A stretch of 64,000 bases of DNA from Phenylobacterium sp. Its GTDB lineage: Bacteria > Pseudomonadota > Alphaproteobacteria > Caulobacterales > Caulobacteraceae. The notes under the pieces were generated by a model. That model was not told the origin of the DNA, made no database searches, and saw only the letters and a program-made list of their open reading frames with translations. Of the stretch, positions 1 to 64,000 are shown in pieces. The DNA is taken from positions 51,867 through 115,866 of the forward strand of contig NZ_SCTC01000017.1 of assembly GCF_004299445.1 (NCBI RefSeq). Direction: 5' to 3'. The position numbers were made by a program, and so were the translations under genes. Numbering within the stretch: the first letter of the stretch is position 1; each line of letters starts with the position of its first letter.

Positions 1-1243
1 TGATGCGCGAGGCCTCGACGTTCAGGCCGTACTCCAGGGTCCAGGCGGGCGAGAGGGTCCAGATGTCGCTGGCGAACACCTCGCCGCGCGTCTCTTCCAC
101 CCGCGCGTTCGACACCGCCAGCGGGACGCGAACCAGCGCGCCGCCGCGGGGCTGGTTGACGATGTCCAGGGTGGTGTCGCGATAGTTGAAGGCGCCCTCG
201 GCCCCGAACTCCAGGGTATGCGCCGAACTGGCGGTCCATTTCAGTCGCGCCCGCAGGATTCGCTCGCCGTTGCGGGTCTCGCGGGTCTGGGTGCGGGTGA
301 GGAAGCTGGATGGGAAGGTCTGGATCTCGAAAACGTCGCGCTGGTCGACACTGCCGTTGGACAGCAGGCCCACCAGCTTGAGCGACATCGTGCGCGAGAC
401 CTGGTGATCCCAGTCGGCGCCGAGCTCGGCGGTGTAGTTGTTGTCGTAGTCGGTGTGCCCGACCAGCAGGCTGCGCGGCGCGCCTGCGCCGGTCACCTCG
501 GCCTGGACCGTTTCCAGCAGGTTGAAGTTCGGCGCCAGCTGGATGTTGGCGTTGACCCGGTCGTCGGGGCCAGGCCGCCAGCGCAGGCTGGCCGAGGCCT
601 GGACGCCGATGTTCTCGGGCTTGCCCAGCACGCGCCGTGCGCCGGTCACCGCGCCGGTGTTGCTCAGCAGCACGTCGCGGCTGTCGCCGCGGCCCAGAAG
701 GTTCGGGAACTGCACGTCGACGGCCAGGTCGGCGTTAGGCGCGATCTGGAAGCTGCGCGAGGCCTGCACCAGCCATCCCACGCGGTTCGAATACTGAAGG
801 TGGCGCAGGCCCAGCGAATAGGTGGTCGCCGCCGTCCGCTGCGCCGAACGGGCGACGATGACGTTCACCAGCTGCGACTGGCCCCGCACGTCGAGGCCGG
901 CCTGGGCGCCCGAGAGCAGCTCGATGCGGGTGACGGTGTTGGCCGGGATCCGCTTCAGGAGCTCGGCGGCGGACGTCTTCGAGCTGGGGCGCTCGCCGTT
1001 GATCAGCAGGTTGCCGGCCGAGGCGAACCCGCGCCGCTCATCGCCGTCGCGCAGCTCGAAGCCCGGGACGCGGGCCACCATGTCGGCGGCGGTGACGGGA
1101 TTGTAGGGGGCGAAGAAGGCGGCCGGAAAGGTCGCTGCGCCGTCCGGCCCGGCCGCCGCCGGCGCCTCCTGGGCCCACGCCGCGCCGGCGGCGATCCAGG
1201 CCAGCACCAGTCCGGAGGCGGCATGCCGCGCCCATTTCGCCAT
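1..1243 (-). CDS. TonB-dependent receptor, N-terminal part (runs off window)
   Basis: An outer-membrane receptor for TonB-energised uptake; substrate unknown. Translation from ATG at 1243 gives a signal peptide (MAKWARHAASGLVLAW..., cleavage near AWA-QE), then a plug domain with the typical run ...VARVPGFELRDGD...NLLINGERPSSK... and ...IPANTVTRIELLSG. Alternating beta-barrel-like sequence follows. No stop is reached before base 1, so the C-terminus lies outside the window. It diverges from an HxlR-type regulator, and a short palindrome lies between them, which suggests local control. The plug wording resembles the subgroup that starts directly with the plug after the signal peptide. Confidence 0.88.
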   Translation of the reverse strand, partial: MAKWARHAASGLVLAWIAAGAAWAQEAPAAAGPDGAATFPAAFFAPYNPVTAADMVARVPGFELRDGDERRGFASAGNLLINGERPSSKTSAAELLKRIPANTVTRIELLSGAQAGLDVRGQSQLVNVIVARSAQRTAATTYSLGLRHLQYSNRVGWLVQASRSFQIAPNADLAVDVQFPNLLGRGDSRDVLLSNTGAVTGARRVLGKPENIGVQASASLRWRPGPDDRVNANIQLAPNFNLLETVQAEVTGAGAPRSLLVGHTDYDNNYTAELGADWDHQVSRTMSLKLVGLLSNGSVDQRDVFEIQTFPSSFLTRTQTRETRNGERILRARLKWTASSAHTLEFGAEGAFNYRDTTLDIVNQPRGGALVRVPLAVSNARVEETRGEVFASDIWTLSPAWTLEYGLNVEASRI

Positions 1244-1271
1244 GTCTCATCCCCCTGGACCTCTTGCACGA

Positions 1272-1286
1272 GTCCACTTTATGGAC
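1272..1286. promoter_or_regulatory. Candidate HxlR operator (GTCCA-N5-TGGAC)
   Basis: A perfect 5-base inverted repeat with a 5-base spacer lies between the divergent TonB receptor and HxlR genes. On the + strand a TTGCAC-like -35 sits at 1264-1269 and a weak -10 (CACTAT) near 1288-1293, so the palindrome would lie in the promoter spacer. It also lies 29-43 bases upstream of the receptor ATG. Control by the neighbouring HxlR protein is inference. Confidence 0.45.
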
Positions 1287-1343
1287 CCACTATCGACATC
1301 CGGTTCAGGGACGTCAACGAGCGAAGGCGGCGCAAGCCAACCC

Positions 1344-1811
1344 ATGCGGTGGAACGAGCTGGAGAGCGACGATTGCCCGGTGGCGCGGGCCCAGGCGGTG
1401 CTGGGTGATCGCTGGACGATCCTGATCCTGCGCGATGCGCTCCGGGGCGTGAGCCGCTTCGACGTGTTCCATGAGCGGCTGGGGTGCAGCCGCACGCTGA
1501 TCGCGCGGCGCCTCGCGCATCTGGTGGAGGAGGGCGTGCTGCAGGCCCAGCCCTATCAGACGCGCCCTCCGCGCCACGACTACCGCCTCACCGACCAGGG
1601 TCGGGCGTTGGGTCTGGTGGTGATGCTGATGGCCCAGTGGGGCGAGACCTGGCGACCCAAGGCGGGCGCCAGACCCCTGCGCCGCCGCCACAAGGCCTGC
1701 GGCCACGACTTCCAGCCGCTGGTGGTCTGCTCGGAATGCGGCGACCCCGTCGGCAAGGACGGGATCGAGTATCCGGCCTACCCGAGCCCGATGCGTTCCA
1801 ACAGCGCGTAG
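1344..1811 (+). CDS. HxlR/MarR-like winged-helix transcriptional regulator
   Basis: A 155-residue DNA-binding protein of the HxlR family. The core reads CPVARAQAVLGDRWTILILR, then ...FHERLGCSRTLIARRLAHLVEEGVL..., the family's winged helix. A C-terminal tail holds a CxxC-like pair (KACGHDF...VCSECGD), common in a subset that may bind zinc. The start at 1344 is preferred because the family begins just before this core. ATGs at 1242 and 1281 are in frame but would put coding sequence over the candidate operator. The 3' end overlaps the convergent SH3 gene by 34 bases. Its likely target is the divergent TonB receptor. Confidence 0.85.
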   Translation: MRWNELESDDCPVARAQAVLGDRWTILILRDALRGVSRFDVFHERLGCSRTLIARRLAHLVEEGVLQAQPYQTRPPRHDYRLTDQGRALGLVVMLMAQWGETWRPKAGARPLRRRHKACGHDFQPLVVCSECGDPVGKDGIEYPAYPSPMRSNSA

Positions 1812-3235
1812 AAGACGGTCTCCTTGCGCTGCGCCGCCTGGATGTCGGTCATCAGGGCCGACAGCCGGCCCTTGCCGTTGTCGCGGGCGGCGATGACCGA
1901 CTGGTTGTAGGCGCGGATGTTCGTGGGGCCCTGGACGGCCGGCGGCGGGGGCGCCGCCTTGGCCGGCGCGCCCTTGCCACGACCGGCTGCGGCGGCCTTG
2001 CCGGTCGGGGCAGGGGCGGCGGGGACCGATCCCGGCGGTCCCAGGTCGGCGGCGCGGACGTAGCCCGTGGCGCCGCCCACCTCCACCTCGTACCAGCCGC
2101 CGTCCGGGCCCGACTTGGGCGTAATCGCACGACCCACCGGCAGGTTCGTCACCGCCGCGGCCGAGGCCACGGGCGCCGAGCGCACCGCGGTGGCGCGGAT
2201 GGCCACCATGTCGCTGGGCGGCGGCGCGGCCTGTGGCTGCGGGTTGTTGACCTGCTGCACCTGGGCCTGCTGACCCGCCTTGGGCATGGCCAGCTTGGTG
2301 GTGTTGGCGGCCGTTGCGTAGGCCGGGGCCTGATCGCCCAGCACCTCGGCTTCCGAGGAGCCGTCGGTCATGGCGCGGCCCTGGGTGAAGGTCTTGCTCA
2401 TGCCCGTGTGCTGGTCGACCACGCCGCCGGTGACGTCGATATCCTTCTTCAGGGCGCCCAGGAGGTCGGTGCGCTCGCGGCGGATCGCCTTGCGGTCCTT
2501 GTCCGTGCTGGCGCTGGCCAGCCGCGTGTTGATGTCGGTGAGCTGGGCGGCGCGGCATTCCACCAGCGCGTTGCCGCTCTCCACGATCGAGCGGCTGACG
2601 GCCAGCTGACGGCCGGCGTCCTGGTCGATGTTGAACGAGGCCTTCTTCAGGTCGCCGCCGGCCTCCTGCTCCTTGAGCTTCGCATAGGCGTCGGCCGTCG
2701 CGACGATGGCCACTAGGACCGCCAGGGCGGCGTAGGCCTTCATGTTGTCGCCGCCGCCAAAGCCGACGTTGCTGACGCCCGGCACGTTCAGGCCCATGGC
2801 GCCCGACAGCATGTCGGGTCCGAACAGAGCCGCCGACGGGGCGGGCTGGGCGCCGCCGGCCTGCGCGGTCTGCTGCTGGGCCGCGCTCTGCATGGCCATG
2901 TTGGCGACGCCGCCCATCAGGCTGCTCATGCCGCCCATGCCGCCGAACGCGCTGCCGCCCCGTCCGCCGATGCCGCCGCTCATCACACCCTTGGCCAGCA
3001 CCATGGCGCCGGTCTTGAGGCCCTCGCCGATGGCGGCGCTCATCTTCGACTTCTTGAGGTCTTCGTATTCCTTGTCGAGCTTCACCAGCGGGGCCCGCTG
3101 GGCCTCGCAGGCGTTGAGGACCGAATCCTTGCCGCCCTTGCTCTGGGCCCAGAGCGGCTGGACGTTGAGGCCGAGCAGCGCGATGGCGCTGACCGTTGCG
3201 CGGAACCGTCGAGACTTGAGCATCCTAACCCCCAT
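1778..3235 (-). CDS. Secreted or membrane-anchored SH3-domain protein
   Basis: A 485-residue protein with an N-terminal signal sequence (cleavage near LWAQS). It has a Gly/Met-rich low-complexity stretch around residues 80-120, a hydrophobic segment near 165-185 and a charged, probably helical stretch near 200-260. A bacterial SH3-type domain follows (about 340-400: MVAIRATAVRSAPV...GWYEVEVGGATGYVRAADLG). The last 100 residues are Pro/Ala-rich and then helical. It starts 3 bases after the stop of the caspase/Sel1 gene, so the two are probably one transcript. An ATG at 3223 with a GGGGG ribosome site is an equally good start. Function unknown; the operon suggests it works with the caspase in the periplasm. 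Confidence 0.75.
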   Translation of the reverse strand: MGVRMLKSRRFRATVSAIALLGLNVQPLWAQSKGGKDSVLNACEAQRAPLVKLDKEYEDLKKSKMSAAIGEGLKTGAMVLAKGVMSGGIGGRGGSAFGGMGGMSSLMGGVANMAMQSAAQQQTAQAGGAQPAPSAALFGPDMLSGAMGLNVPGVSNVGFGGGDNMKAYAALAVLVAIVATADAYAKLKEQEAGGDLKKASFNIDQDAGRQLAVSRSIVESGNALVECRAAQLTDINTRLASASTDKDRKAIRRERTDLLGALKKDIDVTGGVVDQHTGMSKTFTQGRAMTDGSSEAEVLGDQAPAYATAANTTKLAMPKAGQQAQVQQVNNPQPQAAPPPSDMVAIRATAVRSAPVASAAAVTNLPVGRAITPKSGPDGGWYEVEVGGATGYVRAADLGPPGSVPAAPAPTGKAAAAGRGKGAPAKAAPPPPAVQGPTNIRAYNQSVIAARDNGKGRLSALMTDIQAAQRKETVFYALLERIGLG

Positions 3236-3238
3236 CGC

Positions 3239-5278
3239 CTACTGCGCTCCGAGCCGCGCCAGCTCGTCACGCGAAGCTTCATCGCCGCCCTGCGCGGCCT
3301 TGCGGTACCACTCGATCGCCTTCTTGCGGTCGGCCCGGACACCCTGACCGCTCTCGTACATGATGGCCAGATTGCGCATGGCCAGCGGGCTGCCGCGGTC
3401 GGCGGCGGCCTGGAAGAGACGAACGGCCTCGACCGGGTTCTGGCGCACGCCTGCGCCGCGCGCGGTCATGCTGCCGAGGCCCAGATAGCCGCGGGCGTCT
3501 CCGGCGTTCGCGGCGGCCCGGTAGTATTCCGCGGCCCGCGCATAGTCCTGCGGCAGGCCCGTCCCGGTCTCCAGCATCACCGCCAGGCTGGACATGCCCT
3601 CGGAGTTCCCGAGTTCGGCGGCGCGCTGGTACCAGGTGGCGGCCTGCACCTCGTCCTTCATCACCGCCTCGCCGTCTTCATAGGCATAGCCCAGGCGCAC
3701 CATGGCGTCGGTGTCGCCGGCCGTGGCGGCGCGCTGGTAGAGGTTGAACGCGCGGCGCGCGTCGCGGGGGACGCCCTGGCCCTGCTCGTAGAGGTCGGCC
3801 AGCTGGGCGATCGACGGTCCATCGCCCGCATCCACCGCCTTCTGCAGCCAGCCGGCCGCCTGGCGCGCGTCGGCGGGAGCGCCGCGGCCGCGCAGGTAGG
3901 CCTCGGCCAGCATGCCCATGGCCGTGGCCGAGCCCTTGTTGGCCGCCTGTTGCAGGATGCGGAAGCCGTCGGCCTCGTCCTTGGCGGTTCCGAAGCCGTT
4001 CAGGCGGCAGAGCGCCCAGTTGACCATCCCGCCCGAGTGGCCGGCGTCGGCCGACGCCTTGAACCAGCGCGCGGCGGCGGCCACGTCCTTGGGCGCGCCC
4101 TTGCCGGTCAGCGACATGACGCCGAGATTGTACATGGCCGCGCCGTTGCCCAGCTTCGCCGCCGCGTTCCAGTCGCGCGCCGCGCTGGCGTAGTCCCCGC
4201 GGGCAAACGCGTCGCGCGCCGTGGTGACCAGGTCCTGCCCCGGCGTCGCCGAGCGCGAGGCCACCTGGAACGAGCCGGCCGGGAGCTTCTCGAGCGCCTT
4301 GATCCGGTTGAACGCCAGCTTGCGGAACGAGCCGGTGATCTCGCCCCGATCCTGGGCCTCCAGATAGGCCCGGAAGTCGGCGGGATCGTCGGAGTCCTTG
4401 ATCGACGTCCAGAAGACCTGGTCCTTCTCCCACTTGATCTTCGTGGGGTCGGCGCCCGGCGCGGCGGCGGCGACCTGCTTGGGCGGGCCGTTGGGGTCGA
4501 ACGTCCAGTTCACGTTGCGCCAGATGCCCTGCAGGTCGGGCGTCTGCTCGCCCTCGGTCATCCGCTCGACCTCGGCCTGCACATAGCCGGGCAGCTCGCC
4601 GACCGTGGCGCCGGGGCGCGTCATGCCCTGGGTCAAGGCGATGGCGAAGGGGCTGTTGGCGGCGCCCGCCACCCCGTCCTGGGCCACCTGGCCGGGTGCG
4701 GCGGCCATCAGGGTGACGACCGAGACGCTGGTCGGGCCGGTCTCGCGCGCCAGGCCGCGGGTGTTGCCGCCCAGGCTGCGGGTGGCGGTCGGGTTGTTGC
4801 GGCAGGCGTCGAGGATGATCAGCCGCACCGACTTCGCGCCCGACAGGGCCTGGCCCAGGCTGGCGGATTCCAGCGAGCTGGCGGTCAGGGTCGTCTTGCT
4901 GGTGGAGACGGCGTCCTTGGGCAGCAGGTAGTTCACGCCGTCGATCATCGCGCCGTGCCCGGCGTAGTAGATCACCGCGGCCTCAGAGCCCTTGGCGGCC
5001 TCTTCGAAGGCGCCCAGGCCCTCGAGCAGCTGGATCCGGTTGGGATCGGTCAGCGTGGTCACCTGGAAGCCCAGCTTCTGCAGCGTCGTCTGCACCAGCT
5101 TGGCGTCCTTGGCCGGGTTCACCAGCGGCGGCACCTTGTCGTACTTCGAGACGCCGATGATCAACGCGACGCGCTGGGCCGCCCACGCGCCGCCGGCGAA
5201 CGACACATTGACCGCAACGGCGACGGCGATCGCCGTCCACCCTCTACGCCATTGGTGGGCCCGATCCACCCGACGCAT
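3239..5278 (-). CDS. Caspase-family (C14) protease with Sel1 repeats
   Basis: A 679-residue exported protein. A hydrophobic signal segment (WTAIAVAVAVNVSF, ending GGAWA) is followed by a caspase-like p20 domain (AQRVALIIGVSKY...). The catalytic His is H108 in YYAGHG and the catalytic Cys is C159 in LDACRNNP, so it looks active. From about residue 350 to the end there are at least eight Sel1-like repeats (for example AMYNLGVMSLTGKGAPKD). ATG 5278 is chosen for its GGAGG eight bases upstream; the frame stays open to 5422, but the extra residues are not signal-like. The SH3-domain gene follows directly. Bacterial caspases of this type are linked to regulated proteolysis or cell death; the role here is unknown. 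Confidence 0.87.
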   Translation of the reverse strand: MRRVDRAHQWRRGWTAIAVAVAVNVSFAGGAWAAQRVALIIGVSKYDKVPPLVNPAKDAKLVQTTLQKLGFQVTTLTDPNRIQLLEGLGAFEEAAKGSEAAVIYYAGHGAMIDGVNYLLPKDAVSTSKTTLTASSLESASLGQALSGAKSVRLIILDACRNNPTATRSLGGNTRGLARETGPTSVSVVTLMAAAPGQVAQDGVAGAANSPFAIALTQGMTRPGATVGELPGYVQAEVERMTEGEQTPDLQGIWRNVNWTFDPNGPPKQVAAAAPGADPTKIKWEKDQVFWTSIKDSDDPADFRAYLEAQDRGEITGSFRKLAFNRIKALEKLPAGSFQVASRSATPGQDLVTTARDAFARGDYASAARDWNAAAKLGNGAAMYNLGVMSLTGKGAPKDVAAAARWFKASADAGHSGGMVNWALCRLNGFGTAKDEADGFRILQQAANKGSATAMGMLAEAYLRGRGAPADARQAAGWLQKAVDAGDGPSIAQLADLYEQGQGVPRDARRAFNLYQRAATAGDTDAMVRLGYAYEDGEAVMKDEVQAATWYQRAAELGNSEGMSSLAVMLETGTGLPQDYARAAEYYRAAANAGDARGYLGLGSMTARGAGVRQNPVEAVRLFQAAADRGSPLAMRNLAIMYESGQGVRADRKKAIEWYRKAAQGGDEASRDELARLGAQ

Positions 5279-5539
5279 GCGCACACCCTCCAGCACTTGC
5301 ACGGCATGATACTCCAAAAACGCCAGACGACACCGCAAAGGTCGGATCAGGCAGAGTTCCGACACATACCTATTCGTCACCCGCGCCGGCTTGGACGCGC
5401 GCCCAAGGCAAGTTCCAGGCACGGCCGCGGAATGCCGGAGCCACTCGCGGAATAGTCAAGCTTCGTCCGGGCGTTAACTCTACATTGTGCCTGTAGGGGC
5501 TACCGTTGGGGAACGACAAGACAGGGGGGCGTCGCCGTC

Positions 5540-7303
5540 GTGCTGGGGCGACTGTTCGACGAGAGATTCAAGGCGGCCGCGGCGGGCATCTTCGCTTACG
5601 CGCCCGTGCGCCTGCTCATGTGCGCCTTTGTCTTCGGCTTCGTCGGCCTGGGCGTGGGCTGGCTGCCCGCCATCTTCTGGGCGTCGGCGGCCCTGTTCAG
5701 CGAAGCGGGGATGCTGATCGTCACCCGCAGCTTGGCTCGCGCCAAGACGCCGTCGCCGGGTCAGATCGCCGCCTGCGTCGCGGTCTACGCCATCGCGGTG
5801 CCGATCTGGAGCCTGGCCGGGGTGCTGCTGTGGGCCGACAACAGCGCTGCGTGCCAGCTCGCGGGCGCAAGCTTCTTCGCCGGCCACCTGCTCTACATCC
5901 AGGCGCTGCACGCCCACTCGCCGGGCGCGGCGCTGCCGACCCTGCCGTCGGTGGTCGTCCCGATGCTGACGCCGATCGCGATGCCGCACTTCACGGGGAC
6001 CGATCAGCTGATCGTCTGCATCGCGATGGCCGCGGTCTCCAGCCACGCCCTGCTCTGCATGTGGGTCAGCCTGACGAAGTCCCAGGCGCTGCAGGAGGCG
6101 CAGTTCGCCATGCAGGCCGCCAGCCTGGCCAAGAGCGAGTTCCTGGCGCGGATGAGCCACGAGATCCGTACGCCCCTGAACGGCGTGCTGGGCATGGCCC
6201 AGGCGCTGTCGGCCGAGCCCGACCTGCAGCCTGGTCACCGCCAGAGCCTGTCGGTGATCCGCCAGTCAGGCCAGAGCCTGCTGACCATCCTCAACGACGT
6301 GCTCGACCTGTCGAAGGTGGAGGCGGGACGCCTCGAGCTGGAGGAGATCGCCTTCGACCTCGAGGCCACGGTGCGCGGAGCCCAGGAAACCTTCGCGCCC
6401 CAGGCGGCCGCCAAGGGCCTGGTGTTCCGCCTGCACCTCGACGCCTCCGCGCGCGGCGCCTTCCGGGGCGACCCGACGCGGGTTCGCCAGATCCTCTACA
6501 ACCTGCTGTCCAACGCCGTGAAGTTCACCGAGGCGGGCGAGATCAGCCTGACGGTCACGGCGCCCAACGATGTGCTCACCGTGGTCGTGACCGACAGCGG
6601 CATCGGCATCGCCCCGGCCGACCTCGCGCGCCTGTTCAGCCGCTTCCAGCAGGTGGATTCGTCCACCACCCGTCGCTACGGGGGCAGCGGCCTGGGCCTG
6701 TCGATCTGCCGCGAGCTGGCCGAGCTGATGGGCGGCTCGGTGACGGTGGAGAGCCAGACGGGCAAGGGCAGCCGTTTCATCGTCACCCTGCCGCTCCCGC
6801 GGGTCGAGCGGGCGCCCGCCGCCCCAGCGGCCGACACCCTGGACGCCGGCCTGGCCGACAGCGATGTGTCGCTGCAGGTGCTGGCGGCGGAGGACAACCC
6901 CGTGAACCAGCTGGTGCTCACCACCCTCCTGGGCCAGGTGGGCGTGGCGCCGGACGTGGTCGGCGACGGCGCTGCGGCTGTGGCGGCCTGGCGCGACGGC
7001 GCGTGGGACGTGATCCTGATGGACGTGCAGATGCCGGTCATGGACGGCGTCGAGGCGGTTCGCGCCATCCGCGCCGCAGAGGCCGCAGAGGGCCGGCCGC
7101 GCACGCCGATCTTGGCCCTCACCGCCAACGCGATGGCGCATCAGGTCGCCGAGTACCTGGCCGTCGGCTTCGACGGCCACGTCGCCAAGCCCATCGACGC
7201 GGGCCGGCTGTATCAGGCGCTCGCCGACGCCGTCAGCGTCGCCGACGACGAGGCCGATACCGCCCCCGCCCAGCGTGCGACGGCGAGCGCCCGCGGCGCC
7301 TAG
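5540..7303 (+). CDS. Membrane hybrid sensor histidine kinase
   Basis: A 587-residue kinase. Residues 1-175 hold several hydrophobic helices with little extracytoplasmic loop. HisKA follows with the phosphorylated His at about 207 ([15 protein letters not shown]), then the HATPase domain with N box ([12 protein letters not shown]), G1 (VTDSGIGI) and G2 (GGSGLGLSI). A C-terminal receiver has the acceptor Asp in [13 protein letters not shown]. The start is GTG with GGGGGG about ten bases upstream. It diverges from the caspase/SH3 unit across about 260 bases, so shared regulation is possible. Its 3' end overlaps the next convergent gene by 4 bases. Confidence 0.9.
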
Positions 7304-7884
7304 TTCTTCGGTTGCGGGTACTGGACCCGGGGCCGGAGGTTGTCGATCACCGCGCGGGCGTCGAAGGCCTTCGGATCGGCTTCGGGCTTGGGGCCCTTCT
7401 GCATGACGATCTCGGCCGAGGCCTCGTACCGCTCGATGGTGCGCACGTCGACGCGGTCGGCCCAGAAGGGGTCGCCCCAGAAGGGATCCCAGCCGCGCCA
7501 GCCGTAGCCGCGCCCGTAGTAGCGCCAGGACGGACGCCAGAATCCGTAAGAGCCGTACCACGGGCGGTAGAACGGATCGGGCTCGACGTAGGTGCGGCTC
7601 TGCTTGTCGGTGTCGCGATCGACGACCGTGAACCAGTCGTAGCCGTTCTGCACGGTCAGCTCGGCCGCCCGGAACAGCAGGTAGCCTTCGACGGTCTCGC
7701 GTGTGGTCAGCGAGTTGCCGGCGAAGTTGACCCGGAAGCGGTTGGGTTCGACGCGGATCTCGGAATAGCCGCCCGCCGCGCCCTGGCCCTTCAGGTTGGG
7801 CTGGTACGGCGTGGGCGTGGCGCACGCGGCAAGGCCGGCGCTGAGCGCGGCCGCCGCGGCGAAGGTCATGAACTTTCTGAACAT
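7300..7884 (-). CDS. Lipoprotein, CC0125/CC1285-like family
   Basis: A 194-residue predicted lipoprotein. The signal sequence [21 protein letters not shown] ends in a lipobox (LAAC). The mature part has a conserved-looking block ([19 protein letters not shown] then [14 protein letters not shown]), then an unusual Tyr/Trp/Gly/Arg-rich stretch (about 105-150: [19 protein letters not shown]...). It resembles a lipoprotein family I know only from Caulobacter and relatives; the name is from memory of family wording. Function unknown. Confidence 0.7.
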
Positions 7885-7962
7885 CTGACGGTCTCGAACT
7901 CGACGTCCCCTGTTGGGAACGTATGTTTCACAACACTTCGCCGCAATTGTGGTTGCCGCGTG

Positions 7963-8367
7963 TCAGGCCCCGGTGACGGCCAGCACATAGATCAGCCGGC
8001 CCAGAGACCCGAACAGAAGTACGGCCACGGCCAACGCCTGGATCATAAAGCCCGCTTCCCGCTTCTTGGGGTCAGCCACATAGCCCAGTTGATAGAGCAC
8101 GCGCCCCACGATCCAGACCAGCCCCACGATCGCGGCGACCATATCGCTCCAGTAGATCGCGAACAGCCACAGCGGGACCAGGAACAGCGGCAGCCATTCC
8201 AGGGTGTTGTAGTGAGCGCGAATGGTGCGCTCGAGCACGGGATCGCCCGTCATGGCCGGCGCGGCAATGCCGCTCTTGGCGCGCGCCCGGCCCACCTGCA
8301 GGCCCATCCAGAAGTAGGTCAGCAGCGCCAGCAGCGTGACGATGGCGACATAGGCGTGAGAAGGCAT
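7963..8367 (-). CDS. MAPEG-family membrane protein
   Basis: A 134-residue protein with four hydrophobic helices, the MAPEG (eicosanoid/glutathione metabolism-like) layout. Visible family features are ...RAHYNTLEWLPLFLVPLW... in helix 2 and ...VGRVLYQLGYVADPKKREAG... before helix 4. The start at 8367 follows a GGGGGA ribosome site. Bacterial members have uncertain substrates. It is divergent from the KTSC gene. Confidence 0.82.
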   Translation of the reverse strand: MPSHAYVAIVTLLALLTYFWMGLQVGRARAKSGIAAPAMTGDPVLERTIRAHYNTLEWLPLFLVPLWLFAIYWSDMVAAIVGLVWIVGRVLYQLGYVADPKKREAGFMIQALAVAVLLFGSLGRLIYVLAVTGA

Positions 8368-8498
8368 GGTATGGTTCCCCCGATCGGCCGTTCGACAACC
8401 GCGGCCGTAGTTCGCGTGACCTTGGCGCCTTCCGCGCGGCAGGGGAACCTGCCGGCTCGGGCTGCGCTCTTCATACGTCAGACGTTGGGAGGACGCGC

Positions 8499-8705
8499 AT
8501 GGACGTGGACTCGACCGCCATCCAGACGATCGACTACGACACCGAGCGGGCAAAGCTGCTCATCCGCTTCGTCAGCGGAGAGCGCTATGTCTATGTCGGC
8601 GTTCCCGTCGAGGTCTGCCGATCCTTCATGGAGGCGCCGTCGAAGGGCGGCTTCTTCCAGGACGAGATCCGGGACCAGTACCCCTACAACCGCCTGGGCG
8701 CCTGA
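8499..8705 (+). CDS. KTSC-domain small protein
   Basis: A 68-residue protein made almost entirely of one KTSC domain. It opens MDVDSTAIQTIDYD, has the core LLIRFVSGERYVYVGVPVEV, and ends with the FF..EIR..YPY element. A GGGAGG ribosome site lies just upstream of the ATG. The family is often fused to or found near nucleic-acid enzymes, but its function is not established. Confidence 0.82.
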   Translation: MDVDSTAIQTIDYDTERAKLLIRFVSGERYVYVGVPVEVCRSFMEAPSKGGFFQDEIRDQYPYNRLGA

Positions 8706-8723
8706 GCCCTAGGGCAACGCGCT

Positions 8724-9947
<1,224 letters not shown>

Positions 9948-10032
9948 GTCGATGGGAGCCTTCAGGTAGGAGTGTCGGAAGTCGCGCGCCTTAAAGGGCA
10001 CGCGAGGCCCCCGTTCAAGAAGAAAGGGCGGT

Positions 10033-10383
10033 TCAGACGCTAACCGCGCCTTCGTCCTCGAGGGTTCGCAGGCTGCCTCGGAGCCAGGTCAGGCAAACCG
10101 TGGCGAACGCGCCCGCCAACGTCACCCGGAGCAGGAACAGGATCAGCGCGCCCTGGCCGTCCAGACCGCCCGCCGACGACGTGGCCGAGAGACCCAGGCC
10201 GATCAGCAGCGGGGCGCCGAACATGATCCCCAGCGCCAGGTTGCGGGCCAGGCGCACGCCGCCCCACATCGGCATCTTCACCGACGCCGGCACGCGCTTC
10301 AGCGCCCCGTGGCTGGTGGAGGCGATCAGGGCCATCGCCAGGATCCACATGGCGTCGGCGACGTAATGCAGGACAGTCAGCAT
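10033..10383 (-). CDS. Small membrane protein of unknown function
   Basis: A 116-residue protein with about three hydrophobic helices ([57 protein letters not shown]). Its ATG lies one base after the kup stop, so it is probably co-transcribed with kup. I do not recognise the family. An accessory role to the potassium transporter is only a guess from position. Confidence 0.65.
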
Positions 10384-10384
10384 G

Positions 10385-12322
10385 TCAGACGGTGACCTGC
10401 GTCCCCATCTCGACCACGCGGCCGGGCGGGATCTTGTAGAAGTCGGTGGGGTTGGCGGCGTTCTTCATCAGGAAGATGAACAACTTGTCCTGCCAAAGCG
10501 GCATGCCCGATTGCGCCGAAGGCACCACCGAGCGGCGGCCGAGGAAGAACGAGGTCGCCATGATGTCGAACTTCAGGCCCAGCTTGCGGCACAGCCCCAG
10601 CGCCTTCGGCACGTTCGGGCTTTCCATGAAGCCGTAGCCGATGATCACCTTCTTGAAGTCGTCGTTCACCGGCTCGATCCGAACCCGGTCCTCCTCGCGA
10701 ACGCGCGGCGTCTCGGCGGTGTGGATCGTCAGGATGATGTTCTTCTCGTGCAGCACCTTGTTGTGCTTGAGGTTGTGCATCAGCGCGACGGGGGCGGTGT
10801 CGGGGTCGGAGGTCAGGAAGATCGCCGTCCCGGGCGCCCTATGCGGAGCGCGCGCCTTCAGGATGTCGGCCAGCTCCACCAGTGAGACCGAGTCGCGGCG
10901 GGTCTTTTCCGACAGGATCTGGGCGCCGCGGTTCCAGGTCCACATCATCACCACCAGGGCCGCGCCCAGCACCAGCGGCAGCCAGGCGCCCTGCGGGATC
11001 TTCAGCAGGTTGGACGAGATGAACACCAGGTCGAGGAAGCCGAAGGCGGTGCAGGCGCACACCGCCTGCCACAGCGGCCGCTTCCACATGTAGCGGATGA
11101 TGTAGAAGAACAGCAGCGTGTCGACGAACATCGCACCGGTCACCGCGATGCCATAGGCCGCGGCCAGGTTCGACGAGGTGCGGAACATCACCAGCAGCAC
11201 CAGCACGCCGACCAGCAGCACGGTATTGACCAGCGGGACATAGATCTGCCCCGCCTGGGTCTCGGAGGTGCGGCGGATGTCGATGCGCGGGAACAGGCCC
11301 AGCTGGACCGCCTGCTGGGTCATCGAGAAGGCCCCCGTGATCACCGCCTGGCTGGCGATGACGGTGGCGGCGATCGACAGCAGCCAGACCGGCCAGTAGG
11401 CGATCTCGGGGATCATGAGGAAGAACGGGTTGGCGCGAGCCTCGGGATTGGCCAGCACCAGCGCGCCCTGGCCCAGGTAGTTCAGCACCAGCGAGGGCAG
11501 CACCAGCGCTACCCAGGCCATCTGGATCGGCTTCTTCCCGAAGTGGCCCATGTCGGCATACAGCGCCTCGGCCCCGGTGACGGCGAGGAACACGCTGCCC
11601 AGGATGATGAAGCCCAGGAACCCGTTGTCGAGCAGGAACATCACGCCGTAGTGCGGCGACAGCGCGCGGAAGATCGACAGGTCGTCGCCGATATGGATCA
11701 GGCCCAGGACCCCCAGTGTCACGAACCAGAGCGCGGTGATCGGCCCGAACAGCCGCGCCACGCTGGCGGTGCCCCGCGACTGGATCAGGAACAGGGCGAC
11801 CAGAATAGCCGCCGCGCCGGGCAGCACGAACTTGCCCAGCTGGTCCCCGATGCCCGGGATTTCCTTCATCCCTTCCATGGAGCCCAGAACCGAGACGGCA
11901 GGAGTGATGATGCCGTCGGCGTAGAACAGGGCGGCGCCGAACATGCCCAGCAGGAAGATGACCAGCGAGCGGCCGCCGGGGCTGACCCGCTGGGCCAGCG
12001 CCATCAGGGCCAGCGTGCCGCCTTCGCCCTTGTTGTCGGCCCGCATGAGGAAGACGACGTATTTGACGGTGACGATCAGGATCAGCGCCCAGGTCACCAG
12101 CGACACGACGCCCAGGACGGCGGCCTCGCCGCCCCCGCCGCCGCGGGCATGACCCAGCGCCTCGCGCATGGCGTAAAGCGGGCTGGTCCCGATATCGCCG
12201 AACACGACGCCCACGGACCCCAGCGCGAGGGCCCAGAAGCCCTCCTTGCGATGCCCGTTGCCGTGCCCGTTGGCGTGCGACGTGTCTTCGGACGCTTTGG
12301 CGTCGACGGCCGGATCAGCCAT
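10385..12322 (-). CDS. kup: KUP-family potassium uptake transporter
   Basis: A proton-coupled low-affinity K+ importer of the inner membrane. The 645-residue protein has a polar His/Gly-rich N-terminus, then the family signature ALALGSVGVVFGDIGTSPLY and about twelve membrane helices. A C-terminal cytoplasmic domain ends ...KLFIFLMKNAANPTDFYKIPPGRVVEMG. ATG 12322 has GGAGA nine bases upstream; the frame continues upstream but without a signal. A small membrane protein gene follows at once. Confidence 0.95.
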   Translation of the reverse strand: MADPAVDAKASEDTSHANGHGNGHRKEGFWALALGSVGVVFGDIGTSPLYAMREALGHARGGGGGEAAVLGVVSLVTWALILIVTVKYVVFLMRADNKGEGGTLALMALAQRVSPGGRSLVIFLLGMFGAALFYADGIITPAVSVLGSMEGMKEIPGIGDQLGKFVLPGAAAILVALFLIQSRGTASVARLFGPITALWFVTLGVLGLIHIGDDLSIFRALSPHYGVMFLLDNGFLGFIILGSVFLAVTGAEALYADMGHFGKKPIQMAWVALVLPSLVLNYLGQGALVLANPEARANPFFLMIPEIAYWPVWLLSIAATVIASQAVITGAFSMTQQAVQLGLFPRIDIRRTSETQAGQIYVPLVNTVLLVGVLVLLVMFRTSSNLAAAYGIAVTGAMFVDTLLFFYIIRYMWKRPLWQAVCACTAFGFLDLVFISSNLLKIPQGAWLPLVLGAALVVMMWTWNRGAQILSEKTRRDSVSLVELADILKARAPHRAPGTAIFLTSDPDTAPVALMHNLKHNKVLHEKNIILTIHTAETPRVREEDRVRIEPVNDDFKKVIIGYGFMESPNVPKALGLCRKLGLKFDIMATSFFLGRRSVVPSAQSGMPLWQDKLFIFLMKNAANPTDFYKIPPGRVVEMGTQVTV

Positions 12323-12504
12323 CCAAATTCTCCGGGAGGCCGATTGCGGCTCCCAAGGCGGCCCGATGCCGTCGCGGCGGGCGCCAATACACCCGATCCT
12401 GACGACGTTCAATGTTGCGGTCCCTGTCGCGGGAGCGGCATGCAACCGCAGCTTTGAACAGATCTCTACCGGCCCTAGTTTCGAGGCGAGCGCAAGGAGC
12501 AGGA

Positions 12505-13305
12505 ATGGATCGCAGGCTGGCTTTGGTCACGGGCGCCTCGGCAGGCATCGGCGCCGCCTTCGCGCACAGTCTGGCCCGCCGCGGTTACGACCTGGCGCTG
12601 ACGGCGCGGCGGGCGGCGCGGCTGGAGGCGCTGGCCGCCGAACTCCGAGCCGCCCACGGCGTGAATGTGCTCACGGTCGCCGCCGATCTCGCGCGGCCCG
12701 AGGCCCCGAAGGCGCTGCTCGGCGCCATCGCCGACCAGGGCCGTCAGGTGGATGCTCTGATCAACAATGCCGGCTATGGGCTCCCGGGGGTCTATGCTGA
12801 GACGGCTTGGGCCGATCAGGCGGCGTTCGTGCAGGTGATGGTGACCGCGCCATGCGAGCTGGCCCACGGCGTGCTGGACGGGATGCGGGCGCGGCGGTTC
12901 GGCCGGATCGTCAACGTCGCCTCGGTGGCGGGCCTCGTTCCGCCAGCCGCGGGGCACACGCTCTATGCCGCGTCGAAGGCCTTCCTGGTCCGCTTCTCCC
13001 AGAGCCTCCACCTGGAGACCGCCCAGGACGGCGTCCACGTCAGCGCGCTCTGCCCCGGCTTCACCTACACCGAATTCCACGATGCGAACGGCACGCGCGA
13101 GCGCGCCGCCAGCTCGACGCCGAAGTGGATCTGGATGTCGGCCGACGACGTGGCGGACGCCGGATGGCGGGCGGTCGAGGCCAACCGCCCGGTATGTGTC
13201 CCGGGCGCGGCCTACAAGGTCGCCACCAGCCTCGCGCGGCTGATCCCCGAGGCCCTGGCCCTCAAGCTGATGGCCAGCCAGGGCGGACGGGTGCGGAAGA
13301 CGTAG
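12505..13305 (+). CDS. Short-chain dehydrogenase/reductase
   Basis: A 266-residue NAD(P)-dependent oxidoreductase. It has the cofactor motif LVTGASAGIG near the start, NNAGYG, and the catalytic pair in YAASKAFLVRFS with the preceding Ser in IVNVASVAG. AAGGAG lies seven bases upstream of the ATG. It belongs to the classical SDR family; the substrate is unknown. The stop directly abuts the convergent MarC gene. Confidence 0.9.
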   Translation: MDRRLALVTGASAGIGAAFAHSLARRGYDLALTARRAARLEALAAELRAAHGVNVLTVAADLARPEAPKALLGAIADQGRQVDALINNAGYGLPGVYAETAWADQAAFVQVMVTAPCELAHGVLDGMRARRFGRIVNVASVAGLVPPAAGHTLYAASKAFLVRFSQSLHLETAQDGVHVSALCPGFTYTEFHDANGTRERAASSTPKWIWMSADDVADAGWRAVEANRPVCVPGAAYKVATSLARLIPEALALKLMASQGGRVRKT

Positions 13306-13992
13306 TTAGTGCCCGTAGGGGTTCGCGACGCCGGGGCGGATGAAGCCCGTGGTGCTGTCGGCGAACCCCGCCAGAATGAACTGGACGGCCAGCGCGCAGA
13401 GGATCAGGCCCAGGACGCGGACCACGATGGTCAGGCCGATGCGGCCCAGGATTCGGCTGATGATCGGCGTGGCCAGGAACGACAGCAGGGTCGCCAGAGC
13501 CACCGCCCCGATCACGCCCACGCCCACCGCGGCCCCCTGCAGGCCGTAGGCCCGCGCCTGGCTGGCGTAGATCACCACCGTCGAGATGGCGCCCGGCCCG
13601 ATCAGCAGCGGCATGGCGAACGGCACGATCATCCGCTCGAACCGCTTGCGGGCGAAGGCGCGGCCCGAGCCCACCGGGGCGTCGGCCGCCTCGGCGTAGG
13701 TCGCGGTGAAGTCGTCGCGGGCCATTTCGAGGCCCAGCAGGAACAGGATGACGCCGCCGGCGATCCGGAAGGCCGGCAGCGAGATGCCGAAGAACTCCAG
13801 CAGGCTGAGGCCCGAGAAGTAGAAGAACGTCAGGAAGCCCAGGACGAAGAGCGAAATGTAGAGCGCGATCCACGCCCGATCCCGCGACTTGGCGCCCGCG
13901 GTCGAGGCGGCGAACAGCGGCACGTTGCCGATCGGATCGATCAGGGCAAACAGCGCGACGAAGAAGTTGACCGCGAACTCGGCCTGGCTCAT
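13306..13992 (-). CDS. MarC/NAAT-family inner-membrane protein
   Basis: A 228-residue protein with six hydrophobic helices. It starts MSQAEFAVNFFVALFALIDPIGNVPLF, the typical MarC/UPF0056 N-terminus, and later has FAMPLLIGPGAIST. The family was once tied to multiple antibiotic resistance, but this was withdrawn; its transport function is unclear. Transcription is convergent with the SDR gene with no gap. Confidence 0.9.
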   Translation of the reverse strand: MSQAEFAVNFFVALFALIDPIGNVPLFAASTAGAKSRDRAWIALYISLFVLGFLTFFYFSGLSLLEFFGISLPAFRIAGGVILFLLGLEMARDDFTATYAEAADAPVGSGRAFARKRFERMIVPFAMPLLIGPGAISTVVIYASQARAYGLQGAAVGVGVIGAVALATLLSFLATPIISRILGRIGLTIVVRVLGLILCALAVQFILAGFADSTTGFIRPGVANPYGH

Positions 13993-14052
13993 TCCCCGGT
14001 CTTAGCCCAGATTCATTAAGGCGGAACACCCCGCCCTCCGGAGCCCCTCGCC

Positions 14053-14775
14053 ATGGCCGCCGAAGCCGCGCTCGCGCACCCCGCCGTCAAACCCGACCCG
14101 CGTTTGATCGTGCCGCTGGACCTGCCCACGGTCGACGAGGCCCGGGCGATGGTCGAGACGCTGGGGGACTCGGTCAGCTTCTACAAGGTGGGCCTCGAGC
14201 TGTTCGCCTCGGACGGCATGGCGCTGGCGCGCGACCTGAAGACGGCCGGCAAGCAGGTGTTCCTGGACTGGAAGCTGCACGACATCGGTACGACGGTGCA
14301 GCGCGCGACCTCGGTGCTGGCCCAGTCAGGCTGCGATTTCCTCACCGTCCACGGCGAGCCGCAGGTGATGGCGGCGGCGGTGCGGGGCAAGGGCGGCTCG
14401 AACCTCAAGATCCTGGCCGTGACGGTGCTGACCAGCCTTTCGGACGAGGACCTCATCGAGACCGGCTACCACGAGACCGCCCGCGCGCTGGTCGAGCGGC
14501 GCATCCATCAGGCGATCGCGGCAGGCTGCGACGGCGTGATCTCCAGCCCCCACGAGGCCGCGCTGGCCCGGGCCCTGGGCGGCCGGGACTTCCTGGTGGT
14601 GACGCCGGGCGTGCGGCCCGACTGGGCGGCCAAGAACGACCAGGCCCGCGCCGCCACGCCGCTCGACGCGCTCAAGGCCGGGGCCAGCCACATCGTCTGC
14701 GGCCGCCCGATCACCGCGGCCAACGACCCGCACGCCGCCGCGCGTCGCGTCGCGAACGAGATGAGCGGCGTCTAG
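14053..14775 (+). CDS. pyrF: Orotidine 5'-phosphate decarboxylase
   Basis: Converts OMP to UMP, the last step of de novo pyrimidine synthesis. The 240-residue TIM-barrel enzyme has the catalytic block FLDWKLHDIGTTV, with Lys at about 74 and the Asp after it, then TVHGEPQVM and the phosphate-binding end GVRPDWA...IVCGRPIT. DWKLHD replaces the more usual DLKLHD, a mild variant that keeps the catalytic residues. It stands alone. Confidence 0.96.
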   Translation: MAAEAALAHPAVKPDPRLIVPLDLPTVDEARAMVETLGDSVSFYKVGLELFASDGMALARDLKTAGKQVFLDWKLHDIGTTVQRATSVLAQSGCDFLTVHGEPQVMAAAVRGKGGSNLKILAVTVLTSLSDEDLIETGYHETARALVERRIHQAIAAGCDGVISSPHEAALARALGGRDFLVVTPGVRPDWAAKNDQARAATPLDALKAGASHIVCGRPITAANDPHAAARRVANEMSGV

Positions 14776-14838
14776 CCCAGGTTGATTGCGCCGTTCGTCG
14801 AACGGCCTAAGGTCGCGCCCTGGGACGGGGGCACAACC

Positions 14839-15906
14839 ATGACAAAACGGCGCGCACGGCTTCTGGCCGGGCTTTCATTTGCAGCGACTCTTGTCGCCAC
14901 GGCCGCCTCGGCGCACGAGGATCGCGTCTGCGCCAGTGCGCCGGGCGGCTCGGGGCCGGCCCAGGCGGCCGCGAGAGCCTTCCTGGACAGCCTCGCGCCG
15001 ATCCAGCGCGCGACGGCCGTGCGCACCTACAACAAGAGCGCCGCCATCCGCTGGTCCAACCTTCCGATCGCGCTTGCGCCGCGGGTCGGGGTCCGCCTGG
15101 GCGACCTCAACGAAGCCCAGACCGCGGCGGCCAAGGCGCTGCTGCAGAGCACGCTCAGCAGCTGCGGGATCGAGCTGCTGGATGGCGTCCGCGCCGCCGA
15201 CGGCGTCCTGAAGCCCCTCGACAATCGGGGCATCGGGTGGGACCCGGCCAACTACTTCGTGGCGTTCATCGGCGAGCCGTCGGCTGACAAGCCGTGGAGC
15301 CTGAAGGTCGACGGCCACCACATCGCGCTCAACCTCACCTTCAACGCAGCCCACGTCAGCGCGACGCCGCTGTTCGACGGGATAGAACCGGTGGAGTTCA
15401 AGGTGGGCGAACGCGCCTACGAGCCCCTGGCGCCACAGGCCGGCGCGATGCGGGCCCTGGCGACCGCCCTGTCCGCGACGCCCTCTGCGAAGCTCGCGGG
15501 TGAGTTCCGCGATGTGACGCGCGGCTCGACGCCTGACGGAGACACCAACTTCCCCATCACCTATCCGCAGGGCGCGACCGGCCGTGGGGTCGCCTACTCA
15601 GCCCTGCCGCCGGCCCAGCAGGCGCTGGTCCGGGCGGCCATGGCCCGCTGGGTCGAGCTGCCGAACGGGGCGATCTCGAAGCCTCTGATGGCGGACTACT
15701 CGACGGCCGCGGCCCTGGCGCAGACCTACGTGGGCGTTGCCGGCATGGCGGATCTGTCCAAACCCGGATCCTACGTCCGCATCGACGGCCCGCGCATCTG
15801 GATCGAGTTCATCGTCCAGCCCGCGGCGAGGGACCCGGCCCAGATCCACTACCACACCATCTGGCGCGACAAGCTCGCCGACTACGGCGGCGCGTTCGCC
15901 CGTTGA
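14839..15906 (+). CDS. Secreted DUF3500 protein
   Basis: A 355-residue protein with a signal peptide (MTKRRARLLAGLSFAATLVATAASA) and a DUF3500 body. The body includes AAARAFLDSLAPIQRATAV, the run GWDPANYFVAFIGEPS, and SLKVDGHHIALNLTF. Biochemical function unknown. The ATG follows GGACGGGGG. The stop overlaps the next gene's ATG by one base (TGATG), which indicates translational coupling with the HupE-like protein. The pairing suggests a shared periplasmic, perhaps metal-related, role; this is inference. Confidence 0.85.
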   Translation: MTKRRARLLAGLSFAATLVATAASAHEDRVCASAPGGSGPAQAAARAFLDSLAPIQRATAVRTYNKSAAIRWSNLPIALAPRVGVRLGDLNEAQTAAAKALLQSTLSSCGIELLDGVRAADGVLKPLDNRGIGWDPANYFVAFIGEPSADKPWSLKVDGHHIALNLTFNAAHVSATPLFDGIEPVEFKVGERAYEPLAPQAGAMRALATALSATPSAKLAGEFRDVTRGSTPDGDTNFPITYPQGATGRGVAYSALPPAQQALVRAAMARWVELPNGAISKPLMADYSTAAALAQTYVGVAGMADLSKPGSYVRIDGPRIWIEFIVQPAARDPAQIHYHTIWRDKLADYGGAFAR

Positions 15907-16379
15907 TGCGGCGGCGGGGCCTTCTCGGCCTGGCGCTGTCGGCCGTCCTTGCGCCCGTCCAGGCGTGGTCGCACGCCATGCCCAACTCGACGGTCGTGGC
16001 GCAGCTGAAGGCCGGCGGTCTCGACCTCGTCGCCTACCTGCCGATCTCGGAGTTGAAGGCCGCCACGGACGATGGACCCGCGGCGGATGCGGGCGAATAC
16101 GTGCTGCGGCATGTCGATGTGGTCGGCGCCGATGGACGGACGTGGCGCAAGCAGGCGACCGCAGCCGAGGCCGACACGCGCGACGGCGTCGCCGTGATGG
16201 TCGTCTCGGTCACGTTCGCTCGTCCGCCGGACAGCCACGCGCGGGCGGCGCGCCTACGCTACGACGCGGTCACCCACCGCATCGCGAGCCATTTCGTGCT
16301 GGTCTACCGCCGCGAGGGCGACGCGCTGGTCCCCCTGGCGCGGCTGCAGGCGCCCGCGACCGAGCTGCCGCTGCCCTAG
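15906..16379 (+). CDS. Periplasmic domain of a HupE/UreJ-like protein, membrane part absent
   Basis: A 157-residue exported protein (signal MRRRGLLGLALSAVLAPVQAW). The mature part starts SHAMPNSTVVAQL...DLVAYLPISELKAA and ends near RLRYDAVTHRIASHFVLVYRR. By my recognition this matches the periplasmic N-terminal half of larger HupE/UreJ-type metal-transport-like membrane proteins. Those continue into a six-helix membrane domain. Here the frame stops at 16379, and the next DNA is a convergent gene on the other strand, so the membrane half is missing. It is translationally coupled to DUF3500. Confidence 0.62.
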   Translation: MRRRGLLGLALSAVLAPVQAWSHAMPNSTVVAQLKAGGLDLVAYLPISELKAATDDGPAADAGEYVLRHVDVVGADGRTWRKQATAAEADTRDGVAVMVVSVTFARPPDSHARAARLRYDAVTHRIASHFVLVYRREGDALVPLARLQAPATELPLP

Positions 16380-16573
16380 AAATCGATCGCCAGGCCCTTG
16401 CGCTCCCAGTCGCCGAAGCGGGTGGGTTCAGGGCCCTTGGGGCCGCCCTGCTCGGGCTCGCGCGCGGCGGCGTCAGCCTCGGCGGCCTGGCGGGCGGCGG
16501 CCTCCTCCAGCGCGCGGCGGGCGGCGGGGGAGAGCGCCTTGCCGGGCGCGGCGTTGGGCGGAAGATCGTCCAT
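16376..16573 (-). CDS. DUF1674 / succinate dehydrogenase assembly factor 4 homologue
   Basis: A 65-residue protein with the family's C-terminal signature GPEPTRFGDWERKGLAIDF. Homologues (SdhAF4/SDH8) assist flavinylated SdhA before complex II assembly. The N-terminal half is Ala/Glu-rich and poorly conserved. It overlaps the preceding + strand stop by 4 bases and diverges from rsmB. The small size is normal for the family. Confidence 0.88.
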   Translation of the reverse strand: MDDLPPNAAPGKALSPAARRALEEAAARQAAEADAAAREPEQGGPKGPEPTRFGDWERKGLAIDF

Positions 16574-16626
16574 GCGCCTGATCTAATCCCTTGCGCCGCC
16601 GGCTCCAAGCGGGCACGCCGCCCGCC

Positions 16627-17910
16627 GTGAGCGAAACCGACGACATCCGCGGCCTTCCGGCCCGCGCCGCCGCCCTCGATCTGCTGGGAACGGCGCTGTC
16701 GCGCCGCGCCGGCCTTGACGAAGGCCTGAACCATCCCGCCATGGCGGCGCTGGAGCCGCGCGACCGCGCGTTCGCCCGCGCCCTGGTCATGGCGACCTTG
16801 CGCCATCTGGGGCCGATCGACACGGCGCTGCAGTCGCGGATCAAGAAGGCTCCGCCCGAGCGGATCGTGAACGTGCTGCGCCTGGGCGCCGCCCAGCTTC
16901 TGGTGCTGAAGACCCCGGCGCACGCGGCGGTAGGCGCCACGGTCGACCTGGCTGCGGCCCAGAAGGGCGGCGAGGTGTTCAAGGGCCTGGTCAACGCCGT
17001 GCTGCGCGGCTTCACCCGTGACCCCGTCGACCTCGACGAGCCCGAGCTCATGTTGCCCACATGGCTGGCCGCCCGCTGGCGCGCCGCCTACGGGCCAGAA
17101 GCGGCGCGCGCCATCGCCGCCATGGTCGCCGCCGAGCCCGCGACCGACGTCACGCTGCAGGACCCTGCCGACGCCGCCGAGGTGGCCGCCGAGCTCGAGG
17201 CGACCATTCTGGCCGAGGGCCAGCTGCGCGCCGGCCTGAAGGGCGAGATCTCGACCTGGCCCGGCTTCGACGCCGGCCGCTGGTGGGTGCAGGACGCCTC
17301 CGCCGCCGTGCCCGCCCGCCTGCTGCACGTCCAGCGGGGCGAAACCGCGCTCGACATGTGCGCCGCGCCCGGCGGCAAGACGCTGCAACTTGCGGCCGCG
17401 GGGGCCAGGGTGGTCGCCCTCGACCGCTCGGCCGGCCGCATCAAGCGGGTCTCGGAAAACCTCAGCCGCACCGGCCTGGGCGCCGAGGTGGCCGTGGCCG
17501 ACGCCGCCGAGTGGCGCGACACCCGCGAATTCGACGCGGTGCTGCTGGACGCGCCATGTTCGGCCACCGGCACCTTCCGCCGCCATCCCGACGTGCTGTG
17601 GGTGGCGAGCCCCGCCGACATTCCCAAGCTGGCCCAGGTTCAGATGAAGCTGCTGGACTCGGCGGCGCGGCGGGTGAAGTCCGGCGGGCGCCTCGTCTAC
17701 TGCGTCTGCTCGCTGGAGCACGAGGAAGGCGAGGGCCAGGTCGCCCACTTCCTGGCGCGCCACAAGGCCTTCGCGCTGAACCCGATCGTCGCCGGCGAGG
17801 GCGGCTCGCCCGAAGCCTCGCGGCGCGACGACGGGACACTCCGCATCCTGCCCCACCACCGCGAGGGTGGGACCGACGGATTCTACGTGGCGAGACTGCG
17901 CAAGGCCTGA
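16627..17910 (+). CDS. rsmB: 16S rRNA m5C methyltransferase RsmB-like
   Basis: SAM-dependent 5-methylcytosine methyltransferase, expected to act on 16S rRNA C967. The 427-residue protein has an N-terminal NusB-like helical domain (about 1-140, with LRLGAAQLLVLKTPAHAAV). The catalytic domain has DMCAAPGGKT (SAM), LDAPCSATGTFRRHPD (motif IV Cys) and VYCVCSLEHEEGE (motif VI Cys). The GTG at 16627 is chosen; a TTG at 16591 is possible but overhangs the divergent promoter. It leads a unit with rpe and a heparinase-like gene. Confidence 0.93.
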   Translation: MSETDDIRGLPARAAALDLLGTALSRRAGLDEGLNHPAMAALEPRDRAFARALVMATLRHLGPIDTALQSRIKKAPPERIVNVLRLGAAQLLVLKTPAHAAVGATVDLAAAQKGGEVFKGLVNAVLRGFTRDPVDLDEPELMLPTWLAARWRAAYGPEAARAIAAMVAAEPATDVTLQDPADAAEVAAELEATILAEGQLRAGLKGEISTWPGFDAGRWWVQDASAAVPARLLHVQRGETALDMCAAPGGKTLQLAAAGARVVALDRSAGRIKRVSENLSRTGLGAEVAVADAAEWRDTREFDAVLLDAPCSATGTFRRHPDVLWVASPADIPKLAQVQMKLLDSAARRVKSGGRLVYCVCSLEHEEGEGQVAHFLARHKAFALNPIVAGEGGSPEASRRDDGTLRILPHHREGGTDGFYVARLRKA

Positions 17911-17954
17911 CGCCCGACATTGGCAGTCGGCCCCGCATCACGGTAAGCGGAGAC

Positions 17955-18614
17955 ATGGCCAAGCCTGTGATCATCGCCCCGTCCATCCTCGCCTCGGATT
18001 TCGCAAAGCTGGGCGAGGAGGTCGCCGCCATCGAGGCGGCCGGCGCAGACTGGGTCCACGTCGACGTGATGGACGGCCATTTCGTGCCCAACATCACCCT
18101 GGGCCCCGACATCGTGAAGGCGCTGCGTCCCCACGCGAAGATTCCCTTCGACGTCCACCTGATGATCAGCCCCGCCGACCCCTACCTCGAGGCCTTCCGG
18201 GCGGCCGGCGCCGACTACATCAGCGTGCACCCCGAAGCCGGGCCGCACCTGAACCGCACGCTGAAGCAGATCCGCAAGCTGGGAGCCAAGGCGGGCGTGG
18301 TGTTCAACCCGTCCACCGACCCCAGTGTGATCCAGTGGATGATGGACGAGATCGACCTGATCCTCGTCATGTCGATCAACCCCGGCTTCGGCGGCCAGAC
18401 CTTCATGCATTCCCAGCTCCGGAAGATCGAGGCGCTGCGCAAGATGATCGACGCCGAAGGGCGCGACATCCCGCTGGAGGTGGACGGCGGGGTCACCCCG
18501 GAGACCGCGCCTCTCTGTATCGCCGCCGGGGCCACAGCGCTGGTGGCCGGAACCGCTGTGTTCCGTGGCGGCCCCGAGCGTTACGCCGCCAATATCTCCG
18601 CCCTCCGGGGCTGA
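17955..18614 (+). CDS. rpe: Ribulose-phosphate 3-epimerase
   Basis: Interconverts ribulose-5-phosphate and xylulose-5-phosphate in the pentose phosphate pathway. The 219-residue TIM barrel has PSILASDF at the N-terminus, HVDVMDGHFVPN (metal and catalytic Asp), VHLMISPADPY, MSINPGFGGQ and EVDGGV (second catalytic Asp). The length is standard. It lies 44 bases after rsmB and 8 bases before the heparinase-family gene. Confidence 0.97.
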   Translation: MAKPVIIAPSILASDFAKLGEEVAAIEAAGADWVHVDVMDGHFVPNITLGPDIVKALRPHAKIPFDVHLMISPADPYLEAFRAAGADYISVHPEAGPHLNRTLKQIRKLGAKAGVVFNPSTDPSVIQWMMDEIDLILVMSINPGFGGQTFMHSQLRKIEALRKMIDAEGRDIPLEVDGGVTPETAPLCIAAGATALVAGTAVFRGGPERYAANISALRG

Positions 18615-18622
18615 CCGCCGCG

Positions 18623-20305
18623 ATGGCCGGGCTCCCAGCGCCGCGCCTGCCCGGACGCCATCTGGCCCTGGCGCTCGCCGTCGCGACCGGCCGCGCCCTG
18701 TCCGAGGAATGGCGCGCCTCGCGCCCCTACCGATGGGTGACCGGCGGCCCGCGACCTGACGGCTTCGGCATCCAGGCCCGCGACTACCGCCCCGCCGACC
18801 GCGACACCGGAGAGGCGATCCTGGCCGGCGCGTTCGTGCTGGCGGGCCAGTCGCTGGCGGTGGGCGTGCGCGGCGACCCCTGGGACCGCCCCAGTCCCAG
18901 CCGGGGTTTCGCCGAGGCGCTGCACCGGTTCGACTGGCTGCCGCATCTGATCGCCACGGGTCCCGAAGGCGCCGCCGAGGCGTTGAGGCTGGTGCTGGAA
19001 TGGCGCCGTCTCTTCGGCAAGTGGAACAGCTTCGCCTGGGCGCCGCAGGTGATGGCGCGTCGGGTCTACAATCTCGCCTGCGCCGGGCCGCTGCTGGCCG
19101 CCCGCGCGTCCGAGGCCGAGACGGCCCAGCTCGCGGCGGACCTCGCCCGCCAGGCCCGCGACCTCCTGTTCCCCGGCGACGTGGCCGAGAGCGCCCAGCG
19201 CAGCGTGGCCGCCGCCGTGGCGGGCGCCGCGCTGCGCGGCCCGGCCGGGCGCAAGCTGCTCGCCCGCGCGCTGACGCGCCTGTCGCGCGCGCTGGACGTC
19301 TCTGTCCTTCCGGACGGCGGCCACGCCACCCGCCGGGCCGACCTGGCGCTGGACCTGTTGTTCGACCTGCAGACGCTGGATGACGCGCTGATCCAGAAGG
19401 GCCAGGCCGCGCCCGATGCGGTGCAGCGGGCGATCGACCGGCTGGCCGCCGGTGTCCGCTTCGCCACCCTGGCCGACGGAGCCCTGGCCACCTTCCACGG
19501 CGGTCGTCCGCGCACCGCGCCCTATGTCGCCGCCGCCCGCGCCCAGGACGAGACCGGGGACCGGCCTACCCCCACGGAACTTGGCGGCGTCCAGCGGCTG
19601 GACTCGCGCGGGCTGCAGGTGATGGTGGATGTCGCGCCGCCGCCGGCCGGGCCCTGGTCGCAGACCGCGGCGGTCCAGCCGCTGGGCGTCGAGGTGCTGG
19701 TGGCCGGCCACCGCCTGATCAGCGGGACGGGACGGGCGCTGGCCGGCGGCGCCACCGTCGAGGTGGGTGACGCCGGCCTCGGTCGTTTCCTGAGCGGTTT
19801 TGCGGGGCGCGCCCTCGGCGCGCGCCTGGTGGATTGTGACGCCGCCGTCGATGTCCAGCGCCACGAGGCGCCGGAGGCGCTGTGGCTGGATCTGGCACAC
19901 CACGGCTGGATGCGTCGCCACGGGCTGATGCATCAGCGCCGGCTCTATCTCGATCTACGCGCCGGCGAGCTGCGCGGCGAGGATCGGCTGACCCCGACCG
20001 CCAAGGCCCAGGGTCCCGACGGCCGCCACTTCGTGCCCTATACTGTGCGCTTTCCCCTGGCGCCGGGTGTGCGCGCCCTGGTCAGCCAGGACCGGCGCAG
20101 CGTGCTCCTGCGGGTCGAGGGCGTGAGCGACGGCTGGATCCTGCGCAACGACGCGCTCGACATCGTCGTGGAGCCCCTGGCGCGGCGCGGTCGGCCCGGA
20201 TCGCAGCTGGTGATGACGGGCCAACGGCGGGCCGATTCCGGCGCCCGGGTGCGATGGAAGCTTGCGCCTGCGCGCCAGCCATCTGGCGAGGCGAGGGGTA
20301 GCTGA
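18623..20305 (+). CDS. Heparinase II/III-family protein
   Basis: A 560-residue protein. The N-terminal half is alpha-helical (toroid-like), including FDWLPHLIATG...WRRLFGKWNSFAWAPQVMARR and SVLPDGGHATRRADLALDLL. The C-terminal half resembles the heparinase II/III beta domain (HEAPEALWLDLAHHGWMRRHGLMHQRRLYLDLRAGELRGEDRL). No signal peptide is evident. It starts 8 bases after rpe and lies upstream of purH. The substrate is unknown; a polysaccharide lyase role is the family assignment only. Confidence 0.85.
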   Translation: MAGLPAPRLPGRHLALALAVATGRALSEEWRASRPYRWVTGGPRPDGFGIQARDYRPADRDTGEAILAGAFVLAGQSLAVGVRGDPWDRPSPSRGFAEALHRFDWLPHLIATGPEGAAEALRLVLEWRRLFGKWNSFAWAPQVMARRVYNLACAGPLLAARASEAETAQLAADLARQARDLLFPGDVAESAQRSVAAAVAGAALRGPAGRKLLARALTRLSRALDVSVLPDGGHATRRADLALDLLFDLQTLDDALIQKGQAAPDAVQRAIDRLAAGVRFATLADGALATFHGGRPRTAPYVAAARAQDETGDRPTPTELGGVQRLDSRGLQVMVDVAPPPAGPWSQTAAVQPLGVEVLVAGHRLISGTGRALAGGATVEVGDAGLGRFLSGFAGRALGARLVDCDAAVDVQRHEAPEALWLDLAHHGWMRRHGLMHQRRLYLDLRAGELRGEDRLTPTAKAQGPDGRHFVPYTVRFPLAPGVRALVSQDRRSVLLRVEGVSDGWILRNDALDIVVEPLARRGRPGSQLVMTGQRRADSGARVRWKLAPARQPSGEARGS

Positions 20306-20321
20306 ACCCGCAAGTGTCTGA

Positions 20322-20342
20322 GCCTTTCCCGCCGGGAGAGGC
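20322..20342. terminator. GC-rich hairpin between heparinase gene and purH
   Basis: A 9-bp stem (GCCTTTCCC / GGGAGAGGC with one G-U pair) and a GCC loop lies 17 bases after the heparinase stop. There is no clear T-run after it, so it may be a weak terminator, an mRNA 3'-end stabiliser or a leader element of purH. Confidence 0.4.
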
Positions 20343-20491
20343 GGCGGGACATTGACCCGCTGCCCGCTGCAGCCTAATCCGCCGCCATCCCGCGTGACTG
20401 GCGACTAGAGGTGGGCGACCACCGGGGAGCGCGGCGACCATACTCCGCCGCGCGCCTGGGCATTTCTCTTGGAACTTCAGAGGAGAATGCC

Positions 20492-22084
20492 GTGCCCGCA
20501 GCCCCCGATTTCCCGCCCGCCCCCGACAAGGTCATCGTCCGCCGCGCCCTGCTGTCGGTCTCGGACAAGACCGGCCTGGTCGACGCCGCCAAGCAGCTCG
20601 CCGCCCTGGGCGTCGAACTGGTCTCCACCGGCGGCACCCGCAAGGCCATCGCCGACGCCGGCCTGCCGGTGAAGGACGTCTCCGACCTCACCGGCTTCCC
20701 CGAGATGATGGACGGGCGGGTGAAGACCCTGCACCCCATCGTCCACGGCGGCCTGCTGGGCGTGCGCGACGCGCCGGCCCACAAGCAGGCGATGGACGAG
20801 CACGGCATCGGCGCGATCGATCTGGTCTACGTGAACCTCTACCCGTTCGAGGCGACGGTGGCCGCGGGCGGCGACTACGCTGCCTGCGTCGAGAACATCG
20901 ACATCGGCGGCCCGGCGATGATCCGCTCAGCGGCCAAGAACCACGGCTACGTCGCCATCTGCACCGATCCGGCCGACATGGCCGAGGTGCTGGCCGAACT
21001 GGCGGAAGGCGGCGCCACCTCGCTGGCGCTCCGCAAGCGCCTCGCCGCCCGCGCCTATGGACGCACGGCCTCGTACGATTCCGCCATCTCGGCCTGGTTC
21101 GCCCAGCAGCTGGGCGAGACCGCGCCGGCCCGCAAGTCGATCGCCGGCGAGCTGGCTCAGACCATGCGCTATGGCGAGAACCCGCATCAGGCGGCCAGCT
21201 TCTACCGCTTCCCCAACCCGCGGATCGGCGTGGCCACGGCCACCCAGCTGCAGGGCAAGGAGCTCAGCTACAACAACATCAACGACACCGACGCCGCCTT
21301 CGAGCTGATCGCCGAGTTCGATCCCACCGCCGGCCCCGCCTGCGCCATCATCAAGCACGCCAACCCGTGCGGCGTGGCCACCGGCGCCTCGCTGCTGGAA
21401 GCCTACGAGCGGGCCCTGGCCTGCGACCCCACCAGCGCGTTCGGCGGCATCGTGGCGCTGAACAGCCGCCTCGATGCGGCCACCGCGGCCAAGGCGCTGG
21501 AGATCTTCACCGAGGTGGTGATCGCGCCGGAGGCTGACGAGGACGCCATCGCGCTGTTCCGCAAGAAGAAGAACGTGCGCCTTCTCGTCACCGGCGGCCT
21601 GCCCGACCCCATGGCCCCCGGCGAGACGTTCAAGTCGGTCTCGGGCGGCTTCCTGGTCCAGGGCCGCGACACGGCGCGCCTGACTGCGGCAGACCTCAAG
21701 GTGGTCACCAAGCGCGCGCCCACCGAGGCCGAGATCCGCGACATGCTGTTCGCCTTCACGATCGCCAAGCACGTGAAGTCGAACGCCATCGTCTACGCCC
21801 GCGACGGCCAGACCCTGGGCGTCGGCGCGGGCCAGATGAACCGCAAGGACTCGGCGCGGATCGCCGCGCTGCGGGCGGCGGACTTCGGGCTGGACCTGAA
21901 GGGCTCGGCCTGCGCGTCGGAAGCTTTCTTCCCGTTCCCGGACGGGCTGATCCAGGCGGCCGACGCCGGTTGCACGGCGGTGATCCAGCCAGGCGGCTCC
22001 ATCGGCGACGACAAGGTGATCGAGGCGGCGGACGAGCGCGGCATCGCCATGGTCTTCACCGGCGTTCGCGTCTTCCGCCACTAG
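20492..22084 (+). CDS. purH: Bifunctional AICAR formyltransferase / IMP cyclohydrolase
   Basis: Catalyses the last two steps of IMP synthesis. The 530-residue protein has the N-terminal MGS-like IMP cyclohydrolase domain ([42 protein letters not shown]). The C-terminal transformylase domain has [24 protein letters not shown] and SDAFFPF-like [14 protein letters not shown] 20492 is chosen because AGGAG lies about seven bases upstream; the frame is open to 20411 but without homology. A palindromic repeat follows 20 bases after the stop. Confidence 0.97.
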
Positions 22085-22103
22085 TCTAGGCGCACACAAC
22101 CGC

Positions 22104-22257
22104 TGTCATCCCGGTTTTGGCGCAGCCAAAGACCGGGACCCAACCTGCTCGTGCTCGGTGTTGAAGTAGGTGGCCCAACGCCGAGGGCGCCCTGGCAAAC
22201 GCAGAGCGCCCGACGGTTGGGTCCCGGTCTTCGCCTCGCGGCGAAACCGGGATGACA
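22104..22257. repeat. Palindromic repeat element, copy 1 (154 bp)
   Basis: Two inverted arms of about 42 bases (22104-22145 and 22215-22257) flank an unrelated core of about 70 bases. Each arm starts TGTCATCCCGGTTT and ends GACCGGGACCCAACC in the inward direction. Each arm also contains its own small hairpin around a GC-rich loop. A second copy with the same arms lies at 31925-32080. It sits between the convergent purH and MerR genes, so it may also act as a bidirectional terminator. Confidence 0.85.
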
Positions 22258-22270
22258 ATCGGTGGTGTGC

Positions 22271-22675
22271 CTAGGCTTGCGCCGTCACGCCCAGGCGGCG
22301 CGGGGCCGAGGGGGCGGCCGGGGCCGACTTGAACTCGGTCAGCGCCTGGTCCAGGCGGCCCATCTCGGCGGCCAGCGCCTCGCGGCGGGCCTCCAGCTTG
22401 CGCATGGCGCATTCGCGGCCGCTGGCGCCTTCGTCCTCGGCGTGCAGCACTTCCTCGATATCGGGCAGCGAGACGCCCGCCTTGCGCAGGCGCGAAATCC
22501 ACTCCAGCCGCCGGCGCGCCGCCGGGTCATAGAAGCGGGCGTTCAGCCGGTCGCGGCGGGCCTCGACCAGTCCCTTCTCCTCATAGAAACGCAGGGCGCG
22601 GGCCGTCAGGCCGAAAAGGCGCATGGCGCCGGCCATGCCGAGGCGGGGCAGATGATGGATGTTCTCGACAGTCAT
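22271..22675 (-). CDS. MerR-family transcriptional regulator
   Basis: A 134-residue regulator. The N-terminal winged helix reads AMRLFGLTARALRFYEEKGLVEARRDRLNARFYDP, followed by a coiled-coil dimerisation helix (RECAMRKLEARREALAAEMGRLDQAL). One Cys lies in the coiled coil, with no clear metal-binding loop, so the inducer cannot be read. It is divergent from the acyl-CoA-type regulator. Confidence 0.87.
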   Translation of the reverse strand: MTVENIHHLPRLGMAGAMRLFGLTARALRFYEEKGLVEARRDRLNARFYDPAARRRLEWISRLRKAGVSLPDIEEVLHAEDEGASGRECAMRKLEARREALAAEMGRLDQALTEFKSAPAAPSAPRRLGVTAQA

Positions 22676-22798
22676 GGGTCCTGTCCGTTGGAGCGTTCCT
22701 CACGCCTTCGCCGGTCGATCCATCCACAGGTCCGCAAAGTTGCGTTGTGGAGCTGAGAAGGATCACGTTCCGTGAGGCGCGACCGGGAGGGAGCCTCG

Positions 22799-22822
22799 TT
22801 TTCCTTCGCGCGACAAGGAAAA
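22799..22822. promoter_or_regulatory. Inverted repeat upstream of ScfR-like regulator
   Basis: A perfect 8-base inverted repeat (TTTTCCTT, 8-base spacer, AAGGAAAA) lies 50-73 bases before the regulator ATG and between two divergent regulator genes. The AT-rich arms stand out from the GC-rich surroundings. It is a candidate operator or promoter element for either gene. Confidence 0.4.
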
Positions 22823-22855
22823 GCGTGCGAAGAATTGGCCTCCCGCCGACCCTCG

Positions 22856-22871
22856 TTTGTGAAATTGCAAA
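22856..22871. promoter_or_regulatory. Candidate autoregulatory operator TTTGTGAAATTGCAAA
   Basis: A TTTG/CAAA dyad abuts the regulator's ATG at 22872. Relatives with the same domain set (RamB, PccR) are known to bind TTTGCAAA-type sites. No ribosome site is visible between it and the ATG, so the transcript may be leaderless. The assignment is inference. Confidence 0.4.
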
Positions 22872-24281
22872 ATGCGCTACAAGCTATTTGTGGGGCCGAA
22901 GGTGCGGGCGCTGAGGGCGCGGCACGGGTGGCGGCTGGAGTCCTGCGCCCGCCGGCTCGGCATCTCGGTCAGCTATCTTTCGCAGATCGAGGCCAACCAG
23001 CGGCCCGTCACCGACCGTGTGCTGATGGGGCTGATCGAGACGTTCGGCGTTCCTGCGTCGACCTTCGAAGCGGATGACGACCAGCGCCTGATCGCCGACC
23101 TGCGCGAGGCGGTGGCCGACGTGGCCGGGGACGACCCGATCCCCCTGTCCGAGCTGCGCCAGGTGGCCCAGCAGTCGCCGGCCCTGGCCCGGCGCTTCCT
23201 GGACCTGCACCGCGCCAACCACCGTCTGGGCGAGCGCCTGAAGCTGACCGAAGAGGCCGTGTCGCTGGACGAGGCCACGGCCGCCAGCTCGCTCCTGCCC
23301 TACGAAGAGGTTCGCGACTTCTTCCACTTCAAGGACAACTACGTCGACAGCCTGGACCATGCGGCCGAGGACCTGGCCCAGGAGATCGGCCTCGACGCGT
23401 CCGGTTCGCCCGACATGCTGATGGAGATGTACCTGCGCGAGCGCCTGGGCGTGCGGGTGCGCTACGCGGCGCTGGGCGACGTGATGCGCCGCTACGACCC
23501 GGCCACCCATGAGCTGTGGATCAACGCCAGTCAGCCGGCGGCCACCCGGGCATTCCAGATGGCCTTCCACGTGACGGTGGCCAACCTGTCCGACCTTATC
23601 GAGCACGAGCTCGGCCAGGCGAGGTTCAAGAGCCGCGAGGCGGTGGATGTCTGTCGCGTGGGCCTGGGCAACTATGCGGCCGGCGCGCTTCTCACGCCCT
23701 ACCGCCGCTTTTCGGCTTCCGCGCGCGAGCTTCGCCACGACGTGGAGCAGCTGGCCGCGCTGTTCGGAGCCAGCCTCGAGCAGGTGTGCCACCGGCTGTC
23801 GACCCTGCAGCGACCCGGCCAGCGGGGCGTGCCGATGTACTTCGTGCGGCTGGACTATGCCGGCAACATCACCAAGCGCCACAGCGCCACCCGCTTCCGC
23901 TTCGCCCGCTTCGGGGGCGCATGCCCCTTGTGGAACGTCCACGACGCGGTGGCCTCCCCTGACCGGTTCCTGGTGCAGGTGGCGGCCATGCCCGACAACG
24001 TCCGCTACCTGTGCGTGGCGCGCGCGGTGGTGAAGCGGTCCGAAAGCTACCTGACGCCCGACCGCCGCTACGTCCTGGGCTTCGGCTGCGAGATCGAGCA
24101 CGCCCACGAGCTGGTCTATTCCGAAGGCCTGGACCTGAAGGGTCCGGCGGCCCCGATCGGGACCAGCTGCCGCATCTGCGAACGCGACAACTGCGCCCAG
24201 CGCGCCTTCCCGCCGGTGGACCGCCGCCTCAGCGTGCCGCAGCACGAACGCCGGACGGTGCCGTTCAGGCTGGGGCCCTGA
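22872..24281 (+). CDS. Short-chain acyl-CoA-type regulator (XRE HTH, ImmA/IrrE, DUF2083)
   Basis: A 469-residue regulator of the RamB/PccR/ScfR type, which control propionate, glyoxylate and methylcitrate genes. The XRE helix-turn-helix (about 8-65) includes LGISVSYLSQIEANQRP. The middle has an ImmA/IrrE-like region in which the usual HExxH is not intact (FQMAFHVTVANLSDLIEHEL). The C-terminal DUF2083-like domain ends with a Cys cluster GTSCRICERDNCAQRAFP. No target genes are adjacent. Convergent with coaE. Confidence 0.85.
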   Translation: MRYKLFVGPKVRALRARHGWRLESCARRLGISVSYLSQIEANQRPVTDRVLMGLIETFGVPASTFEADDDQRLIADLREAVADVAGDDPIPLSELRQVAQQSPALARRFLDLHRANHRLGERLKLTEEAVSLDEATAASSLLPYEEVRDFFHFKDNYVDSLDHAAEDLAQEIGLDASGSPDMLMEMYLRERLGVRVRYAALGDVMRRYDPATHELWINASQPAATRAFQMAFHVTVANLSDLIEHELGQARFKSREAVDVCRVGLGNYAAGALLTPYRRFSASARELRHDVEQLAALFGASLEQVCHRLSTLQRPGQRGVPMYFVRLDYAGNITKRHSATRFRFARFGGACPLWNVHDAVASPDRFLVQVAAMPDNVRYLCVARAVVKRSESYLTPDRRYVLGFGCEIEHAHELVYSEGLDLKGPAAPIGTSCRICERDNCAQRAFPPVDRRLSVPQHERRTVPFRLGP

Positions 24282-24300
24282 CGCGCGGACTACAGGCCGC

Positions 24301-24891
24301 TCACGTCCGCCGCAGGTCCTCGATGATCTTCGTCACCTGCGCGCGCGCCGCGTCCAGGCCCTGGCCCGTGTCGACCACATAATCGGCGCGCGCCCGCTTT
24401 TCGGCGTCGGGCGTCTGCTGGGCCAGGATCGCGTCCAGGCGTTCGGGCGTCATGCCCTCCCGCGCCAGCACGCGGGCCCGCTGCATCTCGGCCGGGGCTG
24501 ACACCACGATCACCTTGTGCATGTTCTTCTCGCCGCCGGTCTCGAAGATCAGCGGCACGTCCAGGACCACCATGTCGGCCCCGGCCTTCTCGGCCTCCTC
24601 GAACACCGCCGCCCGCGCCCGGCCCACGATGGGGTGGACGATGCCGTTCAACACCTTCAGCGCTTCGGGATTGCCCAGCACGCGCTTGCGCAGCTCCTCG
24701 CGGTCGACCTTGCCGTCCTTCACGACGCCCGGGAACGCCGCGCCCACCGGTTCCACCGCCGCCCCGCCCACGTCGTAGGCCTTATGCACCTCGGCGTCGG
24801 CGTCATAGACCGGGATCCCCGCCTCGCGGAACATCGCCGCGGTCGTGGACTTGCCCATCCCGATCGAGCCCGTCAGGCCGATGATCTTCAT
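24301..24891 (-). CDS. coaE: Dephospho-CoA kinase
   Basis: Phosphorylates dephospho-CoA in the last step of coenzyme A synthesis. The 196-residue P-loop kinase starts [18 protein letters not shown] (Walker A) and has the family's [12 protein letters not shown] and [12 protein letters not shown]. Its ATG overlaps the aroE stop by 4 bases, so it ends the ppsR-maf-aroE-coaE operon. The frame continues upstream only as the antisense of aroE frames. In many relatives dnaQ follows; here a convergent regulator does. Confidence 0.96.
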
Positions 24892-25733
24892 TGCCCAATA
24901 GCCTCCAGCGCCAGCGCCCGCACATCCACTTCGGCCGGCGGCCACGCTCCGAAAAACGCCTCGAACGACGGCTCGGCCTGGCCGATCAGCATCTGCAGCC
25001 CGTCGACGATCGGCCGGCCCAGGCCCTGGGCCTGTTCCAGGAACGGCGTCACCACCGGCTTGTAGAACATGTCCATGACCACGCAGCCGTCTGGCGTCGC
25101 CTCCAGCGGCAGGTCCAACCCGGTCCCGGCGCCCACGCCGGCCGACGTGGCGTTGATCACCGCCGTCGAGTCCCGCAGCGCGCCCACCGCGTGCAGCAGC
25201 GGCAGCGGCTTCACCTGCGGCCCCAGCGCCTGGGCGATGGCCTCGGCCTTCTCCAGCGTCCGGTTGACCACGAACACCTTGGGCGCCCCTGCCGCGAGCA
25301 GCGCCGCCACCGCCCCCCGGGCCGCCCCGCCGGCGCCCACCACCGTCACCGGTCCCCGATCGGCGCTCCACTTCGGCGCCTGGAGCGCGAAGGCCCGCAT
25401 CAAGCCCACGCCGTCGGTGTTGTCCGCCAGGATGCGGCCGTCGGGTTCGAACAGCAGCAGGTTCGCCGCCGCCGCCCGCTCGGCCAGGTCGGTCCGCCGG
25501 TCGGCCAGTTTCAGCGCCTGCTCCTTGAAGGGCAGGGTGACGTTCACCCCCCGGATCGCCCCGCCGCGGAAGCCCTCGACCAGCCGCTGAAATCCGTGGG
25601 CGCCTGGCGCGAACGGCACATAGACCCCGTCGATCCCCGCGGCCGCGAGCCAGGCGTTGTGCAGGCGCGGCGACATGGAGTGGCTGACCGGGTGGCCGAC
25701 CACGCCGGCGACCACCGTCTTTCCGGTGATCAT
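24888..25733 (-). CDS. aroE: Shikimate dehydrogenase
   Basis: NADPH-dependent reduction of 3-dehydroshikimate in aromatic amino-acid synthesis. The 281-residue protein has the substrate-binding [17 protein letters not shown], the catalytic-Lys segment [13 protein letters not shown], the NADP motif [16 protein letters not shown] and [10 protein letters not shown]. It overlaps maf and coaE by 4 bases each. Confidence 0.96.
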
Positions 25734-26320
25734 TCCGCCAGCTCCCCATGGCGGCGCAGCAGAGCCAGCAGGCCCATGAGCGGCAGCCCCAGGATGGCGA
25801 AGTAGTCACCCTCGATCTTCGAGAACAGTTGCGCGCCAGGACCCTCCAGACGGTAGCAGCCCACCGACCCCAGCGCGTGCTCCCCCTCCTGCGCCAGATA
25901 CTCCTCGAGGAAGGCGTCGGAGAAGTCGCGCATCGTCAGGCTGGCGGTGACGATCTCGCGCCAGATCGGCGCGCCCTCTTTGGCCACCACCACCGCCGAG
26001 TGCAGCTTGTGGGTCCGGCCGCGCAGCAACCTCAGGCGCTCGCGGGCCGCCTCCACGCTCTCGGCCTTGTCATAGAGCTGACCGTCCAGGTCCAGCGTCT
26101 GGTCCGAGCCGATCACGAAGTCGGGCCGCCCCGCGGACACCCGGATCGCCTTCAGCTCGGCCAGCGCATCGGCGATCTCGCGGGGGCCAGCGCCCTCGGC
26201 GAGGAGCGAGGTCTTCACCGCATCCTCGTCGACACCGGCCACGCGCGCCTCGTAGCGGACGCCAGCGCCGTCCAGCACCGCGCGCCGGGCCGCGCTCTTC
26301 GACGCCAGGATCAGGCTCAC
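25730..26320 (-). CDS. maf: Maf-like nucleoside-triphosphate pyrophosphatase
   Basis: A 196-residue Maf/YceF-type house-cleaning pyrophosphatase for modified nucleotides. It starts [21 protein letters not shown] (the SxSxRR-type motif) and has [17 protein letters not shown] with the conserved Asp. Another conserved run is [13 protein letters not shown]. It overlaps its neighbours by 4 bases on each side, within the operon left of the origin. Confidence 0.92.
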
Positions 26321-27171
26321 CCCAGCACCTCGACCTGGCCGTGCCCCTTGTGCAGCAGGTTCAAGACCGCAGCGGCCGTTTCCTCGACCGAGCGGCGGGT
26401 CACATCGATGGTGGGCCAGTTGTTGCGCTCGTACAGACGCCGCGCCGCGATGATCTCTTCCCGCACCGCTTCCTGCTCGGTGTAGCTGGTATCGCGGTTT
26501 TCTTTCAGGCTGAGCAGGCGGTTGCGCCGGATCTGGATCAGCCGGTCGGGCGAGATCAGCAGGCCCACGATCAGCGCGTTCTTAAGCGTCATCAGCTTTT
26601 CCGGCAGCGGCCGGCCCGGCACCAGCGGCACGTTCGCCGCCCGGATGCCCCGGTGCGCCAGGTAGATACAGGTCGGCGTCTTCGACGTCCGCGACACGCC
26701 CAGCAGCACCACGTCGGCCTGATCCAGATCCTGCCCGCCCTGGCCGTCGTCGTGGCCAATGGCGTAGTTCAGGGCGTCCATGCGGTTGAAGTAGTCGTTG
26801 TCCAGCCGCAGGTGCGCGCCCACCCGGGTGGTCGTGGCCGCCCCCAGGTAGCGCTGCATCGCCGCTACCAGCGGATCCAGGGCCGGCAAGCATGGCATGT
26901 CCATCCGCCGGCAGCCCTCCTCCAGCGCTGCACGCAGCTGGTCGTCCACAATGGTGTGCAGAACGATGCCCGGCGCCTCCTCGATGTCGCCCAGAGCCCG
27001 GTCCAGCTGTCGCTGCGAGCGGACGAGGGCGTAGATGTGCTCGATGGGCAGCACGTTCTCGAACCGGGCGCAGACGGCGCGCGCCATGGCGTTCAGCGTC
27101 TCACCGGTCGAGTCCGAGACCAGGTGGACATGGAAGTAGGTGGCGAGCCTGGGCGGTGCTGAGTTCGGCAA
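26317..27171 (-). CDS. ppsR: Pyruvate,water dikinase regulatory protein (DUF299 / RP001 type)
   Basis: A 284-residue bifunctional kinase/pyrophosphorylase family protein that regulates PEP synthase or PPDK by reversible phosphorylation. The start YFHVHLVSDSTGETLNAMARA and the P-loop LLGVSRTSKTPTCIYLA are diagnostic. It is the first gene of the ppsR-maf-aroE-coaE operon. In Caulobacter crescentus the homologue (RP001/DUF299) borders the origin opposite hemE, exactly as here. Confidence 0.93.
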   Translation of the reverse strand: MPNSAPPRLATYFHVHLVSDSTGETLNAMARAVCARFENVLPIEHIYALVRSQRQLDRALGDIEEAPGIVLHTIVDDQLRAALEEGCRRMDMPCLPALDPLVAAMQRYLGAATTTRVGAHLRLDNDYFNRMDALNYAIGHDDGQGGQDLDQADVVLLGVSRTSKTPTCIYLAHRGIRAANVPLVPGRPLPEKLMTLKNALIVGLLISPDRLIQIRRNRLLSLKENRDTSYTEQEAVREEIIAARRLYERNNWPTIDVTRRSVEETAAAVLNLLHKGHGQVEVLG

Positions 27172-27673
27172 GCGGACGGGCTCCGAAAATATCCTTGGGG
27201 ACGAAACCTGTGGACGTCTGTTTAGCGGCTGTGTCTCGCGATGGGGATAGAGAGCGCCGCGCCGGCCGTCGAGCGCGACGCAAAGGAAACACGAGGACAG
27301 TTCGTGGCGTTAACCTCTCATTAACCCCCAGCCTGATCCGCCGGGGCGCCGTTTCGCGGGCGCGCTCGGGGAATGCCGGGACATCGCCGGCGGCGCCCGG
27401 GACTGTTCCCGCCCCGGCCCGGCCAAAATCCAATGGCTTCAAGCCTGCAAGCTGTCTGTCCCCGGGACTCACAGGCCTTTCACACCCACGTCGCAAACCT
27501 GGGACGGCCTGTGGGCGAGCTGTTGGCCGTCAAGGGATTGTCAATCTTTTCCCCACTGTCGGCAGGCCTAACCTCTCCTGCTTCCATCCTTTCAAGATTC
27601 CTTTTGGTTAGAAGAGAAGAAGGTCTTCCCGGGCGGGCTTGAGCCTTGCGGGCCAAGGGGCTTTAAGGGGCCA
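27172..27673. other. Candidate chromosomal replication origin (Cori-like)
   Basis: This 502-base gap lies between divergent ppsR and hemE, the known position of the C. crescentus origin. It contains a perfect CtrA box (27310-27324). TCCCCA-type weak DnaA boxes lie at 27196-27201 (-), 27242-27247 (-) and 27550-27555 (+). A TCCACA half-box lies at 27209-27214 (-). GANTC methylation sites lie at 27466-27470 and 27596-27600. A comparatively AT-rich, pyrimidine-rich stretch runs about 27540-27630, just before hemE, and is a candidate unwinding region. I see no open frame that looks like a gene. The hemE promoter must also lie here. Confidence 0.82.
27310..27324 (+). promoter_or_regulatory. CtrA-binding box TTAA-N7-TTAA
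   Basis: TTAACCTCTCATTAA is an exact match to the CtrA consensus. In Caulobacter, CtrA bound at such boxes in the origin blocks initiation in swarmer cells and affects hemE transcription. The position within the ppsR-hemE gap makes the same role likely here. Confidence 0.85.
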
Positions 27674-28726
27674 ATGACGACCGAGACGCCCCGCCTCCTG
27701 CGCACCCTGGCCGGAGAGACCCTGGATCGCCCGCCGGTGTGGTTCATGCGCCAAGCCGGTCGGTCGCTGCCCGAGTACCGGGCGCTGCGGGCGACGACCA
27801 GCGACTTCATCTCGTTCTGCTTCGATCCCGAGAAGGCGGCCGAGGCGACGATGCAGCCCATGCGCCGCTTCCCGATGGACGCAGCCATCGTCTTCGCCGA
27901 CATCCTGCTGATCCCCCAGGCCCTGGGCCAGGAGGTCTGGTTCGAGGCCGGCGAAGGCCCCCGGCTGGGCCCGCTGCCCCGCATCGGCGATCTGCAGGAC
28001 GCCATCGACGGGTCTACCGCCAAGCTGTCCAACATCGGCGAGACCCTGAGCCGGGTCCGCGCCGAGTTGGAGCCCGACCGCGCCCTGATCGGGTTCGCCG
28101 GCGCCCCCTGGACCGTGGCCACCTACATGCTGGAGGGCCGCGGCTCCCAGCGCGAGGCCGCCCGCACCTACGCCTACCGTCACGCCGACGAGCTCGACGC
28201 CCTGCTGGATGTCCTGGTCGAGGCGACCGCCCGCTACCTCGTCATGCAGTCGAAATCCGGCGCCCAGGTGCTGAAGCTGTTCGAGAGCTGGGCTGACAAC
28301 CTGGCCGAGGACGTCTTCGAACGCATCGTGATCGGCCCGCACCGGCGCATCATCGAGAAGGTTCGCGCCGCCGGCGTCGACACGCCCTTCATTGGCTTCC
28401 CCCGCAGCGCCGGCGCCCTGGTGGAACGCTACGCCGCCGAGGTCCCCGTCCAGGCCGTCGCCCTCGACACCCAGGCCAGCGCCGCGCTGGGCCGCAGGAT
28501 CCAGGCCGGCGGCCAGGCGATCCAGGGCGCGCTCGACAATCTGCTGCTGCTCGCGGGCGGTCCGGCGCTAGACGCTCGGGTCGACACCCTGCTCGAGCAG
28601 TGGTCGGGCGGACCCTACATCTTCAACCTGGGCCACGGCGTCATGCCCGACACCCCCATCGAGCACATCGCCCGCGTCGTTGAGCGCGTGACGGGGAAGA
28701 AAGCCACAGCGATGGCCGCCGCGTGA
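27674..28726 (+). CDS. hemE: Uroporphyrinogen decarboxylase
   Basis: Converts uroporphyrinogen III to coproporphyrinogen III in heme synthesis. The 350-residue TIM barrel carries RPPVWFMRQAGRSLPEYRAL (substrate-binding Arg residues) and DAAIVFADILLIPQALG (conserved Asp). FNLGHGVMPDTPIEH lies at the C-terminus. AAGGGG precedes the ATG. Its stop overlaps hemH (GTGA), so hemE-hemH-hemJ form an operon that runs away from the origin. Confidence 0.97.
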   Translation: MTTETPRLLRTLAGETLDRPPVWFMRQAGRSLPEYRALRATTSDFISFCFDPEKAAEATMQPMRRFPMDAAIVFADILLIPQALGQEVWFEAGEGPRLGPLPRIGDLQDAIDGSTAKLSNIGETLSRVRAELEPDRALIGFAGAPWTVATYMLEGRGSQREAARTYAYRHADELDALLDVLVEATARYLVMQSKSGAQVLKLFESWADNLAEDVFERIVIGPHRRIIEKVRAAGVDTPFIGFPRSAGALVERYAAEVPVQAVALDTQASAALGRRIQAGGQAIQGALDNLLLLAGGPALDARVDTLLEQWSGGPYIFNLGHGVMPDTPIEHIARVVERVTGKKATAMAAA

Positions 28727-29745
28727 AGCTCGCCGTCGTTCTCTTCAACCTGGGCGGACCCGACAGCCTGAAGGCTGTGCGGCCGTTCCTGTTCAACCTG
28801 TTCCGCGACCCGGCGATCATCCAGCTGCCGGCGCTGGCCCGCTACCCGCTGGCCGCCCTGATCTCGACCACCCGCAACAAGCCCGCCCAGGCCAACTACG
28901 CCATCATGGGGGGCCGTTCGCCGCTGCTGCCCGAGACTGAGGCCCAAGCGAAAGCGCTGGAAGCGGAGCTCAAGGCCCAGGGCCACGAGGCCCGCGTCTT
29001 CATCGCCATGCGTTACTGGAAGCCGTTCGCCGCCGAGACGGCCCGCGAGGTCGCCGCCTACGCGCCGGACGAGATTGTCCTGCTGCCGCTGTATCCACAG
29101 TTTTCCACCACCACGACCGGCTCGTCGGTGAAGGAGTGGGAAGAGGTCTACAGCGGCCCCGGCCGCACCCGCACCGTCTGCTGCTACCCCACCTCGGACG
29201 GGGTCGCCGACGCCCACGCCACCGAGATCCGCAAGGTCTGGGAAGCGGCCGGAAAGCCCGCCAATGTGCGCCTGCTGTTCTCGGCCCACGGCCTGCCGCA
29301 GCAGGTGGTCGACGGTGGCGATCCCTACCAGGCGCAGATCGAGGCTACGGCCGCCGCGGTCGCCGCCCGCCTGCCCGAGCTTGCCGACTGGCAGGTCTGC
29401 TTCCAGAGCCGGGTGGGGCGCCTCAGGTGGCTGGAGCCATCCACCGAGACCGCGATCCTGGCGGCAGGCCGCGACGGCAAGGGGGTGATCGTCTCGCCCA
29501 TCGCCTTCGTCTCCGAGCATGTGGAGACCCTGGTCGAGCTGGACCACGAGTACGCCGAGCTCGCCCAGACTCACAACGTCGCGCCCTACCTCCGCGCCCG
29601 GACCCCCGGCGTGCAGCCGGCCTTCATTGGCGAGCTGGCCAAGGCCGTGACGGCGGCCCTGCCGCGTGAGGGGGTCCAGCCCCACGGCGCTTGGCGCTGT
29701 CCCGCGACGCATGGCAAATGCCCGTGCAAAGGGGGCGCGAAATGA
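28723..29745 (+). CDS. hemH: Ferrochelatase
   Basis: Inserts Fe2+ into protoporphyrin IX. The 340-residue protein starts with GTG in the GTGA overlap with hemE (MKLAVVLFNLGGPDSL). It has the metal-binding His in LLFSAHGLP and the Glu in PIAFVSEHVETLVELD. The C-terminus ends with a Cys-rich tail (WRCPATHGKCPCKGG). Caulobacter ferrochelatase is reported to carry a [2Fe-2S] cluster, and this tail could supply ligands. The stop overlaps hemJ (ATGA). Confidence 0.96.
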   Translation: MKLAVVLFNLGGPDSLKAVRPFLFNLFRDPAIIQLPALARYPLAALISTTRNKPAQANYAIMGGRSPLLPETEAQAKALEAELKAQGHEARVFIAMRYWKPFAAETAREVAAYAPDEIVLLPLYPQFSTTTTGSSVKEWEEVYSGPGRTRTVCCYPTSDGVADAHATEIRKVWEAAGKPANVRLLFSAHGLPQQVVDGGDPYQAQIEATAAAVAARLPELADWQVCFQSRVGRLRWLEPSTETAILAAGRDGKGVIVSPIAFVSEHVETLVELDHEYAELAQTHNVAPYLRARTPGVQPAFIGELAKAVTAALPREGVQPHGAWRCPATHGKCPCKGGAK

Positions 29746-30218
29746 GCTGGCCGGAATTCCTCAGCTTCGACCTGCTGCGCGGGCTGCACATCATCGCGGT
29801 GATCGCCTGGATGGCGGGGATGATGTACCTGCCCCGGCTCTACGCCTACCACACCGAGACCGCGCCGGCCGGCAGCGAATTCGACGCCCACTTCCTGGTC
29901 TGGGAGCGTAAGCTCCTGAAGATCATCATCAATCCGGCGATGATCCTCACCTGGATCCTCGGTGTCAGCCTGATCCTCTGGCACGTCTACGGCGCAAGCG
30001 AAGGCTGGGCGTTCCTGGGCCAGCCGTGGATGTCGGTGAAGCTTGCCGCGGTGATCTTCCTCTCGGGCTGGCATGGCTTCCTCGCCGGCTCGTATAAGAA
30101 GTTCCTGGCCGGCCAGCGCCCCAAGACCGCCAAGTTCTGGCGCGCCACCAACGAGCTGCCGTTCCTGGCCGCGGTTGTGGCTGTGCTCGCCGTCACCCTC
30201 CAGTTCTGGGCGCGATAG
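29742..30218 (+). CDS. hemJ: Protoporphyrinogen IX oxidase HemJ (UPF0093)
   Basis: An inner-membrane enzyme of 158 residues with about four helices. It oxidises protoporphyrinogen IX to protoporphyrin IX. The conserved His lies in LRGLHIIAVIAWMAGMMYLPRL and the conserved Lys in WERKLLKIIINPAMILTW. ATG 29742 overlaps the hemH stop by 4 bases, which places the oxidase next to the enzyme that uses its product. Confidence 0.92.
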   Translation: MSWPEFLSFDLLRGLHIIAVIAWMAGMMYLPRLYAYHTETAPAGSEFDAHFLVWERKLLKIIINPAMILTWILGVSLILWHVYGASEGWAFLGQPWMSVKLAAVIFLSGWHGFLAGSYKKFLAGQRPKTAKFWRATNELPFLAAVVAVLAVTLQFWAR

Positions 30219-30248
30219 GTCCTTCCCTAGGGAGCGGGGTCGGATCGC

Positions 30249-30398
30249 TTGACCCACACCCCCATCCGTGGTTCCCCTCACCTACGCGTCGGGCTCCGGC
30301 GCGCCCCGCCTTTCACCGGTCCTGCCAGCCTTCGCCCGCAGATCCACCGGTCTCCACGAAACCACATCGGCGCTGCCCAGCGCCCACATCGTTTCCAG
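30249..30398 (+). promoter_or_regulatory. C-rich, G-poor leader of rho, candidate rut site
   Basis: The 229-base gap before rho contains a 150-base stretch with 71 C and 32 G by my count, unusual in this otherwise C/G-balanced DNA. C-over-G bubbles are the mark of Rho utilisation sites. Autoregulation of rho by premature termination in its leader is known in E. coli. The same mechanism here is inference. Confidence 0.55.
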
Positions 30399-30447
30399 AC
30401 CGCGCCGGGACTCCGTCTTGGCGTGCGTCAATCTCAAGTGAAATCAA

Positions 30448-31893
30448 ATGACTGACGAAACCCAAGATACCCCCGCCGACGACATCGAAACCCCCGAGGC
30501 CGAAGCCGAGACGCCCGACACCAGCGTCGTCGAGGTTGAAGGCGAGGATGCCGCGACCGCCGACGCCGAGGGCGACGACGAGCCGGAAGAGCCCAGCCAG
30601 GCCGCCAAGGCGATCGCCGCCATGGGCCTCACCCGCATGTCGCTGCAGGAGCTGAAGGACAAATCGTCCGCCGACCTGCTGGCCTTCGCCGAGCAGATGG
30701 AGGTCGAATCCGCGAACTCCATGCGCAAGCAGGACATGATGTTCGCGATCCTCAAGACCCTCGCCGAAGAGGGTGTCGAGATCGAGGGCTCGGGCACGCT
30801 GGAAGTGGTGCAGGACGGCTTCGGCTTCCTGCGCTCGCCCGAAGCCAACTACCTGCCGGGCCCGGACGACGTCTACGTCAGCCCCTCGCAGATCCGGAAG
30901 TTCGGCCTGCGCACCGGCGACACCGTCGTCGGCGCCGTCCGCGCGCCGCGCGAGGGCGAGCGCTACTTCGCCCTGGTGAACGTGCGCCAGATCAACTTCG
31001 AGGCGCCCGAGAACGTCCGCCACAAGGTGATGTTCGACAACCTGACGCCGCTCTATCCCGACCAGCGCCTGACGATGGAAATCCAGGATCCCACGCTGAA
31101 GGACCGCTCGGGCCGCGTCATCGACATCGTCGCCCCGCTCGGCAAGGGCCAGCGCTGCCTGATCACCGCCCCGCCGCGCGTCGGCAAGACGGTGATGCTG
31201 CAGAACATCGCCAAGTCGATCGAGACCAACCACCCCGAGTGCTACCTCATCGTTCTGCTGATCGACGAGCGCCCGGAAGAAGTGACCGACATGCAGCGCA
31301 CCGTGAAGGGCGAGGTCATCTCCTCCACCTTCGACGAGCCGGCGACCCGCCACGTGCAGGTGGCCGAAATGGTCATCGAAAAGGCCAAGCGCCTGGTCGA
31401 GCACAAGCGCGACGTCGTGATCCTTTTGGACTCGGTCACCCGCCTGGGCCGCGCCTACAACACCGTGGTGCCGTCTTCGGGCAAGGTGCTGACCGGCGGT
31501 GTCGACGCCAACGCCCTGCAGCGCCCCAAACGCTTCTTCGGCGCGGCGCGGAACATCGAGGAGGGAGGCTCGCTGACCATCATCGCCACGGCGCTGATCG
31601 ATACCGGCTCGCGGATGGACGAAGTCATCTTCGAAGAGTTCAAGGGCACCGGTAACTCGGAAATCGTCCTCGACCGCAAGGTCGCCGACAAGCGCATCTA
31701 TCCCGCGATCGACGTGCTCAAGTCCGGCACCCGCAAGGAAGAGCTCATCACCGAGAAGACCAACCTGCAGAAGACCTACATCCTGCGGCGGATTCTCAAT
31801 CCGATGGGCGCCCAGGACGCGATCGAGTTCCTGCTGGATAAGCTGCGACAGTCGAAGAACAACGACGACTTCTTCCAGTCGATGAACACGTAA
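30448..31893 (+). CDS. rho: Transcription termination factor Rho
   Basis: Hexameric RNA helicase for factor-dependent termination. The 481-residue protein has an acidic N-terminal extension (about 1-50), then the Rho N-domain ([19 protein letters not shown]). The RNA-binding CSD has [23 protein letters not shown]. The motor domain has Walker A ([13 protein letters not shown]), Walker B ([12 protein letters not shown]), the Q-loop/R-loop area ([12 protein letters not shown]) and RRFFGAAR-like [16 protein letters not shown]. It lies downstream of hemJ but with a long separate leader. Confidence 0.97.
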
Positions 31894-31924
31894 CGCCTTC
31901 GCAGGCGTCACGCTTAATACAGGC

Positions 31925-32080
31925 TGTCATCCCGGTTTCGCCGCAGGCGAAGACCGGGACCCAACCATCAGGTGCTCCGTCTTTTGGTGGGGGGCGCCAG
32001 GGGTAAGAGCCAGCTTCCGACAGCGTAGAGCACGGGCGGGTTGGGTCCCGGTCTTGGGCTGCGCCCAAACCGGGATGACA
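31925..32080. repeat. Palindromic repeat element, copy 2 (156 bp)
   Basis: Same design as 22104-22257: outer inverted arms (31925-31966 and 32039-32080) start TGTCATCCCGGTTT and end GACCGGGACCCAACC. The inner hairpin of each arm differs in sequence from copy 1 but keeps base-pairing. The core between the arms is unrelated to that of copy 1. It lies 32 bases after the rho stop and may act as its terminator. Confidence 0.85.
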
Positions 32081-32163
32081 GCCATTGTGGGGAAGTCGTC
32101 CCCAACTGGCCATTGACGCCCCGCCACCCTCATCGCCCACTCCCGCTCAGGGAGACCACCATC

Positions 32164-32763
32164 ATGCTCACCATCTACGGCTCCGGTGCGGCGCGGCATC
32201 AGCGGGTGGTGTGGGCCTGCGAGGAGGTGGGCGCGCCCTACAGGCTGGTCGAGATCCCCTGGCCGCCGGGTGACGATCCGGACTTCCGCAAGCTGAACCC
32301 GGCCGGCACCGTGCCGCTGCTCGAGCATGGCGATGTCCGCCTGATCGAGAGCCTCGCCATCTGCGAGTACATCAGCCGCACGTTCGGCGGCGACCTGCAC
32401 CTCGACCCCGGCGATGCCGGCTACTGGGACTATCTTCAGATCGCCCAGTTCGGCGAGGCGACGCTACAGCCGCCGCAGGCCTGGGCCCGGCGGTTCGGAG
32501 CGCGCGACCCGTGGATCCTCGAACACGCGCGCCAGCAGTTCGCCGATCGGCTGGACGTGATCGAGCGGCGCCTGGGCGACGGCCGCGCATTCCTGGTCGC
32601 GGACCGTTTCACGCTCGCCGACCTGTCGATCGGGTTCGTCATCACCTTGTCGAGCCATCTAGGCTTGGGCGACCTTCTGACGGCGCGCGTGAAGGCCTAT
32701 CGCGACGGCTTACGTCTGCGGCCCGCATACCGGCGTGCTTACAGCCTCGAAAAAGTTGAATAG
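32164..32763 (+). CDS. Glutathione S-transferase family protein
   Basis: A 199-residue protein with the thioredoxin-like N-terminal domain (MLTIYGSGAARHQRVVWACEEVGAPY) and the glutathione-binding NPAGTVPLLEHGDVRLIESLAICEYI. The helical C-terminal domain contains VADRFTLADLSIGFVI. The usual catalytic Ser/Tyr/Cys near residue 8-12 is not obvious (GSGAARHQ), so the class is uncertain. GGGAG precedes the ATG. Monocistronic. Confidence 0.88.
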   Translation: MLTIYGSGAARHQRVVWACEEVGAPYRLVEIPWPPGDDPDFRKLNPAGTVPLLEHGDVRLIESLAICEYISRTFGGDLHLDPGDAGYWDYLQIAQFGEATLQPPQAWARRFGARDPWILEHARQQFADRLDVIERRLGDGRAFLVADRFTLADLSIGFVITLSSHLGLGDLLTARVKAYRDGLRLRPAYRRAYSLEKVE

Positions 32764-32931
32764 AATCAGTGGCGGAGAACCGAAATTGGCCCTGTCGCGA
32801 ATTTAGCCGCGGTGGCGGTATCCTTGGCCGTCCCCGTGCGCGACAGAGGCGCCGTGCGACGGCGCGCCGCAGCTTGACTTGGCCATACCGGGGGGACGAA
32901 TCACCGGCTCTACCGGTATGACTAGCTCCAC

Positions 32932-32947
32932 TGTTTCACGTGAAACA
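32932..32947. promoter_or_regulatory. parS: parS centromere site 1 (perfect 16-mer)
   Basis: TGTTTCACGTGAAACA is an exact match to the consensus chromosomal parS. It lies in the 298-base gap between the GST and quinone reductase genes, about 5.3 kb from the origin region and 7 kb from parB. Nearby in the same gap is an 8-base inverted repeat (CATACCGG 32884-32891 / CCGGTATG 32913-32920). Confidence 0.95.
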
Positions 32948-32982
32948 CCCGCTCGCCGGGCGCTTGCCGTTTGCGCCCCGAG

Positions 32983-33026
32983 TTCCTCCCCCGCAGGGGG
33001 AGGGGGACCACGAAGTGGTGGAGGGG
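32983..33026. repeat. GC-rich double-hairpin repeat, copy 1
   Basis: Hairpin CCTCCCCC-GCA-GGGGGAGG (32985-33003) is followed by ACCAC-GAA-GTGGT (33007-33019) and a GGAGGGG tail. Related copies lie at 34775-34823, 36478-36626 and 36635-36677. It lies about 35 bases downstream of the qor stop and could end that transcript. Confidence 0.75.
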
Positions 33027-33061
33027 CTTCCTCCCCGCCGCGCGACCCCAGCAACTACGGC

Positions 33062-34030
33062 CTACGGAATCAGCAAGCTCGCCCCAACCGTCGCGCGGCC
33101 CTCGAGCGCCTCGTGCGCCTTCCGGGCGTCGGTCAAAGTGAAGGTCTGGCCGATCTCGATCTTCACCTTGCCTGACATCACGACCTCGAACACCGCGGCG
33201 GCCGAGGCGTCCAGCTCCTCGGGCGTGACGATGTAGTCGAACAGGGTGGGACGGGTCAGGTACAGCGATCCCCCGGCCGCGAGCCGGGCGGGCGGGAACG
33301 GCGGAACCGGGCCCGAGGCGTTGCCGAAGCTGACGAACAGGCCTCGCCGCGCCAGGCTGCTCAGCGTCCCTTCGAAAGTGTCCTTGCCGACCGCATCATA
33401 GGCCACCGGCACGCCCTTGCCGCCGGTGATCCGGCGGACCTCGGCGGCCACGCCCTGGTCGCGGTAGAGGATGACGTGGTCGGCGCCGAGTTCGCGCGCC
33501 TTCGCCGCCTTGGCCTCGGACCCCACCGTGGCGATCACCTCGGCGCCCAGGGCCTTGAGCCACTGGGTCATGATCTGGCCCACGCCGCCGACAGCCGCGT
33601 GCACCAGCACCGTGTCGCCCGCCTTCACCGGATAGGTCCGGCGGATCAGGGCCTCGGTGGTCATGCCCTTCAGCAGGATCGCCGCGGCCGTCCGCGTGTC
33701 GATGCCCTCCGGCAGCTTCACGGCCCGGTCGGCCTGCACCACGTTTGCCTCGGCATAAGCGCCGAACCCGCCGGTGTAGGCGATACGATCGCCGGCCTTC
33801 AGCCGGGTCACGCCATCGCCGACCGCCTCGACCACACCGGCCGCCTCGCCGCCCGGAATACAGGGCAGTTTCACGGGGTAGAGCCCGGTGCGGTGGTAGG
33901 TGTCGATGAAGTTGAGCCCAATGGCTTCGTGGCGGACCCGCACCTGGCCAGCCTTCGGCTCGGGCGTATCCACCTCGACGACCTCGAGGACCTCGGGTCC
34001 GCCCGTCTTCTCAAACCGAACCGCGCGCAT
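33062..34030 (-). CDS. NADPH:quinone reductase-like zinc-free alcohol dehydrogenase family protein
   Basis: A 322-residue MDR-family oxidoreductase of the quinone oxidoreductase (Qor) type. It starts MRAVRFEKTGGPEVLEVVEVD, has GLNFIDTYHRTGLYP and the NADP-binding VLVHAAVGGVGQIMTQ, and ends TVGASLLIP. Zinc ligands of classical alcohol dehydrogenases are absent. Its ATG overlaps the stop of the upstream dienelactone hydrolase by one base, so the two are coupled. Confidence 0.93.
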   Translation of the reverse strand: MRAVRFEKTGGPEVLEVVEVDTPEPKAGQVRVRHEAIGLNFIDTYHRTGLYPVKLPCIPGGEAAGVVEAVGDGVTRLKAGDRIAYTGGFGAYAEANVVQADRAVKLPEGIDTRTAAAILLKGMTTEALIRRTYPVKAGDTVLVHAAVGGVGQIMTQWLKALGAEVIATVGSEAKAAKARELGADHVILYRDQGVAAEVRRITGGKGVPVAYDAVGKDTFEGTLSSLARRGLFVSFGNASGPVPPFPPARLAAGGSLYLTRPTLFDYIVTPEELDASAAAVFEVVMSGKVKIEIGQTFTLTDARKAHEALEGRATVGASLLIP

Positions 34031-34728
34031 CAGCCGATCGTCCTCTGGAAGAATTGCAGGGTCCGGCCGCCGGCCAGCTTCGCATCGGCCTCATGATAAT
34101 GCTCACCGCCCACGCGGGCGAAGGCATGATCGCGGCCCGGATACGTTTGGATCTCGATCTGCGGATGATCCTTGAGCGCCTGCTGAATGATGGCCTGCGC
34201 CTCCTTCGGCACGAACGCATCCTCCTCCGCGATGTGCATCAGAAGCGGCCGCGTCAGCTTCTCGGCCTCGGCTGTCAGGGTCTCGATACCCACGCCATAG
34301 TACGAGACCGCCGCGTCCGCATCGGTTCGGGTCGCCGTCAGGTAGGCCAGCTTGCCGCCCAGACAGAAGCCAACGGCGCCCACCTTGCCGTTGGCCTGGC
34401 GGTCGGCGCGGGCCGCCTTGATCGTCGCCTGGATGTCCTTCACGCCCAGGTCGGTGTCGAAGGCGTTGAACAGCTCGAACGCCCGCTTCCACTCGGCCTC
34501 GGACTGGTCGGTGATGTCGATGTCGGGCTCGATCCGCCAGAAGAGGTCGGGACAGACAGCCAGATAGCCCTGGGCGGCCAGCCCGTCGGTGATGTCGCGC
34601 ATCACCTGGTTCACGCCGAAGATCTCCTGGATCACGATCACGGCGGGGGCCTTCTCGGCCTTGGGCCGCGCCACATAGGCCGAGAACTCGCCGTCCGGCG
34701 TCTGGATCCTGATACGCTCGCCCATCAT
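34030..34728 (-). CDS. Dienelactone hydrolase family protein
   Basis: A 232-residue alpha/beta hydrolase. The nucleophile is Cys in VGAVGFCLGGKLAY, with the Asp in HIAEEDAFVP and the His in GRDHAFARVGG; this is the Cys-Asp-His triad of DLH. No signal peptide, so cytoplasmic. Coupled to the downstream quinone reductase gene. It is one of three DLH-family genes in the window; the other two are at 55.5 and 62.7 kb. Confidence 0.92.
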   Translation of the reverse strand: MMGERIRIQTPDGEFSAYVARPKAEKAPAVIVIQEIFGVNQVMRDITDGLAAQGYLAVCPDLFWRIEPDIDITDQSEAEWKRAFELFNAFDTDLGVKDIQATIKAARADRQANGKVGAVGFCLGGKLAYLTATRTDADAAVSYYGVGIETLTAEAEKLTRPLLMHIAEEDAFVPKEAQAIIQQALKDHPQIEIQTYPGRDHAFARVGGEHYHEADAKLAGGRTLQFFQRTIG

Positions 34729-34774
34729 CCCATCCTCTTAGCTGTGGTCTGCAACCGCCCCCACCGCTCAAGGT

Positions 34775-34823
34775 CCTCCCCCATGCCAGCGGGGGGAGGG
34801 GGGCCGCGAAGCGGTAGAGGGGG
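34775..34823. repeat. GC-rich double-hairpin repeat, copy 2
   Basis: CCTCCCCC (34775-34782) pairs with GGGGGAGG (34792-34799) around a longer loop than in copy 1. It is followed by CCGC-GAA-GCGG (34804-34814) and a GTAGAGGGGG tail. It lies between the divergent DLH and DUF6489 genes. Confidence 0.7.
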
Positions 34824-34911
34824 CGCTTACGCCATGTCTGTCGCCGAACGCTCTAGCGCAATGGCCCGGGTCACGGCCATATGTGGGTCACGATAGAAAG
34901 GGCCATTTGTC

Positions 34912-35145
34912 ATGAAGATGACCATCGAGGTGGATTGCACCCCCGAGGAGGCCCGGCGGTTCATGGGTCTGCCGGACGTGAGCGGGTTGAACGAGCACCT
35001 GGTCAGCGAGATGTCCAAGCGCATCGACGCCAACATCAACATGCTCAACCCCGAGGACTTCATGAAGAACTGGATGTCCTTCGGGACCGGGGCGCAGGAG
35101 CAGTTCCGCAAGTTCATGGAAGCGGCGACCACCACCCGGAAATGA
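34912..35145 (+). CDS. DUF6489-like small protein
   Basis: A 77-residue protein that starts [22 protein letters not shown] and ends [17 protein letters not shown]. This matches a small alphaproteobacterial family I recall as DUF6489. No membrane segment; the C-terminal helix looks amphipathic and mildly phasin-like. Its stop overlaps the mnmE ATG by 4 bases (ATGA), so it is coupled to mnmE. Function unknown. Confidence 0.75.
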
Positions 35146-36479
35146 CCGACACCATCTACGCGCCGGCCACGGCGGCGGGCCGGGCGGCGGTGGCGGTGGT
35201 GCGCGTGTCGGGGCCCAGGACCCGCGAGGCGCTGGACGCCCTGTGCGGCGGCGTTCCGCCCGCGCGACGCGCGACCCTGCGGGCCCTGCAGGACGAGAGC
35301 GGCGATGAGATCGACCGCGCCCTGATCCTCTTCTTCGAAGGGCCCGAGAGCTACACGGGCGAGGACGTGGTCGAGTTTCACGTGCACGGCGGCGCGGCCG
35401 TCATGACGGCGCTGCTGAACGCGCTGGCAGGGCAGGGGCTGCGGCTGGCCGAGCCCGGCGAGTTCACGCGGCGCGCCTTCGAGAATGGCAAGCTCGACCT
35501 GGCCCAGGCCGAGGGCGTCGCCGATCTGGTCGACGCCGAAACCGACGCCCAGCGGCGCCAGGCGCTGGACCAGCTGGGCGGGCGCCTGTCCCAGGTCCAT
35601 GCGCGGTGGAGCGACATGCTGGTCGAGGCCCTGGCCATGCTGGAGGCCGCGGTCGACTTTCCCGACGAGGAGGTGCCGCAGGACGTCGCGGCCCGCGCAC
35701 GGCCCGCCCTGGAGCGACTGGTGGCCGAACTCGAGCAGGCCGCGGCCGACGCCGAGCGGGGCGAGCGCGTGCGGGAGGGGTACCGGATCGCCCTGATTGG
35801 CGCGCCCAACGCCGGCAAGAGCACGCTGCTGAACGCGCTCGCCGGGCGCGAGGCGGCCATCGTCACCGCCACGCCGGGGACCACCCGTGACATCATCGAG
35901 GTTCCGATGGTGCTGGCCGGCTACAAGGCCTTGCTCGCCGACACCGCCGGCCTGCGCGAGACCGGCGACGAGATCGAGGCCGAAGGCGTGCGTCGCGCCC
36001 GGGCCTGGGCCGCCGGCGCCGACCTGCGGCTCTGGCTGGTGGACGGCTCCAGCGACGCGGCCATTCAGGTCCCGATGGAACTTCGCGCTGGAGACCTCTG
36101 TCTGATCACCAAGCGCGACCTGCCGTCCGGGGCGATAGGCGCCTGGGCCGCGCAGCAGGCAAGACGCCTGGGCCTCGGTACGGCTGAGATGACCTCCAAG
36201 GGCCCCGGCGACCTGGCCTGGCTGAAATCGACCCTGGAAGAACGCGTCGTCGACGCCCTGGCCGGCGCCGAGCCCCCCGCCGCCACCCGTCTGCGGCACC
36301 AGGAACTCCTCAGCGAGGCCGCCGACCGCCTCCGCCACGCGCTGGGGCAGGACGAACACCTGGAACTCGCCGCCGAAGACGTCCGCCTCGCCGCCCGCGC
36401 TCTCGACCGCATCACCGGCCGCATCGACCCCGAGCAGGTCCTCGGCCGCATCTTCTCCACCTTCTGCATCGGCAAGTGA
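35142..36479 (+). CDS. mnmE: tRNA uridine-5-carboxymethylaminomethyl modification GTPase
   Basis: Works with MnmG to modify wobble U34 of certain tRNAs. The 445-residue protein has the N-terminal formyl-THF-binding domain ([24 protein letters not shown]). The G domain has G1 [15 protein letters not shown]2 GTTRD, G3 DTAGLRE and a G4 that reads ITKRDL rather than NKxD. The C-terminus ends in the essential CIGK. The frame extends upstream, but the ATGA overlap with DUF6489 fixes the start. Its partner mnmG follows after a repeat-rich gap. Confidence 0.96.
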
Positions 36480-36626
36480 TTTCCCTCCCCCTTGTGGGGA
36501 GGGACAGGCCGCGCAGCGGCCAGGGTGGGGAAGTGGGGGCCGGAGTGCTGAGGTCGGGAAGGATCGTGACGTCCCCACCCTTCTCGGCTTCGCCTCGCCA
36601 CCCTCCCCATAAAGGGGAGGGAAATC
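36478..36626. repeat. Large GC-rich inverted repeat after mnmE
   Basis: The outer arms GATTTCCCTCCCC (36478-36490) and GGGGAGGGAAATC (36614-36626) are perfect inverted copies about 123 bases apart. Each arm is followed inward by its own small stem (CCCTCCCC..GGGGAGGG; GGCCGC-GCA-GCGGCC on the left side). The left arm overlaps the mnmE stop codon. It is related in style to the double-hairpin repeats nearby. Confidence 0.7.
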
Positions 36627-36634
36627 GCCCAGTT

Positions 36635-36677
36635 CCTCCCCCGCAGGGGGAGGGGGACCGCGAAGCGGTGGAGGGGG
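36635..36677. repeat. GC-rich double-hairpin repeat, copy 3
   Basis: CCTCCCCC-GCA-GGGGGAGG (36635-36653) is followed by ACCGC-GAA-GCGGT (36657-36669). It is the same element as 32983-33026, but the second stem has a G-C pair where the first copy has A-T, so pairing is kept. It lies 45 bases before parS site 2. Confidence 0.75.
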
Positions 36678-36722
36678 CCTCCGCTCCTACCGTGCCTGAC
36701 GCCCCGCCCACACACCCCCAAC

Positions 36723-36738
36723 TGTTTCACGTGAAACC
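36723..36738. promoter_or_regulatory. parS: parS centromere site 2 (15 of 16 bases)
   Basis: TGTTTCACGTGAAACC differs from the consensus parS only in the last base. It lies 18 bases upstream of the mnmG start and 3.4 kb from parB, inside the probable mnmG promoter. ParB binding could therefore also affect expression of the mnmG-rsmG-parA cluster. Confidence 0.9.
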
Positions 36739-36756
36739 GCGGGCCATTTCCCCTAT

Positions 36757-38619
36757 ATGCCGCCCACCATGACCACCTGGGACGTTATCGTCATCGGCGG
36801 CGGACACGCCGGATGTGAAGCCGCCGCGGCCTCGGCCCGGTTCGGCGCGCGCACCCTGCTGCTCACCCACAAGGTCGAGACCATCGGCGAGATGAGCTGC
36901 AACCCGGCCATCGGCGGCCTGGGCAAGGGCCACCTGGTCCGCGAGATCGACGCCCTCGACGGCGTCATGGGCCGCCTGGCCGACGTGTCCGGCATCCAGT
37001 TCCGCATGCTCAACCGCTCGAAGGGCGCCGCGGTGCGCGGACCGCGCAGCCAGATCGACCGCAGGCTCTACCGCGAGGCCATGCAGGCCGAGCTCGCCGC
37101 CACCGCGAACCTCACGATCAAGGCCGAGGCGGTCGAGGACCTCAACGTCGACAACGGCCGGGTCACCGGCGTCGTGGGCGCCAGCGGCGAGACCTATGCC
37201 GCCGGCCGCGTGGTCCTGACCACCGGCACCTTCCTGAAGGGCGTAATCCATCAGGGCGAGCTGCGCATCCCCGCCGGCCGCATCGGGGACGCCCCAGCCA
37301 TCGGCCTCTCCGACCGGCTCTACGCCCTGGGCGCCAGGATGGGCCGCCTCAAGACCGGCACACCGGCCCGCCTCGATGGCGCGACCATCGCCTGGGACCG
37401 CCTGGAGATGCAGGACGCCGACGCCGAGCCGATCCCGTTCTCGTTCCTGACCGACCGTATCATCGTCCCGCAGATCGCCTGCGGCATCACCTACACCACC
37501 GCCGAGACCCACCGGATCATCGCCGAGCGCCTGGGCGAGAGCGCCGTCTACGGCGGCCGCGCCACGGGTCGCGGCCCGCGCTACTGCCCGTCGATCGAGG
37601 ACAAGGTCGTCCGCTTCGCCGACAAGACCAGTCACCAGATCTTCCTCGAACCCGAGGGCCTCGATGACACGACGGTCTATCCGAACGGCATCTCCACCTC
37701 GGTCTCGGCCGAGACCCAGGACCTGTTCCTGCGCACAATCCCGGGGCTCGAGAACGTCCACGTGAAACGCCACGGCTACGCGATCGAGTACGACTACGTC
37801 GATCCGCGCGAGCTCTATCCGACGCTTGAGATCAAGCGCCTCGCCGGCCTCTACCTGGCCGGCCAGATCAACGGCACCACCGGCTACGAGGAGGCCGCGG
37901 CGCAGGGGCTGGTCGCCGGCCTCAACGCGGCCCGCGCGGCCTCGGGCGCCGAGCCGGCCCAGTTCGCCCGCGACGAAGCCTACATCGGCGTGCTCATCGA
38001 CGACCTCGTGACCCGAGGCGTCACCGAGCCCTATCGAATGTTCACCAGCCGCGCCGAGTTCCGCCTGACGCTGCGCGCCGACAACGCCGACCAGCGCCTG
38101 ACCGGCAAGGGCGTCGACCTCGGCGTGGTCGGCGCGAAACGCCGGGACGTGTGGCAAGTCAAACATGGTCAACTCGCCGAGGCCCGCGCCATGGCGCACG
38201 CGCTGACGCTTACGCCCGCCGCCGCCGCGAAGGCCGGCCTGCCGGTGAAGGCCGACGGGCAGCGCCGCAACGTGCTCGAACTGCTGGCCTACCCCACGAT
38301 CAGCTTCGACGACCTCGCCCGCATCTGGCCCCGGATCGGCGACTGGGCGTCGGCCGTGCGTGAGCAGATCGAGATCGACGCCTCGTATGCAGGCTACCTC
38401 GACCGCCAGGCCGCCGACGCCGAGGCCTTCCGCCGCGACGAAGACCTGCGTCTGCCGGCGAGCCTCGACTACGCCGCCATCGGTGGCCTCTCGAACGAAG
38501 TCCGGGAGAAGCTGGCCGCCGTCCGCCCGCTCACCCTGGGCCAGGCCGCCCGCATTGAGGGCGTGACCCCCGGCGCGCTCACGGCCCTGCTCGCCCATGT
38601 CCGCCGGCGCGCGGCCTGA
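36757..38619 (+). CDS. mnmG: tRNA uridine-5-carboxymethylaminomethyl modification enzyme MnmG
   Basis: FAD-dependent partner of MnmE in wobble uridine modification (formerly GidA). The 620-residue protein has the FAD motif [19 protein letters not shown] and the family signatures [26 protein letters not shown] and [38 protein letters not shown] lies further on. An ATG at 36769 (MTTWDV) is an alternative start. It leads the compact run mnmG-rsmG-parA-parB. Confidence 0.97.
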
Positions 38620-38621
38620 AG

Positions 38622-39251
38622 GTGGCGGTCACCGACGCGCAGAGCTTCGCGAAGGCGGCCAAGGCCACGCCCGAGCAGGTGGCCGACCTCGGCCGCTTCC
38701 TCGAGTTGCTGACGGCTGGCAACGAGGTCATGAACCTCGTCGGCCCCGCCACCATCCCCGACTTCTGGAACCGCCACGCCTGGGACTCGGCCCAGCTGCT
38801 GCGCCTCGCCCCCAACGCCCTGACCTGGGCCGACCTGGGCGCCGGCGCCGGCTTCCCCGGCCTGGTGCTGGCGATCCTCGGCAAGGGCAGGGACGGCGTG
38901 CACATCCACCTCGTCGAGAGCATGGCCAAGCGCTGCCGCTTCCTCGCTGATGTGGTCGCCGAACTCGATCTGCCCGCCACGGTCCACAACGAAAGGGCGG
39001 AGAACCTCTCGCTCACTGTGGACATCGTCACCGCGCGGGCTTGCGCGCCTCTTCACAGACTGTTGGGGTATGCCCGGCCATACTTGTTGGCGGGTGCGCA
39101 GGGCTTGTTCCTGAAGGGACAAGATGTAGTGGCTGACATGTCTGAGGCCGCAAGATATTGGGAGTATGAGGCGGACGTCATTCCGTCTCTCAGCGACGAG
39201 CGAGGTCGCATCGTGCGTGTGAGGAGGCTGGGGCGTGCCCGTAAAGTCTGA
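38622..39251 (+). CDS. rsmG: 16S rRNA m7G527 methyltransferase
   Basis: Methylates G527 of 16S rRNA (formerly GidB). The 209-residue SAM enzyme has NLVGPATIPDFWNRHAWDSAQLL, the SAM motif WADLGAGAGFPGLVLAI and VESMAKRCRFL. The GTG start lies 2 bases after the mnmG stop. The 3' part (39051-39190) is about 56% GC by my count, well below the surroundings, and uses codons rare nearby such as GTA and ATA. It overlaps the parA start by 17 bases. Confidence 0.94.
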   Translation: MAVTDAQSFAKAAKATPEQVADLGRFLELLTAGNEVMNLVGPATIPDFWNRHAWDSAQLLRLAPNALTWADLGAGAGFPGLVLAILGKGRDGVHIHLVESMAKRCRFLADVVAELDLPATVHNERAENLSLTVDIVTARACAPLHRLLGYARPYLLAGAQGLFLKGQDVVADMSEAARYWEYEADVIPSLSDERGRIVRVRRLGRARKV

Positions 39252-40062
39252 CCGCGGACTACGCGTGCTCGTCGTCGCCAACCAGAAGGGCGGGGTCGGC
39301 AAGACGACGACCGCCATCAACCTGGGCACCGCGCTGGCGGCGGTCGGCGAGAAGGTGCTGCTGATCGACTCCGATCCGCAGGGCAATGCCTCCACCGGCC
39401 TGGGCGTCGGCCGGGCCCTGCGCAAGAACACCCTGTACGACGTCCTCATGGGCGAGAAGCCGCTGCTGGACGCGGTGGTGAAGACGTCGGTGCCAGGCCT
39501 CGATCTGACGCCGTCCGACCCCGACCTCTCGGGCGTGGAACTCGAGCTGGGCCAACAGGCCCGCCGATCGTTCAAGCTGCGCGATGCGCTGAGCCCCCTG
39601 CGGGACGCCCGCAGCTATACGTACGTCCTCATCGACTGCCCGCCGTCGCTGAACCTGCTCACCGTCAACGCCATGGCCGCGGCCGATGCGGTGCTGGTGC
39701 CGCTGCAGTGCGAGTTCTTCGCCCTGGAAGGTCTCAGCCAGCTCATGCGCACCATCGACCTGGTGCGCGGCAGCCTGAACCCGGCGCTGGAGCTGCAGGG
39801 CGTGGTGCTGACCATGTACGATCGCCGCAACGCCCTGTCGGGCCAGGTGGCCACTGATGTGCGCGGCCATTTCGGCGAGGCCGTCTACGAGACAGTGATC
39901 CCCCGCAACGTCCGCGTCTCCGAGGCGCCGTCGTTCGGCAAGCCGGCCCTGGTCTACGATCTGAAGTGCGCGGGCAGTCAGGCCTACCTGAAGCTGGCCC
40001 GCGAGGTGGTGCTGCGCGAACGCAAACGCCGCGCCTCAACGCCCGAAGGGGCGTTGCTATGA
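39235..40062 (+). CDS. parA: Chromosome partitioning ATPase ParA
   Basis: A Walker-type ATPase that moves ParB-parS complexes to the opposite pole. The 275-residue protein has the deviant Walker A KGGVGKTTTAINLG, Walker A' LLIDSDPQGNASTGLG and Walker B YVLIDCPPSLNLL. The GTG start has GAGGAG eight bases upstream, inside the end of rsmG. No N-terminal HTH is present, so this is the chromosomal Soj-type form. Confidence 0.97.
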   Translation: MPVKSDRGLRVLVVANQKGGVGKTTTAINLGTALAAVGEKVLLIDSDPQGNASTGLGVGRALRKNTLYDVLMGEKPLLDAVVKTSVPGLDLTPSDPDLSGVELELGQQARRSFKLRDALSPLRDARSYTYVLIDCPPSLNLLTVNAMAAADAVLVPLQCEFFALEGLSQLMRTIDLVRGSLNPALELQGVVLTMYDRRNALSGQVATDVRGHFGEAVYETVIPRNVRVSEAPSFGKPALVYDLKCAGSQAYLKLAREVVLRERKRRASTPEGALL

Positions 40063-40138
40063 TGCTTGAACAAGTCCGCGCGTCGGGCACGGAGTCGCGC
40101 CCTGCTCCGGCGGCGCGCGGCCAGCTGGAATTGAACTG

Positions 40139-41008
40139 ATGGCGGAGAACCGCAGAGGACTCGGGCGCGGCCTGTCGGCGCTCCTGGGCGAGGCCGAAGA
40201 GATCACCCATGCGGGCGATCCGGCGACGGGCGTGCGCGAGATCCCGATCGAGCTGATCCATGCCAACCCCGACCAGCCGCGCCGCAATTTCGCCGAAGCG
40301 GAATTGGCCGAGCTGGCCGAGTCGATCCGCGACAAGGGCGTGCTCCAGCCGGTGCTGCTGCGCCCATCGCGCCGCGAGGGCGAGTACGAGATCGTGGCCG
40401 GCGAGCGCCGCTGGCGCGCCTCGCAACTGGCGGGGCTCAAGGCGCTGCCGGCGCTGGTGCGCGAACTTGAAGACGCCGAGGCGTTCGAGATCGCGATCAT
40501 CGAGAATGTCCAGCGCGAGGATCTGAACGCCATCGAAGAGGCGCGCGCCTACGCCTCGCTGATGAACGTGATGAAGATCACCCAGGACGAGGCGGCCAAG
40601 CGAGTCGGCAAGTCGCGCAGTCACGTCGCCAACACGATGCGCCTGACCCAGCTGCCCGAGAGCGTTCAGGAGCACCTGATTGCGGGACGGCTGACCGCTG
40701 GCCACGCCCGCGCGCTGCTGTCGACCGACGACGCCGGCGCCTTGGCTGACCGGGTCGTGTCCGAGGGCCTGTCGGTTCGCGAGACCGAAGCTCTGGCCCG
40801 CGACAATCCCGGAAAGCCATCGAAGAAGGCGTCCGGTCCGCGGAGGCCGCCCAAGGATGCGGACACCGCGGCGCTGGAAGGCGATCTCGAGGAGGCGCTC
40901 GGAATGGGCGTCGAGGTTGTCGATCGCGGCGGCGTCGGCGAGGTGAAGATCAAGTACGCCACGCTGGAGCAGCTGGATGAGATCTGCCGGCGCCTGACCC
41001 GCCTGTGA
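40139..41008 (+). CDS. parB: Chromosome partitioning protein ParB
   Basis: A CTP-dependent DNA clamp that loads at parS. The 289-residue protein starts GLGRGLSALLGE (the N-terminal ParA-activating segment) and has PDQPRRNF. The CTP-binding motif GERRWRA and ENVQREDLN are present. The HTH reads MKITQDEAAKRVGKSRSHVANTMRL, and the C-terminal dimerisation domain ends LDEICRRLTRL. A 76-base gap separates it from parA. The two parS sites above are its likely targets. Confidence 0.97.
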   Translation: MAENRRGLGRGLSALLGEAEEITHAGDPATGVREIPIELIHANPDQPRRNFAEAELAELAESIRDKGVLQPVLLRPSRREGEYEIVAGERRWRASQLAGLKALPALVRELEDAEAFEIAIIENVQREDLNAIEEARAYASLMNVMKITQDEAAKRVGKSRSHVANTMRLTQLPESVQEHLIAGRLTAGHARALLSTDDAGALADRVVSEGLSVRETEALARDNPGKPSKKASGPRRPPKDADTAALEGDLEEALGMGVEVVDRGGVGEVKIKYATLEQLDEICRRLTRL

Positions 41009-41401
41009 CCTGATCGGGTCGCGAGGCGGTTGGCGGGCCGAATGAAGTATTACCCGGTTCGACCGAGCGCCCGGAGCCGGGGGATCGCGACCAAGTCCAC
41101 AACAAGGCCGAGCTGAGCGCGGTCTTGTATCATGAGTCACCGGTTATCCGGCGATCTGCTTCTGTGCACGCAGCGCGAGCACCACCGCCTGCGACTGATC
41201 ATCCAGACCTGGAACGCGGCGGCTATCCGCCTCACCGAGGCCGGCGGGCTACCAGCGCGAGCACGTCAAGCGCCACAGCGGCTGCAGCTCCGAGCTGCCG
41301 AAGGATCGCCGGCTCTATAGCCCAAATCGCGGCTAAATCTACATATGTGGATGGACGACCCGGACTCCTGGGCCGCTTCGACTCGAGTCGGGATCAGGGA
41401 T
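41009..41401. other. Gene-free stretch after parB, possible gene relic
   Basis: This 393-base stretch has no convincing gene. One frame from 41132 reads RLRLIIQTWNAAAIRLTEAGG; another frame then reads YQREHVKRHSGCSSELPKDR up to a stop near 41336. The change of frame would fit a frameshifted remnant of an unidentified protein, but I cannot name one. The end is more AT-rich (41325-41350). No terminator or RNA gene is evident. Confidence 0.3.
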
Positions 41402-42478
41402 CTAGTTGCCCTCTTCTTCTTCCTCACCGCCCTGCGCGGCGCGTTGGTCGACGTTGGTGGGGGCCGTCTTCACGCCTGAGCGTTCCTCCTCGCGAGCCCC
41501 GGAGAGGATGTTGGCCAGCCCGTAGTTGCCTTCGTGGCAGGCGTATTCGTACAGCTGGCCGCTGATCCGGCTGAACTCGTACTCGCCGCCCCAGGGCTGG
41601 GAGAAGACTGTCGGATCCTCGACCCAGAAGCCGTAGTGCATGCGTTCCGGCCCTACCGGGGTGAACCGCTCGGTCACCTTGAGGTTCTCCGACGCGCCGC
41701 GGAAAATCTGCTGCGGGTGATACGCGGTCGTCTCCACCACCAGGGTGTCGCCCTCCCACCAGCCGATCGAGTCGCCCAACCAGGGCCGGACGCCATCGGT
41801 GCGGTGCTTGGCGTTCAGCCGCACGATGCGGACGTCGTGAACCATCTCGACCAGGATCGCGACCGCGTCCTTCGTCTGCACGAACTGGTAGGTGTTGTTG
41901 TACAGCCCCGGGACCATGACCGGTCCCGAGGAGTTGCCGAACGAAAGAAGGCAGCGCTCGCCCGGGGAGCGACTCTCGGGGTTGTCGTTGATTTCCAGGC
42001 CGGGCGGCAGGCGGCGACCGAAAGGGCTGACCTCGATGTCCTTGCGCATCGGGACGCGGCCATCGGGCGTCGAGGTGATGTAGCCACTGCGGGGCTGGCC
42101 CGCGACCCGCATCACCGTCGATCCGGGATCGGTCCAGGCGGCGTTGTAGTTGCAGTCGACGCCGCGGCCCCCCGAGCAATCAGCCGGCAGATCGGTGACC
42201 TTGGCGTTGGGATCGGTAGGCTTGTCGCCCAGTTCGATCAGCTTTCTGTTGCGGCCTTCGATCCTGGCGACGTCGGCCTCGGTCAGCGCCAGGTCCTTCC
42301 CAAACCGCGGATTACGCTCAAGGCGGGTCATCGAGCTGTTCGTCCAGACGCCCTCGAGGCTCGCGTGGCCGTCGCCGGCGCGCGGCGCCTTGTAGGTCGT
42401 GACCGGCCGCGGGGCCTGATCGGCCGCCGCCGCCGGCGCTGCGATCAGCGCTACAGCGGCAAAGATTGCCCTGAGCAT
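41402..42478 (-). CDS. Secreted protein of unknown function (GWWEGDTLVVETT family)
   Basis: A 358-residue exported protein (signal MLRAIFAAVALIAAPAAAA). It has the run GDSIGWWEGDTLVVETTAYHP, which I recognise from a widespread uncharacterised secreted family in Proteobacteria and Acidobacteria. Another conserved-looking stretch is RLLPPGLEI-like GRRLPPGLEINDNPES, with a Cys pair (DCSGGRGVDC). It ends with an acidic tail (EEEEEGN). Function unknown. Confidence 0.75.
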   Translation of the reverse strand: MLRAIFAAVALIAAPAAAADQAPRPVTTYKAPRAGDGHASLEGVWTNSSMTRLERNPRFGKDLALTEADVARIEGRNRKLIELGDKPTDPNAKVTDLPADCSGGRGVDCNYNAAWTDPGSTVMRVAGQPRSGYITSTPDGRVPMRKDIEVSPFGRRLPPGLEINDNPESRSPGERCLLSFGNSSGPVMVPGLYNNTYQFVQTKDAVAILVEMVHDVRIVRLNAKHRTDGVRPWLGDSIGWWEGDTLVVETTAYHPQQIFRGASENLKVTERFTPVGPERMHYGFWVEDPTVFSQPWGGEYEFSRISGQLYEYACHEGNYGLANILSGAREEERSGVKTAPTNVDQRAAQGGEEEEEGN

Positions 42479-42586
42479 TCGACGCCTCCCACCACCACCC
42501 CGCGTCTGCGCGCGAATTCAAAGCTAGGGTATGGAACGTAGCGCAAAGCGCCCCGCTGTCACCCCTGCCCACAAGAAAGGCGGGTG

Positions 42587-43639
42587 TCAGAGCCCCAATC
42601 GTCTGGCGCGGCTCGCGATCGTCAGCGCCAGCCGTTCCGCGATCAGGCGGTCCGGTGAACCGGCGGTTTTGCACGCGCGGTCGGCGTCCAGAACCTGAGG
42701 CTGGATGCGGTCGAGCTCCTCCAGGCTCCAGCTGCGGATCTGTCGCAGGAACTCGCGTTCCTGCTTCCAGAACACGCCCGACGCCTTGGCCGCTTCCTGC
42801 GGCCCGGCGCCGGCCTTGATGAGAGTCAGCGTGCGGCGGAGCTTGCCAAGGTGCATTCCGATGGCGCGCACGGCGGCGGGGCCGCTCTCGCCTTCCTGAG
42901 CGGCGCGCCGCAATCCCGCCTGGGCCTCCCCCAGCTTACCCCCGAAGGCGTCGGATGCGGCGTCGAACAGCGAGGACTCCGGCTCGACGCCCAGGAAAGG
43001 CTCCAGGTCAGCCGGGGTCGCGGTCGCGCCGCTGCCGGGGCCCAGGTACAGCGCCAGCCGCTCGATCTCCTGGCGCGCGACACCGCGTTCCTTGGGCAGG
43101 CGTTGGACGAACACCTGCAGCGCATCGGCGTTCAGCGAGACGCCGTCCTTCGCCAGCAGGTCGCGCACCAGGCGCGCCACATCGCCGGGTTCGTCCTCGT
43201 AGCAGGGGATGGCGGCGGCGGCGTTGGCCTTCTCGGCCACTTTCCGCATAGCCGACTCGCGGCCCAGATTGCCGGCCTCGATGAGGAAGAAGGCGTCGGG
43301 ATTGAGCTCGCCCTTGGCGTGGCGATCCAGGGCCTCGGCGGCCAACTTGTCGGCCGCGGGCTTCTCGGCGGTCATCCGCAGCCGAACCAGGCGACGGCCG
43401 CCCATCAGCGACTGGGCGGCCAGCTCACCCTCCAGGCGGCCGCCGTCGTCGGCCAGATCCTGCTCGGTCAGCAGGGCCACGTCGAAGGGATCGTCGGGAT
43501 TCGGGACGATCTTGGCGGCCAGCTGATGGCCGCGGTCGCGCACCACCCCGATGTCGCGGCCATAGATCAGCACGGCGCGGATCGCGGGATCAGGCCGGCC
43601 CAGGAAGCGCTCGATGTCGGGGCGCTTGCTGAGGATCAT
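42587..43639 (-). CDS. holA: DNA polymerase III delta subunit
   Basis: A 350-residue clamp-loader subunit that opens the beta clamp. Family features include the N-terminal LIYGRDIGVVRDRGHQLA, the AAA+-like fold lacking a Walker motif, and RQEIERLALYLGPG...DLEPFLG. The helical collar domain is at the C-terminus. It follows lptE with no gap (TAGATG on the minus strand) in the leuS-lptE-holA unit. The coupling of leuS, lptE and holA is typical of alphaproteobacteria. Confidence 0.9.
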   Translation of the reverse strand: MILSKRPDIERFLGRPDPAIRAVLIYGRDIGVVRDRGHQLAAKIVPNPDDPFDVALLTEQDLADDGGRLEGELAAQSLMGGRRLVRLRMTAEKPAADKLAAEALDRHAKGELNPDAFFLIEAGNLGRESAMRKVAEKANAAAAIPCYEDEPGDVARLVRDLLAKDGVSLNADALQVFVQRLPKERGVARQEIERLALYLGPGSGATATPADLEPFLGVEPESSLFDAASDAFGGKLGEAQAGLRRAAQEGESGPAAVRAIGMHLGKLRRTLTLIKAGAGPQEAAKASGVFWKQEREFLRQIRSWSLEELDRIQPQVLDADRACKTAGSPDRLIAERLALTIASRARRLGL

Positions 43640-44146
43640 CTAACGCTGGGCGACCTTGGCCCCGTTCGCGAGCCAGACGGCAAGCTCCAGCTCGATGCGG
43701 CGGGCCGCCTCGTCGGCGGCGCGGTCCTGTGCGTCCTGCTGGGCCGAGATCGAGGCGTAGGGCTGGTCGGCGCTATCGTAGGTGAGCTCGACCCGCACCG
43801 AGCCGCGCTTGGCCAGCGCGCCCGACGGCAGGGATTTCAAGATGTAGTTGGCCGTCAGAACGTACTCGTAGCGGGTGGCGACGTTGTCGATCCGCACGCC
43901 ACGGGGGTAGCGCGCCTCACCAAGCTGGAGGTCCATGGCGTAGGCCGGTGTCGCCGCATGGTCCTTGGCGAAAGCGTCGTCCAGGTGCTGCCGGATCAGA
44001 TAGCCGGTGCGGCCCGACGGCGCGTTCACCTGGATGGCGGCCAGGTTCTTCACCACCTCGGGCTGGGCATAGAGGGGCTGGAAGCCCGCGCAGCCGCCGA
44101 GGGCCAGGGCGGTCGCTGCCGCCGCGAGGATCACCAGACGCTTCAT
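43640..44146 (-). CDS. lptE: LPS assembly lipoprotein LptE-like
   Basis: A 168-residue lipoprotein that plugs LptD at the outer membrane. The signal [19 protein letters not shown] ends in a lipobox, followed by [21 protein letters not shown], which is typical for LptE. The ATG overlaps the leuS stop by 4 bases. Position between leuS and holA is the usual setting for this gene. Confidence 0.9.
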
Positions 44147-46749
44147 GCGGCCACGATATTCACGATCCGGTCCTTGACCACAATGATCTTGCGGATCGTC
44201 AGGCCTTCCAGTTTCGCGGCGATCTCGGGATCGGCCATCACCAGCTTCTCCACGTCGGCGGGTTCGGCCCCGGCCGGAGCGGAAATCTCTCCGCGGCGCT
44301 TGCCGTTGACCTGCACGGGCAGAACCTTGGTCGCGTCCTCGGTCAGGGCCGGATCGAAGTTGGGCCAGGGCGCGGCCACCACCATCCCCTCGCCGCCGAT
44401 TCGCGCCCAGCATTCCTCGGCCAGGTGGGGTGTAAAGGGGGCGATCAGCCGCGCGAACGCGGACAGCGCTTCCTGGCGGGCGGCCAGAATGGCGGGCGCC
44501 GCGCCCTTGGCCGGGTTCGCCTTCAGCAGGTTCAGGAACTCGTACAGACGGGCGATGCCCGAGTTGAAGCGGAAGCCGTCGATGGCCTCGGTCACCTGCT
44601 TGATCAGCTTATGGGTGGCGCGGCGCAGCTCGGCGTCCGGCTCGGACGTGCTCGCCGTCTCGGGCTGGCTGTCGAACTCGTCCCAGACACGGTTCACGAA
44701 CCGCCACGAACCCTGCACGCCGCCGGTCGTCCACTGCACGTCGCGCTCGGCCGGGCTGTCGCTCAGCACGAACAGGCGCGCGGCGTCCACGCCGTAGACG
44801 TCGAAGATCTCCTCGGGCGCCACGGTGTTCTTCTTGGACTTCGACATCTTCTCGATGTCGCCGATCACCAACGGCTCGCCGTTGGCGCCCAGCGTCGCAC
44901 GGCGGGTGTTCCCCTCGGTGACGATCTCGACTTCCTTGGGCTCGATCCACTCACCGTTCTGCCGGCGATAGGTCTCGTGGGTGACCATCCCCTGGGTGAA
45001 CAGACCCGCGAACGGCTCGCGGACGCTCAGCTGGCCTGTGTCGGCCAGGGCCTTGGTGATGAAGCGGGCGTACAGCAGGTGCAGCACCGCGTGCTCGATG
45101 CCGCCAATGTACTGGTCGACCGGCAGCCAGTAGTCGGCGTCGGCCTTGTCGATCGGCTCAGCCGCCCACGGGTTGGCGAAGCGGGCGAAGTACCAGCTGG
45201 AGTCCACGAAGGTGTCCAGCGTGTCGGTCTCGCGCGTCGCCGGGCCGCCGCACTTCGGACAGGTCGTGTGCTTCCAGGTGGGGTGGCGCTCCAGCGCGTT
45301 GCCCGACTTGCCGAACTCGATGTCGACGGGGTGAGCGACCGGCAGGGCGGCTTTCGGCAACGGAACGACGCCGTCCGTCGGGCAGTGCACCACCGGGATA
45401 GGGCAGCCCCAGGCGCGCTGGCGCGAGACCCCCCAGTCGCGCAGGCGGAACACCGTTGCGCCCTCGCCGTCGTCCTGACCCTCGATCTTGTCGATCGCCG
45501 CGGCTTTCGCCGCCTCGATGTCCAGGCCGTCCAGGAACTGGGAATTGTAGATCACGCCGGGGCCCGTGTAGGCCTCATCGCCCACCTCGAAGGTCGCCGG
45601 ATCGGCGCCGGGCGGCAGCACCACCGGCTTCACCGGCAGATCGTACTTGCGGCAGAAGTCCAGGTCGCGCTGATCGTGGGCCGGGCAGGCGAAGATGGCG
45701 CCCGTGCCGTAGTCCATCAGGATGAAGTTCGCGATCCAGACCGGCAGCTCCCAGCTCGGATCGAACGGGTGCTTCACCCTCAGGCCGGTGTCGTAGCCCT
45801 TCTTCTCCGCCGTCTCGATCTGAGCCTCGGTGGCGGCGCCGCGGCGGCATTCCTCGATGAAGGCGGCGGCGGCCGGATCCTTGGCGGCGACGGCCTGGGC
45901 CAGCGGGTGGTCGGCCGCCACGCCTACGAAGCTCGCGCCATACAGGGTGTCTGGCCGCGTGGTGTAGACCTCCAGGCCGTCGGAGAAGCCGGCGGGCCCG
46001 CCCGCCCGGGCGTCCTCGACTTCTTCGCCCGCGCGGGTGTTCGCGAAGTGGAACCGGAACTTCAACCCCTTGGAGCGGCCGATCCAGTTCTCCTGCATCA
46101 CGCGGACCTTGTCGGGCCAGCGGGCCAGGGTCGCCAGGTCGTCGGTCAACTGGTCGGCGTAGTCGGTGATGCGCATCGACCACTGGTTCAGCTTGCGCTT
46201 CTCGACCAGGGCGCCGGATCGCCAGCCACGACCGTCGACCACCTGCTCGTTGGCCAGCACGGTCTGGTCGACCGGGTCCCAGTTGACGGTGCTTTCCTTG
46301 CGGTAGATCAGCCCGCGCTCGAACAGGTCCAGGAACCAGGCCTGCTGCTTGCCATAGTATTCCACATCGCAGGTGGCGAACTCGCGGGACCAGTCGATCG
46401 ACAGGCCCAGCTGCTTCAGCTCGTCCCGCATGCGGGCGATGTTCTCGTAGGTCCACGCCTTGGGATCGACCCCGCGCTCCATGGCGGCGTTCTCGGCGGG
46501 CAGGCCGAAGGCGTCCCAGCCCATGGGATGCAGCACCGAGAAGCCACGGGCGCGCTTGTAGCGGGCGATGACGTCGCCCATCGAGTAGTTGCGCACGTGG
46601 CCCATGTGCAGGCGTCCCGACGGGTACGGGAACATCTCCAGCACGTAGTACTTGGGCTTGGACCTGTCCGCGACGGCGTGGAAGGCGTCGACGGCGGTCC
46701 ACGCCTCGCGCCACTTGGGTTCGGTCTCTTTGGGATTGTAGCGGGCCAT
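44143..46749 (-). CDS. leuS: Leucyl-tRNA synthetase
   Basis: Class I synthetase of 868 residues. The HIGH motif is HMGH in [16 protein letters not shown], and KMSKS lies in [11 protein letters not shown]. It has the editing CP1 domain ([22 protein letters not shown]) and the zinc-like site [25 protein letters not shown]. The length is normal. It is the first gene of leuS-lptE-holA; the DUF3576 gene lies 80 bases upstream. Confidence 0.98.
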
Positions 46750-46829
46750 ATCGGGGCCTTTGGACTGGAGTTGGACTTCCGGTCAACGGCCTCGACACGG
46801 CGCGTCGACAAACGAACAGGTGGCTGGGA

Positions 46830-47306
46830 TCAGCCCTTGATGTTCGAAAGTCGAAGCTGGCGCGCGCGGGTCAGGATCGAGTTCTCGATATCGGTCTCGG
46901 TCTGGCCGGCGGTAGGCGCATCCACCCAGTTCCCGGAGCCGTCGCGGCTCTGCTTGAAGACGGCCACGTTCAGGCCGTCGGCGCGCAGGCGCGAATCCAG
47001 GATGTAGACGGTGCACTTGAAGCGCTCGTCGGGCTTTTCCGGGTTGGTGTACCAGTCGGTGACGATGACGCCGCCGTAGGGGTCGGCCGACTGCAGCGGC
47101 ATGAACGACAGCGTGTCCAGCGTGGCGCGCCACAGGTAGCCGTTGACGCCGATGGCCGCAGCGTTGTCGCCCGAGGCTCGCACCTTGGCGTTCTTCCCGC
47201 CGCCCAGAGGGTTGGGGATGCTGCCACAGGCCGACAGGCCCATGACGCTGACCGCCGTGGCCGCGAGGATCAGGCCACGCATCCGGTTACCGCGCAAAAA
47301 CGGCAT
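46830..47306 (-). CDS. DUF3576 lipoprotein
   Basis: A 158-residue predicted lipoprotein (MRGLILAATAVSVMGLSAC). The body matches DUF3576: GVNGYLWRATLDTLSFMPLQSADPYGGVIVTDWY and the end NSILTRARQLRLS. ATG 47306 with GAGAGGG six bases upstream is preferred; 47282 is a shorter alternative. It is regularly found just upstream of leuS in alphaproteobacteria. Function unknown, envelope location likely. Confidence 0.88.
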   Translation of the reverse strand: MPFLRGNRMRGLILAATAVSVMGLSACGSIPNPLGGGKNAKVRASGDNAAAIGVNGYLWRATLDTLSFMPLQSADPYGGVIVTDWYTNPEKPDERFKCTVYILDSRLRADGLNVAVFKQSRDGSGNWVDAPTAGQTETDIENSILTRARQLRLSNIKG

Positions 47307-47578
47307 CTACACCCTCTCAAATCGTTATCCGCGACACGAGCACGCGCCACGGCGCCGCCCCGCGCCGGTTGCCTCTATAACAACGCCGTGTTGGTCGCCA
47401 AACAGGAATCGCGTGGCCGGCGGGTCACACCCGTCACGCAACTTGTCACAACGTGAACCCGTATCCCTAGAGTCCCGTTGACCCGGGAAGTTTGCGGGCC
47501 TTAATCGACTGGCAATCGCGATCACGTTTACTCACGCTTGGTCGCAATTGGTGACCGTTGGGGCCATATAGGGCTGAG

Positions 47579-47965
47579 ATGTCCACTCGTCGCATCAGCG
47601 TCGTTCTCCTGGCGACCGCGCTTCTCAGCGCGGCGGCCGGCGGCGCCTGGGCGGCTGATAAGCCCGCGAAGTCCGTCGATTTCACCGTTCGCTCCGAGCC
47701 TGCCGCCGCCGCGCCCAACTCGGGCCGGTCGATGAAGTGGGATGCGAGCCGCGGTCGCTTCGGCCTCACCCTCGACGTGCAGCAGCCCGACAGCCGCGCC
47801 GTCATGCCCAACGACGTCTCGGCCGGCGCCTACTTCCGCATCACGCCGTCTGTGCGGGTCGGCGGCGCCGTCTCGCTGGGCGAGCAGGACCTGACCCCCC
47901 AGCGCAACGCCGCGCGCCCGGCCGACCAGCCGAAGGTGCGGCTCGAGACCCGCTTCAAGTTCTAA
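47579..47965 (+). CDS. ntrZ: NtrZ-like small periplasmic protein
   Basis: A 128-residue exported protein (signal MSTRRISVVLLATALLSAAAGGAWA). The mature part has GRSMKWDASRGRFGLTLDVQQP and DVSAGAYFRITPSVRVGGAVSLGEQDL, followed by a disordered end. In Caulobacter, NtrZ is a periplasmic inhibitor that acts on the NtrY sensor and maps close to leuS and parB. The assignment rests on position, size and my memory of the sequence style, so it is moderate. The end overlaps the convergent ThiE-like gene by 11 bases. Confidence 0.68.
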   Translation: MSTRRISVVLLATALLSAAAGGAWAADKPAKSVDFTVRSEPAAAAPNSGRSMKWDASRGRFGLTLDVQQPDSRAVMPNDVSAGAYFRITPSVRVGGAVSLGEQDLTPQRNAARPADQPKVRLETRFKF

Positions 47966-48578
47966 GGCCGTCCACGGCCGCCAGACCGATCAGGCCCGCG
48001 TCGATGAGGCGGCGGGCTTTTTTGTTGTCCACGCCACCCAGGGCATAGGCGGGCCGTCCTGCAGCGCGGACCAGGGCGGCCAGGCGGACGGGACCCAAGG
48101 CCCGCACGCCGGCAGCCGAGGGGCTCTTCGAGGGAAACACGACCGAGATCACCACCGCGTCGGCCGCGCCGCGCCGCGCCGCAGTCAGATCGTGCGCCGC
48201 GCTGGTGACGATCCACCCTGGGTGCGCCCGCTTCAGCGGCCCCGCCCGATGGGCCTGGCGCTCGGGCAGGTGCACCCCGTGGGCGCCGACCTTCACCGCC
48301 AGGGCCGCGTCGGCGCCGATCAGCAGCTTCAACTTCCGCTGACGGGCGATGGCCAGCAGGCGTCGGGCCCGGGCCTCGCCGTCGGGCGCTCCGAAATGGC
48401 GATAGACGATGGCCGAGCCTGCGGGCAGCCGCGCGGCGATGGCCTCTGGATCCGGCGTGCGCACCGGGTCGGTAAAGAACAGCAGCGCGGGCAGGGCCTT
48501 CCGTAGGCCCCGCCGCGCCGGTAAGAGCCGGGCTGTCCGTTCCAGGGTCCAGAAAGCCGAGATGTCCGCCGCTCCCAC
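47955..48578 (-). CDS. Thiamine phosphate synthase-like protein
   Basis: A 207-residue TIM-barrel protein related to ThiE/TenI: PALLFFTDPVRTPDPEAIAARL, VGAHGVHLPERQ, DAVVISVVFPSKS and AYALGGVDNKKARRLIDAG. The pyrophosphate-binding Gly motif is recognisable. The only usual start codon is GTG 48578, which overlaps the divergent YggS gene by 17 bases; a CTG near 48545 is an alternative. No thi genes are nearby, so a TenI-like or other role is possible. Confidence 0.75.
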   Translation of the reverse strand: MGAADISAFWTLERTARLLPARRGLRKALPALLFFTDPVRTPDPEAIAARLPAGSAIVYRHFGAPDGEARARRLLAIARQRKLKLLIGADAALAVKVGAHGVHLPERQAHRAGPLKRAHPGWIVTSAAHDLTAARRGAADAVVISVVFPSKSPSAAGVRALGPVRLAALVRAAGRPAYALGGVDNKKARRLIDAGLIGLAAVDGLRT

Positions 48579-49224
48579 CGCCGAAGGTTATCTCGACGTC
48601 GTGGCCCGGATCACCCGCGCCGCGCAAGCCGCCGGCCGCGATCCGGCCGATGTGACCCTGGTCGCGGTCTCCAAGACCCAGCCCTGGGACGCGATCGAGC
48701 CCGTGCTGGCCGCAGGCCAGCGGGTGTTCGGCGAGAACCGGGTGCAGGAGGCTATGGCGCGCTGGGACGGCAAGGCGGATGGCTTGACGCTGCATCTGAT
48801 CGGGCCGCTCCAGAGCAACAAGTCGCGGGAGGCCGTCGCCTTCTTCGATGTCATCGAAAGCCTGGATCGCGAGAAGCTGGCCCGCAGTCTCGCCGACGAG
48901 GTCCAGAAGCAGGGTCGCGCCCCGCGCCTCTACGTCCAGGTGAATACAGGCGAGGAGCCGCAGAAGGCCGGGATTCTTCCCATGGACGCCGACGCCTTCA
49001 TCACCGCGGCGCGCGCGACGTACGGCCTGACGATCGAGGGCCTGATGTGCATCCCGCCCGCCGACGAGCCGCCGGGGCCCCACTTCGCCCTGCTGCGCAA
49101 GATCGCCGCGCGCAACGGACTTGCGAAGCTCTCGATGGGCATGAGCGGCGACTTTGAGACCGCCATCCGCTTCGGCGCCACCAGCGTGCGGGTGGGTTCG
49201 GCGGTGTTCGGCGCGCGCAGCTAG
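48562..49224 (+). CDS. PLP homeostasis protein (YggS/ProSC family)
   Basis: A 220-residue PLP-binding protein without known catalysis. It helps keep PLP and amino-acid balance. It has VTLVAVSKTQPWDAI (PLP-binding Lys), VFGENRVQEAM, HLIGPLQSNKSREAV and the C-terminal LSMGMSGDFETAIRFGATSVRVGSAVFG. ATG 48562 is chosen from homology. Overlaps the 5' end of the divergent ThiE-like gene. Confidence 0.93.
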   Translation: MSAAPTAEGYLDVVARITRAAQAAGRDPADVTLVAVSKTQPWDAIEPVLAAGQRVFGENRVQEAMARWDGKADGLTLHLIGPLQSNKSREAVAFFDVIESLDREKLARSLADEVQKQGRAPRLYVQVNTGEEPQKAGILPMDADAFITAARATYGLTIEGLMCIPPADEPPGPHFALLRKIAARNGLAKLSMGMSGDFETAIRFGATSVRVGSAVFGARS

Positions 49225-49275
49225 AGCGTTCAGCCTCGGCCCCCGTTCTGGACGTTTGGGGGGCCGGCGGATGGG

Positions 49276-49785
49276 TCACGCGACCTTTCGGATCTCCACC
49301 GCGTCGCCGGGGCGGACCCGGTCGAGCAGCTCCTCCAGATCGGGCCGTTCGATGGCGACGCAGCCCTCTGTCGGCGAGAAGCCCGGGCGGCAGATGTGCA
49401 GGAAGATGGCCGAGCCCAGGCCCGGGACGGGCGGATCGTCGTTGTGACCCAGCACGACCACGATGTCGTAGACTCCGTCCTCGCGCCACAGCCGCTCATG
49501 GCTGGCGGCATAGGGCAGCGTGACGTGGGTGTTGTAGGCCGGGTCGGCGGGGTCATCGCACCAGCCGTCGTCGGGGGTCATGGCGTGGACGCGAACTTCG
49601 CAGGCGGGCGGGGGGCCTCGGTCAGGCCGGTACCAGACCTCGCGGATCGGCCAGACTCCGGCGGGCGAGGCGCCGTCGCCCTCGCGCTTCGCCGAGGCCG
49701 GAATGACGCCCGCAGGGCCCAGCGCACAGCGGACGCGGCGCTCGCCGATATCCAGCCAGCCGTCCGACGTCGCCACGAAGATCAC
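49276..49785 (-). CDS. L,D-transpeptidase (YkuD) family protein
   Basis: A 169-residue protein with the YkuD catalytic block: His at about 130 (IFLHIC) and Cys at about 142 in SPTEGCVAI, a variant of the usual SHGC motif. REGDGASPAGVWPIREV is typical of this cytosolic-looking subgroup. No signal peptide is seen with the GTG start at 49785; an ATG at 49836 adds 17 residues that are not signal-like either. It would cross-link or edit peptidoglycan if exported. Confidence 0.82.
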   Translation of the reverse strand: MIFVATSDGWLDIGERRVRCALGPAGVIPASAKREGDGASPAGVWPIREVWYRPDRGPPPACEVRVHAMTPDDGWCDDPADPAYNTHVTLPYAASHERLWREDGVYDIVVVLGHNDDPPVPGLGSAIFLHICRPGFSPTEGCVAIERPDLEELLDRVRPGDAVEIRKVA

Positions 49786-49853
49786 GTTCCAGCGAACCGC
49801 ATTTTGGCGAAACCTTTTGCCGCGAACCCAACACATGGTGTTTGTTGCCGCTT

Positions 49854-50537
49854 ATGGCTCAACGCAAGACCCTCCTCATCGTCGACGACGACCAGGACCT
49901 TCGCGGCGCGATCGCCGAGCAACTGCAGGCCGAGAACTTCGACACGGTGGAAGCCGAGACCGCCGGTGAGGGCGTACGCATGGCGCGCGAGGCCAAGCCT
50001 GACCTGATCCTGCTGGACGTCGACCTGCCTGACATGGACGGCCGCGAGGCCTGCAAGCGCATGCGCCAGGACGGCGTGGCGACCCCGGTCATCATGCTGA
50101 CGGCGGCCGATACCGACGCCGACGAGATCAAGGGGTTCGACAGCGGCGCCAACGACTATGTCACCAAGCCCTACAAGTTCGCCGTGCTGCTGGCCCGCAT
50201 CCGCGCCTTGCTGCGCGACTATGAACACTCCGAGGGTGCGGTGTTCCGCCTGGGCGCCTATGAATTCCGTCCCGCCGCCAAGCTGCTGGTGGACGAGAAG
50301 GCCAAGAAGATCCGGCTGACCGAAAAAGAGACCAACATCCTGAAGTACCTCTACCGCGCCGGCGAGAAGGCCGTGTCGCGAGAGGAGCTCCTGGCTGAGG
50401 TGTGGGGCTACAACGCCGGCGTCACCACCCACACCCTCGAGACCCACGTCTACCGCCTGCGTCAGAAGATCGAGCCCGACCCCGCGAACGCGCGCCTGCT
50501 CCTCACCGAGGCCGGCGGGTACAAGCTGGCGCCTTAG
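49854..50537 (+). CDS. cenR: OmpR-family response regulator, CenR-like
   Basis: A 227-residue regulator. The receiver starts KTLLIVDDDQDLRGAIAEQL and has the acceptor D55 in LILLDVDLPDMDGREAC and Lys in DYVTKPYKF. The winged-helix domain reads KIRLTEKETNILKYLYRAG...EVWGYNAGVTTHTLETHVYRLRQKIEPD. This wording and the location near parB and leuS match Caulobacter CenR, an essential cell-envelope regulator. Its kinase CenK is not in the window. Confidence 0.78.
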   Translation: MAQRKTLLIVDDDQDLRGAIAEQLQAENFDTVEAETAGEGVRMAREAKPDLILLDVDLPDMDGREACKRMRQDGVATPVIMLTAADTDADEIKGFDSGANDYVTKPYKFAVLLARIRALLRDYEHSEGAVFRLGAYEFRPAAKLLVDEKAKKIRLTEKETNILKYLYRAGEKAVSREELLAEVWGYNAGVTTHTLETHVYRLRQKIEPDPANARLLLTEAGGYKLAP

Positions 50538-50549
50538 CGCCCGGAGGGG

Positions 50550-51356
50550 TTACAGCGCCAGGTCAGCCGACACCGGCGCGTGGTCGCTCGGCCGTTCCCA
50601 GCCTCGTACATCCTCATGCACCCGGCTGGCCGGCGCGCCCAGGCGCCAGGCCGCCTCCCGCAGGCCGGGAGACACCAGAATGTGATCCAGCCGCAGGCCG
50701 CGGTTTGACTGACGGAAATCCTTGGCGCGATAGCTCCACCACGACGCGATCTTGGTGGGCTCTGGCGACGTGGCTCGCGTCAGATCGATCAGGCCGATCG
50801 AGGCCTCCATGGCGCGGAACGCCTCGATCTCCGCCGGCGTGTGGCTGACCACCTTCGACATGTACCTGTGGTTCCAGACGTCGAACTCGCCGGGCGCCAC
50901 GTTCAGGTCGCCTACTATGGCCAGCGGCGCCTTCGGGTCGCGCGTCTTCAGCCCTGCCGTCAGCTTCTCGTAGAAGTCGAGCTTGTGGTCGAACTTGGGA
51001 TTGGCCTCTCGGTCGGGAATGTCGCCGCCGGCCGGGATGTAGAAGTTGTGGATGTCGACGCCCGCCACCTTCGCCGCCACGCAGCGGGCGTGGCCCTCGC
51101 GGCAGGCGTCCAGGGGCTGAGCGTCCTCGATCGGGAGGCGTGAGGCGATCGCCACGCCGTGCCAGCCCTTCTGCCCCGCGATCCGGATATGGGGGAGGCC
51201 CATGTCCTTGAACGCGTTCACCGGAAACTCGTGCTCGCGGCACTTGATCTCCTGGAGGCACAGGACATCAGGCGCCTGTTCCGCGACGAAGCGGGCGGCC
51301 TGTTCGGCGCGCAGGCGGACCGAGTTGACGTTCCAGGTGCAGATTCGAAGGCGCAT
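50550..51356 (-). CDS. xth: Exodeoxyribonuclease III
   Basis: AP endonuclease and 3'-5' exonuclease for base-excision repair. The 268-residue protein has MRLRICTWNVNSVRLRAEQ, LCLQEIKCREHEFP (metal-binding Glu), IVGDLNVAPGEFDVWN (catalytic Asp/Asn), LRLDHILVS and RPSDHAPV (catalytic Asp-His). A strong AAGGAGG lies five bases before the ATG. A terminator-like hairpin stands in its leader. Confidence 0.95.
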   Translation of the reverse strand: MRLRICTWNVNSVRLRAEQAARFVAEQAPDVLCLQEIKCREHEFPVNAFKDMGLPHIRIAGQKGWHGVAIASRLPIEDAQPLDACREGHARCVAAKVAGVDIHNFYIPAGGDIPDREANPKFDHKLDFYEKLTAGLKTRDPKAPLAIVGDLNVAPGEFDVWNHRYMSKVVSHTPAEIEAFRAMEASIGLIDLTRATSPEPTKIASWWSYRAKDFRQSNRGLRLDHILVSPGLREAAWRLGAPASRVHEDVRGWERPSDHAPVSADLAL

Positions 51357-51379
51357 GACGCCTCCTTAAACGAAAGAAA

Positions 51380-51406
51380 GCCCGGGCGCTTGGCGTGCGC
51401 CCGGGC
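51380..51406 (-). terminator. Rho-independent terminator-like hairpin in xth leader
   Basis: A perfect 10-bp GC stem (GCCCGGGCGC / GCGCCCGGGC, 7-base loop). Read on the minus strand it is followed by CTTTCTTTCGTTT, a T-rich tract. It would stop transcripts coming from lolA before xth, or act as an attenuator within the xth leader, which then continues to the AAGGAGG ribosome site. Confidence 0.7.
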
Positions 51407-51460
51407 CGTGTAAGTTGTCTCTCATGCCGCCGCCGGGAGGGGATAGGTTCCGGCACGGAC

Positions 51461-51487
51461 TCGACGACATAACCGGTATGTCGTCGA
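51461..51487. promoter_or_regulatory. Perfect 11-bp inverted repeat upstream of xth
   Basis: TCGACGACATA (51461-51471) and TATGTCGTCGA (51477-51487) with a 5-base spacer lie in the 222-base xth-lolA gap. There is no T-run. The symmetry and length suit a dimeric regulator site or an RNA hairpin. It does not match the alphaproteobacterial LexA motif. Confidence 0.5.
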
Positions 51488-51578
51488 CGTAGTGGCAATA
51501 TCGCAACACTACGACAGTTTGTCAAAGGGATTTCGCGTAAGCTATTGCCTGTGTCGCAAGGGCAACACCTGATCGGCG

Positions 51579-52217
51579 TCAGACTTTGCCGCGGCCGGGG
51601 TTCTTCGGGCGGGGGTCCTTCAGGACGAACAGCGACTTGTCGAGGCCCGCGGCCCGCTCCAGACCCTGGAGTTGCACACGTGTAGGTCGTCCTTGCGCAT
51701 CAGTAACCGTCCAGCCTGTAAGTGCAAGAGGGGCGTCGGTGAACGTCAGCGCGATCTGACCGGCCGTCTCCTTCTTGCCGTCGCGGGCCGTGATGGTGAA
51801 GCCATCGGCCAGGCGCTGGACGCGGCTGATGGTGACCCCGCGGTCCAGCCGGATGGTGCGGGCCAGGAACAACGAAAGCGGCGTGGCGCCCAGCGGATAC
51901 TGATCGAACGTCTTCAGCCGCTTGTCCTGCACCGACACTACGCCGCCGTCCGAGACCACCAACAGGCCCGACGGCGCGTCATAGGCGAAGCGCGCCTTGC
52001 CGGGCCGCTTCATGTAGAGCGTGCCGGTCGTGGCGCGGCCGCGGTGATCGGTCTGGATGAATCTCCCCTTGGCCTCGGTCAGGCCTTCGAGATAGGCCAC
52101 GGCGCGATCGACCAGCGCCTTGTCGGCGGCGCTCAGAGGCGCTTGCGCCAACGCCGGCGTTGCGACGAGGGACGCGGCGGCGAGGGCGAGGGTCAGGCTG
52201 CGTCGGGATAGGGTCAT
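51579..52217 (-). CDS. lolA: Outer-membrane lipoprotein carrier LolA-like
   Basis: A 212-residue periplasmic protein that ferries lipoproteins to the outer membrane. The signal MTLSRRSLTLALAAASLVATPALA is followed by LTEAKGRFIQTDHRGRATTGTLYMKRPGKARFAYD, the family's core, and TFDQYPLGATPLSLFLA. GGAGA precedes ATG 52217. It lies next to ftsK (divided only by the small UvrB/C-motif gene), as in many alphaproteobacteria. Confidence 0.9.
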   Translation of the reverse strand: MTLSRRSLTLALAAASLVATPALAQAPLSAADKALVDRAVAYLEGLTEAKGRFIQTDHRGRATTGTLYMKRPGKARFAYDAPSGLLVVSDGGVVSVQDKRLKTFDQYPLGATPLSLFLARTIRLDRGVTISRVQRLADGFTITARDGKKETAGQIALTFTDAPLALTGWTVTDAQGRPTRVQLQGLERAAGLDKSLFVLKDPRPKNPGRGKV

Positions 52218-52314
52218 GAGGTCTCCGTAACGTGCGCATACCCTACCGCACCTGAACGGCGGCAATAGGGCTGAGACAGGGCGGGGCAACGCCGAAGCTT
52301 GGGGAGACGTTCCG

Positions 52315-52566
52315 ATGTCCATGATCGACGATCTGGAGCGCCGCATGCGCGAAGCCGCCGACGCCGGCGATTTCGAAACCGCCGCCCTGCTGCGCGATTC
52401 GATCGCACGCATCCGCTCCGGCGAGAGCGGCCTGACGGAGCAGACGCCGGGCAAGATGGGGCTGGGCTCGAGCCAGGAGCGCTACAGGGGGTCGGGCAAG
52501 CCGCTCCCGAAGAAACCAGACCCGATGACGACGGGCTACAAGCCGGGCGGGTGTCGGTCGAAATAG
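52315..52566 (+). CDS. Small UvrB/UvrC-motif protein
   Basis: An 83-residue protein. The first 35 residues form a UVR motif helix pair (MIDDLERRMREAADAGDFETAALLRDSI). The rest is polar, Gly/Pro/Lys-rich and probably disordered, ending KPGGCRSK. It is encoded opposite to lolA and ftsK between them. The function of such stand-alone UVR proteins is unknown. Confidence 0.85.
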   Translation: MSMIDDLERRMREAADAGDFETAALLRDSIARIRSGESGLTEQTPGKMGLGSSQERYRGSGKPLPKKPDPMTTGYKPGGCRSK

Positions 52567-52570
52567 CGCC

Positions 52571-54940
52571 TCATGGCGCCGCGCTGACCAGGATCTCGCG
52601 CTTCCCCGCGTGGTTGGCCGGGCCCACCACGCCTTCCTGCTCCATGCGCTCCATCAGCGAAGCGGCGCGGTTGTAGCCGATCTGCAGGCGTCGCTGGATG
52701 TAGCTGGTGGAGGCCTTGCCGTCGCGGGTGACCACGGCGACGGCGCGGTCATAGAGGTCGTTGCTCTCGTCTCCGCCGCCAAAGCCGCCCTCGTCGCCGC
52801 CACCGTCCTCATCATCGCCGCCGGCGGTGACTTCTTCGAGGTAGCTGGGCGTGCCCTGGTCGCGCAGGAACTTGGCCACCGCCTCGACCTCGCCGTCCGA
52901 TACGAACGGGCCGTGCAGGCGGGTGATCCGTCCGCCGCCGGCCATGTAGAGCATGTCGCCCTGGCCCAACAGCTGCTCGGCGCCCTGCTCGCCCAGGATG
53001 GTGCGGCTGTCGATCTTCGAGGTGACCTGGAAGCTGATCCGGGTCGGGAAGTTGGCCTTGATGGTGCCCGTGATGACGTCCACCGACGGGCGCTGAGTGG
53101 CCATGATCAGGTGGATGCCGGCGGCGCGAGCCATCTGGGCCAGGCGCTGGACGGCGCCCTCGATGTCCTTGCCGGCCACCATCATCAGGTCGGCGACCTC
53201 GTCGATGATCACCACCAGGTAGGGCATCGGCTCGGGCCGGATCTTCTCGCTCTCGTAGGTGGCGCGGCCGGCCTCGTCGAAGCCGGTCTGCACGGTCCGC
53301 TCGAAGTGCTCGCCCTTGGCCAGGGCCTCGCGGGCGCGCTCGTTGAAGCTGGCGACGTTGCGGACCCCGATCTTCGACATGCGGCGATAGCGGTCCTCCA
53401 TCTCGCGCACGGTCCACTTGAGCGCGACGATGGCCTTCTTCGGATCGGTGACGACGGGCGCCAGCAGGTGCGGGATGCCGTCGTAGACGCTGAGCTCCAG
53501 CATCTTCGGGTCGATCATGATCATCCGGCACTGCTCGGGCGGCAGGCGGTAGAGGATCGAGAGAATCATGGCGTTCACGCCCACCGACTTTCCCGAGCCG
53601 GTGGTGCCGGCGATCAGCAGGTGGGGCATCTTGGCCAGGTCGGCGATGTAGGGCTCACCGCCGATGCTCTCGCCCAGGGCCATGGGCAGGGTCTGGCCGC
53701 CGCGCTCGTACTCGGAAGCGGCCAGCAGGTCGCGCAGATAGACGGTCTCGCGCCGCTGATTGGGCAGCTCGATGCCGATGGCGTTGCGGCCGGGCACCAC
53801 CGAGACGCGGGCCGAGGCCACGCTCATGGAGCGCGCGATGTCGTCGGCCAGGGCCACGACGCGGGCCGACTTCACGCCGGCTGCGGGCACGAGTTCGTAG
53901 AGGGTGACAACGGGGCCCGGGCGGATCTGGTCCACCTGGCCGCGGACGCCGAACTCGGCCAGCACGCTTTCCAGCAACTGGGCGTTCTGGCGCAGCGCGC
54001 CCTCATCGTACTGCGCCGCGCGCGGCGGCGCCTTGGTCAGCATCGCCAGCTCGGGCAGCTGGAAGCCGCCCTCCTGGGCGAAGGCGAACGCGCCCTGTTT
54101 CTCCTTGGCCTCGCGGGCGCTCTCTTTCGGCGCGGCCTTGGGGGCTTTGACCTGCAGCGTCGGGGCCTCAGCCGAAATGATGGGCGCCGGCATGGCGGCG
54201 GCGGCGTCATCGTCCAGGGCGGCGTCCGGAATCACCGGGTCCGGCGTCTTGCCGCGGCGGGCCACCTTGGCGGCTTTGGTTTCGGGCTTGGCGGCTTTCA
54301 GCTTGGGCTTCGGGGCAAGCGCGTGGGTCAATCCGTCGGCCAGACCGCGGACGTCGACGCGGCTCAGACCCAGGCCGTAGCCATAGGCGATCACGCCGGC
54401 CACGGAAAACACGGCGCCGGCGATCGGCGTGCCGCTGGGCAGGCGGGCATATTCGATCAGCCCCGCGAACCCGTTCAGCAGCGCATCGCCCCAGAAGCCT
54501 CCCAGGCCCTTGGCCAGCGGCCAAGCGGCGGGCGTCGGCGCCCAGGCCAGCGCGCCCGCCAGCGCCAGCAGGCCCAGCGTTCCGATGGCGGCCCGCAGGC
54601 GCAGGCGACCGCGGCTCTGATCCGGCTCGGGATCGGCTACGCGGGCCAGGCCGCAGGTCACCACCAGCAGGGCGGCCAGCCCGGCCACGACGCCCAGCGA
54701 CTGGATCCCGATATCTGCCATGACGGCGCCGGCGCCGCCCAGGGCGTTGGCCGGTGCGCCCGGGCCGGCGGCGTTCAGGCTGGGATCGGCGGCGTTGTAT
54801 GTAGCAAAGGCGGCGGCGAGCGCGACACCAAAGGCGGCCGTCACACCGCCGCGCAGCCGGGCCGTCGCCGGGTGGCCCCAGGTCAGCCTGGCGATGTGGA
54901 GAAACAGCTCCCCACCGGTTTTCCGCGCCACCCGCGCCAT
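52571..54940 (-). CDS. ftsK: DNA translocase FtsK
   Basis: Pumps chromosome termini through the septum and activates XerCD. The 789-residue protein has four N-terminal membrane helices and a Pro/Ala/Lys linker (about 220-290). The RecA-like motor has [20 protein letters not shown] (Walker A), [14 protein letters not shown] (Walker B) and [13 protein letters not shown]. The C-terminal gamma winged helix ([25 protein letters not shown]) reads KOPS. ATG 54940 is preferred to TTG 54946. A CtrA-like box lies 52-66 bases upstream. Confidence 0.96.
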
Positions 54941-54991
54941 ACCCAAATCACCCCACGCCTGTCGAACCCCACATGTCTGGCCTTGGGATCG

Positions 54992-55006
54992 TTAATCCCG
55001 CGTTTA
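54992..55006. promoter_or_regulatory. CtrA-like box TTAA-N7-TTTA between ftsK and 55080 gene
   Basis: TTAATCCCGCGTTTA has seven of the eight consensus bases with exact 7-base spacing. It lies in the divergent gap between ftsK and the 55080 gene, where the sequence is locally AT-richer. CtrA control of a division gene is plausible but inferred. Confidence 0.45.
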
Positions 55007-55079
55007 CCGTGATTTTTTCCGCGCCCCCTCAAGAGAGGGAAGCCTTCCTTGCGCCGCGATAGGCGACTAGGTTCCGCCC

Positions 55080-55496
55080 ATGAACTGGTCCATGCCCCGT
55101 CCCGTCCTGCAGGTTGTCGCCACCGGCCTGGGCTTGGTCTGGCTGGGCGCCTTCGCGCTCGCCGCGTTTACCGCGCCGCCCCGAGGCCGGCTGCCGGGCG
55201 AAGGCCCGCAGGCCGCCAGCGCCGCGGTCCTCGAGGCCACCGAGGCCACACCGTTGGTCGACGAGCGCCTTGCCGGCGCGCCCGAGCCGGAAGAGCTGAC
55301 TGAGGAAGAGAAAGCCGCGCTGGAAGCCGAGAAGAAGGCCAAGGCCGAGGCGGATGCGTTGGCCAAGGCCGAGGCTGCCAAGGGGGCGCCGGCCGGCCCA
55401 GAAGCTATCGTTCCGGTCGCGCCGCCCGCCGCCGCCAAGGTCGAGCCCGCGGCGCCGGCTCCCCCGCCGCCGAAGGTGGAAGAGCCGGTGTTCTGA
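55080..55496 (+). CDS. Membrane-anchored Ala/Pro/Glu-rich protein, unknown function
   Basis: A 138-residue protein with one N-terminal membrane helix (VLQVVATGLGLVWLGAFALAAF). A long low-complexity tail follows: acidic-basic helical repeats (EELTEEEKAALEAEKKAKAEADALAKAEAA) and a Pro/Ala end. Low complexity prevents family recognition. It diverges from ftsK. An envelope-spanning or scaffold role is only a guess. Confidence 0.6.
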   Translation: MNWSMPRPVLQVVATGLGLVWLGAFALAAFTAPPRGRLPGEGPQAASAAVLEATEATPLVDERLAGAPEPEELTEEEKAALEAEKKAKAEADALAKAEAAKGAPAGPEAIVPVAPPAAAKVEPAAPAPPPPKVEEPVF

Positions 55497-55502
55497 TCCT
55501 GC

Positions 55503-55527
55503 GCCCTGCCCCCTCAGGGGGAAGGGC
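55503..55527. terminator. Bidirectional terminator-like hairpin
   Basis: GCCCTGCCCCC (55503-55513) pairs with GGGGGAAGGGC (55517-55527) around a 3-base loop with one mismatch. It stands in the 35-base gap between two convergent genes. No long T-run follows on either strand. Confidence 0.6.
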
Positions 55528-55531
55528 AGTC

Positions 55532-56404
55532 CTAGACCCCGTTGGCCTTGAAGAAGGCCAGCATCTTGGCCCAGGCGTCGGTCGCAGCCTCCTTGTTGTA
55601 TGAGGGGCGGTAGTCCGCGTGGAAGCCATGCTGGGCGCCAGGGTAGACGGTGATGCTGCTCTTCGTCTTGCCGGCCGCCTTCAGCGCCGCCTGCATCTTC
55701 TCGACGTCGCTCAGCGGGATGCCGCTGTCCTTCTCGGCATAAAGGCCGAGCACCGGCGCCTTGAGCTCGCCGACGAGGTCCAGCGGGTTCTTGTTGCTGG
55801 CGTCATTGGGCGACATGCCGCCGGATAGGCGACCGTACCAGGCCACCCCGCACTTGAACTCCGCGAACCGCGCCACGCCCTCCCAGGTCACCGCTCCACC
55901 CCAGCAGTAGCCGGTAATGGCGATGCGCTTGGTGTCCGCGAACTTCTGAGCCTTCAGCCAGGCCAGTGCGGCGCCGATGTCGCCGGTCACCTGGGCGTCG
56001 GTTGCGGTGGCGACGATCTTCATGATCGCCGGGAAGTCAGTCATCGTCGACGGATCGCCGGCCCGGACGAAGAAGTCGGGGGCGATGGTGACGTAGCCCG
56101 CCTTGGCCAGCCGGCGCGCCGTGTCGCGGATGTATTCGTGCAGGCCGAAGATCTCGGAGATCAGCACGACGCAGGGATGCTTCCCGGCCTTGGCCGGCCG
56201 GGCCACGAAGGCTGGGATTTCGCGGTCGGGCGCCTTGATCTGGACCGTCTCGGTCACGAGGCCGGCGCCGTCGGTCTTCACCGGCTGGGCCTCGGCCGAC
56301 CAGGCGGCCAGCGCATAGCCGCCGGTCAGCGCCAGGGTCAGCCCGCGCCGCGACAGGTGCAGGTCTTGCGGCTGGGTGCCATCGGGGCGGGTCAGGGTGA
56401 CCAT
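55532..56404 (-). CDS. Exported dienelactone hydrolase family protein (Tat-type signal)
   Basis: A 290-residue hydrolase. The N-terminus has a twin-arginine-like motif (LSRRGLTLALTGGYALAAWSA). The hydrolase domain has LISEIFGLHEYIRDTARRLAKAGY, the nucleophile Cys in ITGYCWGGA, Asp in YAEKDSGIP and His in GAQHGFHADYRPSYN. The export signal sets it apart from the cytoplasmic DLH at 34.0 kb. Substrate unknown. Confidence 0.9.
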   Translation of the reverse strand: MVTLTRPDGTQPQDLHLSRRGLTLALTGGYALAAWSAEAQPVKTDGAGLVTETVQIKAPDREIPAFVARPAKAGKHPCVVLISEIFGLHEYIRDTARRLAKAGYVTIAPDFFVRAGDPSTMTDFPAIMKIVATATDAQVTGDIGAALAWLKAQKFADTKRIAITGYCWGGAVTWEGVARFAEFKCGVAWYGRLSGGMSPNDASNKNPLDLVGELKAPVLGLYAEKDSGIPLSDVEKMQAALKAAGKTKSSITVYPGAQHGFHADYRPSYNKEAATDAWAKMLAFFKANGV

Positions 56405-56483
56405 GGGCGGTTTCCTCGGACGTCGGTTGCGGTGATGTTGTGGACCGCAACCGAAGCACAGCGCCGCTGGACGTCAACCGCCC

Positions 56484-56972
56484 ATGCCTCCCGCACGCAT
56501 GAATCCACTCGCGCTGAGATGGCTGACGGCGGCTGAGCAGGCGCTTGTGCGGCAGGTCTTCGGCGCAGGGATCCGGCCCGAGCGGGTGCGGATCCTGGCT
56601 CAGCCGGTCTTTCCCCGCCCCTTCACGCCGGGATCGGCCGGCATCGTCTATCCAGTGGCGCAGTCGTTGACCGACTTTTCGCAGGGGCGCCTGTCCGATC
56701 AGGCCACTTTTATCCACGAGATGACCCACGTCTGGCAGGCTCAACGGGGCGTGATCCTGCCGCTGGCCAAGCTGCGCGCCGGCGACAGCGAGGCGGCCTA
56801 TCGCTACGATCTGGACCGCCAGGCGTTTCCCGAAATGAACATCGAGCAGCAGGCCAGCCTGGTCGAGCATCACTTCGTTCTGCAGCGGCAGGATGAGCTT
56901 TTGACAGGGCGCAAACCGCCGTTCGCCTCGCAGCGCTATGAAGCCCTGAGGAGCTGGTGGTTCACGCCGTGA
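56484..56972 (+). CDS. Small HExxH protein (vgr-related / DUF4157-like)
   Basis: A 162-residue protein with a zinc-metalloprotease-like motif HEMTH (about 78-82) in DQATFIHEMTHVWQAQRG. After it come EAAYRYDL and NIEQQASLVEHHF, where a third ligand could lie. No signal peptide or membrane helix. Alphaproteobacterial homologues are often labelled vgr-related, though no type VI genes are nearby. ATG 56499 is an alternative start. Activity is not established. Confidence 0.78.
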   Translation: MPPARMNPLALRWLTAAEQALVRQVFGAGIRPERVRILAQPVFPRPFTPGSAGIVYPVAQSLTDFSQGRLSDQATFIHEMTHVWQAQRGVILPLAKLRAGDSEAAYRYDLDRQAFPEMNIEQQASLVEHHFVLQRQDELLTGRKPPFASQRYEALRSWWFTP

Positions 56973-57006
56973 CGGTTTGTCCCCACCGGGATTACGGACA
57001 TTCACC

Positions 57007-57034
57007 CTTGCAGCGGGCCCAACTTCTCCCATAT
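57007..57034 (+). promoter_or_regulatory. Sigma32-type heat-shock promoter of dnaK
   Basis: CTTGCAG at 57007-57013, 13 bases, then TCCCATAT at 57027-57034 closely matches the heat-shock consensus (CTTG... and CCCCATNT). It lies about 145 bases before the dnaK ATG. Heat induction of dnaKJ through sigma32 is established in Caulobacter. Confidence 0.8.
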
Positions 57035-57179
57035 CGGCTCTCGACTGCTGGGTTCCGTGAACGGAAAGCGGAACGGCAGCGGGACCTTAATCGAACCGGG
57101 GCCGTCGCTTTTCCTCGGGCGCTTCTCTAGAAGGCCCACCCGCGGCGTCCGCCAACATGGAGCGAGCAAGACTTAGGCT

Positions 57180-59096
<1,917 letters not shown>

Positions 59097-59116
59097 GACA
59101 ACGGCGTGACAACGCG

Positions 59117-59160
59117 CCCCATGGCCCGCGACCGCAGAGTGCGATCAAACGGTCATGGGG
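59117..59160. promoter_or_regulatory. Stem-loop in the dnaK-dnaJ gap
   Basis: CCCCATG (59117-59123) pairs with CATGGGG (59154-59160), and an inner ACCG/CGGT pair can extend the structure. It lies 20 bases after dnaK. It may be a partial terminator or a processing site that sets the dnaK:dnaJ ratio. A CTTGCAG sequence at 59213-59219 hints at a further promoter, but no good -10 follows. Confidence 0.45.
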
Positions 59161-59277
59161 ACGTCGCTGCCGCTTTCGCGGGACTAGAGGCCTCCGTCCG
59201 CTCGGTGTAAGCCTTGCAGCCGGGCGGGGGCCCACCCACTTCAATCACAACAGTTGTTTCGAGCGCCTGACGTTTTC

Positions 59278-60441
59278 ATGCGGGACTATTACGAGATCCT
59301 GGGCGTGGACCGCGGCTGCGATGACAGCGCGCTGAAAGCCGCCTTCCGCAAGATGGCCATGGAGCACCATCCTGACCGCAATGGCGGTTGCGAGGAGGCG
59401 TCCGGCCGGTTCAAGGAAGTCAACGAGGCCTATTCGATCCTGTCGGATCCCCAGAAGCGGGCGGCCTACGACCGTTTCGGCCATGCCGGCGTGAACGGCC
59501 AGGGCGGGATGGGCGGCGGCAACGGCCAGTTCCACGACGTCCACGACATCTTCAACGAGGTGTTTGGCGACGTCTTCGGTGACATGTTCGGCGGCCGCGG
59601 CGGCCGCCAGCAGCGCGGCGGCCCGGCCCGCGGCAACGATCTCCGCTACGACCTGGAGATCACCCTCGAGCAGGCGTACGCCGGCGCCGAGGTTGAGCTC
59701 ACGGTGCCCGCGACGCTGACGTGCGAGACCTGCGAGGGTTCGGGCGCCAAGCCCGGCACCAGCCCCACCCAGTGCACCACCTGCCATGGCGCCGGCCGCG
59801 TGCGCGCCAGCCAGGGCTTCTTCTCGATCGAGCGCGCCTGTCCCCGCTGCGGCGGTTCGGGCCGGATGGTGGTGGATCCCTGCACCGACTGTCGGGGCCA
59901 GGGCCAGATCCGCAAGAACCGCACGCTGGCGGTTCGCGTTCCGGCCGGCGTCGACGACGGCGCGCGCATCCGTCTGGCCGGAGAAGGCGATGCGGGTCAG
60001 CGCGGCGGCCCGCGCGGCGACCTCTACATCTTCGTGTCGGTGGCCCCGCACGAGCTGTTCGAGCGCGATGGCCTCGACCTGCTCTGCACGGTGCCTGTGC
60101 CCATGTGCGCCGCCGCCCTGGGCGGCCAGATCGAGGCCCCCTGCCTGATGGGCGGCGAGAACTGCGACGGGAACTGCAAGATCGAGGTCCAGGTGCCGGA
60201 AGGCGCCCAGACCGGCCGCACCGTACGCGTGAAAGGCCGCGGCATGCCGTCGCTGCGCGGACGCGAGCGTGGCGACCTGGTGGTCGAGCTGTTCGTGGAA
60301 ACGCCGACCAAGCTCACGGCCCGCCAGAAGGAGCTGATGCGCGAGATCGCCGACCTGTGCAGCGAGCAGCAGCACCCGAAGGCCGCGGGCTTCATGGGCA
60401 AGGCCAAGCGCTTCTGGAGCGCGGCGACGAAGTCGGCGTAA
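59278..60441 (+). CDS. dnaJ: Co-chaperone DnaJ (Hsp40)
   Basis: Stimulates DnaK ATPase and delivers substrates. The 387-residue protein has the J domain (MRDYYEILGVDRGC..., HPD in EHHPDRNGG), the G/F-rich linker and four zinc-binding repeats (CETCEGSG, CTTCHGAG, CPRCGGSG, CTDCRGQG). The C-terminal domains follow. ATG 59278 is preferred over 59254 because the J domain starts directly there. Type I DnaJ of usual length. Confidence 0.97.
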   Translation: MRDYYEILGVDRGCDDSALKAAFRKMAMEHHPDRNGGCEEASGRFKEVNEAYSILSDPQKRAAYDRFGHAGVNGQGGMGGGNGQFHDVHDIFNEVFGDVFGDMFGGRGGRQQRGGPARGNDLRYDLEITLEQAYAGAEVELTVPATLTCETCEGSGAKPGTSPTQCTTCHGAGRVRASQGFFSIERACPRCGGSGRMVVDPCTDCRGQGQIRKNRTLAVRVPAGVDDGARIRLAGEGDAGQRGGPRGDLYIFVSVAPHELFERDGLDLLCTVPVPMCAAALGGQIEAPCLMGGENCDGNCKIEVQVPEGAQTGRTVRVKGRGMPSLRGRERGDLVVELFVETPTKLTARQKELMREIADLCSEQQHPKAAGFMGKAKRFWSAATKSA

Positions 60442-60471
60442 CGTCCCACCCCATCAAGGGAGGGAGGGCCG

Positions 60472-62388
60472 TCACCTCTTCGGCCTGAGCGCCACCAGCA
60501 CGTTGCCGCCGGCCTGGCCGAAGCTGGCGTAGCCCGAGTTCACGAACACCATGCCGTCGCCCGCGAACAGACCGGCCGCGTCGATGGAGCCGCCGGCCCC
60601 CGGGATCTTGTTGACCGGCTGGTAGGCCGTGGCTGCAGTGTCGACCATGTGCAGCACCTTGCCGGTGGCCGCCTCGAACACCCACAGCCGTCCGTCCAGT
60701 GATCCGGCCAACAGCGCCCCGTCGATCACCAGCGGCGCGGCCGACAGGCCATGGCGGCCGCCGCAGACGGTGGTGAGCCGTGCGCGCGCGCCCGTGCAAT
60801 CCGGCGCGGATCGCCACTGCCAGGCCACCTTGCCGGTGGCGACGTCGACGGCGTGCATGCCGGCGGCGGATTGGTCCTTGGGCACGTTGGGGTCGCTGAT
60901 CGGGGCGAAGACGCGCACGCCATCCGTGGCGATGCCCCAGTGCACGCCGCCCAGGGGCGTGCCCTTGCCGAACTGCTGGCGCCACAAAACCTTGCCTGTG
61001 GCGGGGTCCAGCGCCCAGACGTCGCCCGACTTCTGTCCGCCGAGGATCACGTCCTTCCCCTTCTTGCCGCGGAAGATGAGCGGCCCAGCGCCGAAGTCGT
61101 GATCGAGTAGCACGCTGCCCTCGCCCGCGAAGTAGCAGTTCGGACCCACCGGACGGCCTTGCGCCGTCGGCGAGCCCACCGGGCAGCTCATGTTCCAGAC
61201 ATCGTTGGCCAGCGCCTGGAAGACCCACTTCTCCTTGCCGGTCGCCAGGTCCATGGCGACGATGGCGTCCGAGGTCTTGGTGGCCGGCGGCGAGGTGTTC
61301 TCCCCCGTCGAGGCGTAGACCGTCCCCGTCTTCACATCGACCGAAGGCGACGACCAGACCGGCGCGCCGGACGGCCCATACGCCGCGGCGCCCGCACTGG
61401 TCTTGCGGCCCAGCGGCTTGGCGTCCTCCATCGTGTGCCAGGTCCACAGCACCTTGCCGTCCCTGGCGTCCACCGCCGCCACGGCGCCATGCCCTTTGCA
61501 GCACTCGTAGACCGGACGCATGGCCGCGCCGACATCGCTGCCCGAGATCGGCACTATGATCTTGCCGTCGTGGATCAGGGCCGAGCCCGACAGCGGCGCG
61601 GTTTTGTCGTGGCGCGGGTCGGCGCGCCACAGGATCTTGCCCGTGGCCGCGTCCAGGGCGATCAGGTTGCCGCTGGCTTCGCTGCCCACCAGGCCCATCG
61701 GCCCGCCCTTGCCCAGCGGGCCATAGGCCAGGCTGTTCCTCACCTGCGACGGCGTGGCGGTCGCCCACTTCACGCACCCGGTCTTGGTGTCCAGCGCGAC
61801 GACGTGGCCGGCCTGTCCGGCGGGATAGAAGACCGTCGAACCCACCACCACGCCCGAGCCCCGCAGGCCCGAGGTGCGCGGCATGGCGAAGGTCCACGCC
61901 ACCTCCAGCTTGGCCAGGTCGGCCTTCTTGAGCCCCGCCTGGGCGGCGCTCATCCGCCGGCTGTTGTCATGATCGACGCCAAAACTGGTCTGAGCGGCCT
62001 TGGCCGACAGGTCGACGGTCTTGTCGGCGCAGCGGTTTCCATCGAGCCAGGCCGTGCCGATCGGCGCCTCGGGCTTGGCCAGATAGGCGACGACGGCCCG
62101 CAGCTGCTCGCGGTCCAGTCCGTCGCCCACCGGCTTCATCACGCCAGTGGTCAGCGCGGCGTTCAGGGTCTGGGCGCTCATGGTCCGCAGAGACCCCACG
62201 GGCGCGGCGCGGCTGCCGGCCTCCGGCGCGTTGTGGCAGGCGGCGCAGAAGGCGTCGTAGACCGCTTTGCCGGGATGCGGCGGCTCGTCCGGCGCCTGCG
62301 CCTGGGCCAGGCCGCCCAGCCCGAAGCCCGTGATCGCCAGGGCCGCCACGACCGCGCCGCCCCCTGCCAGATGCTTCCAGAGACCCAT
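60472..62388 (-). CDS. Cytochrome c / PQQ-binding beta-propeller dehydrogenase (polyvinyl-alcohol dehydrogenase-like)
   Basis: A 638-residue exported protein. After a signal segment (residues about 8-30) comes a small cytochrome c domain with CAACH at 48-52 and a likely Met ligand at 84. A PQQ-type eight-blade propeller follows with repeated VALDTKTG..., ALDAATGKILWR, DARDGKVLWTW tryptophan-docking-like units. A vicinal Cys pair (YECCKG) is present. This layout is that of PVA dehydrogenases. The true alcohol substrate is unknown. No PQQ synthesis genes are in the window. Confidence 0.88.
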   Translation of the reverse strand: MGLWKHLAGGGAVVAALAITGFGLGGLAQAQAPDEPPHPGKAVYDAFCAACHNAPEAGSRAAPVGSLRTMSAQTLNAALTTGVMKPVGDGLDREQLRAVVAYLAKPEAPIGTAWLDGNRCADKTVDLSAKAAQTSFGVDHDNSRRMSAAQAGLKKADLAKLEVAWTFAMPRTSGLRGSGVVVGSTVFYPAGQAGHVVALDTKTGCVKWATATPSQVRNSLAYGPLGKGGPMGLVGSEASGNLIALDAATGKILWRADPRHDKTAPLSGSALIHDGKIIVPISGSDVGAAMRPVYECCKGHGAVAAVDARDGKVLWTWHTMEDAKPLGRKTSAGAAAYGPSGAPVWSSPSVDVKTGTVYASTGENTSPPATKTSDAIVAMDLATGKEKWVFQALANDVWNMSCPVGSPTAQGRPVGPNCYFAGEGSVLLDHDFGAGPLIFRGKKGKDVILGGQKSGDVWALDPATGKVLWRQQFGKGTPLGGVHWGIATDGVRVFAPISDPNVPKDQSAAGMHAVDVATGKVAWQWRSAPDCTGARARLTTVCGGRHGLSAAPLVIDGALLAGSLDGRLWVFEAATGKVLHMVDTAATAYQPVNKIPGAGGSIDAAGLFAGDGMVFVNSGYASFGQAGGNVLVALRPKR

Positions 62389-62541
62389 GCGTTTCCCCCG
62401 CGGCCGTACCAGTCCTTCGACCGTGTTCTGGCGCGGAACCTAACCCCTTCGGGCCCGCGCGCGAATTGCCTCACTGAAATCCGGTACAGCCGGTTTGCGG
62501 CCGGCCGTCCTTTCCGCTAGAGACACCGCTCCGCTGAAGAC

Positions 62542-62618
62542 GCACCCGTAGCTCAGCTGGATAGAGCGTTGCCCTCCGAAGGCAAAGGTCACACGTTCGA
62601 ATCGTGTCGGGTGCGCCA
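62542..62618 (+). tRNA. tRNA-Arg (anticodon CCG), CCA encoded
   Basis: A full cloverleaf: acceptor GCACCCG/CGGGTGC, D arm with AGCTGGATA, anticodon stem TTGCC/GGCAA with loop CTCCGAA, and T arm ACACG-TTCGAAT-CGTGT. Discriminator G and CCA follow. CCG reads the CGG arginine codon, common in this GC-rich genome. No integrase or duplicated 3' end is seen nearby. Confidence 0.97.
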
Positions 62619-62694
62619 GCCGGTCCTTCCGGTTTCTATTGATTGACGCGCGCGGCGCCTGGCTAACCTCGTTCCGGCAACGAGGGAGCTGTGC

Positions 62695-63411
62695 GTGTCC
62701 GGGACAAAGGTCGCCTATTCGGCGGAAGGCATCGAATTCATCGGCACGGTGTTCGCGCCGGCGGGCTCCGGACCTGCGCCCGGCGTGCTGGTGGCCCATG
62801 AGTCGCCCGGGGTGACCGAGCACACGCTGGATGCGGCGCGCCGGCTGGCCGGAATGGGTTTCGTGGCGATGGCGACGGACTACCAGGGCGGGGGCCAGGT
62901 GGTGACCGATCGCGACGAGATGATGCGGCGCTTCCAGGCGTTTCTGGCCGACCCGGGCTCGATCCGGGCCCGGATGAGCGCGGCGCTCGAGGCGTTGAAG
63001 GCGCAGTCCCGGGTGGACTCCGGCCGGCTCGCGGCGGTCGGCTATTGCTACGGCGGCGCGGCGGCGATCGAGCTGGCGCGCAGCGGGGCCGACCTCAAGG
63101 CGGCGGTGGGTTATCACTCGACGCTGACGACGGCCCGGCCGCAGGACGCCACGCAGATCCGCTGCCCGGTGCTGGTCCACATCGGGGCCGACGACCCGGT
63201 CATTCCCGTCGAGCAGCGAACCGCCTTCCAGGCCGAGATGACGGCGGCCGGGGTTGACTGGCGGCTGGTGCTGTACGGCCGGACCGGCCACAGCTTCACC
63301 AATCCCGAGGCCGACGGTTGGGGCAGGCCCGGATTCGCGTACTCGGCGGCGGCTGACCGGCGATCATGGGTCGCGACGCAAGATCTCTTCGCCGAGGTCG
63401 GGCTCACCTGA
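62695..63411 (+). CDS. Dienelactone hydrolase family protein
   Basis: A 238-residue cytoplasmic alpha/beta hydrolase. It starts by GTG with GGGAG upstream. It has VLVAHESPGVTEHTLDAARRLA, the nucleophile Cys in AVGYCYGGAA, Asp in HIGADDPVIPVEQ and His in GRTGHSFTNPEADG. It is the third DLH-family gene of the window and differs clearly from the other two. It lies upstream of a TonB receptor, separated by hairpins. Confidence 0.91.
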   Translation: MSGTKVAYSAEGIEFIGTVFAPAGSGPAPGVLVAHESPGVTEHTLDAARRLAGMGFVAMATDYQGGGQVVTDRDEMMRRFQAFLADPGSIRARMSAALEALKAQSRVDSGRLAAVGYCYGGAAAIELARSGADLKAAVGYHSTLTTARPQDATQIRCPVLVHIGADDPVIPVEQRTAFQAEMTAAGVDWRLVLYGRTGHSFTNPEADGWGRPGFAYSAAADRRSWVATQDLFAEVGLT

Positions 63412-63416
63412 TTTCT

Positions 63417-63432
63417 GTTGCCGTCGGGCAAC
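63417..63432. terminator. Hairpin after DLH gene
   Basis: GTTGCC-GTCG-GGCAAC lies 6 bases after the stop. A second exact palindrome (TCGTCGCGCGACGA) follows near 63440. There is no strong T-run directly after the first stem. Together they probably separate DLH from the TonB-receptor transcript. Confidence 0.5.
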
Positions 63433-63552
63433 AATGTTCGCTCGTCGCGCGACGAACGGCACGTGCGGCCTGCCCTTGTGACGCTTTTTTGAATACCCCT
63501 GCCTCCGAACGAAGCAGCGCAACAAGCTGCGGTCGCGGAAGGAGTCCTCCCT

Positions 63553-64000
63553 ATGACTAACCGGAAGTTCGTGCTGACCGCACGAGCCAGCGCTCTCGCC
63601 TTGCTTATCGGCATCCCTGCGGTCCCGGCCTTTGCCGCTGACGACGCCACGGTGGAAGAGCTGGTCGTCACGGCGCGGAAGCGCGACGAACAGCTGATCG
63701 ACGTGCCGTTCTCGGTGGCCGCGCAGAGCGAGCAGGTGATGCGCAACCGCGGCGTCACCAACGTCGAGGAGTTGTCGCGTACGGTCGCCAGCTTCACCGT
63801 CCAGAACCTGGGCCCCGGCCAGAGCCAGGTCGCGATCCGCGGCATCTCGGCCGGCCAGATCGTCCGCGACCAGCCGGGCGTGAAGGAACAGGTCGGCGTC
63901 TACCTCGACGAATCGGTGATCTCGCTGTCGCTGTTCACCCCCGACCTCGACCTGTTCGACCTGAACCGCGTCGAAGTGCTTCGCGGCCCACAGGGCACGC
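63553..64000 (+). CDS. TonB-dependent receptor, N-terminal part (runs off window)
   Basis: Outer-membrane uptake receptor; substrate unknown. AAGGAG lies about ten bases before the ATG. A signal peptide (ALALLIGIPAVPAFA) is followed by a TonB-box-like VEELVVTARKRDEQLIDVPFSVA, then the plug domain (RNRGVTNVEELSRT, VAIRGISAGQ, DLFDLNRVEVLRGPQGT). This is the large Caulobacter-type receptor class. The barrel lies beyond base 64000. Confidence 0.92.
   Translation, partial: MTNRKFVLTARASALALLIGIPAVPAFAADDATVEELVVTARKRDEQLIDVPFSVAAQSEQVMRNRGVTNVEELSRTVASFTVQNLGPGQSQVAIRGISAGQIVRDQPGVKEQVGVYLDESVISLSLFTPDLDLFDLNRVEVLRGPQGT

What the first reader, a model, noticed from the sequence alone, without database searches (positions are those of the whole stretch)
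27172..27673. Probable chromosomal replication origin between ppsR (DUF299) and hemE
The gap combines a perfect CtrA box (27310-27324), three TCCCCA-type weak DnaA boxes, a TCCACA half-box, GANTC sites and an AT-richer tract next to hemE. The flanking genes are those of the C. crescentus origin, and parS/parAB lie 5-13 kb away. Compared with the several CtrA sites described in C. crescentus, only one full box is visible here, so control may be simpler or use half-sites.
Basis: partly seen in the sequence, partly recalled or inferred. Interest (0 to 1): 0.85.

Follow-up and report, generated by a model that had tools for sequence, protein, structure and literature searches.

The report
Replication origin with relocated CtrA box
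The 502-base gap between ppsR and hemE in this Phenylobacterium is likely where its chromosome starts copying; it carries a single match to the binding site of CtrA, the predicted brake on copying, and lacks the central CtrA site that most compared relatives keep, so the brake would act here from what is likely a newer position.

Summary
The gap 27172-27673 has one perfect CtrA box (the only one in 64 kb), three TCCCCA boxes, one TCCACA half-box and a 65% AT tract, with ppsR, hemE, parS and parAB as stated. CtrA and TCCCCA boxes exceed chance in the window; TCCACA and GANTC do not. The origin reading is well supported: length and motif positions are conserved in 74 gaps, parS lies near it in 7 of 7 genomes while dnaA does not, and the chromosome of P. 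zucineum's published length starts inside the same gap. GC skew supports it clearly in 1 of 4 genomes. New here is the comparison. A central CtrA site, at the same spacing in most Caulobacter gaps measured, is kept in 55 of 74 gaps but erased in the window (at best 4 of 8 core bases within 25 bp). The window's remaining box sits at a second place, found (at least 7 of 8 bases) in 32 of 74 gaps, all in one clade, next to a weak DnaA-box-like sequence. CtrA itself is nearly unchanged. So CtrA control of the origin has probably been handed from an old site to a newer one. A nine-genome clade lacks both aligned sites. DnaA or CtrA binding and origin function are untested.

The parts
27172..27673 (.). 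predicted chromosomal replication origin (ppsR-hemE gap)
   Evidence: Length 480-540 bp in 69 of 74 gaps; conserved blocks; in C57 (116 kb) the only stretch with a perfect CtrA box and at least 2 TCCCCA boxes, likewise the gap in G036 1-274 kb
27196..27201 (-). W1, weak DnaA box TCCCCA
   Evidence: 69 of 74 gaps
27209..27214 (-). TCCACA half-box beside W1
   Evidence: TGTGGA or GTCGA in 58 of 74; alone not beyond chance in the window
27220..27230 (-). ppsR promoter -10-like element (consensus TCTTAGCGAAG on +; inferred)
   Evidence: conserved block; strict form in 61 of 74, not in the window; likeness to the Caulobacter -10 is recalled
27242..27247 (-). W2, weak DnaA box TCCCCA
   Evidence: 69 of 74 gaps
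27310..27324 (+). CtrA site I, TTAACCTCTCATTAA, perfect
   Evidence: at least 7 of 8 core bases in 32 of 74, all in one clade
27321..27330 (+). TTAACCCCCA: weak DnaA-box-like sequence that the right half of site I runs into (inferred DnaA site)
   Evidence: TCC[AC]C, CCCCCA or CC[CA]ACA at this place in 26 of 39 gaps with under 6 of 8 bases of site I and 23 of 35 with 6 or more
27419..27433 (+). erased CtrA site II, now CCGGCCAAAATCCAA
   Evidence: at least 7 of 8 core bases in 55 of 74 gaps; spacing from W2 175 bp (median of 50 Phenylobacterium gaps) and 178-182 bp in 8 of 9 measured gaps of genus code g21, taken as Caulobacter
27459..27475 (+). W3/G-like DnaA block TCCCCGGGACTCACAGG
   Evidence: TCCCC in 57 of 74, T[CT]CACA in 53 of 74; the window meets TCCCC but reads ACTCACA within the strict second form's place (one search counts the window as lacking it in its search span)
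27510..27515 (-). place of W4, degraded in the window (TGTGGG)
   Evidence: TGGGGA in 41 of 74, not in the window
27547..27555 (+). W5, TTTTCCCCA, DnaA box
   Evidence: TT.TCC[AC]C in 59 of 74, TCC[AC]C in 69 of 74
27579..27624 (.). AT-rich tract, predicted unwinding element
   Evidence: 65% AT over the 40 bp from 27582; the mean of the 74 peaks in the same place, 62% over the 40 bp from 27574
27639..27666 (+). hemE promoter-like pair TTGAG..TTTAA (inferred)
   Evidence: TTGAG 73 of 74, TTTAA 71 of 74
26317..27171 (-). ppsR (Kinase-PPPase, DUF299/COG1806)
   Evidence: PF03618, E 3.7e-91
27674..28726 (+). hemE
   Evidence: PF01208, E 1.4e-99
32932..32947 (+). parS, exact
36723..36738 (+). parS, 1 mismatch
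39235..40062 (+). parA-like ATPase
   Evidence: ParA/MinD-type NCBIfam hits; none of the 25 shown is over its cut-off
40139..41008 (+). parB
   Evidence: TIGR00180, 202.7 bits, over its cut-off

Best explanation
The gap is likely the chromosome's replication origin, of the Caulobacter (Cori) kind, in which DnaA would assemble on weak boxes and CtrA would block it from a single box that probably arose within Phenylobacterium, the older central box having probably been lost. Shown: the gene context, the position-conserved W1, W2, W3/G and W5 motifs, the AT-rich tract in a conserved place, one perfect CtrA box (site I), absence of the central box (site II) that 55 of 74 gaps keep, parS and parAB 5-13 kb away, and an intact CtrA gene. 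Inferred: DnaA binds these motifs together and opens 27579-27624; phosphorylated CtrA on site I covers the adjoining DnaA-box-like sequence 27321-27330 and holds replication off until CtrA is removed; ParB on parS then moves the copied origin. Site gain and loss are inferred from the tree.
For: Flanking genes as at Cori (PMC1914354 passages). Gap length and motif positions conserved. parS 4-10 kb from the start of hemE in 7 of 7 genomes, while dnaA lies roughly 70-115 kb away in the 6 genomes where both are on one contig, and on another contig in the window's assembly. In the G036 fine profile GC skew is negative in every 10-kb bin from dnaA (0 kb) to about 92 kb, mixed to 160 kb and mostly positive beyond; the gap is at 82 kb. 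The terminus-side switch of strand bias lies within about 0.25 Mb of the point opposite hemE in 4 of 4 sampled genomes. G093:C2 has the published length of the P. zucineum chromosome and begins inside this gap (PMC2529317 passages). Site I in 32 of 74, all within one 37-38 row clade; site II in 55 of 74 across the tree and at the same spacing in most Caulobacter gaps measured. The window's six clade mates all have site I at 8 of 8 and site II at 7 of 8. CtrA 94% identical to the typed C. crescentus query.
Against: GC skew fits hemE poorly in G093 (R2 0.27 with the origin forced there) and G015 (0.02), and in G022 the best fit lies 662-782 kb away (0.27 forced). AT skew puts the origin-side switch 58 to 1776 kb from hemE, and the octamer bias 122 to 576 kb from it. 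The cumulative GC minimum in G036 is at 138.9 kb, 57 kb from the gap. No IHF consensus in the gap. W4 and the G-like box are weaker in the window than in many relatives. 18 of 74 gaps have at most one CtrA box with up to 1 mismatch, so one box is not rare. One Caulobacter gap, L208, has a box 382 bp from hemE, close to the place of site I (364 bp in the window). The window is one draft assembly; nothing tests binding.
Confidence: 0.75

Rival explanations
1. The gap is only a divergent promoter region for ppsR and hemE, and the CtrA box is a promoter site; the origin is elsewhere.
For: The hemE promoter-like elements are the best-conserved blocks (TTGAG 73 of 74, TTTAA 71 of 74). G022 skew points elsewhere.
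Against: W1, W2, W3 and W5 and ~500 bp length are conserved beyond promoter needs; site I is about 80 bp upstream of the ppsR -10-like element and 350 bp from hemE; parS sits nearby; a complete Phenylobacterium chromosome starts here.
Confidence: 0.05
2. The origin is next to dnaA, as in many other bacteria.
For: dnaA is 70-115 kb from hemE, within the coarse skew resolution. The dnaA locus of G036 (L220) holds three TCCCCA boxes within 500 bp.
Against: In G036 skew stays negative from dnaA through hemE; parS clusters near hemE, not dnaA; no perfect CtrA box in the seven dnaA loci, and 0-1 TCCCCA in the other six. These loci are partial: in G036, G048 and G015 dnaA starts within 200 bases of the record's first base, so its upstream side was not seen.
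Confidence: 0.05
3. It is the origin, but CtrA does not control it in this species: site I is a leftover or serves another purpose, and replication is timed by DnaA alone.
For: Nine relatives lack both aligned sites with CtrA intact. A review reports that lowering CtrA affinity at all five Cori sites only mildly perturbed the C. crescentus cycle in the laboratory (PMC4468827 passages).
Against: Site I is perfect in the window and in all six clade mates, as expected if it is still selected.
Confidence: 0.15
4. An addition to, not a replacement of, the best reading: the loss of site II matters mainly for a CcnA-like RNA. In C. crescentus a CtrA box drives an RNA inside the origin, and the window would have lost that CtrA-driven RNA.
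For: [quoted passage not shown] site II is placed like the central box of Caulobacter gaps.
Against: No conserved fold found in the region (limited by the alignment); assigning site II to the ccnA box is by position and inference only.
Confidence: 0.15

Closest known systems
Cori, the Caulobacter crescentus chromosomal origin
   Same: Between hemE and the ppsR/COG1806 gene; weak DnaA boxes; CtrA box; AT-rich tract; parS and parAB nearby; most Phenylobacterium relatives share the central CtrA site with Caulobacter gaps
   Different: One CtrA box instead of the five published; no TGATCCACA G-box; the central CtrA site is gone; the remaining box is at a place used in none of the nine g21 gaps whose spacing was measured, though a tenth, L208, has a box 18 bp off by distance to hemE; no IHF consensus found
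Phenylobacterium zucineum putative origin (PMC2529317; gap read from G093:C2)
   Same: Same gap, same W1, W2, W3/G layout, site I at 7 of 8
   Different: Keeps site II at 8 of 8 and W4
Rickettsia and Wolbachia predicted origins (PMC1914354 passages)
   Same: hemE-flanked origin with DnaA and CtrA sites
   Different: Different second flank in Wolbachia, AT-rich genomes, different sites; compared by reading passages only

Membership tests
Cori-type hemE-linked chromosomal origin | Lies between hemE and the COG1806/ppsR gene | tested here: met
   passages of PMC1914354
Cori-type hemE-linked chromosomal origin | Cluster of DnaA boxes (weak W-boxes) | tested here: met
   3 TCCCCA, 14 of 2000 shuffles reach 3; positions conserved. 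Sequence only, no binding
Cori-type hemE-linked chromosomal origin | Two stronger G-boxes TGATCCACA | tested here: not met
   No T[GT]AT[CT]CACA in the window gap nor in the other 73; a weaker ACTCACAGG block stands there. A marker of C. crescentus itself rather than of all origins of the kind
Cori-type hemE-linked chromosomal origin | CtrA box(es) in the gap | tested here: met
   one perfect box; five in C. crescentus per PMC8959179 passages
Cori-type hemE-linked chromosomal origin | IHF site | tested here: inconclusive
   No match to two consensus forms in the window, but only 1 of 10 g21 (Caulobacter) gaps matched one of them and 0 of 10 the other
Cori-type hemE-linked chromosomal origin | AT-rich tract | tested here: met
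   65% AT over 40 bp
Cori-type hemE-linked chromosomal origin | parS and parAB close by | tested here: met
Cori-type hemE-linked chromosomal origin | GC-skew switch at the gap | tested here: inconclusive
   near in G036; weak in G093 and G015; elsewhere in G022; the window's assembly is in 95 contigs
Cori-type hemE-linked chromosomal origin | Supports autonomous replication; depth peak | not testable with these tools
   needs cells or reads

The most novel reading that the evidence does not exclude
CtrA control of this origin has been handed over completely: a box that arose in one Phenylobacterium clade beside a different weak DnaA box took over, and the family's central box, possibly together with the CtrA-driven RNA it may serve, was erased, while in a nine-genome clade CtrA control in cis was lost although CtrA and the flagellar gene fliF remain. 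The dimorphic cell cycle would then tolerate rewiring of its core origin switch within one genus.
Probability: 0.35. Interest if true: 0.6.

Novelty: new variant of a known kind. Interest (0 to 1): 0.42.

Why it matters
CtrA silencing of the origin is the textbook link between cell fate and DNA replication in Caulobacter. Phenylobacterium supplies a natural series of origins with old site only, new site only, both or neither at these two places, with nearly the same CtrA protein in those checked. That makes it testable how many CtrA boxes an origin needs, where they must lie relative to DnaA boxes, and whether the RNA at the origin depends on them.

Tried and rejected
GANTC (CcrM) sites as an origin feature: at chance in the window and near chance in the 74 gaps (2.58 against 2.05 per gap). 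TTAA half-sites as hidden CtrA control: only one TTAA outside the box, in the hemE promoter-like element.

Loss of CtrA boxes tied to loss of the dimorphic life cycle (idea from passages of PMC12700997): not supported; the nine-genome clade L086, L089, L091, L092, L095, L097, L098, L099, L101 keeps fliF in 9 of 9 and CtrA at 94-95% in 9 of 9. I gave the fliF search 46 of the 74 rows' genomes; fliF was missing in 2 of the 46 (G303, G304), whose gaps (L066, L065) keep site II.

CcnA-like RNA: consensus folding of 27449-27634 gave no structure in 74 rows and about -0.1 in 35; the alignment is poor there, so this is inconclusive.

Genome-wide CtrA-box enrichment in the nine-genome clade: the pattern used (TTAACN6TTAAC, five of the nine genomes) was too narrow to say anything. 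A conservation control downstream of hemH (215 of 700 columns conserved against 66 of 502 in the gap) looked to lie over coding sequence and was dropped.

Rows dropped: of 110 loci (L003-L112) plus the window, 2 lacked hemE (L100, L109); 109 gaps gave 83 distinct ones; 9 with ppsR identity under 75.8% (L102-L108, L110, L111) were left out of the 74-row alignment and used only for comparison; L197, found later, was not added. The 74 rows are called Phenylobacterium by that identity cut, not by taxonomy of each. Of 20 family gaps fetched, 2 gave no ppsR match (L199, L203).

For these I lowered the best reading from 0.78 to 0.75 and raised the dnaA rival from 0.04 to 0.05.

Full report
What it is. 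The window is the last 64 kb of a 116 kb contig (C57) in a 4.9 Mb draft genome of 95 contigs. Of the 80 relatives that its ppsR brought, 50 have a genus in the record title: 48 Phenylobacterium and 2 Caulobacter. The gap 27172-27673 separates divergent ppsR (Kinase-PPPase) and hemE; maf, aroE and coaE lie beyond ppsR, and hemH, rho, mnmE, mnmG, rsmG, parA, parB and holA beyond hemE.

Observation. Every listed element was found. The CtrA box 27310-27324 is the only perfect one in the window and one of 12 in the assembly, where the reversed control pattern gives 4. Three TCCCCA boxes exceed chance (0.44 expected; 14 of 2000 shuffles). The TCCACA half-box (233 of 2000) and GANTC (1086 of 2000) do not, taken alone. 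Across the 74 gaps the means are 1.08 perfect CtrA boxes (shuffles 0.0), 3.03 TCCCCA (0.48) and 1.20 TCCACA (0.13), so TCCACA is enriched in the group; GANTC is 2.58 (2.05).

Conservation. I took 110 loci from two searches plus the window; 83 distinct gaps remained, 74 of them called Phenylobacterium here by ppsR identity of at least 75.8%. Their length is 480-540 bp in 69 of 74. Conserved blocks: W1 69, W2 69, W3 TCCCC 57, T[CT]CACA 53, W4 41, W5 TCC[AC]C 69, TTGAG 73 and TTTAA 71 of 74. In that count the window lacks W4 and the T[CT]CACA form, and the strict ppsR -10-like form. The AT-rich tract is at the same place in the window and in the mean of the 74.

Is it the origin? For: (1) Cori of C. 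crescentus lies between the same two genes (passages of PMC1914354). (2) parS (up to 1 mismatch) lies 4-10 kb from the start of hemE in 7 of 7 genomes, and in the window's assembly nowhere else; G022 has further copies elsewhere. (3) dnaA is on another contig in the window's assembly and roughly 70-115 kb from hemE in the six others. (4) In G036 (one contig, 4.29 Mb) a two-replichore fit explains 62% of GC-skew variance with the switch 38-138 kb from hemE, and 59% with the origin forced to within 20 kb of hemE. In the contiguous 391 kb profile every 10-kb bin from 3 kb to 93 kb is negative, bins to 160 kb are mixed, and those beyond are mostly positive; the cumulative minimum is at 138.9 kb, 57 kb from the gap. 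(5) A strand-bias octamer (GGGCAGGG, chosen from recall) switches sign on the terminus side at 1.28-1.40 Mb in G015, 1.94-2.08 in G022, 2.02-2.20 in G093 and 2.38-2.46 in G036; the point opposite hemE is 1.33, 1.97, 2.00 and 2.23 Mb (switches; opposite points are my arithmetic). (6) G093:C2 is 3,996,255 bp, the length published for P. zucineum HLK1, whose figure legend sets base 1 at the putative origin (passages of PMC2529317); that record's ppsR-hemE gap runs from 3,995,748 across the end to base 15. (7) In C57 and in 274 kb of G036 only this gap joins a perfect CtrA box with at least two TCCCCA boxes; on motif count alone C57 has three other stretches with as many hits. Against: GC skew is weak in G093 and G015, in G022 the best switch lies 662-782 kb away, and on the origin side the octamer switches 122-576 kb and AT skew 58-1776 kb from hemE. 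The dnaA locus of G036 has three TCCCCA boxes within 500 bp. Skew alone would not place the origin.

CtrA site turnover. Two aligned places matter. Site I is 27310-27324. Site II is 27419-27433, TTAACGAAACCTTAA-like in most of the 74. Site II has at least 7 of 8 core bases in 55 of 74 gaps, site I in 32; both 28, II only 27, I only 4 (window, L012, L013, L018), neither 15. 'Neither' refers to these two places: some of the 15 have boxes elsewhere in the gap. Counting boxes of at least 7 of 8 anywhere, 3 gaps have none, 15 have one (the window among them), 44 have two and 12 have three. Eleven gaps of genus code g21 have 2-6; g21 is taken as Caulobacter because one member, G210, has the contig length of C. 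ginsengisoli (276,571). The distance from W2 to site II is 175 bp (10-90%: 169-178) in the 50 gaps where it could be measured. I gave that measurement 10 of the 11 g21 gaps; 9 could be measured and 8 have a box 178-182 bp from W2. By distance to hemE, 9 of 11 have a box at 258-290 bp, against 255 for the window's erased place. So site II looks like the family's central box. None of the nine measured g21 gaps has a box at the spacing of site I, but L208 has one 382 bp from hemE (364 in the window), so an independent or older origin of site I is not excluded. On a hemE plus ppsR tree (78 rows, quick search, SH-aLRT only, 26 of 75 inner branches under 80) site I at 7 of 8 or better is confined to one clade (95 for 38 rows, 94 for 37), while site II is spread over both halves; the fewest changes are 6 and 7. 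The window falls in a starred set of 7 (97); its six mates all have site I 8 and site II 7. In the window the place reads CCGGCCAAAATCCAA and no 15-mer within 25 bp has more than 4 of 8 core bases. I read this as gain of site I in the ancestor of that clade and separate later losses of site II, one of them in the window's lineage. The direction is parsimony, not proof.

CtrA itself. With that protein as query the best match is 94-100% identical in 14 of 14 relatives searched, including all nine of the clade that lacks both sites. GcrA is present in 10 of 10 searched. The change therefore seems to be in the origin, not in the regulator.

Mechanism. From reviews (passages of PMC4468827 and PMC4285127): C. 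crescentus DnaA binds two moderate G-boxes and five weak W-boxes; CtrA binds TTAAN7TTAA and excludes DnaA. Here DnaA would use W1, W2, the W3/G block and W5, opening the AT-rich tract beside hemE. The right half of site I runs into TTAACCCCCA; of the 39 gaps with under 6 of 8 bases of site I, 26 have a TCC[AC]C-like sequence there, so site I may have grown over an existing weak DnaA box, giving exclusion at a new place. All binding steps are inferred.

Prior art. A review cites Shaheen 2009 for four of five CtrA sites being conserved in freshwater Caulobacter and says that marine ones probably evolved CtrA use independently (passages of PMC4468827; the 2009 paper was not held), so turnover of origin CtrA sites is known in principle. 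Two searches naming Phenylobacterium with CtrA and replication origin listed no paper whose title or shown abstract start reports its origin sites; of those listed only PMC2529317 and PMC12700997 were opened, in passages.

Verdict. A real origin of a known kind, with an unusual and testable history of its CtrA sites.

Noticed in passing
window 20384-20468: ZMP/ZTP riboswitch (56 bits, Rfam RF01750) at the start of the purH frame 20411-22084
   Followed up: no
window about 36485-36987: Four TCCCCA motifs within 502 bp at the mnmE-mnmG junction, around the second parS (36723); as many motif hits as the origin gap, but no CtrA box
   Followed up: no
G022 (L153-L172): This one-contig relative has parS sites far from hemE (about 0.89, 0.99, 2.70, 3.43 and 3.45 Mb) and a GC-skew switch 662-782 kb from hemE; rearrangement or assembly error possible
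   Followed up: partly
L086, L089, L091, L092, L095, L097, L098, L099, L101: A nine-genome clade (2.3-2.9 Mb drafts) lacks both aligned CtrA sites in the ppsR-hemE gap, with AT-rich sequence around the place of site II; three of them (L089, L095, L098) have no CtrA box even with one mismatch, though CtrA and fliF are present
   Followed up: partly
window 22872-24281: ScfR-type regulator with HTH and IrrE/M78 peptidase domains close to the origin region
   Followed up: no
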